A stretch of 64,000 bases of DNA, from assembly GCA_947495135.1 (NCBI GenBank), contig CANLXN010000006.1, positions 1 to 64,000 on the forward strand. Reading direction: 5' to 3'. Of this stretch, positions 1 through 64,000 are shown piece by piece. A model generated the notes under the pieces. That model was not told the origin of the DNA and did not search any database. It saw only the letters and a program-made list of their open reading frames with translations. Numbering within the stretch: the first letter of the stretch is position 1; every line of letters begins with the position of its first letter. A program made the position numbers and the translations under genes. Source of the DNA: an uncultured Flavobacteriaceae bacterium (GTDB lineage Bacteria; Bacteroidota; Bacteroidia; Flavobacteriales; Flavobacteriaceae).

Positions 1-78
1 GATTAGCTGCGCTGATCCCAAAGAGGGAAACCTGCCAAACGAAAGCCCTCGAGGCTAACGCCCCTGAGGACTTTTTTC

Positions 79-116
79 ATTCCAGCAACTTCGAAGCGAA
101 CTTCGGTTGCTGGAAT
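79..116. repeat. Long inverted repeat (hairpin)
   Basis: Arms of 11 bp (ATTCCAGCAAC at 79-89 and its complement at 106-116) enclose an inner 5-bp stem (CGAAG/CTTCG) with a CGAA tetraloop. An imperfect inverted pair lies at about 41-76 and ends in six T on the plus strand. Together they look like terminators for a plus-strand gene that ends left of the window, backed onto the tRNA terminator. That reading is inferred; the hairpin itself is plain in the sequence. Confidence 0.45.
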
Positions 117-149
117 AAAAAAAGCCCTCACACAAAGTGCGAAGGCTTT
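115..149 (-). terminator. Intrinsic terminator of tRNA-His
   Basis: On the minus strand a 13-bp stem (AAAGCCTTCGCAC with its partner, two G-U wobbles) closes on a 3-nt loop and runs into a T tract of about seven. It starts a few bases after the tRNA 3' end, so it should end that transcript. Confidence 0.75.
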
Positions 150-154
150 AATTT

Positions 155-230
155 GGGTGGAAGACGGGATTCGAACCCGCGACCCCTGGTACCACAAACC
201 AGTGCTCTAACCAACTGAGCTACAACCACC
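155..230 (-). tRNA. tRNA-His (GTG anticodon)
   Basis: The minus strand reads as a complete cloverleaf. The D arm has AGCTCAGTTGG, the anticodon stem CTGGT/ACCAG holds the loop TTGTGGT with anticodon GTG, and the T arm has GGTTCGAATCC. The extra 5' G opposite the discriminator C is the tRNA-His identity feature. The 3' CCA is not encoded. With the extra G as position -1, two U-U oppositions fall in the acceptor stem, which is unusual, but the overall form matches flavobacterial tRNA-His as I remember it. Confidence 0.93.
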
Positions 231-291
231 ATTTGACTTTCTAAATGAAAGTTACAAAGGTCGCATCAACACCTAAGTGCGTTAGCGGGGG

Positions 292-322
292 CAAATATAG
301 TTTATTTCCCATATTTCCGCAA
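292..322 (-). promoter_or_regulatory. Promoter of tRNA-His
   Basis: On the minus strand TTG (322-320), 20 bp, then TATATTTG (299-292) fits the Bacteroidota consensus of TTTG, 19-21 bp, TAnnTTTG. The tRNA begins about 60 nt downstream, leaving a 5' leader to be trimmed. Confidence 0.6.
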
Positions 323-341
323 TACAATTATTGAAGATTTT

Positions 342-1058
342 TTATATTAAATCAAAGATAGAATCTACGGCTGGATATCTTTCAGTCGTAAAACCCTCAG
401 CTGCATCTGTTCCAATAAGACGACCTAAGTTTTTGTTTCGATACGAAAGACTATCCAAAGTGTTTTTCGAAGAAATAGGCGTTTCTGGTTCTTTGCTGTT
501 TTTATCGTAAAACTGACTCTTATAAGCAAATACCGATTCCAATTTCTTTTCCATAAAACCAGAGACATCTACAACTACATCTGGCTCTATTTCAATCCAT
601 TGTATATAATGATAGACTAACTTCGGTCTCCAGGCATTTTGGGCTTTACCATCTATTTCGGTTTCAATTCTTCTTAGACCACTTAAAAAGCATGCGTCGC
701 TCACCAGCTTACTCCCTTTTCCATGGTCAATATGCCGATCGTCAATTGCATTGCAAAAAACTATTTCTGGTCGATATTTCCGAAGTATTTGGATTACCTG
801 CAATTGAGATGCCTTATTATTTTCAAAGAAGCCATCGGCTAAACCTAAATTTTCTCGCACACCTACACCTAAAATTCTAGCTGCCTCGGTTGCCTCTTCA
901 TGTCTAATTTTAGCGCTCCCTCTTGTTCCTAATTCTCCTTGTGTAAGATCAAGTATTCCAACCATTTTACCATTGGCCACTTCTTTTGCAATAGTGGCGC
1001 CGCAACTCATTTCGACATCATCGGGATGGGCTCCTATTGCTAGTATATCTAATTTCAT
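342..1058 (-). CDS. bshB1: Bacillithiol biosynthesis deacetylase BshB1
   Basis: The protein is a 238-residue zinc deacetylase of the PIG-L/LmbE family. By family knowledge it removes the acetyl group from N-acetylglucosaminyl malate, the second step in making bacillithiol, the low-molecular-weight thiol used here in place of glutathione. The metal motif AHPDD lies at residues 10-14 and a second cluster, DDRHIDHG, near residue 110. Length and N-terminus match the family. Its ATG overlaps the stop of the upstream trans-sulfuration gene by 4 bp (ATGA), so the two are translationally coupled. The pairing makes sense because bacillithiol synthesis consumes cysteine. The B1 subtype is assigned from similarity to remembered flavobacterial BshB1 and not from structure. 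Confidence 0.9.
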   Translation of the reverse strand: MKLDILAIGAHPDDVEMSCGATIAKEVANGKMVGILDLTQGELGTRGSAKIRHEEATEAARILGVGVRENLGLADGFFENNKASQLQVIQILRKYRPEIVFCNAIDDRHIDHGKGSKLVSDACFLSGLRRIETEIDGKAQNAWRPKLVYHYIQWIEIEPDVVVDVSGFMEKKLESVFAYKSQFYDKNSKEPETPISSKNTLDSLSYRNKNLGRLIGTDAAEGFTTERYPAVDSIFDLI

Positions 1059-2227
1059 ATATGTAATAATTCGTTTTTAGTCGCATATTCGAAGGCATGT
1101 TTCAAATCGGCTATTAAATCGTTTTTTTCTTCAATTCCTACAGAAAACCGGAGTAATCCATCTGCTATTCCCTGTCTTTTTCGCTCCTCAGGAGACAGTA
1201 ATGCGTGTGAAGTTTTGGTAGGTGAAAGGATGGTAGACTCTACTCCTGCAAGACTCATGGTTTGCTTAATTAACTGTAAACCATCCATAAACAAATTCAC
1301 ATCCATGGTTTCAACCAGCTCGAAAGACATCATTCCACTATATCCTTTCATTTGTTTTTTAGCTAGTAAATGATCTGGGTGATTTTTTAGACCAGGATAA
1401 TACACACGAGCAACCAAAGGGTGTTTATCTAACCATTTGGCCAATTTCATAGCATTTTTATTTTGTGCCTTAACTCTTAGCGCCATTGTTTTTATACTTC
1501 GTTCTAACAACCATACGGTATAGTCGCTCAAGCTACCGCCAATATTCTTTGCAAGATTCCAAATGCGATCGATATGCTCTTGAGATGCCGCAACAGCACC
1601 CGCACAAATATCACTGTGTCCTCCCATATATTTAGTAGCACTATGAATCATAATATCTATCCCATAATCGGCTGGATTCTGGTTAATAGGGCTCGCAAAG
1701 GTATTATCGATCATGGTCACAATTCCGCGTTCCTTGGCAATGCGTGAGATCATCTTTATATCGGTAATCAGCATTAAGGGGTTGGAAGGTGTTTCTATAT
1801 AAATCACTTTCGTATTTTCCTTTATTTCCGAAACGAAATCGGCTTCTTTAAAACCTTGTGTAAAACTGAATTCAATTCCAAATTTTTCGAACTCCTCCAC
1901 TACAAAATTATAAGTTCCTCCATACAGCGTTTTTTGAAGTACTATATGATCTCCCTTCTGAAGAAATGCCAGCAGCGCATGACTTACAGCAGCCATCCCA
2001 CTTCCAAAAATGAGTCCGGCCTCACATTTCTCCAATGCCGCAACCTTTTTGCATAAAGCTTCCTGATTAGGCGTATTAAAATAGCGAGGATATCGTTTTA
2101 CGTCTACATTTTCATAAGCGTATGAACTGGACATAAATAGAGGTGAAATAGCTCCTTTAAACTGGGTGTCATCAATCTCCCCTACGTGCGTACAAATGGT
2201 ATTTATACCGAACTTTTGTGGTTTCAT
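1055..2227 (-). CDS. PLP-dependent trans-sulfuration enzyme (cystathionine gamma-synthase/lyase family)
   Basis: This 390-residue enzyme belongs to the Cys/Met metabolism PLP family (cystathionine gamma-synthase, gamma-lyase, methionine gamma-lyase). The PLP lysine is K199 in SATKYMGGHSD. The cofactor-binding aspartate is D174 in MIDNTF, and the phosphate-binding stretch GSGMAA sits near residue 76. Which reaction it performs cannot be settled from sequence alone. Its 4-bp overlap with bshB1 suggests a role in cysteine supply for bacillithiol, which is an inference. The length is normal for the family and nothing looks broken. It appears to be the first gene of a two-gene operon; no clear promoter box was found before it. 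Confidence 0.85.
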   Translation of the reverse strand: MKPQKFGINTICTHVGEIDDTQFKGAISPLFMSSSYAYENVDVKRYPRYFNTPNQEALCKKVAALEKCEAGLIFGSGMAAVSHALLAFLQKGDHIVLQKTLYGGTYNFVVEEFEKFGIEFSFTQGFKEADFVSEIKENTKVIYIETPSNPLMLITDIKMISRIAKERGIVTMIDNTFASPINQNPADYGIDIMIHSATKYMGGHSDICAGAVAASQEHIDRIWNLAKNIGGSLSDYTVWLLERSIKTMALRVKAQNKNAMKLAKWLDKHPLVARVYYPGLKNHPDHLLAKKQMKGYSGMMSFELVETMDVNLFMDGLQLIKQTMSLAGVESTILSPTKTSHALLSPEERKRQGIADGLLRFSVGIEEKNDLIADLKHAFEYATKNELLHI

Positions 2228-2310
2228 TCTACAATTGTTTTACTGAATCTTAAAGGTATAAATTTCTGACTTAACTCTACTTCATGATTTGGTAAATATC
2301 CTAATAAGCA

Positions 2311-2339
2311 TTGTGAATCCTTCCGTTTTTCTATATTTA
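2311..2339 (+). promoter_or_regulatory. Putative hutI promoter, leaderless type
   Basis: TTG (2311-2313), 18 bp, TATATTTA (2332-2339). The box ends only 4 nt before the hutI ATG, so the transcript would begin at or next to the start codon. The last base departs from TAnnTTTG. Confidence 0.45.
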
Positions 2340-2343
2340 CGTA

Positions 2344-3579
2344 ATGAAAGTTTTACTTACCCACATTAAAGAGCTACTTCAAATACGAGATATCCATACG
2401 TTTAAAGTAAGTGGTACTCAAATGAAGGAGTTACCAACCCTTCGAAATGCCTGGCTCTTAATTGAGAACGACCACATCGCAGACTTTGGAACCATGGACA
2501 CGGTTCCTAAAATTTCAGTAGAAAAAAACATCGACTGTAGTGATAAATTGGTACTTCCGTCTTGGTGCGATTCTCATACCCATTTGGTCTATGCTGGAAA
2601 CAGAGAACAAGAGTTCGTAGACCGTATCAATGGACATACCTATCAACAAATAGCAGAAAACGGGGGAGGAATCCTAAATAGTGCTCGCAAGTTGCAAGGA
2701 ACTTCCGAGGAAGAGCTCTACAGACAATCTGCTGAACGTCTTGAAGAAGTAATTAAATTAGGCACGGGGGCCATTGAGATTAAAAGTGGTTATGGCCTTA
2801 CTACCGAATCTGAGATGAAGATGTTGAGGGTAGCCAAAAAACTTTCAGACAACCATGACATTACTATTAAAAGAACATTTTTAGGAGCCCATGCCGTTCC
2901 TTCAGAATATAAGAACAACAAGGATGGTTACCTTGATTTAATCTGTAATGAAATGCTTCCGAAAATTTCAGAAGAAAAACTAGCACATTATATCGACTTG
3001 TTTTGCGAAGAAGGTTATTTCTCTGTAGAAGATACCCATCGTGTTCTTTCGGAAGGAAAAAAATATGACCTTATTCCAAAGATACATGTCAACCAATTCA
3101 ATGCTATTGGCGGAGTTGCAGCTGGAGTTGAACACTATGCGCTAAGTGTGGATCATTTAGAAGTGGTTACCGAGGCAGATATTTCAGCATTAAAAAATAG
3201 CGATACTATGCCCGTAGCGCTTCCCTCTTGCTCTTATTTCTTAAGCATTCCGTATACACCCGGTCGCCAGCTAATAGACGCTGGCTTACCATTGGCACTG
3301 GCAACCGATTACAACCCAGGGTCCACACCAAGTGGTAATATGAACTTCGTGATATCCACCGCCTGTATAAAAATGAAACTCACCCCAGAAGAAGCAATTA
3401 ATGCAGCAACAATTAACGGTGCTTATGCCATGGGAATCAGCAACACACACGGTAGCATTACCAAAGGAAAAAAGGCTAATCTGATCATCACAAAACCCGT
3501 TCCGTCTTACGGATATCTGCCTTATGCATTTGGTAGTAATTTAATTGATCAAATTATTTTAAATGGAAAACCAATATGA
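2344..3579 (+). CDS. hutI: Imidazolonepropionase HutI
   Basis: HutI is the cytoplasmic metal-dependent amidohydrolase that opens imidazolone-5-propionate to N-formimidoyl-L-glutamate, the third step of histidine degradation. The 411-residue length is right for the family. Visible motifs are the metal-binding DSHTH (H78, H80), LGAHAVPSEYK, KIHVNQFNA, and the late ATDYNPGSTPSGN typical of HutI. The start MKVLLTHIKELLQ matches remembered flavobacterial homologues, so the ATG at 2344 is trusted although it lies almost on the promoter box. The gene overlaps hutG by 4 bp. hutH and hutU are not in the window and must lie elsewhere. Confidence 0.95.
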   Translation: MKVLLTHIKELLQIRDIHTFKVSGTQMKELPTLRNAWLLIENDHIADFGTMDTVPKISVEKNIDCSDKLVLPSWCDSHTHLVYAGNREQEFVDRINGHTYQQIAENGGGILNSARKLQGTSEEELYRQSAERLEEVIKLGTGAIEIKSGYGLTTESEMKMLRVAKKLSDNHDITIKRTFLGAHAVPSEYKNNKDGYLDLICNEMLPKISEEKLAHYIDLFCEEGYFSVEDTHRVLSEGKKYDLIPKIHVNQFNAIGGVAAGVEHYALSVDHLEVVTEADISALKNSDTMPVALPSCSYFLSIPYTPGRQLIDAGLPLALATDYNPGSTPSGNMNFVISTACIKMKLTPEEAINAATINGAYAMGISNTHGSITKGKKANLIITKPVPSYGYLPYAFGSNLIDQIILNGKPI

Positions 3580-4577
3580 GTGTTATCTTTTATAATAAGG
3601 AAGTCCTAAAACAGCAAACTCGCTGGCGTTACGGAGAAGTTAAATTTGGAGAAGAAGCAGTCACCATTGACAATTGGGAAGAACTAAAGGAAAGCAAAGC
3701 CCAATACGTTTTAGTTGGAATTCCAGAAGATGTTGGAGTGAGGGCAAATTACGGCAGCCCTGGCGCTGCAAAGGCCTGGAAAAAATGCTTATCGGCTCTG
3801 TGCAATGTGCAAAGCAACGAATTCACCAACGCTAAAAACTTAGTGATTTTAGGTGAAATAGATTGCGCCATGGAAATGCAAGACGCCCACCAGCTTACCA
3901 GCGATGATCCCTTTTACCCAACAAAGATTGGAAGTCTGGTAAAAGAAATAGACAACAAGGTTTCAGATACTATTGAAAAGATTGTTCGAGCTAATAAAAC
4001 ACCCATCATCATTGGAGGTGGTCACAACAATAGTTATGGAAACTTAAAGGGTATCTCACTAGCATATAGCAAACCAATTCATTGCATTAATATGGATGCG
4101 CATACCGATTTTAGACCATTAGAACACCGACATAGCGGAAACGGATTCTCCCATGCCTATGAAGACGGTTTTCTTGGAAACTATTTCATATTTGGTTTAC
4201 ATAGAAACTACACCTCGGCATCGGTTTTTGACAGAATGGAGGAATTTAAAAAACGCGTGAAATTCAACCTTTTTGAAGACCTAATATTTCTAGAGAAAAA
4301 CACCCTTCTCAATAATTTTAAAGAAGGTCAGAAACACGTAGTGCACGATATTTTTGGATTAGAACTTGATCTGGATGCTATTGCGGGCATGGGCAGCAGT
4401 GCCATGACACCTACCGGGTTTAGCTTAGAAGAAGCTAGACAGTTTATTCGTTATTTTAGTAAACACAAAAATTGTGGTTACGTTCATTTATGTGAAGGAG
4501 CTCCCGAAAAAGGACTGTTTCCAAATCAGGTAGCAAAGGCATTAGCAAATTTTATCACAGACATTATAAGCAAATAA
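3576..4577 (+). CDS. hutG: Formimidoylglutamase (ureohydrolase family)
   Basis: The 333-residue protein belongs to the arginase/agmatinase fold. Manganese ligands are visible as GGGH (H150), the triplet NMDAHTD (D174, H176, D178) and LELDLDAI (D265, D267). By family and by position after hutI it hydrolyses N-formimidoylglutamate to glutamate and formamide, the last step of histidine use. Arginase or agmatinase activity is possible in principle, but the 4-bp overlap with hutI and the N-terminal extension of about 50 residues with VGIPEDVGVRANYG favour HutG. Confidence 0.88.
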   Translation: MSVIFYNKEVLKQQTRWRYGEVKFGEEAVTIDNWEELKESKAQYVLVGIPEDVGVRANYGSPGAAKAWKKCLSALCNVQSNEFTNAKNLVILGEIDCAMEMQDAHQLTSDDPFYPTKIGSLVKEIDNKVSDTIEKIVRANKTPIIIGGGHNNSYGNLKGISLAYSKPIHCINMDAHTDFRPLEHRHSGNGFSHAYEDGFLGNYFIFGLHRNYTSASVFDRMEEFKKRVKFNLFEDLIFLEKNTLLNNFKEGQKHVVHDIFGLELDLDAIAGMGSSAMTPTGFSLEEARQFIRYFSKHKNCGYVHLCEGAPEKGLFPNQVAKALANFITDIISK

Positions 4578-4610
4578 AAGATAACTCGAACTCAACTCAA
4601 AAAGTGTTAG

Positions 4611-5075
4611 ATGAGCATTATTCCTTACGATCCGCAATACGCCCAAGACTTTTATAATTTAAATGTAGAATGGCTCGAATCGTTTTTTTATGTAGAAGAT
4701 TACGATAAGGAAGTACTTAGTAACCCTAAAAAGTATATTATCGATCCAGGTGGTCACATTTTTTTCTCCGTAGAGAATGGGACCGCTCTGGGCACCGTAG
4801 CCCTTTTAAAACGAGGGGATCACTCCTTTGAGCTTACCAAAATGGCCGTACACCCGAAAGCTAGAGGTAAACAAATTGGACAACAACTAATGCAATATTG
4901 CCTTGAGTTCGCTACCGAAAAACAATTTCAAAGGCTCTTCCTTTATTCGCATACCAAACTAGAAAACGCAATCTATATCTACAAAAAATACGGATTCCAA
5001 GAAATAGCATTAGAACAACCCAATCCCTACCAGCGGTCTAATATTAAAATGGAGTTTCCCCTTTCCCGTTCCTAA
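4611..5075 (+). CDS. GNAT family N-acetyltransferase
   Basis: The 154-residue protein has the GNAT fold. The acetyl-CoA pyrophosphate loop is KARGKQIGQQL near residues 84-94, after the usual strand ending MAVHP, and the C-terminal part has YKKYGFQEI. The substrate cannot be read from the sequence. It starts 33 bp after hutG on the same strand and may be co-transcribed with the hut genes. No link to histidine degradation is evident. Confidence 0.85.
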   Translation: MSIIPYDPQYAQDFYNLNVEWLESFFYVEDYDKEVLSNPKKYIIDPGGHIFFSVENGTALGTVALLKRGDHSFELTKMAVHPKARGKQIGQQLMQYCLEFATEKQFQRLFLYSHTKLENAIYIYKKYGFQEIALEQPNPYQRSNIKMEFPLSRS

Positions 5076-5267
5076 ATTGTATACCGCAGATCCACTGCTG
5101 GACTCAACTACTAGTCCCCTGCCCATTTCCATAGGCATTACAAGTATCGACATTTGAAAGCCCTTATCGAGTGCTTTAAAAATAAAAATACCCGAGAGGT
5201 CACAAAGCTTTAATTACCAGATATAGGGACATAAAATCAAAACTAATTACAACTTAAAAAGACGATC

Positions 5268-5747
5268 ATGAAAAAATTATTACTTAAATCGGTTTTACTC
5301 ATTTTAACGGCCATCAGCTTTGTTGCATGTTGCAAATGTCCAACTGGAAATCCGCAAAATACGATTACAGAATTGGAGGCTGAGGAAATGCGGGCCTTAT
5401 TTATTGACAATCATTACGGGTATATTAACGAAGGCCTTTCATCTAACTTCCCAGGCGCACAAACAGATTACACCCATATCACCTTCGAGTTGGAAGATTT
5501 AAAGAAGTATATTTATGAAATGGAACAAACGGCAAAGAACGAAAACTATAGTAATTTAGGTTTAAGAATATATCTGGCTGCTGCACTTAATGAAGAGAAC
5601 GTGCCTAACACTACTCTTTTTATGAGAACTGTTGGGACACCAGACTCAACAGACTTTCCCGTTCCTATTCGCTTTGACACCATCGGGCAAATACCACAAG
5701 GACTGGTTTACAACAAAGGACATGTAGGAGGAAATCCACCTTTATAA
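5268..5747 (+). CDS. Small lipoprotein of unknown function
   Basis: The 159-residue protein starts with a lipoprotein signal peptide ending in the lipobox region FVACCKC (about residues 18-23), so it should be lipidated and held in an envelope membrane. The rest is soluble, with NLGLRIYLAAA and TLFMRTVG resembling a widespread uncharacterised Bacteroidota family that carries a conserved GIRIYFGA-like core. I cannot name a function. It lies 29 bp before a membrane protein that overlaps a histidine kinase gene, so it may belong to the signalling locus that follows. Confidence 0.75.
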   Translation: MKKLLLKSVLLILTAISFVACCKCPTGNPQNTITELEAEEMRALFIDNHYGYINEGLSSNFPGAQTDYTHITFELEDLKKYIYEMEQTAKNENYSNLGLRIYLAAALNEENVPNTTLFMRTVGTPDSTDFPVPIRFDTIGQIPQGLVYNKGHVGGNPPL

Positions 5748-5776
5748 TCCAAAAACACGGAAAAATAACATAGAAA

Positions 5777-6400
5777 ATGTCGGAACTTCTACAAATTATA
5801 ATTCATACAGTCCAAGGCATCGCACTTTGGGCTGTTTGGTCTCGTAGAAAAAGGATCTTGGAATCTCCAGAGCATTATTTCATTTACCTCATTACTTTTA
5901 TTGTCCTAAACGACCTGCTTGCTAAAACACTGCTTTACTTTTTTAGATTTCCTAGTTATATTTTTTACAATAGCTACGACATTATTGTGTATTCATTTAC
6001 ACTTTATTACTTCTATAAAATATTAACTCAAAAGACAACAGTCTCATTCCTTGCTGGCTGCTACGCCGTCATTCTTGTTATAAGCCTAATACGAGAAAGT
6101 TTCTTTCTATCATTCCTTAATTTGAATGTTTATGGAGGTTCTGTCATTACATTAATCTTGGCTACTATTTACTATGCCTCTTTAATTCAACGGCCAGAAC
6201 CGGTAGATTTCTTAAAGCTCCCTTCGTTTTGGATCACCACTGGTTTTCTTATCTTTAATATGGGTTATTTACCCATACAATTCCTAACTAATTTTAAAGA
6301 TTCTTTGGACACTTTGAATGTTTATCTTGTATTAACCATACTAAATGTATTATTCTATGGGTCGTTAACCATTGCTTTTTTATGCTTCAAGAAGAATTAG
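5777..6400 (+). CDS. Polytopic membrane protein next to histidine kinase
   Basis: The 207-residue protein has about six hydrophobic segments spread over its whole length, with short charged loops (WSRRKRILES near residue 20) and a C-terminal FLCFKKN. No named domain is recognised. The last 19 bases overlap the start of the histidine kinase gene in another frame, so translation is probably coupled. A plausible but unproven role is the sensing or membrane part of the kinase system, because the kinase itself has a single membrane segment and no extracellular domain. Confidence 0.75.
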   Translation: MSELLQIIIHTVQGIALWAVWSRRKRILESPEHYFIYLITFIVLNDLLAKTLLYFFRFPSYIFYNSYDIIVYSFTLYYFYKILTQKTTVSFLAGCYAVILVISLIRESFFLSFLNLNVYGGSVITLILATIYYASLIQRPEPVDFLKLPSFWITTGFLIFNMGYLPIQFLTNFKDSLDTLNVYLVLTILNVLFYGSLTIAFLCFKKN

Positions 6401-7194
6401 ATATCAATAATACGCTCATCGCCATGGCATTTATCGCCATCGCTGTTATCATAGGTGTAATCGCACTGTTCGCTCAATTTATGTCGAAAAAAAACAAGTT
6501 GGTCAACAAACAATTACGAGCTGAACTCGACTATCAAAACCGACTGCATCAATCAGAATTAAAAGCCTTACGCGGACAAATGAACCCACATTTTGTCCAT
6601 AATTCAATCAATGCAATCCAATATTATGTGCAGCGAAATGAAGTTGAAATATCTGAACATTACCTTTCAAAATTCTCTAAACTACTTCGTCTATTTTTTG
6701 ATTATTCGCGACGTCAATTTGTTTCGATATCCGAAGAAGTAGAACTGTTGAAAAACTATCTTGAAATAGAAAAGCTCAGATTTGAAGATAAGATTGAGTA
6801 TGAGATTACCGTAGACCCCAAAATTGATACAGAGGAGGCCCGTCTACCCTCCATGATGATACAACCACTTGTGGAAAATTCGATTAACCATGGACTCTTT
6901 CACAAGCAAGGAAAAGGACTGGTAACAATTCAATTTACGTATATTAATCCTACTTCCTACAGGGTAATTGTAGAAGATAATGGAATTGGAATAACGAAAA
7001 CTCTTGCCTTCAAAAACAATGAACTAGAAAAGGAGACGGCTCATTCGTCCAACATTCTCGCAGAAAGAGTAGAACTTCTAAACTTAAGCAACGACTGGAA
7101 AGTCGATTTTAAGATGGAAGATTTAACTGAAAGTACTGATCAAAGTGGTACAAAGGTTAGTTTAACTTTTTCTGAAATTCTCGATGCAGAGTGA
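6382..7194 (+). CDS. LytS/YpdA-type sensor histidine kinase
   Basis: The 270-residue protein has one N-terminal membrane segment (residues 11-33), a coiled linker, and a His_kinase domain. The phosphoacceptor is H70 in QMNPHFVHNSINA, the hallmark of the LytS class. The ATP-binding part shows the N-box MIQPLVENSINHG and the G-box EDNGIGI. There is no visible sensor domain, so the stimulus must come through the membrane protein encoded just upstream or another partner. The LytTR regulator that follows, after a 220-bp gap, is the likely target. Confidence 0.9.
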   Translation: MLQEELDINNTLIAMAFIAIAVIIGVIALFAQFMSKKNKLVNKQLRAELDYQNRLHQSELKALRGQMNPHFVHNSINAIQYYVQRNEVEISEHYLSKFSKLLRLFFDYSRRQFVSISEEVELLKNYLEIEKLRFEDKIEYEITVDPKIDTEEARLPSMMIQPLVENSINHGLFHKQGKGLVTIQFTYINPTSYRVIVEDNGIGITKTLAFKNNELEKETAHSSNILAERVELLNLSNDWKVDFKMEDLTESTDQSGTKVSLTFSEILDAE

Positions 7195-7414
7195 TCGCTA
7201 TCTCATTCCAACAGGTAGAACCGATTTTAAACTGAATTCTACCAATCATGGAGTCACGCTTTCTTTTTAGATCCATTCTTTCCAGTTTTACTGAAATATT
7301 CATCCCCACATAATTATTTATAGGAAAAGATTATGAAGGTTACAGCAAGAATTTCAACTTTTAAATTTAAACTATATTTAAGCATCAAAGGGTATCACCT
7401 TTAAACGCAATTAA

Positions 7415-8158
7415 ATGATAAAAGCAATTATAATAGACGATGAGCCTAAAGCCATTGCCATCTTAAAAAATAAAATTGAACGTTATTGTCCTGAAATTGA
7501 ATTGGTAGCAGAAACCCAAGATCCCAAGCGGGCCAAAGATCTTATAAAATTACATGAGGCCGACTTAATTTTTCTGGATGTGGCAATGCCAGAAATGAGC
7601 GGATTCGACCTTTTAAAAACCTTTGAAAACCCCAATTTTGAAATCATATTCGCAACGGCTTTCGACAACTATGCAATTGAGGCCATCAAACACTGTGCAA
7701 TTGGTTATCTCGTTAAACCCATAGATAATGAAGATCTTGTAGAAGCTGTTAAAAATGCCAAGGAAAACATTTCAGAAAAAACCGCACTTGAGAAAAATAA
7801 GATTCTCATCGAAAATTTGGGTGTAAAAACTTTTCAGGATAAAAAAATCATTATCCCTACCCTCGAAGGGCTCGAGTTTATAAATATAAGTGAAATTGTC
7901 CATTGCGAAGGAGTAGACGGTTATACCAAACTCTATTTCAAAAACAGAAAACCAATGTTGAGCTCCAATAGTATTGGTCATTTTAATAAGATGCTTGTCA
8001 ATCAAGAATTTTACTTAGTACATAAATCGCATCTTATTAATCTTAATTATATAGACAAATACCTCAATGAAGGATATGTAATTTTAGGTGAACACAATAT
8101 TCCTGTATCCAGAAACAGACGAAGTGATTTCCTTGAAATGCTTAAAAGGAGTAATTAA
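7415..8158 (+). CDS. LytTR family response regulator
   Basis: The 247-residue protein joins a receiver domain (acidic pair D8-D9, phosphoacceptor D55 in LIFLDVAMPE, T81, K101) to a C-terminal LytTR DNA-binding domain starting near residue 140 (ISEIVHCEGVDGYTKLYF, then HKSHLINLNYI). It should be phosphorylated by the kinase encoded upstream and bind paired direct repeats. Its targets are unknown. The 220 bp between kinase and regulator hold no recognisable gene or clear promoter. Confidence 0.92.
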   Translation: MIKAIIIDDEPKAIAILKNKIERYCPEIELVAETQDPKRAKDLIKLHEADLIFLDVAMPEMSGFDLLKTFENPNFEIIFATAFDNYAIEAIKHCAIGYLVKPIDNEDLVEAVKNAKENISEKTALEKNKILIENLGVKTFQDKKIIIPTLEGLEFINISEIVHCEGVDGYTKLYFKNRKPMLSSNSIGHFNKMLVNQEFYLVHKSHLINLNYIDKYLNEGYVILGEHNIPVSRNRRSDFLEMLKRSN

Positions 8159-8183
8159 CGTTCTGTTTTTTAATTCTAATTAC

Positions 8184-8191
8184 TAACTTCG
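8184..8191 (+). promoter_or_regulatory. Putative -7 box of the MBL lipoprotein gene
   Basis: TAACTTCG fits the TAnnTTTG box with one change, 17 nt before the ATG at 8209. No good upstream TTTG was found. Confidence 0.35.
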
Positions 8192-8208
8192 TAAAAAACA
8201 TATTTCAC

Positions 8209-9012
8209 ATGAAATCTATTACGTACCTTCTAATTATCAGCCTGTTAATTGTTTCTTGCAAAGACAATCAGTCGTCTAAGACAGAAAGCGTTTCGACCAC
8301 TACAGAAACAGTAGACGATGTGGTAACCGAAACTACCAATTTTAAGGTAACACCCATTATGCACGCCACCATGGTACTGGACTGGGATGGAACGATTATC
8401 TATGTAGATCCGGTTGGAGGAAAACAAGCATTTGAAGGGCAACCAGAACCAGACCTTATTCTAGTAACCGACATACATGGAGATCACTTGGATGTAAAAA
8501 CACTTGAAGCAGTTAGTGTAGATAAGAGCAAACTAATTGTTCCGCAGGCAGTAGCCGATAAACTCCCGGGAGAATTTGACGCCCAAGTAGATGTTCTCAA
8601 TAACGGGGATCATAAAGAACGATTTGGTTTTGACCTAGAAGCCATTCCAATGTATAACCTTAGAGAGGAGGCACTAAAGTTTCATGAAAAAGGCAGAGGT
8701 AATGGCTATGTAATTGAAAAAGAGGGTGAGAGAGTTTACATCTCTGGAGATACTGAAGACATTCCCGAAATGAAAGCTTTAGAAAACATCGACGTAGCCT
8801 TTGTTTGTATGAATCTACCTTACACCATGACCGAAATTCAGGCGGGTAGAGCGGTTGTTGCCTTTAAACCAAAAACTGTTTATCCTTATCACTATAGAGG
8901 TGCTACTGGTTTTAGCAATGTTGAGAGTTTTAAGGCCGTTATCGAAAACTCTAATGCCAGAAAAGACATCAAGGTAATCGCCTTAAACTGGTACCCAGTG
9001 ACTTCTGAATAA
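8209..9012 (+). CDS. MBL-fold metal-dependent hydrolase, lipoprotein
   Basis: The 267-residue protein has a lipoprotein signal (LLIVSCKDN, Cys at residue 17), a Ser/Thr-rich linker to about residue 44, then a metallo-beta-lactamase fold of the UPF0173/L-ascorbate-6-phosphate-lactonase-like type. Metal-binding motifs are VTDIHGDHLD, SGDTED and YPYHYRG. The first motif is HGDH where the family often has HxHxDH. The substrate is unknown. The envelope location is unusual compared with the cytoplasmic relative at 32617-33297. It stands alone, facing a convergent lipoprotein gene. Confidence 0.82.
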   Translation: MKSITYLLIISLLIVSCKDNQSSKTESVSTTTETVDDVVTETTNFKVTPIMHATMVLDWDGTIIYVDPVGGKQAFEGQPEPDLILVTDIHGDHLDVKTLEAVSVDKSKLIVPQAVADKLPGEFDAQVDVLNNGDHKERFGFDLEAIPMYNLREEALKFHEKGRGNGYVIEKEGERVYISGDTEDIPEMKALENIDVAFVCMNLPYTMTEIQAGRAVVAFKPKTVYPYHYRGATGFSNVESFKAVIENSNARKDIKVIALNWYPVTSE

Positions 9013-9023
9013 GTCCGTAAAAT

Positions 9024-9548
9024 TTACCAGTGAAAGTCTCTATCTGGTACTTCCAAGTCTTCTTGCACTAAATAATCTGTGATGGTTTTCTTTTTACCAA
9101 ATTGATTATGACTAAAAGACAGGGTGAGTGAATCTTTTGATACATAAAGGATTTTAAAGAATTTATGATCTTCTTCAATATTCAACAACTCCGGAATTTG
9201 AGCACTGGTAAGTTTAATATAAGAATTTCCTTTTTCAGTAGTTGTTATTTCCCAACTAGCTACCAATGACGGTCCACAATTAACGGCTTCTGCATTGTTG
9301 TCAAATGCTTCTCCATTGCTGGTGTAACTTTGTCGGTAATGCAAGAAACAATCGCCCATATTCATTCTAGTTTTTCCGTTGTATCTACTAGCGAGTTTCC
9401 ATGTTTTTACAGAATCTCCTGAGATAAGTTTTAGTGCATTAGACGGGAGCAAATAAGGCTTAACCTCTGGTTTATCTTCACAAGAAACTAGTGTGATCAC
9501 CAGAAAGAACGAACAGAAAAAAATAAAAACACCCTTCATATCTCTCAT
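9024..9548 (-). CDS. Small lipoprotein of unknown function
   Basis: The 174-residue protein starts with MRDMKGVFIFF, a hydrophobic stretch and the lipobox LVSC (Cys near residue 23), so it is a predicted lipoprotein. The mature part has WKLASRYNGKTRMNMGDCF and a lipocalin-like pattern of short strands with YRQSYTSNGEAFD and WEITTTEKGNSYIKLTS, seen in many uncharacterised Bacteroidota lipocalin-like proteins. Its ATG shares one base with the stop codon of the S9 peptidase gene (TAATG), so the two are co-expressed. A start three codons later is possible. No function is assigned. Confidence 0.72.
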   Translation of the reverse strand: MRDMKGVFIFFCSFFLVITLVSCEDKPEVKPYLLPSNALKLISGDSVKTWKLASRYNGKTRMNMGDCFLHYRQSYTSNGEAFDNNAEAVNCGPSLVASWEITTTEKGNSYIKLTSAQIPELLNIEEDHKFFKILYVSKDSLTLSFSHNQFGKKKTITDYLVQEDLEVPDRDFHW

Positions 9549-11569
9549 TATTTAAACTTTTCGAACCAAGCAATGGTATGTGCAATTTTAGTAATCAAAT
9601 TACTTGGTCTTGAAGCGATACCATGCGATGCCTCCGGAATCTCCACTAAAACGGTTTCCTTTTTTCTCAGTTTTAAGGCATGGTACAATTGCTTGGCCTC
9701 GCTTGGAGGGGTTCTTAAATCATCCATTCCAACCATCACCATAGTGGGTGTTTCTATATTGCCAACCAAGGAAATGGGTGAGAATTTCCAGTAGTTTTCA
9801 AAATTCTCCCAAGGTTGTCCAGGATAACGAGAGTTGGCGTAGCCATAGTAGTTATCGGCTACCAAGGTTTTACTAATCCAGTTCATTACTGGCTTCGCAA
9901 CCACGGCGGCTTTAAATCGGTTATTTTTTCCTATAATCCATGCTGTCATAATTCCTCCAGCACTTCCACCTGTAACATACATTCGATTTGGATCTACTTT
10001 TTTACGCTTTAATACTGCTTCCACTCCATCCATTACATCATTATAGTCCTCTCCTGGATAGTTATTGTAAAGTTTGTTTCCAAACTCTTCTCCATAACTG
10101 GTACTTCCTCTTGGATTTGGATAAAAGACGATATACCCCGCAGCGGCATACAATTGCATCTCTGCAGAAAAGAAGGGTCCATAGTTTAAGATAGGTCCTC
10201 CATGGTTTTCAACAATTAACGGATAATCTTTTCGTTTGTCGAAATCGGGTGGATACACAATCCATCCTTGTAAATCTAATCCATCTACAGAAGACTTATA
10301 TCTAATCTCATCCACCGCTCCTAAACGTTTGTAAGCCAATAAATCCTCGTTTAATTCGGTCAAAACCTTTGGCTTAGTACCGCTCTTATTAGTAATGGCG
10401 ACATCTGCTGGTCTGTTGGTGTAAGAAATGGTGTAGGCAATTTTCCCATCATTCGATACAGAAAAACTACCACTAGCATATGGTCTACCCAAGGTAGTCC
10501 CTCCTACATTTTCGACAATGCTAGTAACTTTTCCCTTTAAATCCATATAGGCAATCTTGGTCAATCCAATATCATTATATTGAATATACAATCCTTTGCT
10601 ATCTGCAGACCATTCAGCGTTTGAAATACTGCGATCTAACTTGCTAGAGATTACTTGCTGATTCCCACCCTTCAAATCCATAATCTGGAGTTTTCTAGTT
10701 TGATAGGCCTGTACTTTATCTTCATAACCAATAAAGGCTATATGCTTTCCATCTGGAGAAACCTTCGGATTACTGTCTGGACCAGATCTACTGGTGAGCG
10801 TTTCATAAAGTTTAGTAGATAAATTAATAGAATACACCTCACTGTTTCTAAAATCGTATTCCCAGTCTGGATTTCTGTTGGCAGAAAAGTAAATCTTTTG
10901 TCCATCCTTTGCCCAGGAAAGATTTCCTCCATGATTATAAGATCCCGAAGTTATTTGTCTTGGCGATCCTCCATCAGAAGGAAGCACAAAAATATGGTTA
11001 AAACCAGGCTTTAAGTAACCAACTCCATCCGCTTCATGCTTTAATCGATCCGTGATACGAGGGGATTTCGCCCATTTCGCACCTTTTGGTTTGGCTGGCA
11101 TTTTAGCTAGTACTGGTGGCTTTTCATTCACTTTCATGGTGAAGGCAATCTGCTTCCCATCTGGCGACCAAGTGAGATTAGAAGGACCGTTTTCCAGTTG
11201 TGTCAATTTAGCAACCCTTCCACTTTCCACCCAATACACATAAATTTCACTGCCTTCCCCTTCACTACTAACAAAAACAATTCGATCTCCGCTAGGCGAC
11301 CATCTGGCCCTACCTTCACTCACTTCACGAGAAGTTAGTTTTTGATGTTTCTCACCATCGGTGCTAACCAACCATAGATTTCCTTTACTCCTATCTTTCA
11401 TAATATCAAAACCAGTACGACGATATACAACGTGCTTTCCGTCTGGTGAGATTTGAGGATCTCCAGCGTATTCTAATCCAAATACATCCAAATACTCGAA
11501 ATTAGTTTGAACCTGTGCGGTTAGTTGAAAAGAAAAAAGGATTAATAGCGTAAAGAAAAGCTGTTTCAT
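9548..11569 (-). CDS. S9 family prolyl oligopeptidase, exported
   Basis: The 673-residue protein has a signal peptide (residues 1-19, ending TAQVQ), a beta-propeller built from WD40/PD40-like units (SPDGKHVVYRR, SPSGDRIVFVS, SPDGKQIAFTM and others) to about residue 420, and a C-terminal alpha/beta hydrolase. The catalytic serine is S536 in GGSAGG, the acid D616 or D617 in GMDDLRTPP, and the histidine H649 in EASHG. It is expected to cut short peptides in the periplasm or at the surface. It resembles dipeptidyl/acylaminoacyl peptidases of the S9C group. It is coupled by TAATG to the lipoprotein gene downstream. Confidence 0.92.
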   Translation of the reverse strand: MKQLFFTLLILFSFQLTAQVQTNFEYLDVFGLEYAGDPQISPDGKHVVYRRTGFDIMKDRSKGNLWLVSTDGEKHQKLTSREVSEGRARWSPSGDRIVFVSSEGEGSEIYVYWVESGRVAKLTQLENGPSNLTWSPDGKQIAFTMKVNEKPPVLAKMPAKPKGAKWAKSPRITDRLKHEADGVGYLKPGFNHIFVLPSDGGSPRQITSGSYNHGGNLSWAKDGQKIYFSANRNPDWEYDFRNSEVYSINLSTKLYETLTSRSGPDSNPKVSPDGKHIAFIGYEDKVQAYQTRKLQIMDLKGGNQQVISSKLDRSISNAEWSADSKGLYIQYNDIGLTKIAYMDLKGKVTSIVENVGGTTLGRPYASGSFSVSNDGKIAYTISYTNRPADVAITNKSGTKPKVLTELNEDLLAYKRLGAVDEIRYKSSVDGLDLQGWIVYPPDFDKRKDYPLIVENHGGPILNYGPFFSAEMQLYAAAGYIVFYPNPRGSTSYGEEFGNKLYNNYPGEDYNDVMDGVEAVLKRKKVDPNRMYVTGGSAGGIMTAWIIGKNNRFKAAVVAKPVMNWISKTLVADNYYGYANSRYPGQPWENFENYWKFSPISLVGNIETPTMVMVGMDDLRTPPSEAKQLYHALKLRKKETVLVEIPEASHGIASRPSNLITKIAHTIAWFEKFK

Positions 11570-11590
11570 TGATTATGTTTTTGATCCCGA

Positions 11591-11621
11591 TAAAGGTAGT
11601 TTTTTGATTTCGTTCTACAAA
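11591..11621 (-). promoter_or_regulatory. Promoter of the S9 peptidase operon
   Basis: On the minus strand TTTG (11621-11618), 19 bp, TACCTTTA (11598-11591), with the ATG 21 nt further on. Spacing is exactly that of the Bacteroidota consensus; the final base of the -7 box differs. Confidence 0.55.
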
Positions 11622-11703
11622 TCTAATAAAACGTTAAAGATGTGCCGTTCACCAAAAGAAACTAGTATTTGTTCTATTTTTATAAAAACTAAAAACCAAT
11701 GCT

Positions 11704-14262
11704 ATGAGTAATTCCTCCAAACGGACTGTAATTCTGACCTTAGCAGTCACTACAATCACGACTTTATTTTTCTTTAATTCTGAAATTTTCGACTCAAAGA
11801 ATCTTTCCGAAGAAAAAACACAAGAACAACTCAATCAACAATATCCAGGAGAATGGTTCTATAATGAACGTGCTTATCCAGATAATGTAATTAACTTAGC
11901 AGCCATAAAAAAAGCGGAAACGCAAGTCAAGGAAATTCTCGCTAACCGAAGTGAAGGTGGAGAATGGCAACTGGCGGGGCCACTCAATACGGGAGGACGA
12001 ATCACAGATATCGCGATCTCCCCAGATAGTGACGACATTTTTTACGCAGCCGCTGCAACCGGAGGAATTTTTAAAACAACCGATCGCGGAAATAACTGGT
12101 CGCCCATATTTGATAGCCAAAGCAAACTCTCTATTGGAGATATTGCGATCGCACCATCGAACGGACAAGTGATCTATGCAGGAACTGGAGAAGCCAATGC
12201 CAGTGTTAACACAGGAGCCTTTTTTGGTGACGGAATATACAAATCGGAAGACGCTGGAGCGACATGGAACAATGTTGGATTGCCAGAAAGTAATCACATT
12301 GGACGTATCGCCATCGATCCAACAGATCCTGACAGAGTATTTGTTGCGGCAACGGGAAAACTATATGGATACAATAGCGAACGTGGAATTTATCGTACCG
12401 AAGATGGAGGAGCTACTTGGGATCAGGTTTTGTTCAAAACAGATTCTACCGCAGCTATCGATGTGGCCATCAATCCACAAAACACAGATATCATCTATGC
12501 AGCTACTTGGGAACGTACTAGAAAACCTTGGATAAGAGACTATGCTGGTCTTACTTCCGGTGTACATCGCTCTCTAGATGGTGGTGATACTTGGGAAGAA
12601 TTAGACGACACCAATGGGCTTCCAGCTCCCAACGAACAAACTGGAAGAATTGGTCTGGCGATTTCGCCTTCCAATCCATCCACCGTTTATGCACGCTACA
12701 CTACCAATCAAATTACCAATACATTTAATGGGCTCTATAAATCTGAAGACAATGGTGAAAATTGGACATTAGTAGCCTTAGGCGATATCGATTTTATCGA
12801 CTCCTCCTTTGGATGGTATTTCGGAAATCTGCGAGTGCGTCCTAACAATCCAGACGAAGTTTTTATTTTAGGGCAACGTCTGTATAAAACGCTCAACAGT
12901 GGAGATACTTGGTCTGAAATACAAGGAATGCACGTAGATCACCACGCTATGGAATTCTCTACAACCGATAATAACTTTATTTTGGCTGGAAACGACGGTG
13001 GAATATATATGTCTGAAAATGGAGGAAATAGCTGGGCTAAGTTTACCAACCTTCCCATCACTCAATTTTACAACATTGAAGTAGATTTTATGCAACCAAC
13101 TGCCAGATATGGTGGTACTCAGGACAACAACACTATTAGAACTACCAACGGTGGTTTAAGCAATTGGAATTCTATTTGGGGAGGCGATGGCTTTCAAGTA
13201 AACGTGGATCCTAGCGACAACAACTTTATTTATGTAGAATCGCAATTTGGAAATTTAGGTAGATCAACCAATGGTGGTGCCAGTTTTGAATCTGCACTCG
13301 ACGGAATCGACTTCAACGATAGAAACAACTGGAATACGCCTGTTATTTTATCGCCATTCAATCCAGAAATCGCATATTATGGAACCAACAGGCTCTACAG
13401 TTCTAATCGTGCTGTATTTTGGTCTCCAATTAGCCCAGATTTGACGGATGGTCAACATCCAAGCGGATCGCTAAGCTATGGAACTTTAACCACTATTGCT
13501 GGGTCTCATTTAAACACCAACACCATCTATACAGGGAGTGATGATGGAAATGTACACGTTACTTTCGATGGAGGCGCTACTTGGAATAATATCAGCGCCG
13601 GACTCCCAGACCGTTACATTACAGCTTTGGCGGTCTCACCGAGTGACGACCTAACTGCTTATGTGACTATTTCAGGATACAATGTTTTAGATTATATGCC
13701 GCATGTCTTTAAAACTGAAGATGGTGGGCAAAATTGGCAGGATATTTCAGGAAATCTGCCGAGCATACCAGTAAATGATATCATACTAGACTCTGGAGAA
13801 ACCACCCTTTTTGTAGCAACCGACTTAAACGTATGGTATTCTCAAGATGATGGGACTAACTGGACTATCTTAGGAAATAACCTCCCGCTCACTTTAACCA
13901 GGGATATCAAATTACATGAACCTACCAATACCCTATACGCCGGAACTTATGGAAGGTCTATGCACAGTTACGATTTAACTGGAATTATTCTAAGTACCGA
14001 AGAATTTAACACAAACACCGCCAACTTGCAGGTGTATCCAAATCCCACCAGAGATTCGTTTCAATTGAATCTTAAATTGGATCAAGAAGGATCCATAGAA
14101 TTATTCGATATTGCTGGACGCAAAGTGAAGGACTTATTTATTGGAAACTTGAGCGACACTTCTGGGCGTTCGTTTGGAGTAACCGAATTCCCTAACGGAA
14201 TCTATTTTGTGCGAATTAGTTCTGGAAACCAGAAAATTTCAAAACGAATTATCATTCAATAA
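11704..14262 (+). CDS. Asp-box (BNR/sortilin-like) repeat protein with T9SS sorting domain
   Basis: The 852-residue protein has an N-terminal hydrophobic export signal (about residues 7-24), then a long beta-propeller region with at least ten Asp-box motifs of the form SxDxGxxW, for example TTDRGNNW, SEDAGATW, TEDGGATW, SLDGGDTW, SENGGNSW and TFDGGATW. The pattern matches VPS10/sortilin-like and photosystem assembly YCF48-like propellers, not a proven glycosidase. The last 75 residues (NLQVYPNPTRDSF through GIYFVRISSGNQKISKRIIIQ) are a type A T9SS sorting domain, so it should be secreted or anchored on the cell surface. It is transcribed alone. The ligand is unknown. Confidence 0.88.
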   Translation: MSNSSKRTVILTLAVTTITTLFFFNSEIFDSKNLSEEKTQEQLNQQYPGEWFYNERAYPDNVINLAAIKKAETQVKEILANRSEGGEWQLAGPLNTGGRITDIAISPDSDDIFYAAAATGGIFKTTDRGNNWSPIFDSQSKLSIGDIAIAPSNGQVIYAGTGEANASVNTGAFFGDGIYKSEDAGATWNNVGLPESNHIGRIAIDPTDPDRVFVAATGKLYGYNSERGIYRTEDGGATWDQVLFKTDSTAAIDVAINPQNTDIIYAATWERTRKPWIRDYAGLTSGVHRSLDGGDTWEELDDTNGLPAPNEQTGRIGLAISPSNPSTVYARYTTNQITNTFNGLYKSEDNGENWTLVALGDIDFIDSSFGWYFGNLRVRPNNPDEVFILGQRLYKTLNSGDTWSEIQGMHVDHHAMEFSTTDNNFILAGNDGGIYMSENGGNSWAKFTNLPITQFYNIEVDFMQPTARYGGTQDNNTIRTTNGGLSNWNSIWGGDGFQVNVDPSDNNFIYVESQFGNLGRSTNGGASFESALDGIDFNDRNNWNTPVILSPFNPEIAYYGTNRLYSSNRAVFWSPISPDLTDGQHPSGSLSYGTLTTIAGSHLNTNTIYTGSDDGNVHVTFDGGATWNNISAGLPDRYITALAVSPSDDLTAYVTISGYNVLDYMPHVFKTEDGGQNWQDISGNLPSIPVNDIILDSGETTLFVATDLNVWYSQDDGTNWTILGNNLPLTLTRDIKLHEPTNTLYAGTYGRSMHSYDLTGIILSTEEFNTNTANLQVYPNPTRDSFQLNLKLDQEGSIELFDIAGRKVKDLFIGNLSDTSGRSFGVTEFPNGIYFVRISSGNQKISKRIIIQ

Positions 14263-14311
14263 AATAAACAGCTACAGCATTCGAAAGTGGGTGGTGTGGC
14301 TGTCAAAACAG

Positions 14312-15004
14312 TTACAATAAGTCTAACATTTCTGAAGAGGTGGTAAGTAATCTAAAATTAGGGTGAGTTACGGGTTCTGCTACGGTTTCATGAATCCAAG
14401 TGGTATGAAAAGGAATATGAAAACCATGTCCCCCAATATTTAAAACTGGCAGAATATCACTTTTTACAGAGTTCCCAACCATTAAAAATTCCTCCGTCTT
14501 TACATCTAGATGATTCACTAGTTTTTGATATTGTCGTTCCTTTTTATCTGAAACGATCTCGATATGATGAAAATAGCCCTCTAATCCGCTCTTGATCAAC
14601 TTCCGCTCCTGATCTAGTAAATCTCCTTTTGTAGCCATTACCAAACGATACTTTTTAGATAAGGCGTGTAGTGTAGCTTCAATTCCATCTATCAAAACAA
14701 CGGGAGCCGCTAACATTTCCTTTCCCAAATCGATAAGGGCCTGGATCACAGAAATCGGTATATCCCCACCAGAAAATTCAATAGCCGCTTCTATCAAAGA
14801 AAGAACAAACGGCTTAATACCATAACCATATAAAGGTAAATTCTTCATTTCTACTTCAAATAAAAGTTGGTTGCACTCATCATGAGACATATAATCTTGA
14901 AGTAGAACACAAAACGCTTTTTCAGCATCCCGAAATAATTGCTCGTTCTCCCATAGGGTATCGTCTGCATCGAAAGCGATCACTTTTATTGAAGAGAGTG
15001 GCAT
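14312..15004 (-). CDS. HAD superfamily hydrolase
   Basis: The 230-residue protein is a haloacid-dehalogenase-type phosphatase. Motif I is DADDTLWENE (nucleophile D11, acid D13), motif II lies in LVMATKGD (T near residue 124), and motif IV is MVGNSVKSDILP near residue 177. A helical cap fills residues 17-90. The first motif AFDADDTLWENE is typical of a flavobacterial group of small-molecule phosphatases. The substrate is unknown. The gene stands alone behind the minus-strand promoter box at 15033-15040. Confidence 0.88.
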   Translation of the reverse strand: MPLSSIKVIAFDADDTLWENEQLFRDAEKAFCVLLQDYMSHDECNQLLFEVEMKNLPLYGYGIKPFVLSLIEAAIEFSGGDIPISVIQALIDLGKEMLAAPVVLIDGIEATLHALSKKYRLVMATKGDLLDQERKLIKSGLEGYFHHIEIVSDKKERQYQKLVNHLDVKTEEFLMVGNSVKSDILPVLNIGGHGFHIPFHTTWIHETVAEPVTHPNFRLLTTSSEMLDLL

Positions 15005-15032
15005 TGTATCGTATTTAGATGATTGTTCGAAA

Positions 15033-15040
15033 CAAAAGTA
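15033..15040 (-). promoter_or_regulatory. -7 box of the HAD hydrolase gene
   Basis: The minus strand reads TACTTTTG, an exact TAnnTTTG, 28 nt before the ATG. A TTTG lies 17 bp upstream, slightly closer than the usual 19-21. Confidence 0.5.
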
Positions 15041-15100
15041 TGAATTTCACTTCATATCAAAAGTTGGTTATCCAGTACTTCCAAAAAAAGTACTAAAACT

Positions 15101-15130
15101 AAATAACCGCCTCCAAGGAAGCGGTTATTT
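15101..15130. terminator. Hairpin terminator after ettA
   Basis: Arms AAATAACCGC and GCGGTTATTT are perfect complements over 10 bp around a loop that itself can pair TCC with GGA. The position, 78 bp past the ettA stop, suits termination of ettA. The longer T run is on the plus strand, so it may work in both directions. Confidence 0.6.
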
Positions 15131-15207
15131 TTTGATTTGTAATTTGAAGCCGAATAAAGTAAAATTATTTCTTCAAATTTTTAAACACTACTAATAGTTC
15201 CCTTAAA

Positions 15208-16899
15208 CTATCTAATCAACTTTTTGTATTTGATACGCTTTGGAATGAGGTCACCTCCAAGACGTTTTTTCTTGTTCTCCTCATATTCGCTGAAGCCACC
15301 TTCAAAGAAATAAACTTGACTATCACCTTCAAAGGCTAGAATGTGTGTGCAAATACGATCTAAAAACCATCTATCGTGACTAATTACCACCGCACATCCA
15401 GCAAAATTCTCTAAACCTTCTTCTAAGGCTCTTAAGGTGTTTACATCCAAATCGTTGGTTGGCTCATCTAGTAGGAGTACATTTCCTTCTTCTTTTAAGG
15501 TCATTGCCAGGTGCAAGCGATTTCGCTCCCCTCCAGATAGCATGGATACTTTTTTATTTTGTTCACTTCCACTAAAGTTAAATCTGCTTAGATACGCTCT
15601 AGAATTCACCTGCTTCCCTCCCATCATGACCAACTCTTGCTCATCACTGAAATTCTGCCAGATCGACTTTTCGGGATCAATATTAGAATGCGCTTGATCT
15701 ACGTAAGATACCTTTGCCGTCTCTCCAATGGTGAACGATCCTTTGTCTGGAGTTTCTTCTCCCATAATCATCCTGAAAATAGTGGTTTTACCAGCTCCAT
15801 TAGGACCAATAATTCCAACTATCCCAGCCTGGGGTAGGTTAAAATTTAAATCTTCGTAAAGCAGTTTATCATCGTAGGCCTTACTAACACCACTGGCTTC
15901 AATTACATTGGTACCTAAACGTGGCCCATTAGGAATATAGATCTCCAGCTTCTCGTCCAACACCTTTTGATCTTGGCTCATTAACTTATCGTAATTCTTT
16001 AAACGAGCTTTTTGCTTCGTCTGACGACCTTTGGCTCCTTGACGAACCCACTCTAACTCTCGTTCTAGTGTTTTTTGACGTTTAGAGGCTGTTTTACTTT
16101 CCTTTGCCAAACGCTGTGACTTTTGATCCAACCAAGAAGAATAATTTCCTTTCCATGGAATCCCTTCACCTCGGTCTAGTTCTAGAATCCAACCAGCCAC
16201 ATTATCTAAGAAATATCTATCGTGCGTTACGGCAATTACGGTTCCTTTGTACTGTGCTAAGTGGTGCTCTAACCAATGCACACTTTCTGCATCCAAGTGG
16301 TTAGTAGGCTCATCCAATAATAAAACATCAGGCTCTTGAAGTAAAAGTCGGCAAAGCGCAACTCTCCGGCGTTCTCCACCAGAAAGCACTCCTATTTTCT
16401 TGTCAGAATCTGGTGTTCGCAAAGCATCCATTGCAATTTCCAGCTTGGTATCTAATTCCCACGCATTTGCAGCGTCAATCTCATCTTGAAGCACGGCTTG
16501 CCTAGCCATTAACTTATCCATCTTATCTGCGTCGCTATAAACCTCTTCCAGACCAAACATATCGTTGATCTTATTGTATTCATCTAAAATAGCAACCGTT
16601 TCTGCAGCACCTTCTTTCACCACCTCCAACACCGTCTTTTCCTCGTCCAATTGTGGTTCTTGCTCGAGATAACCTACAGAGTAACCTGGAGCGAACACTA
16701 CATCACCTTGGTAGTTTTTTTCTACCCCAGCAATGATTTTAAGCAAGGTAGATTTACCACTTCCGTTGAGTCCGAGGATCCCAATTTTGGCTCCATAAAA
16801 GAAACTGAGGTAAATATTTTTAAGTACAGGTGTTTGCGCATTCGTAAATGTCTTGGTCAAACCAGACATGGAGAAGATTACTTTTTTATCGTCAGACAT
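15208..16899 (-). CDS. ettA: Energy-dependent translational throttle protein EttA
   Basis: This 563-residue ABC-F ATPase binds the ribosomal E site and gates the first elongation cycle according to the ATP/ADP ratio. Two ABC domains are clear. The first has Walker A GLNGSGKST (near residue 44), signature LSGGERRRVAL and Walker B LLLDEPTNHLD. The second has GPNGAGKTT, LSGGERNRLHL and LLLDEPTNDLD. The arm insertion typical of EttA lies in the first domain (about residues 95-140). The length matches EttA (about 555-565) rather than Uup or Vga types. There is no membrane domain, as expected. It is transcribed alone. Confidence 0.95.
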   Translation of the reverse strand: MSDDKKVIFSMSGLTKTFTNAQTPVLKNIYLSFFYGAKIGILGLNGSGKSTLLKIIAGVEKNYQGDVVFAPGYSVGYLEQEPQLDEEKTVLEVVKEGAAETVAILDEYNKINDMFGLEEVYSDADKMDKLMARQAVLQDEIDAANAWELDTKLEIAMDALRTPDSDKKIGVLSGGERRRVALCRLLLQEPDVLLLDEPTNHLDAESVHWLEHHLAQYKGTVIAVTHDRYFLDNVAGWILELDRGEGIPWKGNYSSWLDQKSQRLAKESKTASKRQKTLERELEWVRQGAKGRQTKQKARLKNYDKLMSQDQKVLDEKLEIYIPNGPRLGTNVIEASGVSKAYDDKLLYEDLNFNLPQAGIVGIIGPNGAGKTTIFRMIMGEETPDKGSFTIGETAKVSYVDQAHSNIDPEKSIWQNFSDEQELVMMGGKQVNSRAYLSRFNFSGSEQNKKVSMLSGGERNRLHLAMTLKEEGNVLLLDEPTNDLDVNTLRALEEGLENFAGCAVVISHDRWFLDRICTHILAFEGDSQVYFFEGGFSEYEENKKKRLGGDLIPKRIKYKKLIR

Positions 16900-16998
16900 T
16901 TTTTCGTTTTGTTGATTGTTTAATTAATTCATTTGGCGAAGAGGTAAACCACCTATTCATTGTAAGCAAATTATCGCATTACCTATGCGTGACTGTTG

Positions 16999-17181
16999 TT
17001 AAACCCTTCCTTTTAATGCGTTGAATACCCATGCAATGGCAAAAAAGCCAATTCCAACAGCAGCAAAGCCCCAACCAGCGACATCATCGTATCTAAAAGC
17101 TCCCAATAAAATAAGCGCGCATCCAACAATAATCATTATAAAAGTGGCCCAAGCCAGTACTGTATTTTTATTCATTCCCAT
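16999..17181 (-). CDS. CAL67264 family small membrane protein
   Basis: This 60-residue protein has two transmembrane segments (about residues 8-28 and 35-53) joined by RYDDVAGWG. I recognise it as the small flavobacterial family named after CAL67264; the function is unknown. Translation may start at the first Met or at Met3 (MNKNTVLAW). It sits between ettA and a structured non-coding stretch and has no partner gene. Confidence 0.82.
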   Translation of the reverse strand: MGMNKNTVLAWATFIMIIVGCALILLGAFRYDDVAGWGFAAVGIGFFAIAWVFNALKGRV

Positions 17182-17525
17182 AGGATTTATTTTTTAGCGT
17201 TTCTTCCTTCGCTCATCATACTTCAGAGCTATAGAAGACCAGGCTTTCGGCTATATCTTTTTATGTCTCGCCTTCGTTGAGACCTAAAAAGGATGCCGCC
17301 TCTATCCTTAACGCATTTTAGATTCATTCAATTCCATCTTCTACCGCGATAGCTCTTCTATGATCATTTCCGAAGAAACAAAACAGCACTAAAACCTTTA
17401 GTGTTCAAAAGTGCTCTTTAAACAAACCCTAGAGGGTCTACCACATTCTTTTATTATTTAGAAAGACAGATCGCAAATATCGTTAATTAATCGCAAAATT
17501 CCTTAAGGTTAATCAGTCACTTTTG
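17182..17525. other. Non-coding stretch with hairpins
   Basis: No credible ORF is seen in about 345 bp. It holds a strong hairpin at 17257-17291 (CTTTTTA and GTCTC arms, one mismatch, pairing with GAGAC and TAAAAAG around a 9-nt loop) and related sequences AGCTATAGAAGA (17228-17239) and TAGCTCTTCTAT (17350-17361). A small RNA or a leader is possible but not shown. The promoter of the carboxylase gene lies at the right edge. Confidence 0.35.
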
Positions 17526-17533
17526 TATTTTTG
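17526..17533 (+). promoter_or_regulatory. -7 box of the acyl-CoA carboxylase gene
   Basis: TATTTTTG is an exact TAnnTTTG. It covers the TTG at 17531 that would give the longest ORF, so translation must begin later, at the ATG at 17552. Confidence 0.5.
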
Positions 17534-17551
17534 AGGAAACACATTGCTAGA

Positions 17552-19180
17552 ATGGATATCAACTTCAACAAGAACGAAGATCACAATAAACTTTTACGTT
17601 CCGAATTACTTAGAAAACTATCTGCCGTAAAATTAGGTGGAGGCGAGAAACGCATGGAAAAACATCGTGCTAAGGGCAAAATGACTGCCCGAGAGCGCAT
17701 CGAATATCTTTTAGATTCTAAAAAACAATCGATTGAAATTGGCGCTTTTGCTGGGGAAGGAATGTACAAAGAGCATGGTGGTTGTCCAAGCGGTGGCGTA
17801 GTAGTAAAAATTGGATATGTACAGGGCAAACAGTGTATTGTAGTAGCTAATGACGCTACTGTAAAAGCAGGGGCTTGGTTTCCTATTACGGCTAAAAAGA
17901 ACTTGCGAGCACAGGAAATCGCTATCGAAAATAAGTTACCCATCATTTATTTAGTGGACAGCGCTGGAGTTTATCTTCCTATGCAAGATGAGATTTTCCC
18001 AGACAAGGAACATTTTGGTAGGATTTTCAGAAACAATGCTGTCATGAGCAGTATGGGAATCACTCAAATTTCAGCGGTAATGGGAAGTTGTGTAGCTGGA
18101 GGAGCTTACCTTCCTATTATGAGCGACGAAGCACTTATTGTGGACAAAACTGGTAGTATTTTTCTTGCTGGAAGTTACCTCGTAAAAGCAGCCATTGGAG
18201 AAACCATCGATAATGAAACCCTTGGAGGTGCTACCACGCATTGTGAAATAAGCGGAGTAACAGACTATAAAGCTAAAGACGATAAGGATGCACTTGACAA
18301 AATAAAAAATATAGTGTCTAAAATAGGTGATCCAGAGAGTGCGGGTTATAATCGTATAAAATCTGCAAAACCAACCGAAAAAGAAGATGACATTTTTGGT
18401 ATTCTCCCAAGATCAAGAGCAGACCAATACGACATGCGTGAAATTATTAAGCGTTTAGTAGATAAAAGTGAATTTGAAGAATACAAAGAAGGCTATGGAC
18501 AAACTATTTTAACAGGTTATGCCCGTATCGATGGTTGGGCGGTTGGAATAGTGGCTAATCAGCGTAAATTAGTAAAGACCAAAAAGGGGGAAATGCAGTT
18601 TGGAGGGGTAATTTACAGCGATAGCGCAGATAAAGCGACTCGTTTCATTGCCAATTGTAATCAGAAAAAAATTCCGTTGGTATTCTTACAAGATGTAACA
18701 GGTTTTATGGTGGGAAGCAAAAGCGAACACGGCGGTATCATAAAAGATGGAGCAAAAATGGTAAATGCAGTAAGTAATAGTGTTGTTCCTAAGTTTACGA
18801 TTGTTATTGGAAACTCCTATGGGGCTGGAAACTATGCAATGTGTGGAAAAGCATACGACCCAAGACTCATTGCTGCTTGGCCGAGTGCAGAACTTGCTGT
18901 AATGAGCGGAAATAGCGCTGCAAAAGTGTTACTGCAAATTGAAACAGCTTCTCTAAAGAAACAAGGTAAAACGATTACCGAAGAAGACGAAAAAGAATTA
19001 TACGATCGAATAAAAGCCCGATACGACGAGCAAATATCGCCTTATTATGCGGCCTCAAGAATTTGGACCGATGCAGTGATAGATCCGCTAGACACAAGAA
19101 CATGGGTTTCTATGGGAATTGAAGCTGCAAATCAAGCTCCGATCGAAAAACCTTTTAATCTAGGAGTCATTCAGGTTTAG
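17552..19180 (+). CDS. Acyl-CoA carboxylase beta subunit, methylcrotonyl type
   Basis: The 542-residue protein is a biotin-dependent carboxyltransferase subunit. VANDATVKAGAWFPIT, LVDSAGVYLPMQ, HFGRIFRN and MGSCVAGGAYLP in the N-terminal half, and VFLQDVTGFMVGS with GNSYGAGNYAMCGKAY in the C-terminal half, match the beta chain of methylcrotonyl-CoA carboxylase better than propionyl-CoA carboxylase. If so it acts in leucine degradation with a biotinylated alpha subunit, which is not in the window. The ATG at 17552 (MDINFNKNED) is chosen because an upstream TTG start would lie inside the -7 promoter box. It appears monocistronic. Confidence 0.9.
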   Translation: MDINFNKNEDHNKLLRSELLRKLSAVKLGGGEKRMEKHRAKGKMTARERIEYLLDSKKQSIEIGAFAGEGMYKEHGGCPSGGVVVKIGYVQGKQCIVVANDATVKAGAWFPITAKKNLRAQEIAIENKLPIIYLVDSAGVYLPMQDEIFPDKEHFGRIFRNNAVMSSMGITQISAVMGSCVAGGAYLPIMSDEALIVDKTGSIFLAGSYLVKAAIGETIDNETLGGATTHCEISGVTDYKAKDDKDALDKIKNIVSKIGDPESAGYNRIKSAKPTEKEDDIFGILPRSRADQYDMREIIKRLVDKSEFEEYKEGYGQTILTGYARIDGWAVGIVANQRKLVKTKKGEMQFGGVIYSDSADKATRFIANCNQKKIPLVFLQDVTGFMVGSKSEHGGIIKDGAKMVNAVSNSVVPKFTIVIGNSYGAGNYAMCGKAYDPRLIAAWPSAELAVMSGNSAAKVLLQIETASLKKQGKTITEEDEKELYDRIKARYDEQISPYYAASRIWTDAVIDPLDTRTWVSMGIEAANQAPIEKPFNLGVIQV

Positions 19181-19232
19181 CTAGTGTTTGGTTGAAACTT
19201 CAAGAATAGATTGATTAAACTTATACTCGCTC

Positions 19233-19263
19233 AATCACCAACTCATTAAATCACCAACTCATT
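19233..19263 (+). repeat. Tandem 16-bp repeat at an MFS gene start
   Basis: The 15-mer AATCACCAACTCATT occurs twice (19233-19247 and 19249-19263) with one base between. The second copy includes the first two bases of the TTG start codon of the transporter gene, so the repeat forms its translation initiation region. Confidence 0.8.
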
Positions 19264-20518
19264 GAAAAAAAATTGGTTATATCTCCTGTTACTCATTCTT
19301 TCTGGAGAAGCCATTTTTATATTGCCATTTGTTTTGGCGCGAGTATTTAGACCTACGGTGCTTCATGTTTTTGAGCTTACCAATCTAGAGTTAGGAACCT
19401 GCTATTCCTTTTATGGATTGGTTGCTTTAGTTGCTTATCCGTTAGGTGGACCATTGGCAGACCGGTTTCCTCCTCGCAAATTAATTGCCGTTGCCTTAAT
19501 TCTAACCGCTTTGGGTGGTGTGTATTACGCCTCCTACCCTTCACTTACAATGCTTAAGGTCTTATACGGCTACTGGGGTTTTACTACCATTTTTCTATTT
19601 TGGGCTTCCATGATCAAAGCTACCCGTATCTGGGGAGGTGAAGCTTCACAAGGAAAAGCGTTTGGTTTTTTGGACGGTGGTCGCGGACTTGTAGGTGCTC
19701 TTTTTGGCACTTTAGGAGTCTTTATTTTCTCCCTTTTTATGGTAGGCCAAATTGCAGAAGCTACACTCGAAAACAGTCAGCAGGCATTTAAACAAGTTGT
19801 TTTAATTTCCTCGGCTATTGTTGTTGTTATTGCGATTTTTGTGTGGTTCTTTATGAAATCTAAAGATACCGATGAGGCACAAGTTATGCTGGAAAAAATT
19901 ACGCTTAGCCAGGTAAAAGATGTGCTTAAAATTCCTGCGATTTGGTTGTTAATGATTATTATATTGTGTGGTTATGTAGGTTACAAGTTAACCGACATAT
20001 TCTCTCAATACGCCCAAAATGTAATGGGATTTGATCAGATTGAATCCGCCCAAGTGGGTACTTTCCTATTGTATATAAGACCAGTGATAGGCATTATTAT
20101 CGGGTTTATTGCAGATAGCTCTCGAATTAGCTTATGGCTTGTTATTAGCTTCTCACTTACCATTGTGGGTGCTGTACTTTTTGCAAGTGGGATTATTAGT
20201 GAAAGTTTAACTGGACTTTTCTTTATGTCAATTCTCATAAGCGCTACTGGAATTTATTCTATCCGGGCCTTGTATTTTGCAAGCATGAAGGAAGGCAAAA
20301 TCCCTGTTGTTCTTACGGGTACGGCGGTGGGCCTTATTTCACTGGTTGGGTATACTCCAGATATTTTTGTAGGCCCTTCTCTTGTATTACTGGATAACTA
20401 TCCAGGAGAATTAGGTTTTCAATATGTATTCTTGATGCTGGGTTGTTTTGCATTGGTAGGACTCGTTGCTTCTCTAATTTTTTATAACCAGAATAGAAAA
20501 AGTAAGACTCTTAACTAA
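19262..20518 (+). CDS. MFS transporter
   Basis: The 418-residue protein has about twelve membrane segments. The major-facilitator loop 2-3 motif appears as GGPLADRFPPRK near residue 61. Charged cytoplasmic stretches follow at KSKDTDEAQ, between the two six-helix halves, and at the C-terminus. The substrate is not evident; LGTCYSFYG and the overall form resemble nitrate/oxalate-type or organic-acid carriers only loosely. Translation must start at a TTG, since the next Met in frame comes about 95 residues later, after three helices. The start overlaps a tandem repeat. Confidence 0.85.
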   Translation: MKKNWLYLLLLILSGEAIFILPFVLARVFRPTVLHVFELTNLELGTCYSFYGLVALVAYPLGGPLADRFPPRKLIAVALILTALGGVYYASYPSLTMLKVLYGYWGFTTIFLFWASMIKATRIWGGEASQGKAFGFLDGGRGLVGALFGTLGVFIFSLFMVGQIAEATLENSQQAFKQVVLISSAIVVVIAIFVWFFMKSKDTDEAQVMLEKITLSQVKDVLKIPAIWLLMIIILCGYVGYKLTDIFSQYAQNVMGFDQIESAQVGTFLLYIRPVIGIIIGFIADSSRISLWLVISFSLTIVGAVLFASGIISESLTGLFFMSILISATGIYSIRALYFASMKEGKIPVVLTGTAVGLISLVGYTPDIFVGPSLVLLDNYPGELGFQYVFLMLGCFALVGLVASLIFYNQNRKSKTLN

Positions 20519-20528
20519 TGGTATTTTC

Positions 20529-20608
20529 AATTATCGGCTTCAGAACCGATAATTACAAATATCGGGTCTTGATCCGATATTGTTGGATATCGTCTTAAAA
20601 ACCGATAT
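20529..20608 (+). promoter_or_regulatory. Three palindromic operators before satD, 28-bp period
   Basis: Three inverted repeats share one form, ATCGG, 8 bp, CCGAT. Site 1 has arms AATTATCGG/CCGATAATT (20529-20537, 20546-20554). Site 2 has AATATCGG/CCGATATT (20558-20565, 20574-20581). Site 3 has ATATCGT/CCGATAT (20587-20593, 20602-20608, one mismatch). The centres are exactly 28 bp apart. Site 2 abuts the -33 element and site 3 fills the spacer up to the -7 box, so a protein bound here should block transcription. SatD itself, with a C-terminal helix-turn-helix, is the obvious candidate binder; this is inferred. Confidence 0.85.
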
Positions 20609-20613
20609 ATTTG
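20583..20613 (+). promoter_or_regulatory. satD promoter
   Basis: TTG (20583-20585), 20 bp, TATATTTG (20606-20613), a full match to the Bacteroidota consensus. The ATG follows 15 nt later. The first three bases of the -7 box belong to the third palindrome. Confidence 0.75.
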
Positions 20614-20628
20614 TTAAAAACCAAAAAA

Positions 20629-21228
20629 ATGATTGCAATAATAACAGGCGATATCATCAACTCTCGAGAAGGAAAAGTAGAAAACTGGCTCAATCCTTTA
20701 AAAGAGGTATTGAACTATTATGGGAAAGAACCTACAAATTGGGAAATATTTAGAGGGGATAGTTTTCAATTATCTATAACCCCAGAAAAAGCGCTATTAG
20801 CAGCCATTCATATCAAGTCTGTTATCAAACAAACAAAACTACAAGACGTTCGCATCGCTATTGGTATTGGTGAAGAAAGCTATGGTTCTTCTAAAATAAC
20901 CGAATCTAATGGCTCTGCTTATGTAAGATCTGGCGACTGCTTCGAATCTTTAAAAAAACAAACACTCGCTATTAAATCGTCTAACGAACAATTTGATCAA
21001 CTCTTCAATATTATGCTTAGTTTGTCTTTACTTACAGCAAATAACTGGAGTAGTACAGTTGCCAAAGCAATTAAAACGGCCATAGAGAATTCAGATAAAA
21101 ACCAAAAGAACCTTGCCAAAATTCTTCATAAATCACAGAGCAGCATTAGCGAAGCACTCACCAGAGGTGGTTTCGAAGAAATTATGCACATGAACAGTTA
21201 CTACCAATCACAAATTTCTGAACTATGA
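20629..21228 (+). CDS. SatD family protein with C-terminal helix-turn-helix
   Basis: The 199-residue protein begins MIAIITGDIINSREG, the SatD family N-terminus, followed by GDSFQLSI and AIGIGEESY, which recall a nucleotide-cyclase-like or ferredoxin-like fold. Residues about 145-180 (NLAKILHKSQSSISEALTRGG) read as a DNA-binding helix-turn-helix. SatD was named for acid tolerance in streptococci; the biochemical role is unknown. A TTG at 20611 would extend the ORF, but it lies in the promoter box, so the ATG at 20629 is used. The stop overlaps the next gene by 4 bp. Autoregulation through the three upstream palindromes is likely. Confidence 0.85.
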   Translation: MIAIITGDIINSREGKVENWLNPLKEVLNYYGKEPTNWEIFRGDSFQLSITPEKALLAAIHIKSVIKQTKLQDVRIAIGIGEESYGSSKITESNGSAYVRSGDCFESLKKQTLAIKSSNEQFDQLFNIMLSLSLLTANNWSSTVAKAIKTAIENSDKNQKNLAKILHKSQSSISEALTRGGFEEIMHMNSYYQSQISEL

Positions 21229-21935
21229 TTCTTCTAAGCATTAAATTATTAATCGCTCATATTATTGGTGATTTCGTCTTACAGCCAGACAGTTGGGTAG
21301 AACATAAAAAGCTTCATAAACACAAGTCAAAATTCCTGTACTTCCACGGAATAGTTCACTTCATAGCACTTCTGGTCATACTGCAATTTAATTGGTCTTA
21401 TTTACCTTATTTTATACTAATTGTAATAAGTCACTTAATCATCGATCTAATTAAAATTAATCTGGAAGGCAAAATGAATTCCCAATTTTCATTCGCTCTA
21501 GATCAAATACTGCATATAGCCATTCTAAGCATAGTTGTATATTTAAACCATCCATACGTCATCGATTTCGGGAAAATATACTCGGAAGAAAATCTATTTT
21601 TAGTACTCATGTTACTGCTCGTAATACCAGTTTCATCCATTGTTATGAAGATGATGATGAGTAAATGGAAATTAGAAGAAGACAATTCAGAAGATTCCCT
21701 ACAAAACGCCGGTGCTTACATTGGGATATTAGAACGTCTCTTTGTTTTTAGTTTTATCGTTTTAAATCAATGGGGAGCAATAGGCTTTCTTATAGCCGCA
21801 AAATCCGTTTTTAGATTTGGAGATCTTTCTAGAGCCAAGAATAGAAAACTAACCGAATACGTATTAATAGGAACCCTCACCAGTTTTGGTTTAGCCATAT
21901 CGCTAGGGTTACTCTATATCTATTTCACCAAATAA
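21225..21935 (+). CDS. DUF3307 membrane protein
   Basis: The 236-residue integral membrane protein has about six to seven hydrophobic segments. The N-terminus IAHIIGDFVLQPDSWVEHKK is the DUF3307 signature, and HLIIDLIK and FALDQILHI supply the conserved His/Asp residues of the family. The function is unknown. It overlaps satD by 4 bp (ATGA) and must be under the same operators. SatD-DUF3307 pairs are, as I recall, common in Bacteroidota, so the two probably act together, perhaps a cytoplasmic sensor-repressor with a membrane effector. Confidence 0.88.
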   Translation: MILLSIKLLIAHIIGDFVLQPDSWVEHKKLHKHKSKFLYFHGIVHFIALLVILQFNWSYLPYFILIVISHLIIDLIKINLEGKMNSQFSFALDQILHIAILSIVVYLNHPYVIDFGKIYSEENLFLVLMLLLVIPVSSIVMKMMMSKWKLEEDNSEDSLQNAGAYIGILERLFVFSFIVLNQWGAIGFLIAAKSVFRFGDLSRAKNRKLTEYVLIGTLTSFGLAISLGLLYIYFTK

Positions 21936-22100
21936 GCCAATAAATAATAAAAGCTATTGACAAATGAAAAAAGCTAGACTAACAAAGTAGTTTTTCCATT
22001 CAAGAGCCCGTTTAAAAAGTTACCTTTACCCAGAAGTTGGATGAACTTTTATAAAACATCTCCTACTCCCTTAACTCGCCTAACGTTATAAAACTACCAT

Positions 22101-22427
22101 ATGGAACAAGCAGAATTTTTAGAAAAGCACGTTTTTACAGATTTAAAAAACCTAAACGACGGGTTCGATCCAGAATCAACACATTATTTCTCTGAAGCAG
22201 ATTTTGCTATTATCCTTCAAAAAGCAGAACATTACGGAATTGGAATTTATGAGATCAAAACAGTATTAAACGGGAAGCCTTACGACGTTTCGGCCCATAC
22301 AGATCACAATAAGAAAGCGACGGATGCACGATGGTATAAAAAAGCACTTCAAACCTTTAAACATAGAGAAGACAACCTTTTATATTCAGCCTCTTATAAA
22401 GTTTCGAGCAAGCTTTTAGCAAGATAA
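22101..22427 (+). CDS. Conserved-looking hypothetical protein, 108 aa
   Basis: The protein is small, soluble and charged, with no signal peptide or membrane segment. It is rich in His, Lys and Tyr (AEHYGIGIYEIKTVLNGKPYDVSAHTDHNKK). No family is recognised. Codon use is like that of neighbours, and the ORF has a clear ATG with no competing ORF, so it is probably real. It lies alone between the DUF3307 gene and the OmpH/Skp gene. The 165 bp before it show no clear promoter. Confidence 0.6.
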   Translation: MEQAEFLEKHVFTDLKNLNDGFDPESTHYFSEADFAIILQKAEHYGIGIYEIKTVLNGKPYDVSAHTDHNKKATDARWYKKALQTFKHREDNLLYSASYKVSSKLLAR

Positions 22428-22538
22428 CTTTAACTCAGGATTGTCTGGAATAGTAAAAAAGCCGTATTTTTTACTTCGGAAATTTTCACCTCCGTATTTT
22501 TTATTGAAAAACACACTAACTACTAAACCATCTGTACT

Positions 22539-23039
22539 ATGAAACAAGTTTTCAAAACCATCTTCATTTGTTCTTTCATTCTGCTAACAGCCGTCAACGT
22601 TCAAGCACAAAAGATAGCGTACGCCAACACTGCTGAAATTTTAACTGGAATGCCCGAAATGGCTGCAGCCGAAAAGGAGATCCAAACCATGCAACAGAAT
22701 TTGCAAGGACAAGGTGAGTCGCTCTATAAAACACTCCAAAGTAATATTCAGGTTCTACAGGAAAAAATAGGGAATGGACAGCTTTCTCCAGAGCAACAGC
22801 AAGTAGAAATCGATGCCATTGCCAAACAAGAGAACGAACTAAAAGTTTTCGAATCGAAAATGGCACAGGCTTTAGACCAAAGAAGAAATCAACTTCTGGA
22901 ACCTATTTATGCCAAAGTAAATAAAACAATCGCCGCGGTCGCAAAAGAAAATGGTTATGCTATGATCTTATCCCATGAGGCAGTACTCTTTTCTGAAGAC
23001 GCACAAAATGTTACAGCTTTGATACAGGCTAAACTATAA
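22539..23039 (+). CDS. OmpH/Skp family periplasmic chaperone
   Basis: The 166-residue protein has a signal peptide (residues 1-23, ending VQAQ), then KIAYANTAEILTGMPE and a long charged coiled-coil region (residues about 40-115), ending with MAIL-like VNKTIAAVAKENGYAMILS. This is the OmpH/Skp architecture. Skp trimers hold unfolded outer membrane proteins in the periplasm. Usually these genes follow bamA; here it is isolated from it, so this is likely an additional paralogue. Upstream, a 12-mer CCGTATTTTTTA occurs twice, 30 bp apart. Confidence 0.88.
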   Translation: MKQVFKTIFICSFILLTAVNVQAQKIAYANTAEILTGMPEMAAAEKEIQTMQQNLQGQGESLYKTLQSNIQVLQEKIGNGQLSPEQQQVEIDAIAKQENELKVFESKMAQALDQRRNQLLEPIYAKVNKTIAAVAKENGYAMILSHEAVLFSEDAQNVTALIQAKL

Positions 23040-23075
23040 TCCTTAACTTACTTATTAACCTCACAAGCATCACAG

Positions 23076-24632
23076 ATGAAAAAATCACTCCTTCTCTTCT
23101 GCCTCTTTCTTTCTTTTTTTGCCCATTGTCAAACACAGGGAGAAGGTCCTTTCAATCAACTTATTATCCGTGGAGTGATGCTTATAAATGGAGACGGAGC
23201 GCCACCAATAGGCCCGGTAGATATTGTAGTTGAAAAAAATATAATTAAAGAGATTAAAGTCGTTGGGTATCCCGGAGTTCCCATCGACAATTCCAAAAGA
23301 CCGAAACTTAAGTCTAACGGAAAAGAGCTCGACGCCAACGGAATGTTTTTGCTTCCAGGATTTATAGATATGCACGGTCATATTGGAGGAATCTCTCAGG
23401 GAGCAGAATGGGATTATGTATTCAAATTATGGATGGCACACGGAATCACAACGGTTAGAGAACCTAGCGGGCGAGGAATCGACTACACCCTCGATCTCAA
23501 AAAGCGAAGTGCTGCCAACGAAATTATTGCTCCACGCATTATTAGTTATGTAGGATTTGGACAAGGAAGCAAGGAACCTATTACCACCGAAGAGCAAGCT
23601 AGACAATGGGTGCGGGACAATGCAAAAAAAGGTGCAGACGGAATTAAATTTTTTGGAGCCGAACCGCATATTATGACTGCTGCATTGGACGAAAATAAAA
23701 AATTAGGAAAAGGATCGGCCTGCCACCACGCACAAATGTCGGTTGCAAGATGGAATGTTTTGAATTCGGCAAGAGCGGGATTAACTAGTATGGAGCATTG
23801 GTATGGTCTACCAGAAGCTTTGTTTGATGATAAAACCGTACAGAACTATCCGTTGGACTATAATTACAACAACGAACAGCACCGTTTTGGCGAAGCAGGT
23901 AAACTTTGGAAACAGGCCGCTGAACCATATTCGGATCATTGGAACAACGTAATGAACGAATTAATAGCTTTGGATTTCACCCTAGATCCAACCTTTAATA
24001 TTTACGAAGCTAGCAGAGATTTACAACGAGCTCGGAGAGCAGAATGGCACGAGGACTATACACTTCCATCCCTTTGGCGCTTTTATCAACCAAGTAAAAT
24101 AAGTCACGGAAGTTACTGGCATTTCTGGGGAACTGAGGAGGAAGTAGCTTGGAAAGAAAATTATCGACTATGGATGACCTTTATCAATGAATACAAAAAT
24201 CGCGGCGGACGGGTGACAGCAGGTTCCGACTCTGGCTTTATATTTCAATTGTACGGTTTTGCTTATATCCGCGAACTCGAACTATTGCGGGAAGCCGGTT
24301 TTCATCCAATGGAGGTAGTTAGAGCAGCTACCCTCAACGGAGCAGAGGCACTGGGCTTGGACGACCAAATTGGTTCGGTTCAGGTTGGAAAGTTAGCCGA
24401 TTTCGCCATTGTGGAAGAAAATCCATTGCAAAACCTAAAAGTACTTTACGGAACTGGAGCTATCAAACTTACCGAAGACAATGAAGTAGTTAGGGTTGGA
24501 GGCGTTAAATACACCATCAAAGACGGTATCATCTACGATGCTAAAGAACTTCTAAAAGAGGTGAAAATAATGGTAGATAAAGCCAAAGCCGCCGAAGGAT
24601 TTGAATTAAAACAACCCGGAATTAAGGATTAG
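23076..24632 (+). CDS. Exported amidohydrolase family protein
   Basis: The 518-residue protein has a signal peptide (residues 1-18, ending AHCQ) and an amidohydrolase TIM barrel. Metal-binding HxH is in DMHGHIGG, a lysine candidate in GADGIKFFG, further His in ACHHAQM and SMEHWYG, and the late Asp in AGSDSGF. The C-terminal composite beta domain has QVGKLADFAIVEENPL, typical of dipeptidase/imidazolonepropionase-related hydrolases. The substrate is unknown, possibly peptides or cyclic amides in the periplasm. It lies 36 bp after the OmpH gene and may be co-transcribed. Confidence 0.88.
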   Translation: MKKSLLLFCLFLSFFAHCQTQGEGPFNQLIIRGVMLINGDGAPPIGPVDIVVEKNIIKEIKVVGYPGVPIDNSKRPKLKSNGKELDANGMFLLPGFIDMHGHIGGISQGAEWDYVFKLWMAHGITTVREPSGRGIDYTLDLKKRSAANEIIAPRIISYVGFGQGSKEPITTEEQARQWVRDNAKKGADGIKFFGAEPHIMTAALDENKKLGKGSACHHAQMSVARWNVLNSARAGLTSMEHWYGLPEALFDDKTVQNYPLDYNYNNEQHRFGEAGKLWKQAAEPYSDHWNNVMNELIALDFTLDPTFNIYEASRDLQRARRAEWHEDYTLPSLWRFYQPSKISHGSYWHFWGTEEEVAWKENYRLWMTFINEYKNRGGRVTAGSDSGFIFQLYGFAYIRELELLREAGFHPMEVVRAATLNGAEALGLDDQIGSVQVGKLADFAIVEENPLQNLKVLYGTGAIKLTEDNEVVRVGGVKYTIKDGIIYDAKELLKEVKIMVDKAKAAEGFELKQPGIKD

Positions 24633-24779
24633 ATTAATAGGCGTCAATTTAAAAGGCAATTAGTTTACTCACTCAGAAGAACCTCATCCGGAGCCAGCAA
24701 TATTTAAAGGTACTTGCAAAAGGTTGAATCTTCATCCAGACTTAGAGTTTCGAAAATTTCAGCATACAAACACGACTCT

Positions 24780-26093
24780 TTAAAATGAGATCGCTTTTAT
24801 TCGTTCTTGTCGGCCATTTACATATCTAAAACCATTTTTTCCGAAAAATCCAGCTTCTTCGAGCATGATACGGATGTCTTTCTTCCACTCTGGAATATTT
24901 ACTGTGGTATTAAGTTCTATCGCATAAACGGTGTTGTAGTGTAGCGGATAATCTCCTGTAACAGGAACTCCCTCCTGAGAATCCCACATCCCGAGCGTTG
25001 TACCCGAGCTATGCCCGTAAGTTCCCAATGGGTGAGTGTAAATAGAAGGACGCATGCCTTCTGCCCTACCTTTTGCTAGTGACATAGCGAGAACCTCATT
25101 TCCAGTTCTACCCTCTTTGAAAAAGCCTGTAAAAATATCTTGAACTCTATTACCCTTGGCAAACGCATCTGCCAGAAATTGGGGAACCTCTGTCTCACCA
25201 TCCTTTAGCACATAGGCGTGTTCTTGGCAATCTGTGTTAAGGCCTATGTACGTAATCCCAAAATCGCAGTGCAGTAAATCTCCAGGTATTATTACTTTGG
25301 CCTTCTCTCCTTTACTAAACGAATAAATATGACTCTTGAGTTCCTCGTTATCCCGCTGTACATCGATGGTGGGATGAAACCAAGTTTCGAGTCCCATATC
25401 GGTTACTTTTTGCCGCATCCACCAAACTAAATCGTCTGTAGTTGTCTTGCCCGGTGTAATTACTTTCGAGGAAAATGTTTCATCGATAATTGCGTGGGTA
25501 ACAGACACCAGTGTATTGTAAAGCTCCATTTCCTTTTCTGTACGTGTTTCTATCCAACCAATGGCTAGTTTTTCTGCTGAAACGAGTTTATTCTCCAAGT
25601 TTTCTGGCAATGCAGCCTTTAATTCCAGATAATCTGTATGAACGAGTCCATCTGCAATTCCGAAGTATTCAGAAATATTAATTCCTATTTTCTCTGGATT
25701 CCTTTCTTCAATAAGTTCAACTAGTCGCGCCCATTGATCTGGTTGTTTCTCTTTGTCCCATGCAGAACTTATATTCTTTCCCACATCGTATCTAGCTACT
25801 GCCAATTTTTCAATAGTATTTTTAGCTTTATTGCGATAAAAGACTAAAATAGTTCGTCTTCTAGCATTTAGCCACGTGGCTGGTAACATAGTCCGCATTA
25901 CTGGGTCTTCATTATATTCTCGGGAGATAACGAGCCACATATCGATTCCTGTATTGTCCATAAGTTGCGGCAACAAATTATTAAAACGATCTGCTAGAAT
26001 TTCATCTTTTAGCGCTGCTCTATCGCGTTCGGGAAGTATTTGAGCTTGTATGGACACGCTAAAAAAGATAATTAGGAGAAAGATGTATTTCAT
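24780..26093 (-). CDS. Exported M24 family metallopeptidase (Xaa-Pro aminopeptidase-like)
   Basis: The 437-residue protein has a signal peptide (residues 1-18, ending IQAQ), an N-terminal creatinase-like domain (GIDMWLVISREYNEDPV), and a C-terminal pita-bread M24 domain. Metal-ligand candidates are in HCDFGITYIGLNTDCQ, THPLGTYGH and YAIELNTTV. Xaa-Pro aminopeptidases remove N-terminal residues before proline. The second Asp region reads GLNTDCQ rather than the usual tDxtR, so some divergence is possible. It is transcribed alone, convergent with the amidohydrolase gene. Confidence 0.85.
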   Translation of the reverse strand: MKYIFLLIIFFSVSIQAQILPERDRAALKDEILADRFNNLLPQLMDNTGIDMWLVISREYNEDPVMRTMLPATWLNARRRTILVFYRNKAKNTIEKLAVARYDVGKNISSAWDKEKQPDQWARLVELIEERNPEKIGINISEYFGIADGLVHTDYLELKAALPENLENKLVSAEKLAIGWIETRTEKEMELYNTLVSVTHAIIDETFSSKVITPGKTTTDDLVWWMRQKVTDMGLETWFHPTIDVQRDNEELKSHIYSFSKGEKAKVIIPGDLLHCDFGITYIGLNTDCQEHAYVLKDGETEVPQFLADAFAKGNRVQDIFTGFFKEGRTGNEVLAMSLAKGRAEGMRPSIYTHPLGTYGHSSGTTLGMWDSQEGVPVTGDYPLHYNTVYAIELNTTVNIPEWKKDIRIMLEEAGFFGKNGFRYVNGRQERIKAISF

Positions 26094-26137
26094 AATAGAT
26101 AGTTTTTATAAAAATACACATTTAATAAAAAAAATAA

Positions 26138-26161
26138 AGGGAATCGAACATGCGATTCCCT
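26138..26161 (-). terminator. Terminator of the plug-domain gene
   Basis: A perfect 9-bp stem (AGGGAATCG/CGATTCCCT) with a 6-nt loop is followed on the minus strand by TTTATTTTTTTT, a textbook intrinsic terminator 52 bp past the stop at 26214. Confidence 0.85.
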
Positions 26162-26213
26162 CCTTATCACTAAAAAATATATGAGCGACTCGTGTTGTAT
26201 TCACCTTTATGCC

Positions 26214-26954
26214 TTATCGGTTCGCATAAGGGCCTATCTTGGTAGTAATTAGCACTACTCCATTTCTTCCTTCAGAGCCGTAGATGTTTGTTGCTGCGAG
26301 CCCTTTCAAAATCTTTACACTAGCCACATTATTGGGATCAATATCGAAAGAACGATTGGACCCTCTATCACTACAAATAATATTTCCTGGGGTATTAATA
26401 TTAGTGTCGTATGGCACACCGTCGACCACATACAAAGGATGATTAGTTCCATTAAAAGAGCTTAGACCTCTAATAACTACGGTATTAGTAGCTCCTACAA
26501 ATCCTGTTTGCGGTTTTACAATGACTCCCGCCATTTTACCATCGAGCGTTCTGGAAAAATCATTTTCTAAACTTCCTGCTATATCGGTTCCACAAATAGT
26601 TGAAACTGCATAGCCCTGTGCTTCTTTTTTGGTAAATCCGCCAGAAATGGCAGCTATTATATGCACATTATCTCGTTCCATGACCATGTCAATTCTACGG
26701 TCATCTTCAATAAGTGTCGTTAAATTATAATACCCTGCATGACTAAACACCAAATACTGACCTATTTCGGCATTGATGGTATAATTACCTTCTTCATCCG
26801 TCTTAATTTCATTGTCCGTTCCTTTGACGGTTATTTTGGCATTGGGAAAAAGTTGATCATTTTCATCGGTTACAGTTCCGGAAATTTCTAGCTGCTGCCC
26901 TTGTACGTTAAACGCACATAGTGCAAATACAAATGTTACAATTAATGTTTTCAT
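26214..26954 (-). CDS. Barrel-less SusC-type protein: carboxypeptidase-regulatory domain plus TonB plug
   Basis: The 246-residue protein has a signal peptide (residues 1-19), a CarboxypepD_reg-like domain (about 20-95, ISGTVTDENDQLFPNA, DEEGNYTINA) and a TonB-dependent receptor plug (about 105-240: TLDGKMAGVIVKPQTG, VVIRGLSSFNGTNHPLYVVDGVPYD shortened, SVKILKGLAATNIYGSEGRNGVVLITTK). A normal SusC continues with a beta-barrel of about 700 residues; here it stops at once and is followed by a terminator, so it ends by design or by old truncation. A role as a surface or periplasmic adaptor is speculative. It shares a promoter layout with the VWA gene at 27171. Confidence 0.85.
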   Translation of the reverse strand: MKTLIVTFVFALCAFNVQGQQLEISGTVTDENDQLFPNAKITVKGTDNEIKTDEEGNYTINAEIGQYLVFSHAGYYNLTTLIEDDRRIDMVMERDNVHIIAAISGGFTKKEAQGYAVSTICGTDIAGSLENDFSRTLDGKMAGVIVKPQTGFVGATNTVVIRGLSSFNGTNHPLYVVDGVPYDTNINTPGNIICSDRGSNRSFDIDPNNVASVKILKGLAATNIYGSEGRNGVVLITTKIGPYANR

Positions 26955-26979
26955 ATGGTTTGGATTATTAGTTATATTC

Positions 26980-27046
26980 TGAAGCTAGGTAGAATGACCA
27001 AATCAAAAAAGGTAGAATGAGTGAATGGGCATTCTGAGTTAGGGAA
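26980..27046 (-). promoter_or_regulatory. Paired direct-repeat promoter of the plug-domain gene
   Basis: On the minus strand the 11-mers TTCCCTAACTC (27046-27036) and TTCACTCATTC (27025-27015) start 21 bp apart. A -7-like box TAGCTTCA (26987-26980) follows 27 bp after the second repeat. The proximal repeat lies exactly 60 bp before the ATG. The layout matches, base for base in spacing, that before the VWA gene. Two direct repeats two helical turns apart are typical of LytTR-type regulators; that assignment is inferred. Confidence 0.7.
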
Positions 27047-27107
27047 ACGGATGAATTGATAGTTAAGTAAACGATTTCCTAAATAAACTGTTTATGGTTA
27101 AGTCAAT

Positions 27108-27139
27108 AAAAAAAGAGGAGTCACTCAAGTGAACTCCCC
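27108..27139 (-). terminator. Terminator of the VWA gene
   Basis: The minus strand forms GGGGAGT-(T)-CAC, loop TTGA, GTG-ACTCCTC, and then seven T. This is a strong intrinsic terminator about 30 bp past the stop at 27171. Confidence 0.85.
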
Positions 27140-27170
27140 TTCTCAAAAAAACCAACCAAACTTATTTATC

Positions 27171-29087
27171 TTACCAATAACTTTTTACTAACCGAATAAA
27201 TTCTGCTCTATAACCTTCTTTATCACTCCCACGACCAGCTTCTGCCAACTTAATTACATCGTTCTTGTTTAACTTATTTACAAAATCCGATTTACGAATC
27301 TGCATTCCGAATAGAGCGACAGCAGCAGAGAATTTGAAGTCTTGCGACGCATTTTCAAATTCACGTTCGTTATCCATGAGCGTTTTCACAATAAGCTTAC
27401 TCTTTTTCCCATCTGGTTCTTTGTATCGAAACTTTACGGTAAGTAATTCACTTGTATTGCTAGAGGAGGATCTGGTGTACTTTAAATCTGGAATATTTTT
27501 CAGGTAATCACTCTTCACGCCTACAGGTATAATTTCGTACAGTGCGGTAACTGTATGTCCACTTCCCAGCTCACCTGCGTCTTTTTTATCGTCTTCAAAA
27601 TCTTCATCATTAAGCAGTCTATTTTCATAACCTACCAAACGATATGCCTGTACTTTATTGGGATTAAATTCTACTTGAATTTTCACATCCTTAGCTATGG
27701 TATACATGGTTCCAAAAAACTCTTTGCCTAAGACTTTTCTCGCTTCTTGCATACTATCGATGTAAGCGTGATTCCCATTGCCTTTATCGGCTAAAGTTTC
27801 CATTTTAGAGTCCTGATAGTTTCCCATTCCAAAACCGAGTACTGTTAAGAACACACCGCTATTTCGTTTTTCGACGATCAAATCTTCCATAGCGCGATCG
27901 CTAGAGGCGCCCACGTTAAAATCACCGTCTGTAGCTAATATGACGCGGTTATTTCCTTTTTCTATGAAATTTTCTTCGGCTAATTTATAGGCTAATTCAA
28001 TTCCTTCTCCTCCCGCTGTAGACCCGCCTGAACTCAAATTTTCAATCGCATCCATTATTACGTTCTTTTCAATTCCGTTAGTTGGAGGCAGCACAACTCC
28101 CGCAGCACCTGCATATACTACAATAGACACTTTATCTTGTTCTCTAAGTTGATCTACTAAGACCCCAAATGCTGGTTTTAACAACCCAAGTTTGTTTTCT
28201 GAGCCCATGGATCCAGACACATCGATTAAGAAAACTAAATTAGACCCTGGCACACCTTCCGTTTGAACGTCTTTTCCCTTTAAGCCAATCTTTACCAGCT
28301 TTGCATCCTTATTCCATGGAGACGAAGCCATCTCTGTGTCGATAGAGAAAGGTTCTTTTTTCTTAGGCTCACTGTAGTTATAGGAAAAGTAATTAATCAT
28401 TTCTTCAATCTTAACGGCATCCTGTGGAATGGTTTGTCCATTGTTGATCATTCTTCGAATATTACTATAACCAGCTTTATCTACGTCGATAGAGAAAGTC
28501 GATAGAGGAGCAAATTGAACCATTTTGAAAATGTTCTCATCTATTTTAGCATAGCTTTCTCGATCTGTAGAAACATAACTGTTGTCCATTACTCGGTTAT
28601 TAGACACTCCTAATCCAGCTCCGTAAGTAACTGCAATCCCAGGAGACCTTCCCGTTAAGGTTCGTGATATGTTATTTTCAGATGCATATCCTTTTTTAGT
28701 ACCAATAGACTCTGATGTAATTTTATTCACCGAATACGATGTACTTTTCCTTTGTTTCGTTGCTGCATAGCCTGTAACTACCACCTCATGCAAAACGCTC
28801 CCCGCCCGCATCGCGAAACTAATTTGGGTAGTCTTACTAGTAATTTGATGCTCTTCATTCTCATAACCTATATAACTGAAGATTAGACGCTGTCCTACTT
28901 CAGCAGTGATTTCATAATTTCCGTCAAAATCTGTTTGAGTTCCATTAGACGTGCCTTTCACAATAATATTCACTCCTGGAAGTGGTAAAGCAGATTCGTC
29001 GGTGATCGTTCCTGAAACGAGTATTTCTTGCGCCTGACCTTGCATGGTTAAAAAGGCAATCATTAAAAATTTCAATAGTGTTTTCAT
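27171..29087 (-). CDS. VWA domain protein with N-terminal carboxypeptidase-regulatory domain
   Basis: The 638-residue protein has a signal peptide (1-19), a CarboxypepD_reg-like domain (about 20-100), a short plug-like stretch (HEVVVTGY, SENNISRTLTGRSPGI, about 105-160), a VWF-A-linked N-terminal domain (about 170-275, FAPLSTFSIDVDKAGYSNIRR), a VWA domain with MIDAS DVSGS starting at D289, and a C-terminal DUF3520-like part with RLVGYENR. This is the YfbK-type architecture fused to TonB-receptor-like N-terminal modules. It may bind protein partners at the envelope; ligand and role are unknown. It is flanked by its own promoter repeats and terminator. Confidence 0.88.
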   Translation of the reverse strand: MKTLLKFLMIAFLTMQGQAQEILVSGTITDESALPLPGVNIIVKGTSNGTQTDFDGNYEITAEVGQRLIFSYIGYENEEHQITSKTTQISFAMRAGSVLHEVVVTGYAATKQRKSTSYSVNKITSESIGTKKGYASENNISRTLTGRSPGIAVTYGAGLGVSNNRVMDNSYVSTDRESYAKIDENIFKMVQFAPLSTFSIDVDKAGYSNIRRMINNGQTIPQDAVKIEEMINYFSYNYSEPKKKEPFSIDTEMASSPWNKDAKLVKIGLKGKDVQTEGVPGSNLVFLIDVSGSMGSENKLGLLKPAFGVLVDQLREQDKVSIVVYAGAAGVVLPPTNGIEKNVIMDAIENLSSGGSTAGGEGIELAYKLAEENFIEKGNNRVILATDGDFNVGASSDRAMEDLIVEKRNSGVFLTVLGFGMGNYQDSKMETLADKGNGNHAYIDSMQEARKVLGKEFFGTMYTIAKDVKIQVEFNPNKVQAYRLVGYENRLLNDEDFEDDKKDAGELGSGHTVTALYEIIPVGVKSDYLKNIPDLKYTRSSSSNTSELLTVKFRYKEPDGKKSKLIVKTLMDNEREFENASQDFKFSAAVALFGMQIRKSDFVNKLNKNDVIKLAEAGRGSDKEGYRAEFIRLVKSYW

Positions 29088-29112
29088 GGGTAGTGTTTTA
29101 TAGATTACGATG

Positions 29113-29179
29113 TAAAACTATTACAGATCAACACTAGAGAAAACAGAGAATGAGGGAACGCACTCTTTGAGTGAGGGAA
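29113..29179 (-). promoter_or_regulatory. Paired direct-repeat promoter of the VWA gene
   Basis: On the minus strand TTCCCTCACTC (29179-29169) and TTCCCTCATTC (29158-29148) start 21 bp apart. TAGTTTTA (29120-29113) follows 27 bp after the second repeat, which lies exactly 60 bp before the ATG. All spacings equal those of the plug-domain gene, so one regulator probably controls both. Confidence 0.72.
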
Positions 29180-29268
29180 ACTCCTTAAAGAACTATTTGA
29201 GATATGGGATTAGCCATTTTTAAGGCTAATAAAGACAACGCTTAAAATGATACCGCTCACTAGAAGAC

Positions 29269-30345
29269 CTACTTATATTTCTTTAATAACTGCATAACGT
29301 CTTCCCGTTTTATTTTACCTGTTTCGGTAAACGGAAATTCGGACAATGTATATACTTTTTTCGGACGCTCAAACTTGCTTAAGGCAGAAAAAGCGTTGGA
29401 ATAATTGGGTGGACTATCTTGCGATTTTCGTTCTAACACAAGCACGAGTCTTTGCCCAAGGGCTTCATCATCTTCCGCGCAAATAATAAAGGGTGTATTA
29501 ATGTATACTGAAAGTTTAGCTTCTACTTCCTCTGGGCTAATCTTTACACCTCCACTATTAATTACGTTGTCAATTCTTCCCAACCACTGAAAAGAAAGCG
29601 GTGAATGTAGTTCGACTAAATCATTGGTAATTACTTCCTCATCACTCACTTTTGGAGCATTTATCACCAAACAACCTCTATGGTCTATGCTAAATTTCAC
29701 TTCTGGAAGCGCCGAAAAAATAGTGCTCTTTGCAAAGCCATTTAGCCTTCTTACTGCAACGTGCGTAACTGTTTCGGTCATTCCATAGGTCGCGAAAATT
29801 TCTGTGGATTTATCCTGAAGTTGATCAATCAATTCTGGAGAAATAACTCCTCCTCCCACAATCACTTTCTTCACTTTGTCTAAGGCTTCTAATGAATGAA
29901 ACAACTGGTACGGAACCATCGCAACGAAATCATACGGATTATCATATTCTACCAATGCGTCCTTCTCGGGAGCCACTACGTGTAAATCCCAACCAAGAAC
30001 CATTGCACGAACCAACATCATTTTCCCAGCAATATAGTTGGAAGACAAACAAAGCAGTGCCTTGGTGCCTTCGCCTACTTTGAAATACGTTCCAGTTGCC
30101 TTCGCGCTATTAATCATTTGTTGTTTAGAAATAGTAATTTCCTTGGGAGTTCCAGTAGAACCAGAGGTATTTACCAAGACGTTATCCTCAAAATTGAGCC
30201 ACTCTTCAAAAAACAAGGCCATACTCACTTCATATGGTGCTCCTTGCTCAATAAGATCTGACGAAAAGTTGAGAATTTCCTCTGCAGAAGTGTACGAGAG
30301 GCCGTTTAATTTAAACTTTGGGTGGATGGATGGTGAAGTTGTCAA
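29269..30345 (-). CDS. menE: AMP-binding protein, MenE-like (o-succinylbenzoate-CoA ligase)
   Basis: The 358-residue protein belongs to the acyl-adenylate-forming family. The phosphate-binding loop is NTSGSTGTPKEIT (about residues 58-70), the A5 motif ATYGMTETVTHV, the A7 motif LGRIDNVINSGGVKISPEEVE and the C-terminal lysine region TETGKIKRED. It is shorter than most ligases of the family (450-550), lacking much of the N-terminal subdomain, which is normal for flavobacterial MenE as I recall. The start is a TTG, with no ATG nearby; IHPKFKLNG is the usual N-terminus. It closes an operon with menC, supporting the menaquinone role. Confidence 0.85.
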   Translation of the reverse strand: MTTSPSIHPKFKLNGLSYTSAEEILNFSSDLIEQGAPYEVSMALFFEEWLNFEDNVLVNTSGSTGTPKEITISKQQMINSAKATGTYFKVGEGTKALLCLSSNYIAGKMMLVRAMVLGWDLHVVAPEKDALVEYDNPYDFVAMVPYQLFHSLEALDKVKKVIVGGGVISPELIDQLQDKSTEIFATYGMTETVTHVAVRRLNGFAKSTIFSALPEVKFSIDHRGCLVINAPKVSDEEVITNDLVELHSPLSFQWLGRIDNVINSGGVKISPEEVEAKLSVYINTPFIICAEDDEALGQRLVLVLERKSQDSPPNYSNAFSALSKFERPKKVYTLSEFPFTETGKIKREDVMQLLKKYK

Positions 30346-30354
30346 TGGCCAAAA

Positions 30355-31536
30355 TTAGAAGTTAGTAGCTTCATTTACTTGAAAAGGATCTTTCTCTTTA
30401 GTTAAAGGTGCTTCTACCTTTCCAAAGAGCTTCTCTTTCCAACCAGTCCATTTATAGCGCCATGCCATGAGACCTAGGAATATTGGATAAATTATAAATA
30501 CAGGACCTAAAATACTAAATCCTACTTCTGGCTCTGAGATATCTTTTAAAATTGAATTGGTCTGGAAGGCAGTCCAATCTGCAGTTACAAGCAAGGCCGC
30601 AACCAGATTATTACCTGCATGAAAACCTAATGCGAGCTCCATACCTTCGTCCATGAGTGTCATTATGCCTAACAAAAACCCAGTACCGATATAATAGACC
30701 ATAATAATGGGGCCCAATTTTTCTACTTCAGGGTTTGCAATATGCATACCTCCAAAAATCACAGAGGTAATCACCAAGGGTGTAAATTTAGAAGTGAGAA
30801 GACCGCGCAAACTCGCATACACTGAACTTTCAAAAAAGCCATTCAAAATGGAGGTAAATGTGAGCAATGCAATGAGTCCTAATCCTCCCAAGAAAATAAG
30901 GGAATACATTTCTATCCCCAGATCCATTTCAGAATAAATAAAGTAGAAGGCAATTAGAAAAACAGTCGTAGCTATAAATAGAAAAGCAAACTTTTTTTTA
31001 TGGCTGGACACTCCAATTCCTTGCATTAAATAACCTCTAAATAAGTATTCTTCAAAACTAGTCTGCAAAGGGATCATTACAATAGCGATCACTGCAAGAA
31101 TTAAGAAAGGTATCAACTGAAACTGTATCTCGTAATCTTCCGAAGAGATTTTATAGTCTATAAGAGTTGTTACAATTGTAAAAACAGCAACCATTGAGAA
31201 ACCAAAGGCAAACCTACCCCAATCCATTTTTTTTCGAATGGTGGTAAGTTTCAGCATTGGTTGTCTGTGCACATATTTTACCCAAAACCAAATTCCCAAA
31301 AGTCCAATAGCAAAAGACAAAAGCATTAGAAATAGAGTTAGATTACTCTCTAAAACCATCATTAAAGCATTAGGATCTTCTAGTACAGATAAATCGCCTC
31401 CGTCCATCATTACCTTAGCCATAATGGCGCCAACAAAAGGTAAACTTCCAAGTTGCCAAATAGAAAAAATAACAACTACGCCCAGCACATATCTCCAGCT
31501 TTCGTGTAGGTAATCAAACGCTTGTTTTATAAACAT
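30355..31536 (-). CDS. CPBP family intramembrane glutamic endopeptidase
   Basis: The 393-residue membrane protein has about eight hydrophobic segments. The CPBP/CAAX-protease motifs are FEEYLFRGYLMQG (EExxxR, about residue 165), FGGMHIAN and GFHAGNNLV, providing the catalytic Glu/Arg and His/Asn residues. Substrates of bacterial CPBP proteins are mostly unknown. The gene lies inside the men operon between menC and menE (gaps of 18 and 9 bp), so it is co-transcribed, but no direct role in quinone synthesis is known. Confidence 0.88.
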   Translation of the reverse strand: MFIKQAFDYLHESWRYVLGVVVIFSIWQLGSLPFVGAIMAKVMMDGGDLSVLEDPNALMMVLESNLTLFLMLLSFAIGLLGIWFWVKYVHRQPMLKLTTIRKKMDWGRFAFGFSMVAVFTIVTTLIDYKISSEDYEIQFQLIPFLILAVIAIVMIPLQTSFEEYLFRGYLMQGIGVSSHKKKFAFLFIATTVFLIAFYFIYSEMDLGIEMYSLIFLGGLGLIALLTFTSILNGFFESSVYASLRGLLTSKFTPLVITSVIFGGMHIANPEVEKLGPIIMVYYIGTGFLLGIMTLMDEGMELALGFHAGNNLVAALLVTADWTAFQTNSILKDISEPEVGFSILGPVFIIYPIFLGLMAWRYKWTGWKEKLFGKVEAPLTKEKDPFQVNEATNF

Positions 31537-31554
31537 CTTAGATTGATTTTAGAT

Positions 31555-32604
31555 TCAATAAGTAAGCTTTAACGGACTCAAATCCCATGCTGCATTGGCG
31601 TTATAAGCGATCGTACCATTGGCAACTTCGAGCGGTGATTGAATATTATTGGTGTATAAACTTCCAGTCCCCAATCCTTGCGGCAATTTACTATTTTTTG
31701 TGAACGTATATTGTGAAATAGCATTTAATCCAACGTTGCTTTCTAGTGCTGAAGTGATCCACCAGCCAATGCCGCGTTCTTCCGCTTTCGAAATCCAGTC
31801 GTCACTCCCTTGAAAACCACCAATAAAGCTCGGTTTAAGAATAATGAATTGTGGCTGAATGGCATTCAACATTTTAATTTTTTCTTCGGAAGTTGATACT
31901 CCTATTAGTTCTTCGTCCAGCGCAATTGGCAAAGGTGTTTTTTCGCAAAGTGCGGCCATTTCGGTCCACTGCCCTGCTTTTATAGGTTGCTCAATAGAAT
32001 GAAGTTCTAATTCTGAAAGTTGTTTTAATTTTTCGAGTGCGTGAGCGGGCTTAAACGCTCCGTTGGCATCTACTCTCAATTCAATTTCGGTCGCAGAAAA
32101 TTCTCTTCGGATGTTTCGAAGTAGTTCCATTTCAGAAGAAAAATCTATCGCGCCAATTTTCATTTTAATACATTGAAAACCTTGCTTCAGTTTTTCTGAA
32201 ATTTGCTCCTTCATAAATCCGCTATCACCCATCCATATAAGTCCGTTAATAGGGACAGCTTCTTTTCCTTTCGAAAATGCCGAAGGAAATAATTGAAACG
32301 GATCACTGGAAGCAAAAGACTTGAAGGCGGTCTCCAGCCCAATTTGAATCGAAGGAAAATCTGTTAGTTGCGAATAAAGTCTATCTACACCTTGATCGAT
32401 ATGATCACAAACCCAGCTTAGCTTGGCTTCGTAATCGGACCTGTCGTCTATACTTAATCCGCGTAGAAGTCCGCACTCTCCTATTCCGTAAGAATGATCA
32501 TCTTTCAGAATAATATACCAAGCTTCCTTGGTGAGAAGCACCCCTCTAGAGGTTCCCGCTGCTCGTTTAAACTCTAGGACATGCTTTTTATAAGTCGCTT
32601 TCAA
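31555..32604 (-). CDS. menC: o-Succinylbenzoate synthase MenC (enolase superfamily)
   Basis: The 349-residue protein shows the enolase-superfamily pattern: KMKIG (catalytic lysine pair), RVDANGAF (first Mg ligand), HSIEQPI (second), ALDEEL (third) and ILKPSFIGG with the second catalytic lysine. By family and context it dehydrates SHCHC to o-succinylbenzoate in menaquinone synthesis. A dipeptide epimerase is the main alternative, but the neighbours menE and menA make MenC the better call. It lies 12 bp after the UPF0173 gene. Confidence 0.9.
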   Translation of the reverse strand: MKATYKKHVLEFKRAAGTSRGVLLTKEAWYIILKDDHSYGIGECGLLRGLSIDDRSDYEAKLSWVCDHIDQGVDRLYSQLTDFPSIQIGLETAFKSFASSDPFQLFPSAFSKGKEAVPINGLIWMGDSGFMKEQISEKLKQGFQCIKMKIGAIDFSSEMELLRNIRREFSATEIELRVDANGAFKPAHALEKLKQLSELELHSIEQPIKAGQWTEMAALCEKTPLPIALDEELIGVSTSEEKIKMLNAIQPQFIILKPSFIGGFQGSDDWISKAEERGIGWWITSALESNVGLNAISQYTFTKNSKLPQGLGTGSLYTNNIQSPLEVANGTIAYNANAAWDLSPLKLTY

Positions 32605-32616
32605 AAGTTGGTCTAT

Positions 32617-33297
32617 TTATAATTCTAAAGAAGCGCCTATTTCCAAAAGCATCAGGTCTTTCCCGGCGTCATAAAATTTCTTTTTGGCTTCCGCACTATC
32701 AATCTCAATATAGCCGAAAGTGTCGTAATGAACGCCTAAAACTTTATCGCAATCTACGAAATCACTTGCCAGAATTGCATCATCAATCCCCATGGTAAAA
32801 TTATCTCCAATAGGAAGTATAGCCAAATCGAGCTTCGTCCATAACGGTATTAGCTTCATGTCCATGGTGAGCGCAGTGTCTCCGGCAATATAAATATTCT
32901 TATGCTCTCCTTCGATCACAAAACCGCCTGGGATCCCGCCATCCGAACCATCTGGAAACGTACTTGTATGTATTGCGTTTACATATTTCAATTTACCGAA
33001 ATCGAATTGCCAACTCCCCCCGTGATTCATGGGATGGACACTAAACCCTTTTTCTTGGTAATGCATTGCAATTTCATAATTACTTACTATCACCGCATCT
33101 GTGTTTTTGGCAATTGCCTCGACATCGAGTGTATGATCCTGGTGAGCATGAGTAACTAAGATATAATCTGCCTTTAAATCGTTTATGTTGATGTGATCTT
33201 TGGACAACGGATTGCCAGAAATAAAAGGATCTACAAGAATATTCTGTCCGGCCATCTCGATGTGTAGACTATTTTGTCCGTAAAATGTAATTTTCAT
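32617..33297 (-). CDS. UPF0173-type MBL-fold metal-dependent hydrolase
   Basis: This 226-residue cytoplasmic protein has the metallo-beta-lactamase fold. Visible motifs are VTHAHQDHTLD (HxHxDH, about residues 49-54), the His in NAIHTS, the Asp in IAGDTAL and the late HYDTFGYIE. The substrate is unknown. In Flavobacteriia it commonly travels with menA and menC, as here. It is probably the first gene of the minus-strand operon ending with menE. No convincing promoter box was found in the 311 bp upstream. Confidence 0.88.
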   Translation of the reverse strand: MKITFYGQNSLHIEMAGQNILVDPFISGNPLSKDHININDLKADYILVTHAHQDHTLDVEAIAKNTDAVIVSNYEIAMHYQEKGFSVHPMNHGGSWQFDFGKLKYVNAIHTSTFPDGSDGGIPGGFVIEGEHKNIYIAGDTALTMDMKLIPLWTKLDLAILPIGDNFTMGIDDAILASDFVDCDKVLGVHYDTFGYIEIDSAEAKKKFYDAGKDLMLLEIGASLEL

Positions 33298-33608
33298 CTA
33301 GGTCTTAATTTATAGTTGAATAACAATTTCATCCCGATTGGTTATTTTACGCTTAAAATTAGTGGAATTAGATCAGTTATTCTAACTAAAATGAATCCGA
33401 TTTATTTTTTCTCCTCTTATCAAACTGTTCTTTTTTGAACTTCATATATGTACTGAGGCATCACTGTTTTAATCTCTAATAGGTCTTTGATAGGAAGAAT
33501 ATCCGCGTTATTAGACTTTCAGAATCTATCAAAAATTAAAGAATAAGTAGGATAATTACTACGTATTCAGATTTTTAATTATATTTATCCTCCCTACAAC
33601 TAACACTT
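33298..33608. other. Divergent intergenic region, no gene seen
   Basis: These 311 bp separate the minus-strand men operon from the plus-strand TPR pair. The stretch is very AT-rich with only short ORFs. TATATTTA at 33578-33585, 23 nt before the TPR ATG, is a possible -7 box. Nothing else is recognised. Confidence 0.4.
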
Positions 33609-34754
33609 ATGCGCAAAATTATTGCCCCTTTGATGGTGCTTTTTGTCATTTCTGGATATGCCAATAATCCAAAAATTGACCACCTCATCCAAGAGCTTGA
33701 ACAAAGTTCTTCTTCAGAAACTACCATCAAGATTTATAGAGATCTCTCCAAAGTCTATTACAAAACTCAGGTTAAGTTTGACAGTGCCTTTTATTATACT
33801 AAACTTGCATATGAGATTGCTCAAGATGAGGGACTCAAACTGCAACAAGGACAAACGTTGTTTGATCAAGCCTCTATTTTTAGAGCAGTTGGGGATGTAG
33901 AGCGCGCAATTGAACTGTATGGTCAAAGCATTAAAATTTCAAGAGTTGAAGCCAAGGTAAATTCCAAAGCAATAAGACTATTGGTGGCGACTATTAATAA
34001 TATGGGAGACATTTATTTGGCCAATAGAGATTTTCAAAATGCGAAAGACTCATTTAATGAAGTTGTATCACTTACCATTGAGCATGATATGCGAGATATT
34101 GAGGCCGTCGCCTATTTAAATCTTGCTGAAATCACTTATTATGAAGGTAAATATGAGGATTCTGAACGTTATATCCATAGAAGTGGTATTGCTTATCCTT
34201 CATTCAAAGAAACGCTTCCCACTTATTATTTAATTGCAGCTAAAACAAATATGGCGCTGGATAAAAATGAAGACGCCGAGAAATCTGCCCTTAAAGGACT
34301 AGCAATTGCGCAGAAAACAAGCGATTTACAAAACTCTAGAGATTTAGCCTCCTTCCTATACAATTACTATGGAAGTATAAACGAGTACAAATCTGCTCAT
34401 GTATACGGCAACATGGTTTTATCTTATAAAGATAGTCTCGATGCTGGAGCCAACCGAAAAGAGCTCGATAAGCTTTTATTAGGCTTTCGGTTAAAAGAAC
34501 AGGAAAGTGAACTAGAACAACTAGCTCAAAAAAATAAATACCTAACTACTATTTACGTACTTGGAGGATTGGGTACTGTTTTACTGTTAGTTCTGGTATC
34601 TAGACAAGTTAAGATTGTTAGAATGACACGAAATATTCGCGATGTTCAAAACAATTTGATTCAAAATGAATTGGACAAACTAAAATCCAAAGAGAGTGGT
34701 TTTCAAGCAACTTTAGAACAAGATAAGGAATATGCCAATCCAGATTTCATCTAA
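33609..34754 (+). CDS. TPR membrane protein, sensor-like, copy 1
   Basis: The 381-residue protein has a signal peptide (1-18), five or six tetratricopeptide repeats (about residues 35-290, such as AFYYTKLAYEIAQDEG and NNMGDIYLANRDFQNAKDSF), a coiled stretch, one transmembrane segment (about 311-330, TIYVLGGLGTVLLLVLVS) and a short cytoplasmic tail of about 50 residues. The layout equals the sensor half of Bacteroidota TPR histidine kinases or TPR-HTH regulators, but no kinase or DNA-binding domain follows. It is a paralogue of the next gene, 22 bp downstream. Function unknown. Confidence 0.8.
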   Translation: MRKIIAPLMVLFVISGYANNPKIDHLIQELEQSSSSETTIKIYRDLSKVYYKTQVKFDSAFYYTKLAYEIAQDEGLKLQQGQTLFDQASIFRAVGDVERAIELYGQSIKISRVEAKVNSKAIRLLVATINNMGDIYLANRDFQNAKDSFNEVVSLTIEHDMRDIEAVAYLNLAEITYYEGKYEDSERYIHRSGIAYPSFKETLPTYYLIAAKTNMALDKNEDAEKSALKGLAIAQKTSDLQNSRDLASFLYNYYGSINEYKSAHVYGNMVLSYKDSLDAGANRKELDKLLLGFRLKEQESELEQLAQKNKYLTTIYVLGGLGTVLLLVLVSRQVKIVRMTRNIRDVQNNLIQNELDKLKSKESGFQATLEQDKEYANPDFI

Positions 34755-34776
34755 TGTCCTATTAATAACTACATCG

Positions 34777-35895
34777 ATGTATAAAATCTCTTTCTTTCTA
34801 TTTTTAATACCACATCTAATTAATGCTGGTAACCCAGTAATTGACAGCCTAAAAGTAGCCGCGAATCAAGCGACCTCGATAGAAGAAAAAGTAAATATTA
34901 CCCGTAATATAGGATTTGAATTTTACGATAGTCAAATACAATACGACAGTGCATATTTTTACGCCAAGAAAGCACATACAATTGCCGTAGAAAATAATTT
35001 AGAATTAGAACAGGCACAGACCTTATTTGATCAAGGCATGGTTCTAGCACAGGTAGGGAATGTTGAAGATGCCATTAGTGATTACCTCAAATCTATAAAT
35101 CATTCTATCAATGCTGAGGCTCATTTTGGAACAGCAGCAGCTTACAATAACATAGCTATTTTATACACTGCTCAAAAGGATTTTGATATAGCAAAAGAAT
35201 ACCACCGTAAGTCATTAAACGTTGCTCAAGGAAACGATATTCATATTTTCAAAGCAACAAATACCATCAACATTGGTGATATAGAGTACCAGCAAGGTCA
35301 ATTTGAGGAATCGTTGGCCACCATACTCGAGTCCATAAAAATCTATGAAAGCTTTACAGAAGTACCATCAGAAGCTTATCTATCTCTTGCAAAAGTGAAG
35401 GATACACTTCAGAGAACGGAAGAAGCAATTATTGATGCAAACACGGGTTTGAAATTAGCTCTCAAGGAAAACTTATTTGAATCCATCTACGAACATGCTG
35501 CAATTCTAGCGCGTCTTCATGAAAAATCTTCTAACTACAAAGAAGCAATTCGTTATCACAAACTAACGAAATCTTATAATGATAGTATTGTAACATTGGA
35601 AGAATTGAATGAAGTTGAAAAAGTAATGCTCAAAGCGAAACTAAAGGAACAACACAACGCTCTTGTTAATCTGGAAGAAAAAACAAAGTACCTTACTACC
35701 ATCTACATTTTGGCTGCTATTGGAATATTTTTATTGATTACTCTTGTTTTAAGGCAACGTAAAATTACCAGAATGACCAAGAATATCCACGACATACAAA
35801 ATTCGTTGATCAAAACTGAGTTAGATCGTAGAACTCAAAAGACCTCAACTTTCGAGGCTACTGTAAATGGCGACAGGGAATTCCTTCGTATGTAG
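34777..35895 (+). CDS. TPR membrane protein, sensor-like, copy 2
   Basis: The 372-residue protein repeats the design of its neighbour: signal peptide MYKISFFLFLIPHLINA, TPR region, a transmembrane segment (TIYILAAIGIFLLITLVL) and a short tail with RKITRMTKNIHDIQNSLIKTELDR, closely matching RMTRNIRDVQNNLIQNELDK in copy 1. The ORF is open further upstream (to 34732), but the ATG at 34777 gives a proper signal peptide and avoids overlap. A tandem duplication with later divergence is likely. The two may form a heteromeric sensor; that is speculation. Confidence 0.8.
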   Translation: MYKISFFLFLIPHLINAGNPVIDSLKVAANQATSIEEKVNITRNIGFEFYDSQIQYDSAYFYAKKAHTIAVENNLELEQAQTLFDQGMVLAQVGNVEDAISDYLKSINHSINAEAHFGTAAAYNNIAILYTAQKDFDIAKEYHRKSLNVAQGNDIHIFKATNTINIGDIEYQQGQFEESLATILESIKIYESFTEVPSEAYLSLAKVKDTLQRTEEAIIDANTGLKLALKENLFESIYEHAAILARLHEKSSNYKEAIRYHKLTKSYNDSIVTLEELNEVEKVMLKAKLKEQHNALVNLEEKTKYLTTIYILAAIGIFLLITLVLRQRKITRMTKNIHDIQNSLIKTELDRRTQKTSTFEATVNGDREFLRM

Positions 35896-36118
35896 GCGCT
35901 GTTCTATATGAATTTTACCGTTTCATTGCATTATTTCACAGCATTCATATATTATTTGTTATTCTACAAACACTCATAGTTATAGAGATTAGCGAGGTTA
36001 AAATCGTTTTGACACTGTTTCTTTGAATTTTTCAAAAAAAAGAGCCTAAGAGTGAACAATACTGTCTATAAATGTCAAACTCATTGATCGAAATTAAAAG
36101 GTATAACTAAAAGATATC

Positions 36119-37078
36119 TTAATGCAACCAACTAAAAAGTACAGCAAAGGCAAACGTGCTCAGCGCTACTTTCTTTAATTCCGAATCTAAAAGTCTCGGT
36201 TCTTTATTTCGTGCGACTGTAACCAGATCAAAGAGCATTGGAACAAAGGCAATTGTATACAAAAATTGTTTAGGCGACTCATAGTGCATTACCGTATAAC
36301 TGGTAGCGCAAACCATTCCGAAAAACAACAAGAAGAAGTGATATTTTTTAGCCTTGCTACTTCCTAATTTAACCACTAGTGTATTTTTTCCTACGAGCCC
36401 GTCATTTTTGATATCCCTCATGTTATTGAGGTTTAGTACGGCTGCACTAAACAGCCCCATACTAAAGGCAGGAAGCATAATCTCCCAAGTAATGGCTTTC
36501 ACAAAAAGAAAATAACTACCTAAAACACTCAATAATCCAAAGAAGAGAAATACAAAAAGATCTCCTAATCCGGAATATCCATATGCGTTCTCACCAACAG
36601 TATATTTAACAGCCGCAATAAGAGAAAGAATAGCCAGATTAAAGAAAACGAAGGCCAAAACGAAATGCTCATCTCCAAAGGCAGTAAAAATAAGCAGACT
36701 TGCAATGAACAGAGTTATTACGGCAGTAATAATCATTCCGCGCTTCATTTGCTTAGGTGTGATAATCCCAGAAGCAACCATGCGCTTTTCTCCTTCCCTA
36801 TTAGCATCGGTACCTTTTACCCCATCGCCATAATCATTCGCAAAATTAGATAATACTTGAAACCCGATGGTGGTTAATATCGCAAGCCAGAAGACTGGAG
36901 AATGCCATACATGCCAATTTTCTATTGGCATAACACCGCCACAGAAAACGTCCAGAGAGCTACCTACATTGTTAATGCAATGCTCCATTCCCAAAGAAGA
37001 ACCAATTATAATACCCGATATCGATAACGGAAGTGTTCTTAATCTAGCAGCCGCAAGCCAAGCCTTTACTTTTTTCAT
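36119..37078 (-). CDS. menA: 1,4-Dihydroxy-2-naphthoate polyprenyltransferase MenA
   Basis: The 319-residue integral membrane enzyme attaches the polyprenyl chain to dihydroxynaphthoate in menaquinone synthesis. The UbiA-family motifs are NFANDYGDGVKGTD (first Asp-rich motif) and NNMRDIKNDGLVGKNTL (second). About eight hydrophobic segments are visible. The ORF is open to 37264, but those 62 residues are polar and unlike the family, whose N-terminus matches MKKVKAWLAAARLRTLPLS, so 37078 is the start. A possible promoter (TTG, 21 bp, TACTTTTA) lies just upstream. It is cut off from the menC operon by the TPR pair. Confidence 0.93.
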   Translation of the reverse strand: MKKVKAWLAAARLRTLPLSISGIIIGSSLGMEHCINNVGSSLDVFCGGVMPIENWHVWHSPVFWLAILTTIGFQVLSNFANDYGDGVKGTDANREGEKRMVASGIITPKQMKRGMIITAVITLFIASLLIFTAFGDEHFVLAFVFFNLAILSLIAAVKYTVGENAYGYSGLGDLFVFLFFGLLSVLGSYFLFVKAITWEIMLPAFSMGLFSAAVLNLNNMRDIKNDGLVGKNTLVVKLGSSKAKKYHFFLLFFGMVCATSYTVMHYESPKQFLYTIAFVPMLFDLVTVARNKEPRLLDSELKKVALSTFAFAVLFSWLH

Positions 37079-37472
37079 TGATTTTAAATTCGGTGTAAAA
37101 GTAAGCGTAAAAAAAATCCGCTCCCAATAAATAGGAATTGATTTTACACTAAACCAATTATAATAAAAAAATGGTCCCGTTATACATATTTGAGAATCAT
37201 CATTATGAGTGTTACCACATGGGTTTTGGTCTTTATTTCGGGAATAATCAAAAGCACCATTCAAGTCCTTTTAAAAGCAAATCTGCTCTTTCAGCAAGAA
37301 ATATATAAACAACTTTGCTAAAAATAAGTTTTGGCGCCCAGATGGGTACAGAGGTGTGGTTTGTGGACCTTAAAATGAAACCGTTCATATATTAAATCAC
37401 TCACCAATAACAAATTATGCTATTAGAAAAAATAATTACCTTAGTAAACACTAACCATAACTTAATCCAAAC
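37079..37472. other. Intergenic region between menA and the DoxX gene
   Basis: The 394 bp carry a minus-strand TTG (21 bp) TACTTTTA pair that may be the menA promoter. A 45-codon plus-strand ORF starting at about 37171 has an odd composition and no recognised relatives. No terminator or repeat is evident. Confidence 0.35.
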
Positions 37473-37847
37473 ATGAAAAGAAATATCGATTTAGGTTTAC
37501 TCATACTAAGAGTAGGTCTTTCAGTCTTAATGCTTACACATGGTGTGCCAAAATTCTTAGATTTTATAAATGGTAATATGTCCATTGTCGGAGATCCTAT
37601 TGGTGTTGGTGGCCTCATTACCTCGATTTTAGTTCTAATTGGTGAAGTAGTTGCTCCCGTGCTCGTTTTGATCGGACTTAAAACACGCATGGCAGCCATC
37701 CCAGTAGTTATTACAATGGCGGTTGCTGCGTTCTTAATTCATGGTGGAGACCCTATCGATGTAAAAGAGAAAGCATTATTATATCTTATTGGATTTCTGG
37801 CTATAGCGCTCATGGGTGCTGGAAGTATTTCGGTGGATAAGAAATAA
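37473..37847 (+). CDS. DoxX family membrane protein
   Basis: The 124-residue protein has four transmembrane segments and the DoxX-family N-terminus LGLLILRVGLSVLMLTHGVPKF, followed by GEVVAPVLVLIGLKTRMAA and a conserved HGGDP. The family includes subunits of thiosulfate:quinone oxidoreductase and stress-related membrane proteins; the specific role is unknown. It lies 5 bp before the DUF6090 gene and is probably co-transcribed with it. Confidence 0.88.
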   Translation: MKRNIDLGLLILRVGLSVLMLTHGVPKFLDFINGNMSIVGDPIGVGGLITSILVLIGEVVAPVLVLIGLKTRMAAIPVVITMAVAAFLIHGGDPIDVKEKALLYLIGFLAIALMGAGSISVDKK

Positions 37848-37852
37848 TTGGG

Positions 37853-38566
37853 ATGCCAGGATTCTTCAAACGCCTTAAAATTGATGCCTTGAGAGATGGT
37901 AGGTTAAAACGATATCTGCTATATGCCTTCGGCGAGATTATTTTAGTCGTTATCGGAATTTTAATCGCGCTCAGCATCAAAACCTGCACAGAAGAAAAGA
38001 ATCAACAACAGCAATTAAACGGAATTCTCTCGAATGTTAAAAATGATCTAGTTAAAGATACTATTGCCATAAACGCGGCCCTGCAGTACTATCAATCTCG
38101 GGAAAAAACAGCTAAAGACATTATTAGTGATGAGCTAGGCTTAGAAGAGTATAAAAAATGCCCGCTTTGTGTGAGTCTTCTCACGTTTTACTATCCGTTA
38201 GAGTTAAATAAAAAAGGGTACGACCAATTGGAACGCTTTTATGAGGGCTCTAGACAGAAGGACTCCCTCGCCAGAACTATATCAGAATTTTACAAGGGAA
38301 ATACTCCACTGGTTGATAAAATTGGAAGCCAAATTGAAATGAGTGCATTAGAAACTACGGCACATTGGAGGGAAAATTATCCGTGGTTTTCAAAAATTAT
38401 TGCAGGTAATTTAGATTCTGGCTTCTTCGAATATATGGAAACAGCAGATTACAAAAACCGAGTTGCTTATTTCTTTACCATGTCTTGCCAAACCTTTCCT
38501 TTCATCTTACAGGAATACAAAAAACAGGCAAAATCACTTCTTGAGGAGATTAATGAAAAATACTAA
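37853..38566 (+). CDS. DUF6090 family membrane protein
   Basis: The 237-residue protein starts with a basic region and a single transmembrane segment in KYLLYA-like YLLYAFGEIILVVIGILIAL (about residues 22-42), the hallmark of this flavobacterial family. A periplasmic helical domain follows with Cys residues in KKCPLCVSL. The function is unknown. Its last 17 bp overlap the 3' end of holA on the opposite strand. Confidence 0.82.
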   Translation: MPGFFKRLKIDALRDGRLKRYLLYAFGEIILVVIGILIALSIKTCTEEKNQQQQLNGILSNVKNDLVKDTIAINAALQYYQSREKTAKDIISDELGLEEYKKCPLCVSLLTFYYPLELNKKGYDQLERFYEGSRQKDSLARTISEFYKGNTPLVDKIGSQIEMSALETTAHWRENYPWFSKIIAGNLDSGFFEYMETADYKNRVAYFFTMSCQTFPFILQEYKKQAKSLLEEINEKY

Positions 38567-39554
38567 TTAGTAATTCCTTCAGTAAATCGCCTTGTGGCAT
38601 ATTGGATGCCCCCACTCCTTTACTTTTCATATCCACCTCACGAATGGACGCAACAATAGCACTTACTTTTTTCATGGGGTAATGTTTTGCAGCAAGCTGA
38701 TAGTCTTTAATAAAATATGGACTTACTCCCAATGCTCTTGGGGCAGTACCCTTATCACTAAGTGAGTGATATTTAAGAAGCTTAGAGAAAAAACTATACA
38801 ATAGAGCAACCGTCATTACCAACGGATGGTTTTTTGGGTTTTGAGCAAAATACTGGACAATACTAAAGGCCTTTTTAATATCCTTTGATCCAATGGCGTT
38901 TTGCAATTCAAAATTGTTGAAATCTTTACTTATTCCAATATTTTCCTCTACTAGCTGTGGAGTAATTTGTTCCCCTTTCTTTATAATCAATTGAAGTTTT
39001 TCCAACTCATTATTTACCTTGCTTAGATCATTCCCTAAGAATTCGGTTAGCATTTGAGCGGCTTTGGGAGAAATTGTATAACCTTTTCCAGCCAAAACCC
39101 GCCTTATCCAATCTGGCACCTGATTCTCATACAGTCTTTTACTCTCAAATAAAACTGCATTCTTCTTCAAAACTTTGGACAGCTTCTTACGAGCGTCCAG
39201 TTTTTTATATTTATAGCAAATCACGAGAACTGTTGTTGGCTGCGGATTTTCAGCATAAGAAACTAAGTTTTCAATAGTTCGAGCAAGATCCTGAGCTTCT
39301 TTTACAATTACTACTTGACGTTCCGCCATCATAGGGTAACGCTTCGCATTACTCACAATATCTTCAACACTTACGTCCCGTCCATAAAGCACCATTTGGT
39401 TAAAGCCCTTTTCCTCTTCACTTAAAATATTTTTTTCAATAAAGTCTGAAATGCCATCTATGTAATAAGGTTCTTCTCCCATAAGGAAGTAGATGGGAGA
39501 AACACTTCCTCCCTTAATATCTGTTATAATTTGCTTTACCTGTTCTATAGCCAT
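38550..39554 (-). CDS. holA: DNA polymerase III subunit delta
   Basis: The 334-residue protein is the clamp-loader delta subunit that opens the sliding clamp. The N-terminal part has PIYFLMGEEPYYIDGISDFIE, then AKRYPMMAERQVVIVKEAQ, and the middle LTEFLGNDLSKVNNELEKL, all typical. The C-terminal helical collar ends NMPQGDLLKELLISIFH. Length is normal. It is convergent with DUF6090, sharing 17 bp, and divergent from the HsdR-N gene, an arrangement I recall as conserved in Flavobacteriia. Confidence 0.93.
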   Translation of the reverse strand: MAIEQVKQIITDIKGGSVSPIYFLMGEEPYYIDGISDFIEKNILSEEEKGFNQMVLYGRDVSVEDIVSNAKRYPMMAERQVVIVKEAQDLARTIENLVSYAENPQPTTVLVICYKYKKLDARKKLSKVLKKNAVLFESKRLYENQVPDWIRRVLAGKGYTISPKAAQMLTEFLGNDLSKVNNELEKLQLIIKKGEQITPQLVEENIGISKDFNNFELQNAIGSKDIKKAFSIVQYFAQNPKNHPLVMTVALLYSFFSKLLKYHSLSDKGTAPRALGVSPYFIKDYQLAAKHYPMKKVSAIVASIREVDMKSKGVGASNMPQGDLLKELLISIFH

Positions 39555-39722
39555 TCTATAAATGTGATTTACGATGTACCAATAACGATGTTAGTTTCTA
39601 AATTATCTATGAGTCCTAACAAATAAATGGTTATCAAACAAACATACATTCAGCTTCAAATTTATAATAGGAAATAGACTTAATAGCGGCTTAACCGACA
39701 ATTTTATCAACAATACAAACGG

Positions 39723-39753
39723 TTTGAAATCAATTTGATAAATCGTTTCTTTG
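39723..39753 (+). promoter_or_regulatory. Promoter of the HsdR-N gene, leaderless type
   Basis: TTTG (39723-39726), 19 bp, TTTCTTTG (39746-39753). Only the second base of the -7 box differs from TAnnTTTG. The box ends 4 nt before the ATG. Confidence 0.6.
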
Positions 39754-39757
39754 TGCT

Positions 39758-40207
39758 ATGCTGAAATTGAACTTTCCCAACTATTCATTTCGCTTTAAAG
39801 AAAGTGATGGGGCTCCATTGATCTTTGACCTAATTCGAAAAAAATTTATGGTCTTAACCCCAGAGGAATGGGTGCGACAGCATGTAGTTAATTACCTCAT
39901 TTCGGAACTTAATTACCCCAAATCACATATCAATGTTGAAAAACAGCTATTGCTCAACAATACCAAAAAACGCTACGATATTGTGGTGTACAATGTAGAT
40001 GGAAGCATTCATCTCATTGTGGAATGCAAAGCTCCGAGCATTAAAATTACACAGGACACCTTCGACCAAATTGCTAGGTATAACTTGGTTACCAATGCAA
40101 CTTACCTAATGGTCACTAATGGTTTAGATCATTTTTTCTGTAAAATGGATTACGAAGCTGAGAAATATGTATTTTTAAAAGAATTACCTGAGAAAGGGAC
40201 TTCATAA
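39758..40207 (+). CDS. Type I restriction enzyme R N-terminal domain protein
   Basis: The 149-residue protein has the HsdR-N nuclease-like fold alone. KLNFPNYSFRFKES leads to FMVLTPEEWVRQHVVNYLI, RYDIVVYN, and the PD-(D/E)xK-like core LIVECKAPSIKI. No helicase or methylase partner is present, so it is not a restriction system. It is a conserved companion of holA in Bacteroidota, suggesting a housekeeping DNA role that is undefined. The N-terminus matches remembered homologues, confirming the ATG at 39758. Confidence 0.88.
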   Translation: MLKLNFPNYSFRFKESDGAPLIFDLIRKKFMVLTPEEWVRQHVVNYLISELNYPKSHINVEKQLLLNNTKKRYDIVVYNVDGSIHLIVECKAPSIKITQDTFDQIARYNLVTNATYLMVTNGLDHFFCKMDYEAEKYVFLKELPEKGTS

Positions 40208-40266
40208 GTTCTAACAGAATGTAGTATCTTAAATTTACCAAACGATCGCCTCCTTAAACTATCATC

Positions 40267-41040
40267 ATGTATAAATACCTTCTTCTTCTCTGTTACACCA
40301 TCAGTTTTACTGCGATTTCACAAAGTAAGAGTGATTTTACGAAAGAGATTTTTGTAAGCGCCACAGATACCCTTCCCTATCGCATGCTCCTTCCAATTGA
40401 TTACGATGAGAATAAAAACTACCCTATAGTTCTTTTCCTGCATGGCTCGGGAGAAAGAGGAAATGATAACGAACTGCAATTGAAACATGGAGCTAACTTG
40501 TTTCTAAAACCCGAAGTAAGAAAGAACTTCCCTGCCATTGTAGTTTTTCCGCAGTGTAAGGCAACTATGTCCTGGAATAATTCAACATACTCAATCGAAG
40601 ATGGAAAAAGGACTTTCACCTATCCCTCTACCGTTGAGCCAAATTTGCATATAGACTTGTTAACGAGTCTACTGGAGGATTTAAAAACAAAACTGGCTAT
40701 TGATCATAAACGAATCTATGTAGGTGGGCTTTCTATGGGCGGCATGGGAACATTTGAGTTGGTTCACCAAAACCCAAATACGTTCGCTGCGGCCTTTGCC
40801 ATTTGCGGCGGTGCCAATCCGAAAATTTCAGAAAAAATAAAAAATCTTCCATGGTGGATATTTCATGGAGAAGCGGATGAAGTAGTGCCTCCCATCTATT
40901 CACAAGAAATGTACGAAGCGCTCAAAAAGGAAGGAGCAGATGTAAGGTTTACGCTCTATCCTAATGTAAACCATGACAGTTGGACAAAAGCCTTTGCCGA
41001 ACCAGAACTGCTCCCTTGGCTTTTCTCTCATACGAAATAA
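40267..41040 (+). CDS. Exported alpha/beta hydrolase (esterase/PHB depolymerase-like)
   Basis: The 257-residue protein has a signal peptide (1-18, ending AISQ) and an alpha/beta hydrolase fold. VLFLHGSGERGND provides the oxyanion region, GLSMGGMGTFEL the nucleophile serine (near residue 157), HGEADEVVPP the acid, and NVNHDSW the histidine. It belongs to the dienelactone-hydrolase/prolyl-oligopeptidase-like esterases. The substrate is unknown. It lies 8 bp before a serine-hydrolase remnant. Confidence 0.88.
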   Translation: MYKYLLLLCYTISFTAISQSKSDFTKEIFVSATDTLPYRMLLPIDYDENKNYPIVLFLHGSGERGNDNELQLKHGANLFLKPEVRKNFPAIVVFPQCKATMSWNNSTYSIEDGKRTFTYPSTVEPNLHIDLLTSLLEDLKTKLAIDHKRIYVGGLSMGGMGTFELVHQNPNTFAAAFAICGGANPKISEKIKNLPWWIFHGEADEVVPPIYSQEMYEALKKEGADVRFTLYPNVNHDSWTKAFAEPELLPWLFSHTK

Positions 41041-41048
41041 GCGCAACT

Positions 41049-41188
41049 ATGAAAATCCTTCCCGCTGTAATTGTATTGCTTATTCTGGGATGCAAAGAAC
41101 CAAACATCTCCCCTTTGGAAAACCTTTTTTCGCCCAATTAGGTAGAGAAATCTATTTGATAGAGCAAAGAAGACAGCAAAACAACTAA
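41049..41188 (+). pseudogene. Collapsed remnant of a serine hydrolase gene
   Basis: From the ATG at 41049 the reading frame gives a lipoprotein start, MKILPAVIVLLILGCKEPNI followed by SPLEN, close to the start of the next gene (SCERPDISPIEE). After about 75 bp, in another frame, comes PFFAQLGREIYLIEQ and a stop at 41188, matching the end of the next gene (PFLAQLGRELYLYET). About 1 kb between the two ends is missing and the junction shifts the frame. This is a paralogue reduced to its two ends by one internal deletion. Confidence 0.85.
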
Positions 41189-41207
41189 ATGGCATATTAG
41201 ATTTCAT

Positions 41208-41215
41208 TAATTTTG
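41208..41215 (+). promoter_or_regulatory. -7 box of the serine hydrolase gene
   Basis: TAATTTTG is an exact TAnnTTTG, 17 nt before the ATG at 41233. No clear -33 element was found at the proper distance. Confidence 0.42.
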
Positions 41216-41232
41216 TACAAAGTAGCACCCGC

Positions 41233-42369
41233 ATGAGAAACCTTTTCTTTCTTTCCTATCTTTTCCTTTTAACCGTTATAAGTTGCGAACGGCCAGATAT
41301 ATCGCCTATTGAAGAAGTAATGAGAAGCAGTCATCCCGCTATACTTGCAGTGGCCCACAATCCGAAAGCATATGAAGTACAGATTATCTATTCGGAAATA
41401 AATACAAACGAACTTGGAGAAACTAGCTTCAGAGATCATACATTTCGATTGAATGACAGTGCTTATTTTTATCCTGCCAGTACGGTTAAGCTTCCTGCTG
41501 CTCTGCTAGCGATGGAATTTGCAGACCAACACCCGGGAATTACAGCTACTAACAACTACAGCTATAGGAATGATAGTGTCAATTATCGCATCGCTAATGA
41601 CATCCAACAAATCTTTGCTGTAAGCGACAATGAGTCATATAATAGACTTTATGATCTTCTGGGGCGTGATTATATAAACCAAGCACTTTCACAAAAGGGA
41701 ATTGGCCCCGTACGAATTGCCCATAGACTCGCCACCTCCAATTCTGGAAAACCGTTAAGAGATTCCATCTTGTTTTCTTCCAAACGTGACACGGTGTTTT
41801 ACTTATTCGGAAAAGATTCGTTGATTTCCAATTTGGCCATAAAAAAACAACAAAAGGGAAAGGGTTACATTCAGAATGACAGTCTCATAGAACAACCGAT
41901 GGATTTTTCTGAAAAAAATTACTTTCCATTGCGAGCGCAACACGAGCTGATGAAACGTTTCTTTTTTCCAGAAAATTTCTCGGAAGAAGAGCGGTTTAAG
42001 CATTCTGAAGAAAATAGAAATCTCATTTTAGAGGCTATGCACACTGTTCCCCGTAAAGCTGGATTCGATGAAAAAGAATATTACGATAGCTATGGAAAAT
42101 TCTTCGTTTACGGTGATAGCAAAGAACGAATCCCCGACGCGATTAAAATTTACAACAAGGTAGGATACGCCTACGGAACACTTACGGAAACCGCATTAAT
42201 TACCCATGAGGCAAAAAACATTCAATACCTATTATCGGCTACTATACTGGTAAATAAAAATGGTGTTTTTAACGACGATCATTACGAATATGATGAAGTA
42301 GGAATTCCTTTTTTGGCTCAATTAGGAAGAGAACTGTATTTATACGAAACTATCAGAGATCGGGACTAA
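41233..42369 (+). CDS. Serine hydrolase, class A beta-lactamase-like lipoprotein
   Basis: The 378-residue protein has a lipoprotein signal (LLTVISC, Cys18). The penicillin-recognising fold follows: SxxK is S83-T-V-K86 in PASTVKLPAAL, and SDN is S131-D-N133 in AVSDNESYNRLYDLLG. The third motif is KVG in YNKVGYAYG where beta-lactamases have KTG. It is longer than class A enzymes because of an insertion around residues 180-250. True antibiotic hydrolysis is doubtful; a peptidase or esterase role in the envelope is as likely. A remnant paralogue lies immediately upstream. Confidence 0.85.
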   Translation: MRNLFFLSYLFLLTVISCERPDISPIEEVMRSSHPAILAVAHNPKAYEVQIIYSEINTNELGETSFRDHTFRLNDSAYFYPASTVKLPAALLAMEFADQHPGITATNNYSYRNDSVNYRIANDIQQIFAVSDNESYNRLYDLLGRDYINQALSQKGIGPVRIAHRLATSNSGKPLRDSILFSSKRDTVFYLFGKDSLISNLAIKKQQKGKGYIQNDSLIEQPMDFSEKNYFPLRAQHELMKRFFFPENFSEEERFKHSEENRNLILEAMHTVPRKAGFDEKEYYDSYGKFFVYGDSKERIPDAIKIYNKVGYAYGTLTETALITHEAKNIQYLLSATILVNKNGVFNDDHYEYDEVGIPFLAQLGRELYLYETIRDRD

Positions 42370-42539
42370 TCTGGCAAGTCCTTTATAAAAAGCTTGGCAA
42401 TTACTGCATAGTAAAGATTTCGCTTATACACTTTTTTACCAAGCGCACGAGCGTTTTTAATACGCTCTACACTAAATAAAATAACAGCAACTCCTGCTAA
42501 AACAGAAAAAAGGGCCACCGTCATTAAAACAATTTCCAT
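42366..42539 (-). CDS. 57-aa single-span membrane protein
   Basis: On the minus strand an ATG at 42539 opens a 57-codon frame ending TAG at 42366. It encodes a transmembrane segment MEIVLMTVALFSVLAGVAVI and onward to about residue 23, then a strongly basic tail (ERIKNARALGKKVYKR) and NLYYAVIAKLFIKDLPD. The hydrophobic-then-basic pattern and codon use support a real gene. It overlaps the serine hydrolase stop by 4 bp in convergent orientation. No family is recognised and no promoter is obvious. Confidence 0.6.
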   Translation of the reverse strand: MEIVLMTVALFSVLAGVAVILFSVERIKNARALGKKVYKRNLYYAVIAKLFIKDLPD

Positions 42540-42786
42540 AAGAAAATTAGCTATTTGATCTTACAATAATACTATTCTTTTGGTAAACCGAAGGCTAAAA
42601 ATCTCAAAAACTACTGTTTAAACGTAAAATTTGAGCTATAAAACAGCTAGTATTCTGCTAAATTATCATCTTTTCGCTTCAAAAATTGAAGAAATCTCAA
42701 TTCCTTAAGCGCTCTAGTTCCGTTAAAGTTCTCACAATCTAACAACAACCCTCTAAGCAACTCGTTTCAAATAGAAACATTACCTA

Positions 42787-43620
42787 ATGAAAAAGTTCCC
42801 CCTCATGTTTTTCTTAAGTATCGGTCTTTTACTTAGCAGTTGCTCGAATGACAACTCTGACACAAACAATACTAGCGACGATTCTCAAAATGAGAATATT
42901 TACATTCCTCCTCCCGGCACTACATTCGAATGGCGTTTAGACGATCTCCCAGCAGATTACACTACCGCTGCCGAAGTAATAGACATAGATGCATTTTCGG
43001 CCTCCTCCACTCTAGTAGCTCATCTCCAAAATGAAGGAAAAAAGGTAATCGCCTATTTATCTGTAGGAAGTGTAGAGAACTTTAGGCCAGACGCAGGAGA
43101 TTTTCCAGAAATTACTATTGGAAATATATACGAAGGCTTTGAGGACGAAAACTGGTTAGATATTCGTGAAATTAACCTTCTTGCTCCTATTATTCGTGAA
43201 CGCTTAGACATGATACAAGAAAAAGGCTTTGACGGGGTAGAACCAGATAATATTAACGGTTATCAAAACGACACAGGATTTAATCTCACAGAAGCGGATG
43301 CCCTAGCATACAGCAGATTTCTTATTGCAGAAGCGCATGAACGCGGTTTAAGTATTGGACAAAAGAACGCAGAAGAGTTAGTCCCAGAACTGGTCGATGA
43401 ATATGATTGGTTTTTAGCCGAAGACGCCTACATAGATAATTTTTACCAGCAATTGTCACCTTATATTTCTGCGAATAAAGCCGTTTTTTTGGTGGAATAC
43501 ACAGATAGAGTTTCGGCGACCGAATTTCAATTACAGGTTTGCCCTGAAGCTACGGCTAGAGGTTATTCCGCAGTTCTAAAAGACCGGGATTTAACATCGG
43601 TAACTGTTTATTGCGAATAG
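42787..43620 (+). CDS. GH114-like endo-alpha-1,4-polygalactosaminidase lipoprotein
   Basis: The 277-residue protein has a lipobox (LLLSSCSN, Cys19), an Asn/Asp/Ser-rich linker, and a TIM-barrel of the GH114 type. Motifs are TTFEWRLDD, KKVIAYLSVGSVENFRPD, EGFEDENWLDI, DGVEPDNINGY (acid candidates) and SIGQKNAEEL. GH114 enzymes cut galactosamine polymers; the exact substrate here is not established. It is transcribed alone, and the 247 bp upstream of it, beyond the small minus-strand gene, show no clear promoter. Confidence 0.85.
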   Translation: MKKFPLMFFLSIGLLLSSCSNDNSDTNNTSDDSQNENIYIPPPGTTFEWRLDDLPADYTTAAEVIDIDAFSASSTLVAHLQNEGKKVIAYLSVGSVENFRPDAGDFPEITIGNIYEGFEDENWLDIREINLLAPIIRERLDMIQEKGFDGVEPDNINGYQNDTGFNLTEADALAYSRFLIAEAHERGLSIGQKNAEELVPELVDEYDWFLAEDAYIDNFYQQLSPYISANKAVFLVEYTDRVSATEFQLQVCPEATARGYSAVLKDRDLTSVTVYCE

Positions 43621-43658
43621 AATATAAAAACAGCTCAAATTAGAACAAATCGAATTTT

Positions 43659-44600
43659 TTATAACGAACCGGCCTCTTTCTTGGCGAGCTCAAATTCTGT
43701 TACCATCTCGGATACGATCTGGGCGGCTGGTTTAATATCGTGTATAAGTCCGGCGATCTGACCAATTTCAAGTTCGCCTTCCTCTAGATCACCTTCAAAC
43801 ATGCCTCGTTTTGCCCGTGCGCGCCCTAAAAGTTCTTTTAATTCTTCGATCGAGGGAGCCTTTTTATACAGTTCTTTCACGTCCTGATAAAACTTATTTT
43901 TGATCAGTCTTACAGGTGCCAGTTCTTTCAAGGTTAATTCTGTATCACCTTCTTTGGATTGAACGACCACTTCCTTAAAAGCAGAATGTGCGCTCGATTC
44001 TTCCGAAGCGACAAAACGACTGCCCACTTGCACTGCATCTGCACCCAAAATCATCACTGCCAACATTCCTCTTCCAGTTGCAATTCCACCTGCAGCAATT
44101 AGCGGAATAGAGATCTGCTCTTTTACCATTGGAATTAACGTAAGTGTTGTGGTTTCATCTCTTCCATTATGGCCTCCTGCTTCAAAACCTTCCGCAACTA
44201 CTGCATCCACTCCAGCATCCTGGGCTTTCAAAGCAAATTTCACGCTGCTTACAACATGAACCACCGTAATACCATGGCTTTTTAAATGTGAAGTATATGT
44301 TTTAGGGTTCCCTGCGGAAGTAAAAACAATTTTAACTCCTTCTTCAATAATAATATCAATTATCTCCTGAAGATTAGGGTAAAGCATGGGAACATTAACA
44401 CCAAAAGGATGATTGGTAGCTTTTTTACATTTTACAATATGTTCCCTTAGAACCTCAGGATACATGGAGCCGGCTCCAATTAATCCCAATCCGCCAGCAT
44501 TACTAACCGCACTAGCCAGTTTCCAGCCACTGTTCCAAATCATTCCGGCTTGAACAATTGGATATTTTATTCCAAAAAGTTGAGTAACTCTGTTCTGCAC
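43659..44600 (-). CDS. NAD(P)H-dependent flavin oxidoreductase (nitronate monooxygenase family)
   Basis: The 313-residue TIM-barrel flavoprotein shows RVTQLFGIKYPIVQAGM, EGFEAGGHNGRDE, the FMN phosphate motif AAGGIATGRGM and DAVQVGSRFVASEESSAH, all typical of 2-nitropropane dioxygenase/FabK-like enzymes. The natural substrate is uncertain. The start is a GTG whose G overlaps the last base of the subtilase stop codon (TAGTG), so translation is coupled to the gene before it. The pairing of a secreted protease with a cytoplasmic oxidoreductase has no obvious functional meaning. Confidence 0.88.
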   Translation of the reverse strand: MQNRVTQLFGIKYPIVQAGMIWNSGWKLASAVSNAGGLGLIGAGSMYPEVLREHIVKCKKATNHPFGVNVPMLYPNLQEIIDIIIEEGVKIVFTSAGNPKTYTSHLKSHGITVVHVVSSVKFALKAQDAGVDAVVAEGFEAGGHNGRDETTTLTLIPMVKEQISIPLIAAGGIATGRGMLAVMILGADAVQVGSRFVASEESSAHSAFKEVVVQSKEGDTELTLKELAPVRLIKNKFYQDVKELYKKAPSIEELKELLGRARAKRGMFEGDLEEGELEIGQIAGLIHDIKPAAQIVSEMVTEFELAKKEAGSL

Positions 44601-46234
44601 TACTGTTTAATTATTTTAAAAGAGTTTGTAATACCGTCTGCTTCCAAGGTAGCTATGTACATTCCAGAAACCAAAGCTGCAATGTTTACTTGATTTTCAG
44701 AAGAAGAAATAGATCGTTCTAAAACTTGCTTTCCAAGTACGTTATAAATAGTAAGACTTGCATTGTCTAAATTAGCTGGAAAAGAAACATTAACTATATC
44801 TGTAACTGGGTTTGGATAGATTGCAAAATTACTTTGTAATAGTTCATCCTCAAAACCGAGATCCTGCAGAACATTGTAAGCTTCTTGAAAATTAGGAATT
44901 CCGTAGCCCATTTCATCTGTAGGGTTTTCATATAAATGTGAAGACTCTCGAACCACTTGTATAATTTCTACATTGGTCGAAGTAGGACTAGACTGCCATA
45001 AACAGGTAATCGCTCCAGCGAGTATGGGTGAACTAAAAGAAGTTCCATTACTTGTACTTACGTTTCCGCCAGAAGTAACCACTGCAGCGCTTTGACCTTG
45101 TGCCATTCCATCCGGCTTAATTCGCCCATCCACTGTTGGTCCTCTTGAACTAAATGAAACGTAATTTCCACTTCCGTTAACCGCACCGGCCGCATATAAT
45201 CCTGGAGAATCCGCAGGCGTCGCTACCGTCCCAAACGAATTTCCTTGATTTCCAGCAGACGTTACTATTAATAACCCTTTGTCTACAGCATGGTTCGCTC
45301 CTCTGGCCCCAATGGTCGTTTGTCCGTCAAGATCTTGATAGTTATGCGTGTAATTCGGATTGTCGTATTCTTGATAGCCAAGGGAAGTATTTATTACATC
45401 TACTCCTAAACTATCTGCACGTTCAAGCGCCTCCACCCACCACGCTTCTTCTCTTGGGTTTTCATCTGGGCCATATTCGGTTCTAAATAAATAGAATGAG
45501 GCTCCTGGGGCAGTACCTACGAATTGATTCTGAATAAACCCACCTATATCACTAGTAGTGTTAATACCATGAGAACCTGTTCCCGTTACATCTGCAGTTC
45601 TGCTAAAGAAATCGAATGTTCCTAGAAGGCGCCCTTCGTTTACAATATGAGAAAAAGCCGGATTCGTAGAAAATCCAGGGAATCCGCTATCGGTTACTGC
45701 TATAATCATTCCGTCACCCGTAAAGTCCTGTTCATGAAGATAGTCTCCAGAAATCATTTCTATCTGGTTAGCCGCAGCTCCATAATCGTACTCAACTCTG
45801 CCATTTCCAGATCCAGCAGGAACTTCCATCTCAAATTTATCTACACCGCCATGAGTAATCCCTGGAAAGGTGTTTAAATCCTTATCCATATACTCTACTG
45901 CTGTAACAAAGGCAAGCGCCAAAAGGTTGTCTATGTTGGTCATAGTCCCTTGTACATAAACGGCATTCATCCATTTCGATTTGGCAAATACCGTAATACC
46001 GGTAGCACTTTTGATCTGGGTAATGTAGTCTTCTGTTACCGGGACATCACGCTCGTCTATTACCACTCCATGAGAGGTCTTTCGATCAATAGCTTCCTGG
46101 GTAAGGATTGTTAACGGATTATCAATGGATGTCTGTACATTCTCCTTATCAGCAAAAAACACCAAAGCGTCTTGGGTTTGAGCGAATGTAAATTGTACCG
46201 CGATCAAAGCAATCGCAAAAAGTAATTTTCTCAT
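44600..46234 (-). CDS. Secreted S8 family peptidase (subtilase) with T9SS sorting domain
   Basis: The 544-residue protein has a signal peptide (MRKLLFAIALIAVQFTFAQ), an N-terminal propeptide, and a subtilisin domain. The catalytic triad is visible: Asp in IAVTDSGFPG, His in GTGSHGINTTSDIGG and Ser in NGTSFSSPILAG; the oxyanion Asn lies in TSAGNQGNS. The last 80 residues (NFAIYPNPVTDIVNV through GMYIATLEADGITNSFKIIKQ) form a type A T9SS domain. The ORF opens six codons earlier, but the start at 46234 gives the standard signal peptide. Confidence 0.92.
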   Translation of the reverse strand: MRKLLFAIALIAVQFTFAQTQDALVFFADKENVQTSIDNPLTILTQEAIDRKTSHGVVIDERDVPVTEDYITQIKSATGITVFAKSKWMNAVYVQGTMTNIDNLLALAFVTAVEYMDKDLNTFPGITHGGVDKFEMEVPAGSGNGRVEYDYGAAANQIEMISGDYLHEQDFTGDGMIIAVTDSGFPGFSTNPAFSHIVNEGRLLGTFDFFSRTADVTGTGSHGINTTSDIGGFIQNQFVGTAPGASFYLFRTEYGPDENPREEAWWVEALERADSLGVDVINTSLGYQEYDNPNYTHNYQDLDGQTTIGARGANHAVDKGLLIVTSAGNQGNSFGTVATPADSPGLYAAGAVNGSGNYVSFSSRGPTVDGRIKPDGMAQGQSAAVVTSGGNVSTSNGTSFSSPILAGAITCLWQSSPTSTNVEIIQVVRESSHLYENPTDEMGYGIPNFQEAYNVLQDLGFEDELLQSNFAIYPNPVTDIVNVSFPANLDNASLTIYNVLGKQVLERSISSSENQVNIAALVSGMYIATLEADGITNSFKIIKQ

Positions 46235-46312
46235 AGCATAAATTTTAATCATAAAACCAGCAATCTATGGGGCAATAAAACTCAAAAGCCGGAACGCTAC
46301 GCTTGATCAAAA

Positions 46313-47521
46313 TCAAGAAATAACACCGCTTCCTATAAGTTCGTCTTTATGATACCAAGCGACAAATTGCCCCTCAGTAATAGCAGATTGTGGTTTCTCA
46401 AATATAACATAAAGACCCGAGATGGTTCTATGCATTGATGCTTTTTCCAGCGCTTGCCTATAACGAATCCTCGCCATGACCTCCATGGTTTCATCCAGTT
46501 GCAGCGTCAAATCTGTTCGTACCCAATGAATTTCATCGGCCTGAACAAATAATCCTCGTCTATAAAGGCCTGGGTGATCCTTCCCTTGTCCGGTGTAGAT
46601 AACATTTTCATTTACGTCGGTATCGATAACAAACAAGGGTTCTACAGTTCCACCAACGGCCAAGCCTTTTCGTTGTCCTTTGGTAAAATAATGTGCTCCT
46701 TGATGTTTCCCAACGACTTTTCCATCATCAAGATTGTAATTTTGTTTTTCGGAAAGAAAAGCTAGTTCCTCTTCAGGCGATTCGAACACAGGTGTTGTCT
46801 TTACGTATCCAGAATACTGTGATGGCACCTCAACAATTACTCCTTCTTTTGGAGCTAACTGTTGTTGTAAAAACTCTGGCAGTCTCACTTTTCCTATAAA
46901 ACATAGACCTTGAGAATCTCTCTTATCGGCTGTTATTAAATCTTGCTCGGCGGCAATCTTTCGTACTTCCGGTTTTAGTAGCTCTCCAATAGGGAATAGT
47001 GTCTTGGCCAATTGTTCTTGGGATAACTGACAAAGAAAATAAGATTGATCCTTGTTCGCGTCTTTTCCAGAAAGCAACCTATAAACAGTCTCCTGTTTGC
47101 CATCCTTATTTATGATCGTTTGAACGTCTTTTCTGCAATAATGGCCAGTGGCCACAAAGTCGGCTCCCAATTCCAAAGCGATCTTCATAAACACATCAAA
47201 CTTAATTTCTCTGTTACAAAGAACATCTGGATTAGGTGTTCTTCCCATTTCGTATTCACGAAACATATAGTCCACAATGCGTTCTTTGTATTGTTCGCTT
47301 AAGTCGACAGTTTGAAAGGGAATTCCTAGTTTCTCTGCCACCAACATTGCATCATTACTGTCTTCCAACCACGGGCATTCGTCTGATATTGTCACCGTAT
47401 CATCGTGCCAATTCTTCATAAACAGACCTATTACCTCGTATCCTTGCTCCTGCAATACATACGCGGCCACGCTGGAGTCTACTCCTCCACTCAATCCTAC
47501 TACTACGCGTTGCTTTGTCAT
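46313..47521 (-). CDS. mnmA: tRNA-specific 2-thiouridylase MnmA
   Basis: The 402-residue enzyme puts sulfur on C2 of the wobble uridine (U34) in Lys, Glu and Gln tRNAs. The PP-loop GLSGGVDSS lies at residues 9-17, the first catalytic cysteine is C102 in NPDVLC, and the second is C207 in SQGLCFIGK. The central and C-terminal beta domains have [14 protein letters not shown] and LIGSGVIS. Length is slightly above E. coli (368). It is read from a promoter box only 7 nt before the ATG. Confidence 0.96.
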
Positions 47522-47528
47522 AACTGTA

Positions 47529-47536
47529 CAAAATTA
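47529..47536 (-). promoter_or_regulatory. -7 box of mnmA
   Basis: TAATTTTG on the minus strand is an exact TAnnTTTG ending 7 nt before the ATG, so the leader would be only a few nucleotides. It abuts the T tract of the terminator of the upstream gene. Confidence 0.5.
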
Positions 47537-47546
47537 CAAAAAACAA

Positions 47547-47585
47547 ATCCCAAATTCCATTGAATAGCTCGTTGGAATTTGGGAT
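47547..47585 (-). terminator. Terminator of the YwqK-like gene
   Basis: A perfect 13-bp stem (ATCCCAAATTCCA and its complement) with a 13-nt loop is followed on the minus strand by TTGTTTTTT. It begins about 20 bp after the stop at 47608 and ends just before the mnmA promoter box. Confidence 0.85.
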
Positions 47586-47607
47586 AAGAATTTAATTTCT
47601 TTGAGAC

Positions 47608-48297
47608 CTATCCTCTCTTTACTGGTTTTGGATAGGTTTCTTCCAATTCCACTTTTCCGTCCTTTAAATACTGCCAAAGACCGTTCTTTTTTCCTTTTAG
47701 GTATTGTCCCTTAATACTAACGTTCCCATTTGAGTCGTAATATTCTGCTGCTCCTTGCAATTTATCGTTTCTATATTGAAGCTTTTTCAGTAAAACACCT
47801 TCTGGTGAATAGTAATTATTGGCTCCTTCTTTTAATCCATTCTGAAAGTTGAGTTCTTCCGTAATCTTGCCGTTTGGATAGTAGGTAGTTTTAACTCCAT
47901 TCAATTCGCCTTCGGTGTAGAATTCACGAGTCATCACTGCATTCCCTCTCTTCTGATAATACAACCACTCGCCTATGCGTTTTTTTCCTAACATTTTTCC
48001 TTCGCTTACCAACTTTCCCTTTTTGGTGTAGTATTTAACATCGGCCAGACCTTTCTTTCCAGAATACTCCTTAATGACCATGGGCTGCTTTCCACATTCG
48101 CTGCAATAAAACTTAAAGACACCTATTTCCACACCATGATCAAACTGACCTTCATATCGTAACTGATTGGTTCCTTCAAACGTCTTTTGCCAAATGCCGT
48201 GCCGTTTTCCAGCATCATCCATTTGGTTTATCTCTTGTGCCGTTGCAGTAGTTAAGCTAAAAATAATTCCGAAGAAAATAAAAAGTGGGGTCTTCAT
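47608..48297 (-). CDS. YwqK-like MORN-variant repeat protein, exported
   Basis: The 229-residue protein has a signal peptide (1-20, ending TATAQ) and repeated MORN-variant units of the form G-x-W-x-Y-(x)n-G-x-L, for example EGQFDHGVEIGVFKFY, KRIGEWLYYQKRG, LNGVKTTYYPNG, LQGAAEYYDSNGN and KNGLWQYLKDGK. The family is annotated as YwqK antitoxin-like, but no toxin gene is present and the export signal argues for an envelope role. Function unknown. Confidence 0.82.
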   Translation of the reverse strand: MKTPLFIFFGIIFSLTTATAQEINQMDDAGKRHGIWQKTFEGTNQLRYEGQFDHGVEIGVFKFYCSECGKQPMVIKEYSGKKGLADVKYYTKKGKLVSEGKMLGKKRIGEWLYYQKRGNAVMTREFYTEGELNGVKTTYYPNGKITEELNFQNGLKEGANNYYSPEGVLLKKLQYRNDKLQGAAEYYDSNGNVSIKGQYLKGKKNGLWQYLKDGKVELEETYPKPVKRG

Positions 48298-48323
48298 TAT
48301 TTACATAATTTTGTTAAAAGATA

Positions 48324-48357
48324 GAACGACACATTTAAGTCAAAAATTGTGCCGTTC
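48324..48357 (-). terminator. Possible yidC terminator
   Basis: The stem GAACG-x-CACA pairs with TGTG-x-CGTTC (a G-U pair closes the gap on the minus strand) around a 14-nt loop, 25 bp past the yidC stop. Only TATCTTTT follows, so termination strength is doubtful. Confidence 0.4.
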
Positions 48358-48381
48358 CAAATAGGTATTCTTTAAAGCAGA

Positions 48382-50259
48382 TTACTTCTTCTGTGCATTT
48401 TTCTGTGCCTCTGCCTGTTCCATCATCTCTCCCATTTTACGTTGGAAACGATTTTTCTTCTTAGGCTTTTTCTTGTTCTCTTGGATTTTCGCTTTAATTT
48501 TATCTTCATCAATAATAAAATTCTTGATCACCAACATGATTCCAATAGTAATTAGGTTGGAAGTTAAGTAATACACCGAAAGTCCACTTGCGTATTGATT
48601 GAAGAATACCAACATAAACAGCGGAGATAAATACATCAAAAATTTCATGTTAGGCATTCCTGGTTGCTGTTGTTGCTGCATACTTTGCCCAGTACTCATC
48701 ATCATGTAAATAAAAATAGCGATGGAAGCTAAAATAGGGAATAGACTTACGTGATCTCCATACAACGGAATGTGAAATGGAAGCTCAGCAATTACATCAT
48801 AACTCGAAAGGTCATCTGCCCATAAAAAGCTTTTCTGCCTTAAATCGAATGCAGTTGGGAAAAATGTAAAGAGTGCATAGAACACCGGAATTTGGAGTAG
48901 TGCTGGCAAACAACCCTTCAACGGACTAGCTCCCGCAATATTCTGCAGTTTCATGGTCTCTTGTTGGATTTTCATTTGGTTACCCTCATGCTTTTTCTTA
49001 ATCGCATCCATTTCGGGCTTCAGAACCTTCATTTTAGCCTGGGAGACGTACTGTTTGTATTGTACTGGCGACAATAACAATTTAAAAAGTATGGTTAAAA
49101 CAATAATGGCAATCCCTGCTGGGAACCATTGTATTAATTGTCCAAAAACTGGAATGATCATGTATTTGTTAATCATGCCAAAGATTCCCCATCCCATTGG
49201 CATGGCTTCATCTAAGTTGCGATCGTAGCTCTTAAAAGTTTTATAGTCTGTTGGACCATAGTACATATTCATATTGTAAGCCAAATCACCACCTTTTGGC
49301 TCTAGAAGCATTCTAGCACCGTATTTTTTGGTGTATATTGTATCGGTATCTTCTTCTACAACTAAATCTTCAGAAGTAAATTTCACTTCTTTAAAAGGAG
49401 TATCGGTTAACAACATAGAGCTAAAGAAATGCTGACGGAAGTTCATCCAATTCACATCCTTTTCAGTTTCTTCATCTTCTCCTGTTGGATCTAGTTTGCT
49501 GTGATCATCCCCATTTTCATATTCATAGGTGAGACGCGTATACCTATTTTCGTACGAAATACTTTTAGCATGACGGTACCCTTTCAATTTCCAGTCTAGA
49601 TACATGTCCTTAGAGGTATCTAACACACCGTTTAAACCAACGCTCTTTATATTAAAGTCCAACATATGGTCGCTAGGTTTTAGCTCGTATAGGTACTCTA
49701 TATAGCTGTTTGGCGAGGTCTTGAGTTTCATCGAAAGCTGTTGATTATCCCCGTTCTTTGAAAGTGTTGGTTCAAAAGGAAAATCTTTGGTATTCAAGAT
49801 TCTATTCTCTGCCGTAAACTCTAAATTAAATTGGTTGTTCCCATCTTTAATTAAAAATACAGGCTCCCCAGTAAAGGTAGTTTGTTGCTTTAACTCAGCT
49901 TCCACTACATACCCACCCATATTACTTACAGTAAGCTTTAGGACATCATTTTCAATAACGGTAGTTCCATCTGTTGCAGAAGGCAACGTACTCGCATAGG
50001 CAAAAGACCCTACACGGTTTTGTAATCCTTGAATTGCCATCGAATCTGTGGCATCCACAAGGTTGATCTCTTCAGGAACGATTTCCTTAAGAACGTCTGT
50101 TTTTTCGGGAACAGCTTTCTCAGCCTCTACCTGTTCCATTTTTGCCTTTTCAGCTTCCAGTTCTTCTGGCGAAGGTTGGCGATACATCATGTATAGAAGG
50201 ATCCCTCCTATTAGCAGCATTCCGATGAGTGAGGTTAGGTCGAATTTCTTTTTTTCCAT
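48382..50259 (-). CDS. yidC: Membrane protein insertase YidC
   Basis: The 625-residue inner-membrane insertase folds proteins into the membrane, alone or with Sec. It has an N-terminal transmembrane anchor (LIGMLLIGGILLYMMY), the large periplasmic beta-domain (about 90-340) and a C-terminal core of five spans with LKGCLPALLQIPVFYALF and PNMKFLMYLSPLFMLVFFNQYASGL shortened here to its key part. The basic tail KKPKKKNRFQRK fits Bacteroidota YidC. The second in-frame Met (50259, MEKKKFDL) is chosen over the first (50265) by similarity to homologues. It follows pyrG by about 160 bp, a common pairing. Confidence 0.95.
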   Translation of the reverse strand: MEKKKFDLTSLIGMLLIGGILLYMMYRQPSPEELEAEKAKMEQVEAEKAVPEKTDVLKEIVPEEINLVDATDSMAIQGLQNRVGSFAYASTLPSATDGTTVIENDVLKLTVSNMGGYVVEAELKQQTTFTGEPVFLIKDGNNQFNLEFTAENRILNTKDFPFEPTLSKNGDNQQLSMKLKTSPNSYIEYLYELKPSDHMLDFNIKSVGLNGVLDTSKDMYLDWKLKGYRHAKSISYENRYTRLTYEYENGDDHSKLDPTGEDEETEKDVNWMNFRQHFFSSMLLTDTPFKEVKFTSEDLVVEEDTDTIYTKKYGARMLLEPKGGDLAYNMNMYYGPTDYKTFKSYDRNLDEAMPMGWGIFGMINKYMIIPVFGQLIQWFPAGIAIIVLTILFKLLLSPVQYKQYVSQAKMKVLKPEMDAIKKKHEGNQMKIQQETMKLQNIAGASPLKGCLPALLQIPVFYALFTFFPTAFDLRQKSFLWADDLSSYDVIAELPFHIPLYGDHVSLFPILASIAIFIYMMMSTGQSMQQQQQPGMPNMKFLMYLSPLFMLVFFNQYASGLSVYYLTSNLITIGIMLVIKNFIIDEDKIKAKIQENKKKPKKKNRFQRKMGEMMEQAEAQKNAQKK

Positions 50260-50421
50260 ATTCATTGTCCGCCTCAGGCGGATTACTTAATGTTAAACTC
50301 CAGTAAACAAGAGTTACTTTGATTTTGATTGGTAGAGCTACAATTTTAAAACATGCAGATCAATTCGTATTTCTACAACAATCTAGCCCATTTCCTAAAT
50401 GCGCCAAATTGTCTTATTGTT

Positions 50422-52095
<1,674 letters not shown>

Positions 52096-52161
52096 TTATT
52101 GGGGAAGGAATCGCATAAATTTAAAAATTAAGATTAGGCTCGTTAAATAAATTATGAACAG

Positions 52162-52192
52162 TTTGCACTTCGTTAAATACGTTGTAGATTCG
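52162..52192 (+). promoter_or_regulatory. Promoter of the RDD gene, leaderless type
   Basis: TTTG (52162-52165), 19 bp, TAGATTCG (52185-52192), one change from consensus. The box ends 4 nt before the ATG at 52197. Confidence 0.65.
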
Positions 52193-52196
52193 ATCC

Positions 52197-52604
52197 ATGA
52201 TACAAGACTCCTATGCAAACATTCCACAGCGCGTGAAAGCAGCCTTTATAGATAGTATTGTTCTTCTGGGGATGATCTACGGGGTATCTGAGTTATTCGC
52301 TCTATTTGAAACCGTACCCACCGCAGCTCGCGTAATTGCGTTTATCTGTGTTTTTGTTTTATACGATCCCGTCTTGACATCCATTTATGGCGGAACCATG
52401 GGCCATTCGTTCTCTGGAATACAAGTTAAACGTGATGGGGATAGATTGAGCAACATTTCGTTTCCAATTGCGGTACTTCGTTTTTTATTAAAGGCTACTC
52501 TAGGTTGGGTTTCATTATTAACTGTAAGTGGTAATACAAAAAAACAAGCATTACACGACCTTGCTGCAGGATCTGTAGTAATTGAAGAAACAAAAAATAG
52601 CTAG
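52197..52604 (+). CDS. RDD family membrane protein
   Basis: The 135-residue protein carries an RDD domain with three hydrophobic segments. The Arg and Asp residues appear in PQRVKAAFIDSIVLLG, and the second half has GGTMGHSFSGIQVKRDGDRLS and ALHDLAAGSVVI, the family C-terminal signature. The role of RDD proteins is poorly known; transport of small solutes has been proposed for some. The promoter ends just before the ATG. Confidence 0.88.
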   Translation: MIQDSYANIPQRVKAAFIDSIVLLGMIYGVSELFALFETVPTAARVIAFICVFVLYDPVLTSIYGGTMGHSFSGIQVKRDGDRLSNISFPIAVLRFLLKATLGWVSLLTVSGNTKKQALHDLAAGSVVIEETKNS

Positions 52605-52650
52605 AATTTTAGTATCTTCGTGCCAGTTAACACCCCAAATGTTACCTCTT

Positions 52651-53100
52651 ATGAATAAAATAATACCTACTCTTTTGTTGGTGGTTCTTTGTATGGGAAT
52701 CTCCCAAGCACAATCGAAACCCCTTGATCAACTTCAACTTAAGTCTTTTGAACTCCCGAAGGGATCTGAGCTTTTTAATGAATTAAAGTTTCAATCTTCG
52801 CAAGCCAAACTATTTTATGAAAAACCAGAACTTCATGAAGAGCAATTAGGTAAACTACTGGATAAACGATTTCAAACTATTTCCTATAAAGGAGAGACTG
52901 GATCTATCTTGTATTTTGAATTTGACAAGGATATAACAAATGCCAAAATATTTCTAGAAACCTTAATGTGGGAGGCAAATCATCCTTCTGCCACTCATCC
53001 AGAAGCAGTTATAAGAAGAGGTCATACCCTACTTATTTTAAGTTTCCCTTATAAAAGCGAAGTTGGTAAGCACGTTACCCGCCTTATCCGAAAAAAATAA
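52651..53100 (+). CDS. Exported hypothetical protein
   Basis: The 149-residue protein has a signal peptide (MNKIIPTLLLVVLCMGISQA) and a mature part rich in charged residues, without recognised domains. SSQAKLFYEKPELHEEQLGKLL and TLLILSFPYKSEVG (shortened views) suggest an alpha/beta soluble protein. The ORF is open to 52582, but the region before 52651 overlaps the RDD gene and a TATCTTCG box at 52613-52620, so translation starts at 52651 or 52639. Function unknown. Confidence 0.68.
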   Translation: MNKIIPTLLLVVLCMGISQAQSKPLDQLQLKSFELPKGSELFNELKFQSSQAKLFYEKPELHEEQLGKLLDKRFQTISYKGETGSILYFEFDKDITNAKIFLETLMWEANHPSATHPEAVIRRGHTLLILSFPYKSEVGKHVTRLIRKK

Positions 53101-53115
53101 ACCATCTCCTATTCC

Positions 53116-53123
53116 TATCTTTG
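53116..53123 (+). promoter_or_regulatory. -7 box of the SGNH hydrolase gene
   Basis: TATCTTTG is an exact TAnnTTTG, 29 nt before the ATG at 53153. No clear -33 element accompanies it. Confidence 0.48.
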
Positions 53124-53152
53124 CAGCTTATATAACTTTAGGCTTATAATTT

Positions 53153-53968
53153 ATGAATACTGTTTTAAGATATGGTCTAGGGGCTGTAGTTGCGATTCCT
53201 TTATTGCCAATAATGTACTTTCAAGGGAAACGTATTTACAAAAGTGTTCCTAAGTTACCAGAGGCGATTGGTCCCTATGGTGAAACCTCCGCCTCAATCA
53301 CTAAGGGAGGTCTAAAGGTGATAACCATTGGTGAAAGTACCATTGCTGGGGTTGGAGTGGACACACATGAAAATGGTTTCACAGGTTCTCTAGCTCGGCA
53401 ACTTTCGGAAAAACTAAACAAGAAGGTTAGCTGGAATGTTTATGCCAAGAGCGGGTATACCGCAGAGAAAATTTCAGAAAAAATCTTACCACTAATTAAA
53501 GAAACCAAAGTCGATCTTATCGTCATCGGTCTTGGGGGCAACGATGCCTTTAAGCTCCATAGTATTCAAAAATGGCGAAATGACATCACCCGATTAATTG
53601 CAGAATTACAAGAAAAATATAGAGACACTCCTATAGTCTTCACCAATATGCCTCCTATTAAAGCTTTTCCTGCCTTTACCTCTACCATTAAATTTGTTAT
53701 GGGAAATCTGGTACGACTTTTTGGAAAAGAACTTGAGCAAATTGCTGCCCTCAAGAAAGGGGTTTATTACAATTCTATTGAAGTTAAGTTGACAGACTGG
53801 CTCAAACAGATGGATTTAGAGAGTGATATTACGAGTTTTTTTAGTGACGGAGTTCATCCTTCTCCTCTTGCCTACCAAACCTGGGGTGCAGACATGGCTA
53901 GATTCATTGCAGATACGGTAGAATTGAATGATTCCATAAACTCTAGTATAGAAAAAAACCTCCTCTAA
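53153..53968 (+). CDS. SGNH/GDSL hydrolase family protein
   Basis: The 271-residue protein has an N-terminal hydrophobic segment (about residues 5-22) that may anchor it, then an SGNH hydrolase fold. Block I reads ITIGESTIAGVG with the nucleophile serine in GES in place of GDS, block III is GLGGNDAFK and block V is DGVHPSPLAYQ with the catalytic Asp and His. Lipase or acyl-esterase activity is expected; the substrate is unknown. The stop codon lies inside a hairpin terminator. Confidence 0.88.
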   Translation: MNTVLRYGLGAVVAIPLLPIMYFQGKRIYKSVPKLPEAIGPYGETSASITKGGLKVITIGESTIAGVGVDTHENGFTGSLARQLSEKLNKKVSWNVYAKSGYTAEKISEKILPLIKETKVDLIVIGLGGNDAFKLHSIQKWRNDITRLIAELQEKYRDTPIVFTNMPPIKAFPAFTSTIKFVMGNLVRLFGKELEQIAALKKGVYYNSIEVKLTDWLKQMDLESDITSFFSDGVHPSPLAYQTWGADMARFIADTVELNDSINSSIEKNLL

Positions 53969-53984
53969 AAAGAGAAGGTTTTTT
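53953..53984. terminator. Terminator overlapping the SGNH stop codon
   Basis: AAAAAACCT-x-CTCT pairs with AGAG-x-AGGTTTTTT around an AAAA loop; one C-A mismatch on the plus strand is a U-G pair on the minus strand. T runs exist on both sides, so it can serve both strands. The TAA stop of the SGNH gene (53966-53968) lies in the loop region. Confidence 0.7.
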
Positions 53985-54099
53985 AAGTATTCGATCATGA
54001 ATGTTTCTTTCCATTGAAATCTGGGGCTCAGATATTTGTTTTATGTTTCACTCATCAATTCGAACACCTATTCTATATGTAGGCAAAAACTCTGCCACA

Positions 54100-57000
54100 T
54101 TATTTTTTGATCACTTGTTTAATCAAAGAAGTGGTCTCCGTCTCTATTTTAACGAAATACATGCCCGTTGCAAGATTCTCAATTGAGAAGTCGGTTTGAG
54201 GGTTTGCATTCTTTACATCGATGTGCTGAATAGTTCTTCCGTTAACGTCGATTACCGTTAAACCATTTACAACAACAGAACTCTTATTAAGTAAGGTAAG
54301 CGAACCAGTTGTTGGGTTTGGATAAAGAACTAGCTTAGCATTTAACGCATTGTCGTCTAATCCTAGGATTTCATCAACCGTTAAAATAAACGTACACTCT
54401 CCTTCGTTTCCTGCATCATCGATAGCAGTAATAGTAACTTGAACAGTTCCTGCACCTACCGTAGTTCCTGCAACAGGACTTTGCGTAAGGGCTGGAGATG
54501 TAGTACAATTATCTGCCGCAGTAGCACTTGTTGTGTAATCTGGGATAGTGTATAATTCTCCTTCGCTTACCACTTCTACAACATCTTCTGGACACTCAAC
54601 AGTTGGTGCTTGCGCATCTTCAACGGTTACAATTTGAGTACAGGTAACTGAGTTTCCTGCATTATCTGTAGCCGTCCATGTTACCGTAGTATCTCCTACT
54701 GGGAATTCGGTTGGAGCATCGTTTGTAATGCTGTCAATTCCACAGTTGTCCACTGCCGTGGCTTGTTCTAAGTTTAAGGTTGCTGCAACACAGGTTCCGT
54801 TATCTGCTGGTACGGTAATATCTGCAGAACATGTAATCTCTGGCATTTCATCATCGGTCACAGTAACAGTTTGCTCACAAGTAGATTCGTTTCCTGCGGT
54901 ATCGATTACGGTCCATGTAACGGTCGTTACTCCAATTGGAAAATCGGTTGGAGCATCATTACTTGAAGTTTCACCTCCACAATTATCTGCGGTAACTGGT
55001 GTTCCAAGAGCAACTGCGGTTGCCGTACAAGAACCTGCATCAGCTGCTACAGTGATGTTTGCTGGACAAGAAATAGTTGGAGCACTCATGTCTGCGGTAA
55101 CCAAAGCTTCTGCTCTGTCTCCTAAACATCCATCGAATCCAAGATCTATATCACTATTAGCAACACCATAGTCTGAAGTTTCGCAAACGCCACTCCAATC
55201 TGCATTAGAGTCGTTGTCATCGTTTCTTCGGTAAGAATCATTACAAGTATTTAAGAATTGTGCTCCGTCACCTGACCAATCTAGATCGGCTGCGGTAATG
55301 TTAAATCCGTTTACAGTTACATTAAATCCAGCAATTTCAGATGAAGTAAAATTCCAAAAAACAGAATCTACAACATCTCCATTATCATCAATAATTAGAA
55401 TCCATCCTGAGCTTCCGTCATTCCAGAAAATGTTACTTCCCCAATATTGACCAGATCCATTAGAATCATCCCAGTACTCAGCAGAGTCTGCTCCCATATT
55501 ACCCAAGGTAACTGTGTTAGGATTCACTGAATTAATATTGCTATAAGGTGTATCACTCAAGGCTACTGTATAACCGCTATAATCTGCAGCTAAACCTACA
55601 TTTTGAATCTCAAAACGGTCTGGTGACTGTAAGGTGATTTCAGAAATTTTCAGTTGAGAAGCTGGTCCAGGAGGCGTTTCAGCCGCGTAAACACTTGTAG
55701 TTCCCGATGGAGCAAATGTATATGCATTTCCTTCAAATAAGAAGTTACCTCCTACTTGAGCATCGTACCATCTAATAATGTTGTTTGAATCGTTTGGCAC
55801 TGCACTTACAGTTACATCATCTCCAACACAGAAATCTGAAACTCCTGTAGCACTTGGTGCTGCTGGAATCGCTAAAACTTCAATCGTATCGTCTGCAGCA
55901 GAAGCTACAGAACAATCTGTTGCTGGCACAGAATAAGTAATTGTGTGAACGCCTACTCCTGCCGCCATAGGGTCAAAAGAAAATGTAGCACCGTCACCAG
56001 CATCTGTAACACCTGGTCCACTGTAAACTCCACCTGAAGGAGATCCTCCTCCAAGACCCGTCATTACAGCTGTACCTCCACAAACATCATCTGGAGCAAC
56101 CATATCGGCTACAGAAGAAGGTGTGTCGAAAGCCTCAGTTCCATCGTTCTTACTAGCAGTAGAACCTTGATCGGCACTTACTCCTAAACCTCTTTTTGCA
56201 AAAGCGTCCCAAAGTGTACATTGGTTAGCTCCTCCATAAATAGCCATATCTGCGGCTAAAATAGCATCACGTCCATCCACAAATCCAGGGCTACAAGGCT
56301 GTAATTTCATTCCTTCAATAACTAATGCCATTGCCTGAACATTTCCTGCATCCTGATTAACATCTCCTGTAAAGGTGTAAATATCTTGGCTTAAACCATG
56401 ATCATCGATCAGCGCCCATGCCATTTCCCATAAAATTGTTGACCAAACCGAACCTACTCCATGTGGAGCTACATTGGTTTTGATATCGTCATAAGTCATT
56501 GGGTTTTGTCCCATATCCGTATTGTACGGGAATGGTCTAATTCCAGCTCCGTTGATACCTTGTCCAAATAGATAGGTTCCAACCGCTCTGCCGTCTGTAC
56601 CTAGATCACCTGGTTCTATGGTCATCATAATTCCGATCCAGTCACTCCATCCTTCACCCATTTGCTCTTGATTTCCTAAACAACCTGAATTTGAAGGTCC
56701 TCCAGTTAAACGGTTAGAAACTCCGTGCCCATATTCGTGTACGATTACAAGATTATCGAAATCTCCATCTTTGTCTCCACAAGTATACATTTGCATGGTA
56801 GGATTCCCACCATCTCCAGGAGTACCGAAGTTAGCATTACAAGTACCTGAACCATCTTGAGCCTCTGCGTTTACTGAATCACCTCCAGCACCGCCATTTC
56901 CATAATTATTTTCTTGAAAGTTACCCGAAGCTTCATCAAAACCATATTGATACATTACGTCATGGATAATGTTACTCCAATAGAATAAATTAGTGATCGC

Positions 57001-58029
57001 TGCATCTTCATATTGTGTAGTAGTAGAATATACCTGATCAAAAGGGAAGGTGGTAAAATCTAAGTTGGAACCTCCATCTGGACGGTACCCTGGATTATCA
57101 CCATCTTCATATGCATCTACATTATTTCCAATAGTAAATGTAGACTCGGCTCCACCTACTCCGTTAGTATCATGCCATCCAAAAGGAGAAGCAGTTGCAT
57201 CTGATGGAAATTGCTCTATTGTTCTAGCCCCATAATATGGGCTTTCTAGAGGCTGAGCAAATACATTATAAGCTTCGTTCAATCCATTTGCTGGACGTTC
57301 ATTCACTGTTGTAGCAGCATTGTAGTCTTCTATGTTGAATAAGTTTTTATTGTAATCCAATGTTTCATGAGCACTATGGTCATGTTCAAAATCACAACTA
57401 GACATCCAATTAACTTGATCTACAATTTCTCCTGTAGTAGCATCTACTCTTACGCTCCACCAGTTTTCTTGCGCATTTTCTTGAATGGAAAGGTCCCATG
57501 CAAGTACCAATGCATTTGTAGCTGTTAATTGATAAACAAGCTTAGCAGGAATGTCGCTTTTAGAAATACCTCCGTTAGACATAACTGTCTCCTGAGAGCT
57601 ATCCGATTTTCTGTTAATCACAGAAAGCTCTTCACTGACAGTGTAACCGAAATAAGAAGCGGCATACTGAACAGCCTGCGGAGCAGTAATTGCTGCGCTC
57701 GTATTTCCCTGCACTTTATTCAATACCTCACCTACAAACTTATTGTTAGATTTTAGCACTTCTCCGTTTGGTAATAAGTGAATACTAGACTGCGTACCAT
57801 TGATTTGAATACCATTAAGCGTTTGAGTGTAGTAAATATGCTTTACACCACTTGTATTACTAGTATGTTCGTTGGTAATTTGCCAGTTGACATCTTTCGA
57901 TGTTAAATGATTGTTCTCGATCAATTGGTTGATTTGATCACCAATAGCCTCCTTTACGTTTTGAGAAAAAACTTGAGCAGAGGCTCCAATGAGCATCGCA
58001 CAAAAAAGAAGTGTTGTAACTTTTTTCAT
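54100..58029 (-). CDS. Secreted M36 (fungalysin-type) metallopeptidase with HYR repeats and T9SS domain
   Basis: The 1309-residue protein has a signal peptide (1-22), an FTP propeptide region (about 30-190), and an M36 catalytic domain with zinc site HEYGH (H431, E432, H435) and downstream EGWSDW. From about residue 650 there are accessory modules: a PKD-like or cohesion stretch, a lamin-tail-like region (LKISEITLQSPDRFEIQN, about 790) and three HYR repeats (about 980-1225, CPANITV, CSADITV, CPEDVVE). A type A T9SS domain (LVLYPNPTTGSLTL) ends it. It should digest proteins outside the cell. It has the clearest promoter in the window. Confidence 0.93.
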   Translation of the reverse strand: MKKVTTLLFCAMLIGASAQVFSQNVKEAIGDQINQLIENNHLTSKDVNWQITNEHTSNTSGVKHIYYTQTLNGIQINGTQSSIHLLPNGEVLKSNNKFVGEVLNKVQGNTSAAITAPQAVQYAASYFGYTVSEELSVINRKSDSSQETVMSNGGISKSDIPAKLVYQLTATNALVLAWDLSIQENAQENWWSVRVDATTGEIVDQVNWMSSCDFEHDHSAHETLDYNKNLFNIEDYNAATTVNERPANGLNEAYNVFAQPLESPYYGARTIEQFPSDATASPFGWHDTNGVGGAESTFTIGNNVDAYEDGDNPGYRPDGGSNLDFTTFPFDQVYSTTTQYEDAAITNLFYWSNIIHDVMYQYGFDEASGNFQENNYGNGGAGGDSVNAEAQDGSGTCNANFGTPGDGGNPTMQMYTCGDKDGDFDNLVIVHEYGHGVSNRLTGGPSNSGCLGNQEQMGEGWSDWIGIMMTIEPGDLGTDGRAVGTYLFGQGINGAGIRPFPYNTDMGQNPMTYDDIKTNVAPHGVGSVWSTILWEMAWALIDDHGLSQDIYTFTGDVNQDAGNVQAMALVIEGMKLQPCSPGFVDGRDAILAADMAIYGGANQCTLWDAFAKRGLGVSADQGSTASKNDGTEAFDTPSSVADMVAPDDVCGGTAVMTGLGGGSPSGGVYSGPGVTDAGDGATFSFDPMAAGVGVHTITYSVPATDCSVASAADDTIEVLAIPAAPSATGVSDFCVGDDVTVSAVPNDSNNIIRWYDAQVGGNFLFEGNAYTFAPSGTTSVYAAETPPGPASQLKISEITLQSPDRFEIQNVGLAADYSGYTVALSDTPYSNINSVNPNTVTLGNMGADSAEYWDDSNGSGQYWGSNIFWNDGSSGWILIIDDNGDVVDSVFWNFTSSEIAGFNVTVNGFNITAADLDWSGDGAQFLNTCNDSYRRNDDNDSNADWSGVCETSDYGVANSDIDLGFDGCLGDRAEALVTADMSAPTISCPANITVAADAGSCTATAVALGTPVTADNCGGETSSNDAPTDFPIGVTTVTWTVIDTAGNESTCEQTVTVTDDEMPEITCSADITVPADNGTCVAATLNLEQATAVDNCGIDSITNDAPTEFPVGDTTVTWTATDNAGNSVTCTQIVTVEDAQAPTVECPEDVVEVVSEGELYTIPDYTTSATAADNCTTSPALTQSPVAGTTVGAGTVQVTITAIDDAGNEGECTFILTVDEILGLDDNALNAKLVLYPNPTTGSLTLLNKSSVVVNGLTVIDVNGRTIQHIDVKNANPQTDFSIENLATGMYFVKIETETTSLIKQVIKK

Positions 58030-58078
58030 ATAGGTTTAGTGTTTAAATTATTCAAGATTTGGGACTTGGTTTCTCCCG

Positions 58079-58110
58079 CAAACATATTAAAAGAACCGAA
58101 GCTTAACAAA
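58079..58110 (-). promoter_or_regulatory. Promoter of the M36 metallopeptidase gene
   Basis: On the minus strand TTTG (58110-58107), 20 bp, TATGTTTG (58086-58079), a perfect match to TTTG, 19-21 bp, TAnnTTTG. The ATG follows 49 nt later. Confidence 0.78.
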
Positions 58111-58261
58111 TTATTAATAGAAAACATGTGTTAAAATCGGTAATTTATTGCTTTTTGTCGCTTTAATTGAACCTTACGTCGATAAATTCTATATTTATTG
58201 TTAAGTGAATATAAGCATGAATTAAATTAGATATCTTCGTATTTACCTACCAATTTTTTAT

Positions 58262-58798
58262 ATGAGTCAGCCTGACGATCTTATTAAAGAAATGCAAAAC
58301 GGAAGCCAAGCTGCTTTTGCCAAGATCTATGAATCTTATCACAAGGCTATTTATGGTGCGATCATTGTAATTGTTAAGGAATCGAGTCTTGCGGAAGAAA
58401 TTCTTCAAGATGTATTTGTAAAGGCTTGGAATAGCTGTTCTTCTTATAAAATAGGTAAAGGAAGGTTTTACACTTGGTTATTGGCTATTGCAAGAAATGC
58501 CTCGATAGATGCCACGCGTTCGAAAGCCTTTAAAAACTCGAATAAAAACCTACATGACGAAAATTTCGTAGATATCATAAAGACGCACAACTCACTTTCC
58601 AGACAAACAGAGTTTATTGGAGTTCAAAAATATATAGACGCTTTGAAACCTGTATGTATAGAATTAATTAATCTATTGTATTTTAATGGCTACACGCAGT
58701 TAGAGACTGCAGAAAAGTTGGATACTCCCCTTGGAACTGTAAAAACTAGAATACGCAATTGTATAAACGACTTGCGAAAAATGTTGTTAGACAATTAA
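58262..58798 (+). CDS. ECF-type RNA polymerase sigma factor
   Basis: The 178-residue protein has sigma region 2 (AFAKIYESYHKAIYG, EILQDVFVKAWNS, GRFYTWLLAIARNASID, about residues 18-85) and region 4 with a helix-turn-helix (YFNGYTQLETAEKLDTPLGT shortened to its core, about 135-165). It should direct transcription of envelope genes when its anti-sigma partner releases it. The anti-sigma gene starts 1 bp after its stop. A TATCTTCG box at 58232-58239 may drive it. It lies near the DUF4331 gene group, which may be its target; that is inference from location. Confidence 0.92.
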   Translation: MSQPDDLIKEMQNGSQAAFAKIYESYHKAIYGAIIVIVKESSLAEEILQDVFVKAWNSCSSYKIGKGRFYTWLLAIARNASIDATRSKAFKNSNKNLHDENFVDIIKTHNSLSRQTEFIGVQKYIDALKPVCIELINLLYFNGYTQLETAEKLDTPLGTVKTRIRNCINDLRKMLLDN

Positions 58799-58799
58799 T

Positions 58800-59594
58800 A
58801 TGACTGAAAAAGAGATTATATCATCTGGCCTGTTAGAAGGTTATGTAACCGGATCTATCTCCAGCGAAGAAATAGCTGAAGTAGAGAAGGCGATAGATCA
58901 ATTTCCAGAAGTAAAAAAGGAAGTAGAAGAAATAGAGCTAGCCCTTATTAAATTATCTGAAAGTGCTGCTGGTAATATTTCTTCGACCATTTGGGAACGA
59001 ATATCTGATGCTATCTTCAAAGTAAAAACTCTTCCAAAAGCCGAACATAAGTCGAGAAGCATGAGTTCTGTAATTGGGTGGGCTGCCGCGGTGATCTGCT
59101 TCTTAGGATTAGCCTGGATGCTCAAACAGAATAATGACTTGAAACGTGAGTTAAGAGTTACTTCCACCGAGAATGTAATTTTAAAAGATAAAGTGAACAC
59201 CAATGAAATCGATTTGGCAGAAGCGAACAATCTTTTGGAAGTAATACGCTCCCAAGAATACGAAACTATTTCTCTTCCAGGAAATGCAGACGTTGCACCA
59301 GATGCATACGCCACCGTATACTATAATAAGGATACCAAAACTGCTTATATTGATGCCAACGGTTTACCAACTCCTCCCCGAGGTAAAGTATATCAAGCTT
59401 GGTCGCTCATCATGGAACCTCTTACGCCTAGTGATATAGGATTACTTTCTGGATTCGAGGATCACAAAACCAGATTCTTTAAACTTGAAAACATACCTTC
59501 TCCAGAGGCATTTGGTATTACATTGGAGCCAGAAGGTGGAAGTAAAACTCCTACTCTTTCCCAGCTTTATGCAATTGGCACCTTAGGTCAATAA
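58800..59594 (+). CDS. Anti-sigma factor, RskA C-terminal type
   Basis: The 264-residue protein has a cytoplasmic N-terminal anti-sigma region (GLLEGYVTGSISSEEIAEVEKAI), one transmembrane span (VIGWAAAVICFLGLAWML, about residues 84-102), a coiled stretch, and a periplasmic RskA domain (YYNKDTKTAYIDANGLPTPP, KVYQAWSLIMEP). It lacks the HxxxCxxC zinc motif of the ZAS class. It should hold the adjacent sigma factor at the membrane. The two genes are 1 bp apart and surely co-translated. Confidence 0.9.
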   Translation: MTEKEIISSGLLEGYVTGSISSEEIAEVEKAIDQFPEVKKEVEEIELALIKLSESAAGNISSTIWERISDAIFKVKTLPKAEHKSRSMSSVIGWAAAVICFLGLAWMLKQNNDLKRELRVTSTENVILKDKVNTNEIDLAEANNLLEVIRSQEYETISLPGNADVAPDAYATVYYNKDTKTAYIDANGLPTPPRGKVYQAWSLIMEPLTPSDIGLLSGFEDHKTRFFKLENIPSPEAFGITLEPEGGSKTPTLSQLYAIGTLGQ

Positions 59595-59663
59595 AGTTTT
59601 GACGTACAATGAAATTCTTTTAGTATCTTTTAACGTCCTTAATAGCTGTTAAGCCAAATAAAA

Positions 59664-60125
59664 ATGAACACGTCTAAACATCTTTCCAAACATATTCGAG
59701 AGGTCTTTTTCGGCGGTAATTGGACACATTCTAACTTGAAATCGAATCTACAGGATATAAATTGGAAGAAGGCCACCACAAAAATCGATTCGTTCAATAC
59801 CATCGCCACACTTGTTTATCACATCAATTATTATATTCAGGCCGCTCTAAAGGTATTAGAAGGACATGATCTAGACGCTAAAGACAAATTAAGCTTCGAT
59901 CATCCATCCATTGCATCGCAAACCGATTGGGATAATTTTTTAAATGAAGTATGGATCAATGCTGAAAAGTTTGCAGCGCTCATTGAGCAGTTACCAGAAG
60001 AAAAACTATGGGCAGATTTTACCGATCAAAAGTATGGAAATTATTACCGAAATATCTCTGGAATAATTGAACATACACACTACCACCTAGGACAGATTGT
60101 TATTCTGAAAAAGTTAATAAAATAA
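59664..60125 (+). CDS. DinB-like (DUF1572) protein
   Basis: The 153-residue four-helix protein has the His positions of the DinB/YfiT superfamily: VYHINYYIQ (near residue 50) and EHTHYHLGQIV near the C-terminus. These could bind a metal. Members are thought to be thiol-dependent or metal-dependent transferases/hydrolases; the role here is unknown, though a link to bacillithiol use is conceivable because related enzymes use it. It lies 10 bp before the SRPBCC gene. Confidence 0.82.
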   Translation: MNTSKHLSKHIREVFFGGNWTHSNLKSNLQDINWKKATTKIDSFNTIATLVYHINYYIQAALKVLEGHDLDAKDKLSFDHPSIASQTDWDNFLNEVWINAEKFAALIEQLPEEKLWADFTDQKYGNYYRNISGIIEHTHYHLGQIVILKKLIK

Positions 60126-60135
60126 GCCAAGACCT

Positions 60136-60603
60136 TTGAAATATACTTGTACCATTGAAATAGAAGCAGCCATCGACAAGGTAGCATCACTATGGTCAAA
60201 CGAACAGTATTTCAAAGAATGGCAAGATGGATTTATTGAAATTGAACATTTAAGCGGAGAAAAAGATATGGTTGGCGCCAAGTCAAAAATTATTTTAAAG
60301 CAAGGCAATCGGAAAATAGAATTACTCGAAACGATTGTTTCTAACAATTTACCAAAAGAAAAAATCGGTTTGTATGAGCATGTTCATATGACCAATACCC
60401 AGACAACCCGATTTGAAGTTATCAACGAACATTTAACGAAATATACCTCAGAGGTTCATTATTTAAAATTTAATGGTTTTATACCAAAGTTTATGGCTCG
60501 GTATTTTCCTAGAATGTTCAAAAAACAAAGTGAAAAGTGGATGCGCCAATTCAAAGAGTTTGCAGAAGGTTTCCAAGACCGAGAGCCAACTATTGATAAA
60601 TAA
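60136..60603 (+). CDS. SRPBCC (START/Bet v 1-like) family protein
   Basis: The 155-residue protein has the SRPBCC pattern: YTCTIEIEAAIDKVASLWSN at the N-terminus, FKEWQDGFIEIEHLSG, a beta-sheet middle and a long C-terminal helix (MRQFKEFAEG). Such proteins bind hydrophobic ligands. The start codon is a TTG; no ATG is near. It is probably co-transcribed with the DinB-like gene. Confidence 0.82.
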   Translation: MKYTCTIEIEAAIDKVASLWSNEQYFKEWQDGFIEIEHLSGEKDMVGAKSKIILKQGNRKIELLETIVSNNLPKEKIGLYEHVHMTNTQTTRFEVINEHLTKYTSEVHYLKFNGFIPKFMARYFPRMFKKQSEKWMRQFKEFAEGFQDREPTIDK

Positions 60604-60632
60604 TGTTGCATTCCTTTTATTAAGTAATCCAC

Positions 60633-61919
60633 TTACAATTTATCTATTTCGCGCATCAGAACAGGCCCTAGTTCGAATGAAGCTTCTTTCAATTCTTCTT
60701 TAATGGGTTGTACCTTCTCGTTAAGACCGTTTGCTTTATACACGAGTGCACTATGGTACAACGCCATTGGTTCGGACGTTTTATTGGCCACATGCATATC
60801 TATCTGCTCTAAAGCTACTTGCGGAGCTCCATTTTTGAGATGCGCTAACGCCAAAAGGTGATAGGTTTGTGGAGTCTTTCGGTTGTCCAACTCGGCCAGC
60901 GCCAGGTCCAAGGCCTTCTTAGGATCTCTATCTGCATATAATTCGATCAAATATGCGTTATACATAGCTCCGTAATTACCTTCCAAAATCTCAGCAATAA
61001 ACTTTGATTTGAAATTTTCAGCTAAAGAATTATTGCCCTCATATTCATATAGCTCTGCTTTCGATAAAAGATAATCGGGTACATGATGAGAAACCATCAC
61101 CGAATCAAGTATTCGATGCGCTTCTTCTGTGTTCTTATCTGCCGCATAGGCAATCCATGAAAGGCTCTTTTTTACGTAGGCGTTATCGGGTTGCAATTCC
61201 AAAGTAGCTAAATTAAGGGCATACGATTCGTCTATTCTACCAGCATGGCCATAATAATCTGCTAAATTACTGTAGGTCCAAATTTTCAATGGTTTACTAT
61301 CCCTAGAATCGGCTATATCCTTCGCCATCTCCATGAACTTAATCGCACTATCTAGATCTCCTTTATGATCGCTCCATTTAGACAAGCGAATTAAGTAGTT
61401 GTAGTCGGATAAATTTTTAATCTCATTGAGGTATCCATAGGCCTCTTCATAAGCTCCTATTTCCATTGCAGCATCAAAAAGCATCTGTTTCGTTTGCTTT
61501 TTATTTGAACTTCCTTCCAAGCTCTTTTTCAACACATTATAAGCCTCTTTAAACCGGTGTTGAGAAATGAAGTTATGTGCTAAACCACGTTCAAAACCAT
61601 CCTTCCCATTGGCAGAAATTGCGATTCCTTTTTTGTACAATGCTTCCGCCGAATATAAATTAGAGACCTTACCGGTACTTGCAAATAGGGCTTCATAACC
61701 CCCTGCTAATGGTCCTAGGTCTCCTACCCCCGAACTATCGGGACGCAATCGCTTGGACCAAAAATCTTTTACCGCCAGTGCTTCGTCCATGGTGGGACTT
61801 TGATCAGAATTGAGATAACTATCATATTCTGATGGATTTATAACCAAATTGACTGGTTGCTCGTTTTTACAGCTCACTAACACGCATGCAGTGAAGAGTA
61901 TGATTAATTGTTTTTTCAT
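60633..61919 (-). CDS. TPR lipoprotein of the DUF4331 cluster
   Basis: The 428-residue protein has a lipobox (LFTACVLVSC, Cys17) and a chain of tetratricopeptide repeats covering about residues 85-410 (GLAHNFISQHRFKEAYNVL, NLADYYGHAGRIDESYALN, HLLALAHLKNGAPQVALEQ). It should be an envelope protein-interaction platform. It follows the DUF4331 genes on the same strand after a hairpin, and this TPR/DUF4331 arrangement recurs in Bacteroidota as I recall. Function unknown. Confidence 0.82.
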   Translation of the reverse strand: MKKQLIILFTACVLVSCKNEQPVNLVINPSEYDSYLNSDQSPTMDEALAVKDFWSKRLRPDSSGVGDLGPLAGGYEALFASTGKVSNLYSAEALYKKGIAISANGKDGFERGLAHNFISQHRFKEAYNVLKKSLEGSSNKKQTKQMLFDAAMEIGAYEEAYGYLNEIKNLSDYNYLIRLSKWSDHKGDLDSAIKFMEMAKDIADSRDSKPLKIWTYSNLADYYGHAGRIDESYALNLATLELQPDNAYVKKSLSWIAYAADKNTEEAHRILDSVMVSHHVPDYLLSKAELYEYEGNNSLAENFKSKFIAEILEGNYGAMYNAYLIELYADRDPKKALDLALAELDNRKTPQTYHLLALAHLKNGAPQVALEQIDMHVANKTSEPMALYHSALVYKANGLNEKVQPIKEELKEASFELGPVLMREIDKL

Positions 61920-61935
61920 ATTCTATTTTACAAGA

Positions 61936-61960
61936 AAAGAGCGAGCATAGCCCGCTCTTT
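61936..61960 (-). terminator. Hairpin between the DUF4331 and TPR genes
   Basis: An 8-bp stem (AAAGAGCG/CGCTCTTT) with a 9-nt loop runs into TTTTC on the minus strand. It is a weak terminator or attenuator that would lower expression of the TPR gene relative to the DUF4331 genes. Confidence 0.5.
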
Positions 61961-61988
61961 TACATTACAAATCTTTCTTTTTCAAATT

Positions 61989-62678
61989 CTAATTTACGTT
62001 TACAGGTTCCAAATATGGGAAAGGGAGGGTAAAATCTCTATCTCCTGGTCCAGCTCCATCGCTGGTTAATTGGGGTGTTCCGTTATTGCCATCAAAACGA
62101 GTTCCAGTAGTTCCACCAAACATAAGCGTAAGAGAAATATCAATTACATCATCTCCTAAATTCCTTCCCGTAAGAACATTGGTTCCATCGAAATAAGTGG
62201 TGGGTGCATCTGGTGCAACTTGCAATGCATCAAACTGGGCTAAAACAGTTGTGAAAGTTGGCGCGTCTAAGGTTAGGATATTGGCTTCATAATCTAAATC
62301 AACACCTAAGGCATCTCCGTATACGTCGTGATATGCCTCCAAGGTGGCTTCAAAAGTAGGTTGAAAAGCCGCTCGGTCACTTACAATAGTAGTATTGAAA
62401 TCATTTTTAACATCATCCGCTCCACTAAAAACAGTGTTAATACCAGGTCTTCCCATTACATCCTCTTGGGCATAGGTTCCGCTAAAGTCTAAATCGTTTA
62501 CACCACATGGGTCGCAGCTCCCGCCACAATCCACTCCAGACTCGTCTCCATTCATAATGCCATCGTCGCAAGTCTCTTGGGATATTACATTACCGTTATC
62601 ATCGTCATCTGCACACTGTACAAAGAGCAGCGAAGTACAGATCGCAACCATTACTAATTTTATATTATATGTATTCAT
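61989..62678 (-). CDS. DUF4331-related lipoprotein, C-terminal-like half
   Basis: The 229-residue protein has a lipobox (LLFVQC, Cys22), the cysteine-rich linker DDGIMNGDESGVDCGGSCDP common to Bacteroidota surface lipoproteins, then a region matching the C-terminal half of DUF4331 (DFSGTYAQEDVMGRPGINTVF, LGDDVIDISLTLMFGG, DRDFTLPFPYLEP). It lies 18 bp after the gene for the N-terminal half. Together the two appear to form one split DUF4331 protein. Role unknown. Confidence 0.78.
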   Translation of the reverse strand: MNTYNIKLVMVAICTSLLFVQCADDDDNGNVISQETCDDGIMNGDESGVDCGGSCDPCGVNDLDFSGTYAQEDVMGRPGINTVFSGADDVKNDFNTTIVSDRAAFQPTFEATLEAYHDVYGDALGVDLDYEANILTLDAPTFTTVLAQFDALQVAPDAPTTYFDGTNVLTGRNLGDDVIDISLTLMFGGTTGTRFDGNNGTPQLTSDGAGPGDRDFTLPFPYLEPVNVN

Positions 62679-62696
62679 CTTCTTATATTCTTTAGA

Positions 62697-63413
62697 TTAT
62701 TGTTTTCTTTTTGCTGAAACCCAAACATTGTAAGCATTTGGCAAGCCTGTAAGGCCAACTGCCCCTCCTACGTGTGGTGGTGCATCTCCTAAAAGCGAAT
62801 TTGGTACTTCTACAACAATAGCTAGTACGTTTAGGCCTTCAAAGAAATCGCTAGCCTGATTAGAAGGTAAAAATCCTGCTGGAGCTGCCGATCCGGATAC
62901 CACTTCATTAAATTGATTAAAATCAAAATAAAAGGCGTCTCTACGGGGTCCCGCAAAAAATGTCATCCCGTTGTTGGAAGCTACTATTTGCTCACCTACT
63001 TCCGAAATTTCCACTTGTCCGGCAACATCATTTATATAAACTTCACTATTGAGACCAGAATCTGCAGCATCCACCACTGAGGGGCCAAAGAAATACATGG
63101 TGCTATCTCTTCGGATGGCCTGAATAACTAGATCTTCTACAAAGTCTCCATCGTTGTCTATGTTAAACTCAACAAGGACATCCTCATCAAAAACAGCATT
63201 TTCGGTAACCGTTCCCGGTTGTAGCGGTCCTTGAAGGGTTGCAACAAATACAGTATTATTTGGATTGTCGCCCTCAAAAGCATACAAATCAGCAATATCC
63301 ACACTGGTCCCTGCCGCTGCCGGCGCATCCAGGTGATCTGCTGAAATAAGAAAGGCTGCAAGAACGGCTGCACCAAGTAGTCCGGCACCTGCAAAAAATT
63401 TTGTTTTTTTCAT
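62697..63413 (-). CDS. DUF4331 family protein, N-terminal half, exported
   Basis: The 238-residue protein has a signal peptide (AGLLGAAVLAAFLISA) and the DUF4331 start SADHLDAPAAAGTSVDIADLYAF (shown in part), with a middle part on NTVFVATLQGPLQP and FNIDNDGDFVEDLVIQ. It ends near VVEVPNSLLGD, where full-length members continue. The next gene supplies what looks like the missing half. A TAATTTCG box lies about 45 nt upstream. It may be under the ECF sigma factor encoded 4 kb away. Confidence 0.83.
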   Translation of the reverse strand: MKKTKFFAGAGLLGAAVLAAFLISADHLDAPAAAGTSVDIADLYAFEGDNPNNTVFVATLQGPLQPGTVTENAVFDEDVLVEFNIDNDGDFVEDLVIQAIRRDSTMYFFGPSVVDAADSGLNSEVYINDVAGQVEISEVGEQIVASNNGMTFFAGPRRDAFYFDFNQFNEVVSGSAAPAGFLPSNQASDFFEGLNVLAIVVEVPNSLLGDAPPHVGGAVGLTGLPNAYNVWVSAKRKQ

Positions 63414-63458
63414 CGTTAAAATGTTATAATGGTTAAATTTACTTTCTACTACTTACGG

Positions 63459-63466
63459 CGAAATTA
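63459..63466 (-). promoter_or_regulatory. Putative -7 box of the DUF4331 operon
   Basis: TAATTTCG on the minus strand, one change from TAnnTTTG, 45 nt before the ATG. A TTTG lies 17 bp upstream, shorter than the normal spacing, so an ECF-type promoter is also possible. Confidence 0.38.
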
Positions 63467-63536
63467 CGTTCACGGTTTTAGGGCAAATGTTAATTTTATG
63501 TTAATAAAAATAAACGCAGTTTCACAAATTTAAAAA

Positions 63537-64000
63537 ATGAACCCCTCATCGACCGGCTGGATTAATAAATTTATCAAAGAGTTTCCAAAAGAACTCATTA
63601 TAGATAACTACGCTTCCCCTTCTATATTTTATAAGTCTCTTAAGAAGACAGGCTTTATATACGGCGTATCGGTTCGAGTTGTTTTTGATGAACCCATTAG
63701 TCATTTAGAACTTACCACGGACGAATACACTAAAATTAATCTTTTTCACAGCCTTCTTCATACTTACTTCATCAAAAAACCCAAAAGTAATTATGACGAG
63801 GCGATAAAAGAAATTATTACGTTTTATAAAGCCATAGGAAAAGGAAAACGTCGATTCTTTCAAAAATTAAATATTTCTACCAGTCCTTCTGAAAGTTTAG
63901 AAAAAATATTAGCAGCCCGCTTACAGGAAAGTAATTCTATTCTAAAAAAAGATACTGCTTCGCTTCTCACCTATTCATTACTTTATTTGGACTCCTTAGC
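63537..64000 (+). CDS. LETM1-related biofilm-associated protein, 5' part
   Basis: An ATG at 63537 opens a frame that stays open to the window end (154 codons visible). The N-terminus MNPSSTGWINKFIKEFPKE with SLKKTGFIYGVSVRVVFDE and KINLFHSLLHTYF matches the flavobacterial LETM1-related biofilm-associated family as I remember it (about 400 residues), so more than half lies beyond the window. It is divergent from the DUF4331 operon with 123 bp between. Function is known only from the family name. Confidence 0.78.
   Translation, partial: MNPSSTGWINKFIKEFPKELIIDNYASPSIFYKSLKKTGFIYGVSVRVVFDEPISHLELTTDEYTKINLFHSLLHTYFIKKPKSNYDEAIKEIITFYKAIGKGKRRFFQKLNISTSPSESLEKILAARLQESNSILKKDTASLLTYSLLYLDSL

Follow-up and report, generated by a model that had tools for sequence, protein, structure and literature searches.

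In the Pycsar and Panoptes systems, a small operon combines a palm-fold protein with a membrane protein; in Panoptes, a palm-type synthase is coupled with a transmembrane effector (PMC12657218). By this analogy, and among the systems considered, Panoptes is the closest functional analogue of the module examined here, in which a gene of the SatD family is followed by a gene for a membrane protein. Unlike the proteins of Pycsar and Panoptes, SatD has its own helix-turn-helix (HTH) domain and a putative operator array, and no named domain was found in the C-terminal half of its partner. The palm enzymes at large (class III cyclases, GGDEF proteins, the Cas10 palm and mCpol) resemble SatD in the predicted fold of its residues 1-117 (Foldseek probability 1.00, E 0.002-0.003) and presumably in two aspartates, invariant in SatD, that lie in GDI and RGD motifs. 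They differ from it in that the SatD palm is fused to a DNA-binding HTH and that its presumed transition-state residues vary. In the predicted architecture, a palm fold of the cyclase/Cas10 type would be part of the transcription factor itself. PucR/CdaR-type regulators also combine a GGDEF-like domain and an HTH in one protein, and SatD matches one such structure weakly (3onq; Foldseek rank 30, E 0.029, probability 0.63); to our knowledge, however, their HTH is of a different type and they have no such arrays. Autoregulated tandem-operator repressors and toxin-antitoxin operons are similar insofar as SatD, too, would repress, through repeated palindromes, the two-gene operon that it heads, whereas SatD combines a 28/29-bp pitch kept across phyla with site letters that drift together with the recognition helix.

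In the literature that we searched, mostly non-subscription, we found no report of DNA binding, a palm fold or operator arrays for SatD. The family (PF16264) is represented there by an acid-tolerance annotation only (PMC10326533), and DUF3307, the domain found in the membrane partner, by a phage gene table in one paper. In a study on S. pyogenes, satD, found in 178 of 249 genomes, is reported as the only accessory gene whose essentiality score falls in the top quarter (PMC11323703). For this widespread family, the present analysis is a first approach at the level of mechanism.

The window, a stretch of 64,000 nucleotides from an uncultured Flavobacteriaceae bacterium (contig CANLXN010000006.1), carries satD at 20629-21228 on the + strand. 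The gene encodes 199 amino acids, with a predicted palm-fold domain at residues 1-117 and a C-terminal HTH at about 142-196. The protein belongs to the Pfam SatD family with 32.5 bits over residues 2-181, above the curated cut-off of 29; the same profile matched 23 of the 28 members of our SatD alignment at E 0.1, and in a whole-genome search with it the window genome was not among the matches. The AF2 model (pLDDT 94.7, pTM 0.91) consists of a palm domain and a helical HTH part. Foldseek against the PDB placed adenylyl cyclase Ma1120 (E 0.002, probability 1.00) and a cUMP synthase (E 0.0027) first, followed by a chain of a Csm complex, which we took as Cas10 (E 0.0043), and, in lower rows, by GGDEF, Cmr2, GTP cyclohydrolase III, Thg1-like and Y-family polymerase structures; none of the PDB matches fell under E 0.001. 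With VIA, Z was 9.3 for GTP cyclohydrolase III, while cyclases, GGDEF and Cmr2 scored 8-9, values little above the 7-8 that the tool gives as typical of models without a clear match, and a profile search of PDB sequences with SatD reached E 0.16 at best. Since the rows are consistently palm-type enzymes, despite modest E and Z values, residues 1-117 are predicted to adopt the cyclase/GGDEF/Cas10 palm fold, a nucleotide-handling fold in keeping with the ligand-binding N-terminal domain proposed earlier.

Eleven residues (D8, S12, R42, G43, D44, Q47, G79, G81, G95, S101 and G102) are the same in all 237 SatD proteins compared, a count that includes duplicates and leaves out one locus with a broken satD. 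We take D8 (in TGDI) and D44 (in RGDSF) to be the putative metal site, an assignment by motif and strand order. The candidate transition-state positions 99 and 103, placed by eye, vary, and the cyclase Asn/Arg transition-state pair seems to be absent.

Upstream of satD, three putative operator sites, none of them assigned to a strand, follow one another. Sites 1 (20532-20551) and 2 (20560-20579) are perfect TATCGG-N8-CCGATA palindromes, and site 3 (20588-20607) reads TATCGT-N8-CCGATA with one mismatch. The original prediction had ascribed the shorter form ATCGG-N8-CCGAT to each of the three; this holds exactly for site 1 (20533-20550) and site 2 (20561-20578), while site 3 (ATCGT-N8-CCGAT, 20589-20606) departs from it by the mismatch in its left arm. 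The predicted 28-bp distance between centres is exact, with start-to-start distances of 28 and 28 bp. A candidate -33 element, TTGTTG, lies at 20580-20585 on the + strand; its TTG falls at 20580-20582 or 20583-20585, the placement being deduced from the -33 consensus. The TAnnTTTG box of flavobacteria occupies positions -12 to -5 (PMC9723704). The sequence TATATTTG (20606-20613, + strand) fits this type of -7 box and shares 2 bp with site 3, so that site 3 occupies the promoter spacer and site 2 adjoins the -33 region, as had been foreseen and as the coordinates of both promoter elements bear out. With TATATTTG as the -7 box, transcription is expected to start near 20618. Comparison with relatives suggests TATNNN-N8-NNNATA as the better description of a site. 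Single sites, when up to 2 mismatches are allowed, are not rare, with 26 found in the window versus 14.4 expected; the exceptional feature is the spaced array.

Letter by letter, the palindromes are not conserved: TCGG-N8-CCGA occurred in 0 of 29 related loci (L005-L033), which seemed to refute their conservation until the spacing was examined. We fixed the arm length of 6 and the gap of 8 from the window and left the letters and the lag (22-35 bp) free. In 138 loci (126 distinct proteins), the best lag was 28 bp in 128 and 29 bp in 6. With 100 further loci, giving 238 chosen by SatD similarity and not by arrays, near-duplicates included, 211 upstream regions passed the array score, 207 of them with a spacing of 28 bp and 4 with 29 bp; of the dinucleotide shuffles, one for each locus, 0 of 238 did. 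When every third locus was scanned with the same score (n=80), 28 bp passed in 69 and 29 and 30 bp in 1 each, and none of the 80 passed at 20-27 or 31-36 bp. What is conserved is TAT...ATA together with a gap of 8 bp and a pitch of 28 bp, whereas the NNN letters drift, and 24 of 197 loci have the CGG triplet of the window. The predicted conservation in other genomes stands for form and spacing and fails for the letters. Among the 197 loci, three good sites were found in 148, four in 30, two in 13 and five in 6. Five good sites at 28 bp were seen in L089, L095, L204 and L218. One locus (L042), whose SatD is 61% identical to that of the window, has two good sites (12 and 10 of 12) with no third site found at 28 bp, and its operator is possibly decayed or shifted; in another (L018), no array was found.

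The drifting letters made it possible to ask the alignments which protein residues they follow. The co-variation set comprised 197 loci with distinct proteins and 199 SatD columns, with NNN read from DNA alone; 41 of the 238 loci were dropped (21 duplicate proteins, 18 weak arrays with a score below 8, and L018 and L021 by hand). Residue 175 ranked first for each of the three triplet letters, with a summed excess information of 2.72 bits, followed by columns 171 (1.34), 172 (1.32), 176 (1.26) and 169 (1.25 bits), all in or beside the same helix. This is the putative recognition helix, residues 169-179 (21133-21165, + strand; helix 170-179 in the model), with residue 175 encoded at 21151-21153. 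A smaller, earlier set of 91 loci likewise had residue 175 as its top column. At position 1 of the triplet, C accompanies Glu175 in 70 of 72 loci (other residues, 23 of 125). At position 2, G or T accompanies Glu175 in 72 of 72 (17 of 125) and A accompanies Gln175 in 59 of 59 (18 of 138), and at position 3, C accompanies Lys175 in 31 of 33 (12 of 164). Given Glu175, position 2 is G in 15 of 15 loci with Ser172 and 19 of 21 with Thr172, and in 6 of 33 with Asn172.

These pairings were tested on a tree of 196 loci, built from the SatD N-terminal part and the partner aligned side by side, with the HTH excluded. The combined alignment was used because a SatD-only tree (137 columns) gave just 2 supported pairs. 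For Glu175 and C, 9 supported independent pairs were obtained, of which 6.9 agreed, 0 disagreed and 2.0 showed no difference (median p 0.016, range 0.008-0.375). For Ser/Thr172 and G, there were 10 pairs (5.7 agreeing, 0 opposed, 4.2 without difference; median p 0.031). The other pairings stayed above 0.05: Gln175 taken alone (median p 0.125), Lys175 with position 3 (p 0.25, 0.1 pairs opposed) or position 2 (p 0.0625), and Ser/Thr172 with G inside the Glu175 group (median p 0.125). Of 150 columns tree-tested for position 1, residue 175 came first (6.9 versus 0), with a runner-up at 4.2 versus 0.1. With training restricted to loci that share less than 55% N-domain identity, the three helix residues 171, 172 and 175 predicted the full triplet in 78 of 197 loci and 400 of 591 letters, compared to 17 and 211 for a nearest-N-domain predictor trained likewise.

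A different DNA-binding protein might read the palindromes, with SatD sharing only ancestry with the sites. Against such a reader, to which we assign very little probability, the helix residues outdo all other SatD columns as well as the nearest-relative predictor, and the array patterns adjoin satD exclusively in the genomes scanned. From the co-variation, the tree test and the helix-based prediction, we conclude that the protein at these sites is very probably SatD, a dedicated autoregulator as originally predicted, which most likely acts as a repressor of its own promoter.

The genome scan suggested at the outset returned no second array. In the 4.29-Mb window genome, a pair of TATCG-N10-CGATA sites spaced by 28 bp was found in this array only when up to 3 mismatches were allowed and in no other place, and the reversed control of the two-site pattern gave 0 matches there. 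The CTG and TAG array patterns, searched in 11 and 10 genomes, matched solely beside satD by coordinates, with 0 matches of their reversed controls. Array patterns hence adjoin satD exclusively in 22 of 22 genomes; weaker or single sites may occur elsewhere. A wider regulon of single sites was considered for the window genome and dropped, sites with up to 2 mismatches numbering 138 against 141 of the reversed control. An operator private to one regulator would account for the drift in specificity. It also matters that, because each regulator seems to serve one promoter, the family comprises hundreds of natural pairs of regulator and operator whose specificity has changed while their geometry has stayed constant: 31 changes of the residue-175 class and 73 of the triplet were counted on the tree. 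These pairs provide a test bed for protein-DNA recognition codes, for partner co-evolution and for the reason behind 28 bp.

The confinement of the arrays to the satD promoter also bears on whether they are centromere-like partition sites and SatD a ParB-like protein. The palindromes are repeated, some copies lie on plasmids, and the HTH has weak ParB matches (E 0.027 in Pfam, 0.0082 in NCBIfam); the location of the array at the satD promoter and an N-domain that resembles palm enzymes argue against partition, and we find this reading the hardest of all to credit.

The autoregulator reading can be followed into the promoter. A TAnnTTTG box was found downstream of the array start in 129 of 211 arrays, 102 of them at one 28-bp-grid position, a register that is partly built in since the TA belongs to the site. 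TTTG begins 2 bp past the last good site for 61 of 211 arrays, and does so for 67 of 454 other sites, so that the promoter register is only moderately specific. The position of the box relative to the last good site also allows SatD to be pictured as an activator, or as both, with upstream sites recruiting RNA polymerase and a filled spacer site repressing. In 26 of the 129 arrays, the box has an offset of +26, i.e. the last good site lies one repeat upstream of it, and at loci with a degenerate spacer site the upstream sites may activate. Since the spacer of the window, like that of many other loci (offset -2 in 40 of 129), is filled by a good site, we find this picture unlikely.

We consider it quite probable that satD and the gene of the membrane protein together make up a self-contained module that regulates itself and works as follows. 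The HTH domains of a SatD dimer would bind each TATNNN-N8-NNNATA palindrome, as the co-variation indirectly indicates, and the recognition helix would read NNN, chiefly through residue 175 aided by 171 and 172. Because the spacing is rigid, neighbouring dimers, 28 bp apart (29 in some lineages), would touch and build a short helical stack on the DNA. Lying over both the -33 region and the spacer, this stack would most likely repress the module's own promoter. In light of the predicted cyclase/GGDEF/Cas10 fold and of both presumed metal-site aspartates being kept, the palm domain most likely would bind or make a nucleotide deciding whether the stack holds. Release of the stack would yield more SatD and more membrane protein, and the C-terminal domain of the latter would be the actual effector or signal partner. 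The sequence comparisons strongly support the architecture of the module and SatD as the binder and make repression likely; nucleotide sensing by SatD, judged from the modelled fold and the invariant residues, is plausible.

The second gene (21225-21935, + strand) overlaps satD by 4 nt and encodes a polytopic membrane protein of 236 amino acids. It was originally described as a DUF3307 protein, and it does match Pfam DUF3307 (PF11750) with 97.2 bits over residues 6-115; the part that constantly accompanies SatD is, however, the C-terminal half, residues about 118-236 (21576-21932, + strand). Among 40 aligned partners (14 window-type and 26 divergent), G167 and E170 are conserved in 40 of 40, R171, K193 and G216 in 39, and R197 and S220 in 38. 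The pattern of this domain (G..ER, K...R, Y.L.G...S) was seen with nearly every SatD examined. The domain exists alone (about 105 amino acids) or fused to DUF3307 or to another N-terminal part. In 30 divergent SatD loci drawn by Pfam, partner ORFs were obtained by rule in 26, many of them of about 105 residues and without the DUF3307 part, and all 26 matched the window-type partner profile. In 25 of them the best stretch lay within profile positions 108-235 and in one (L148) at 51-233, and L152 had one additional stretch (E 0.0016) in the DUF3307 part. Three more divergent loci match the partner profile, and a further one (L146) ends at the contig end. Above the Pfam cut-off, nothing was found for 4 short partners, one 247-aa partner and window residues 146-236, nor in NCBIfam for 3 short partners and the same window residues. 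The comparison points to an unclassified membrane domain that accompanies SatD. The AF2 model of the whole partner has a pLDDT of 90.5 and a pTM of 0.74. Foldseek of the partner against the PDB gave a best E of 1.1, which we do not count as a match to a known fold, and an acetylcholine receptor chain found by sequence (E 0.0042) was taken as chance.

The two genes keep close company. A DUF3307-type protein is encoded within 400 nt downstream on the same strand in 136 of 138 loci, the two exceptions being the broken satD of L021 and L118, which was misoriented in that count. Both genes are present in 80 of 80 named loci, with no third conserved gene among ORFs of at least 90 amino acids in these 80, and they overlap by 4 or 7 nt in nearly all of 79 loci. 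Such an adjacent second gene is also expected of toxin-antitoxin operons, for which autoregulation would be the further mark, here suggested by the operator co-variation. SatD might be a guard, or the antitoxin-like half of the pair, that restrains the membrane effector directly or through a nucleotide made by its palm, so that loss of SatD or of the nucleotide frees the effector. Autorepression would then keep the ratio of the two proteins; this is compatible with the module as we describe it and states a purpose for it.

Beyond the overlapping gene pair and the essentiality of satD in S. pyogenes, the likeness to the synthase and effector of Panoptes speaks for a guard, and so does patchy presence. 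SatD was found in 41 of 99 genomes by protein search and, by alignment search at E 0.001, in 255 of 395 genomes of the family (the window's own included in both counts), and in 0 of 8 other genomes of the window's genus, some of them incomplete; absence in the genus against such frequency in the family suggests loss or transfer. On the other side, the neighbours of the two genes are not conserved in 80 loci, those in the window are not defence genes, and the S. pyogenes gene was annotated as satD by others. Assignment to a defence family by PADLOC was not adopted: its matches are weak (best E 0.0007), and that in the window protein, at residues 143-177, is the HTH. Taken together, we regard a guard or toxin-antitoxin role as conceivable but doubtful. 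The specific version, in which the palm of SatD makes or retains a cyclic nucleotide that holds back the membrane effector and SatD gauges its own amount on the operator stack of 28-bp pitch, so that loss of the nucleotide would both free the effector and open the promoter, is in our judgement improbable; in that case, the modules would constitute a mobile second-messenger family extending from Bacteroidota to Gammaproteobacteria.

The pair is not confined to Flavobacteriia, since plasmids of Gammaproteobacteria and Segatella carry it. In the divergent loci (29 usable), the mean autocorrelation was 23.6 of 36 at 29 bp and 18.4 at 28 bp, against 14-16 at other lags, with half-sites of other letters such as GTTTCA and TTTAAC. 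All four plasmid SatD loci (Segatella, Enterobacter, Vibrio and Pseudomonas) have the partner; arrays were seen in two of them with the annotated starts, and inverted repeats at 28 or 29 bp in all four with conserved starts. The Vibrio lentus plasmid p1 (L283) has three perfect TTAGCC-N6-GGCTAA sites at 28 bp, scoring 36/36 (best of 20 shuffles, 27), and the Segatella plasmid has a 28-bp array scoring 32/36 (best of 20 shuffles, 27). The Enterobacter plasmid (24/24) and the Pseudomonas plasmid (22/24) each have two sites spaced by 29 bp, in either case with a best of 20 shuffles of 21, the latter being barely above it; the Pseudomonas locus (L284) passes by the two-site score only, as its three-site score of 26 equals the best shuffle.

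An origin from phages was also considered, and tblastn of both proteins against a phage collection found none. Three viral contigs (L278-L280) carry weak SatD relatives, 26-34% identical. The plasmid pairs (L281, L282, L283 and L284) lie near transposase, integrase or antitoxin genes, a setting that is likewise in keeping with a guard.
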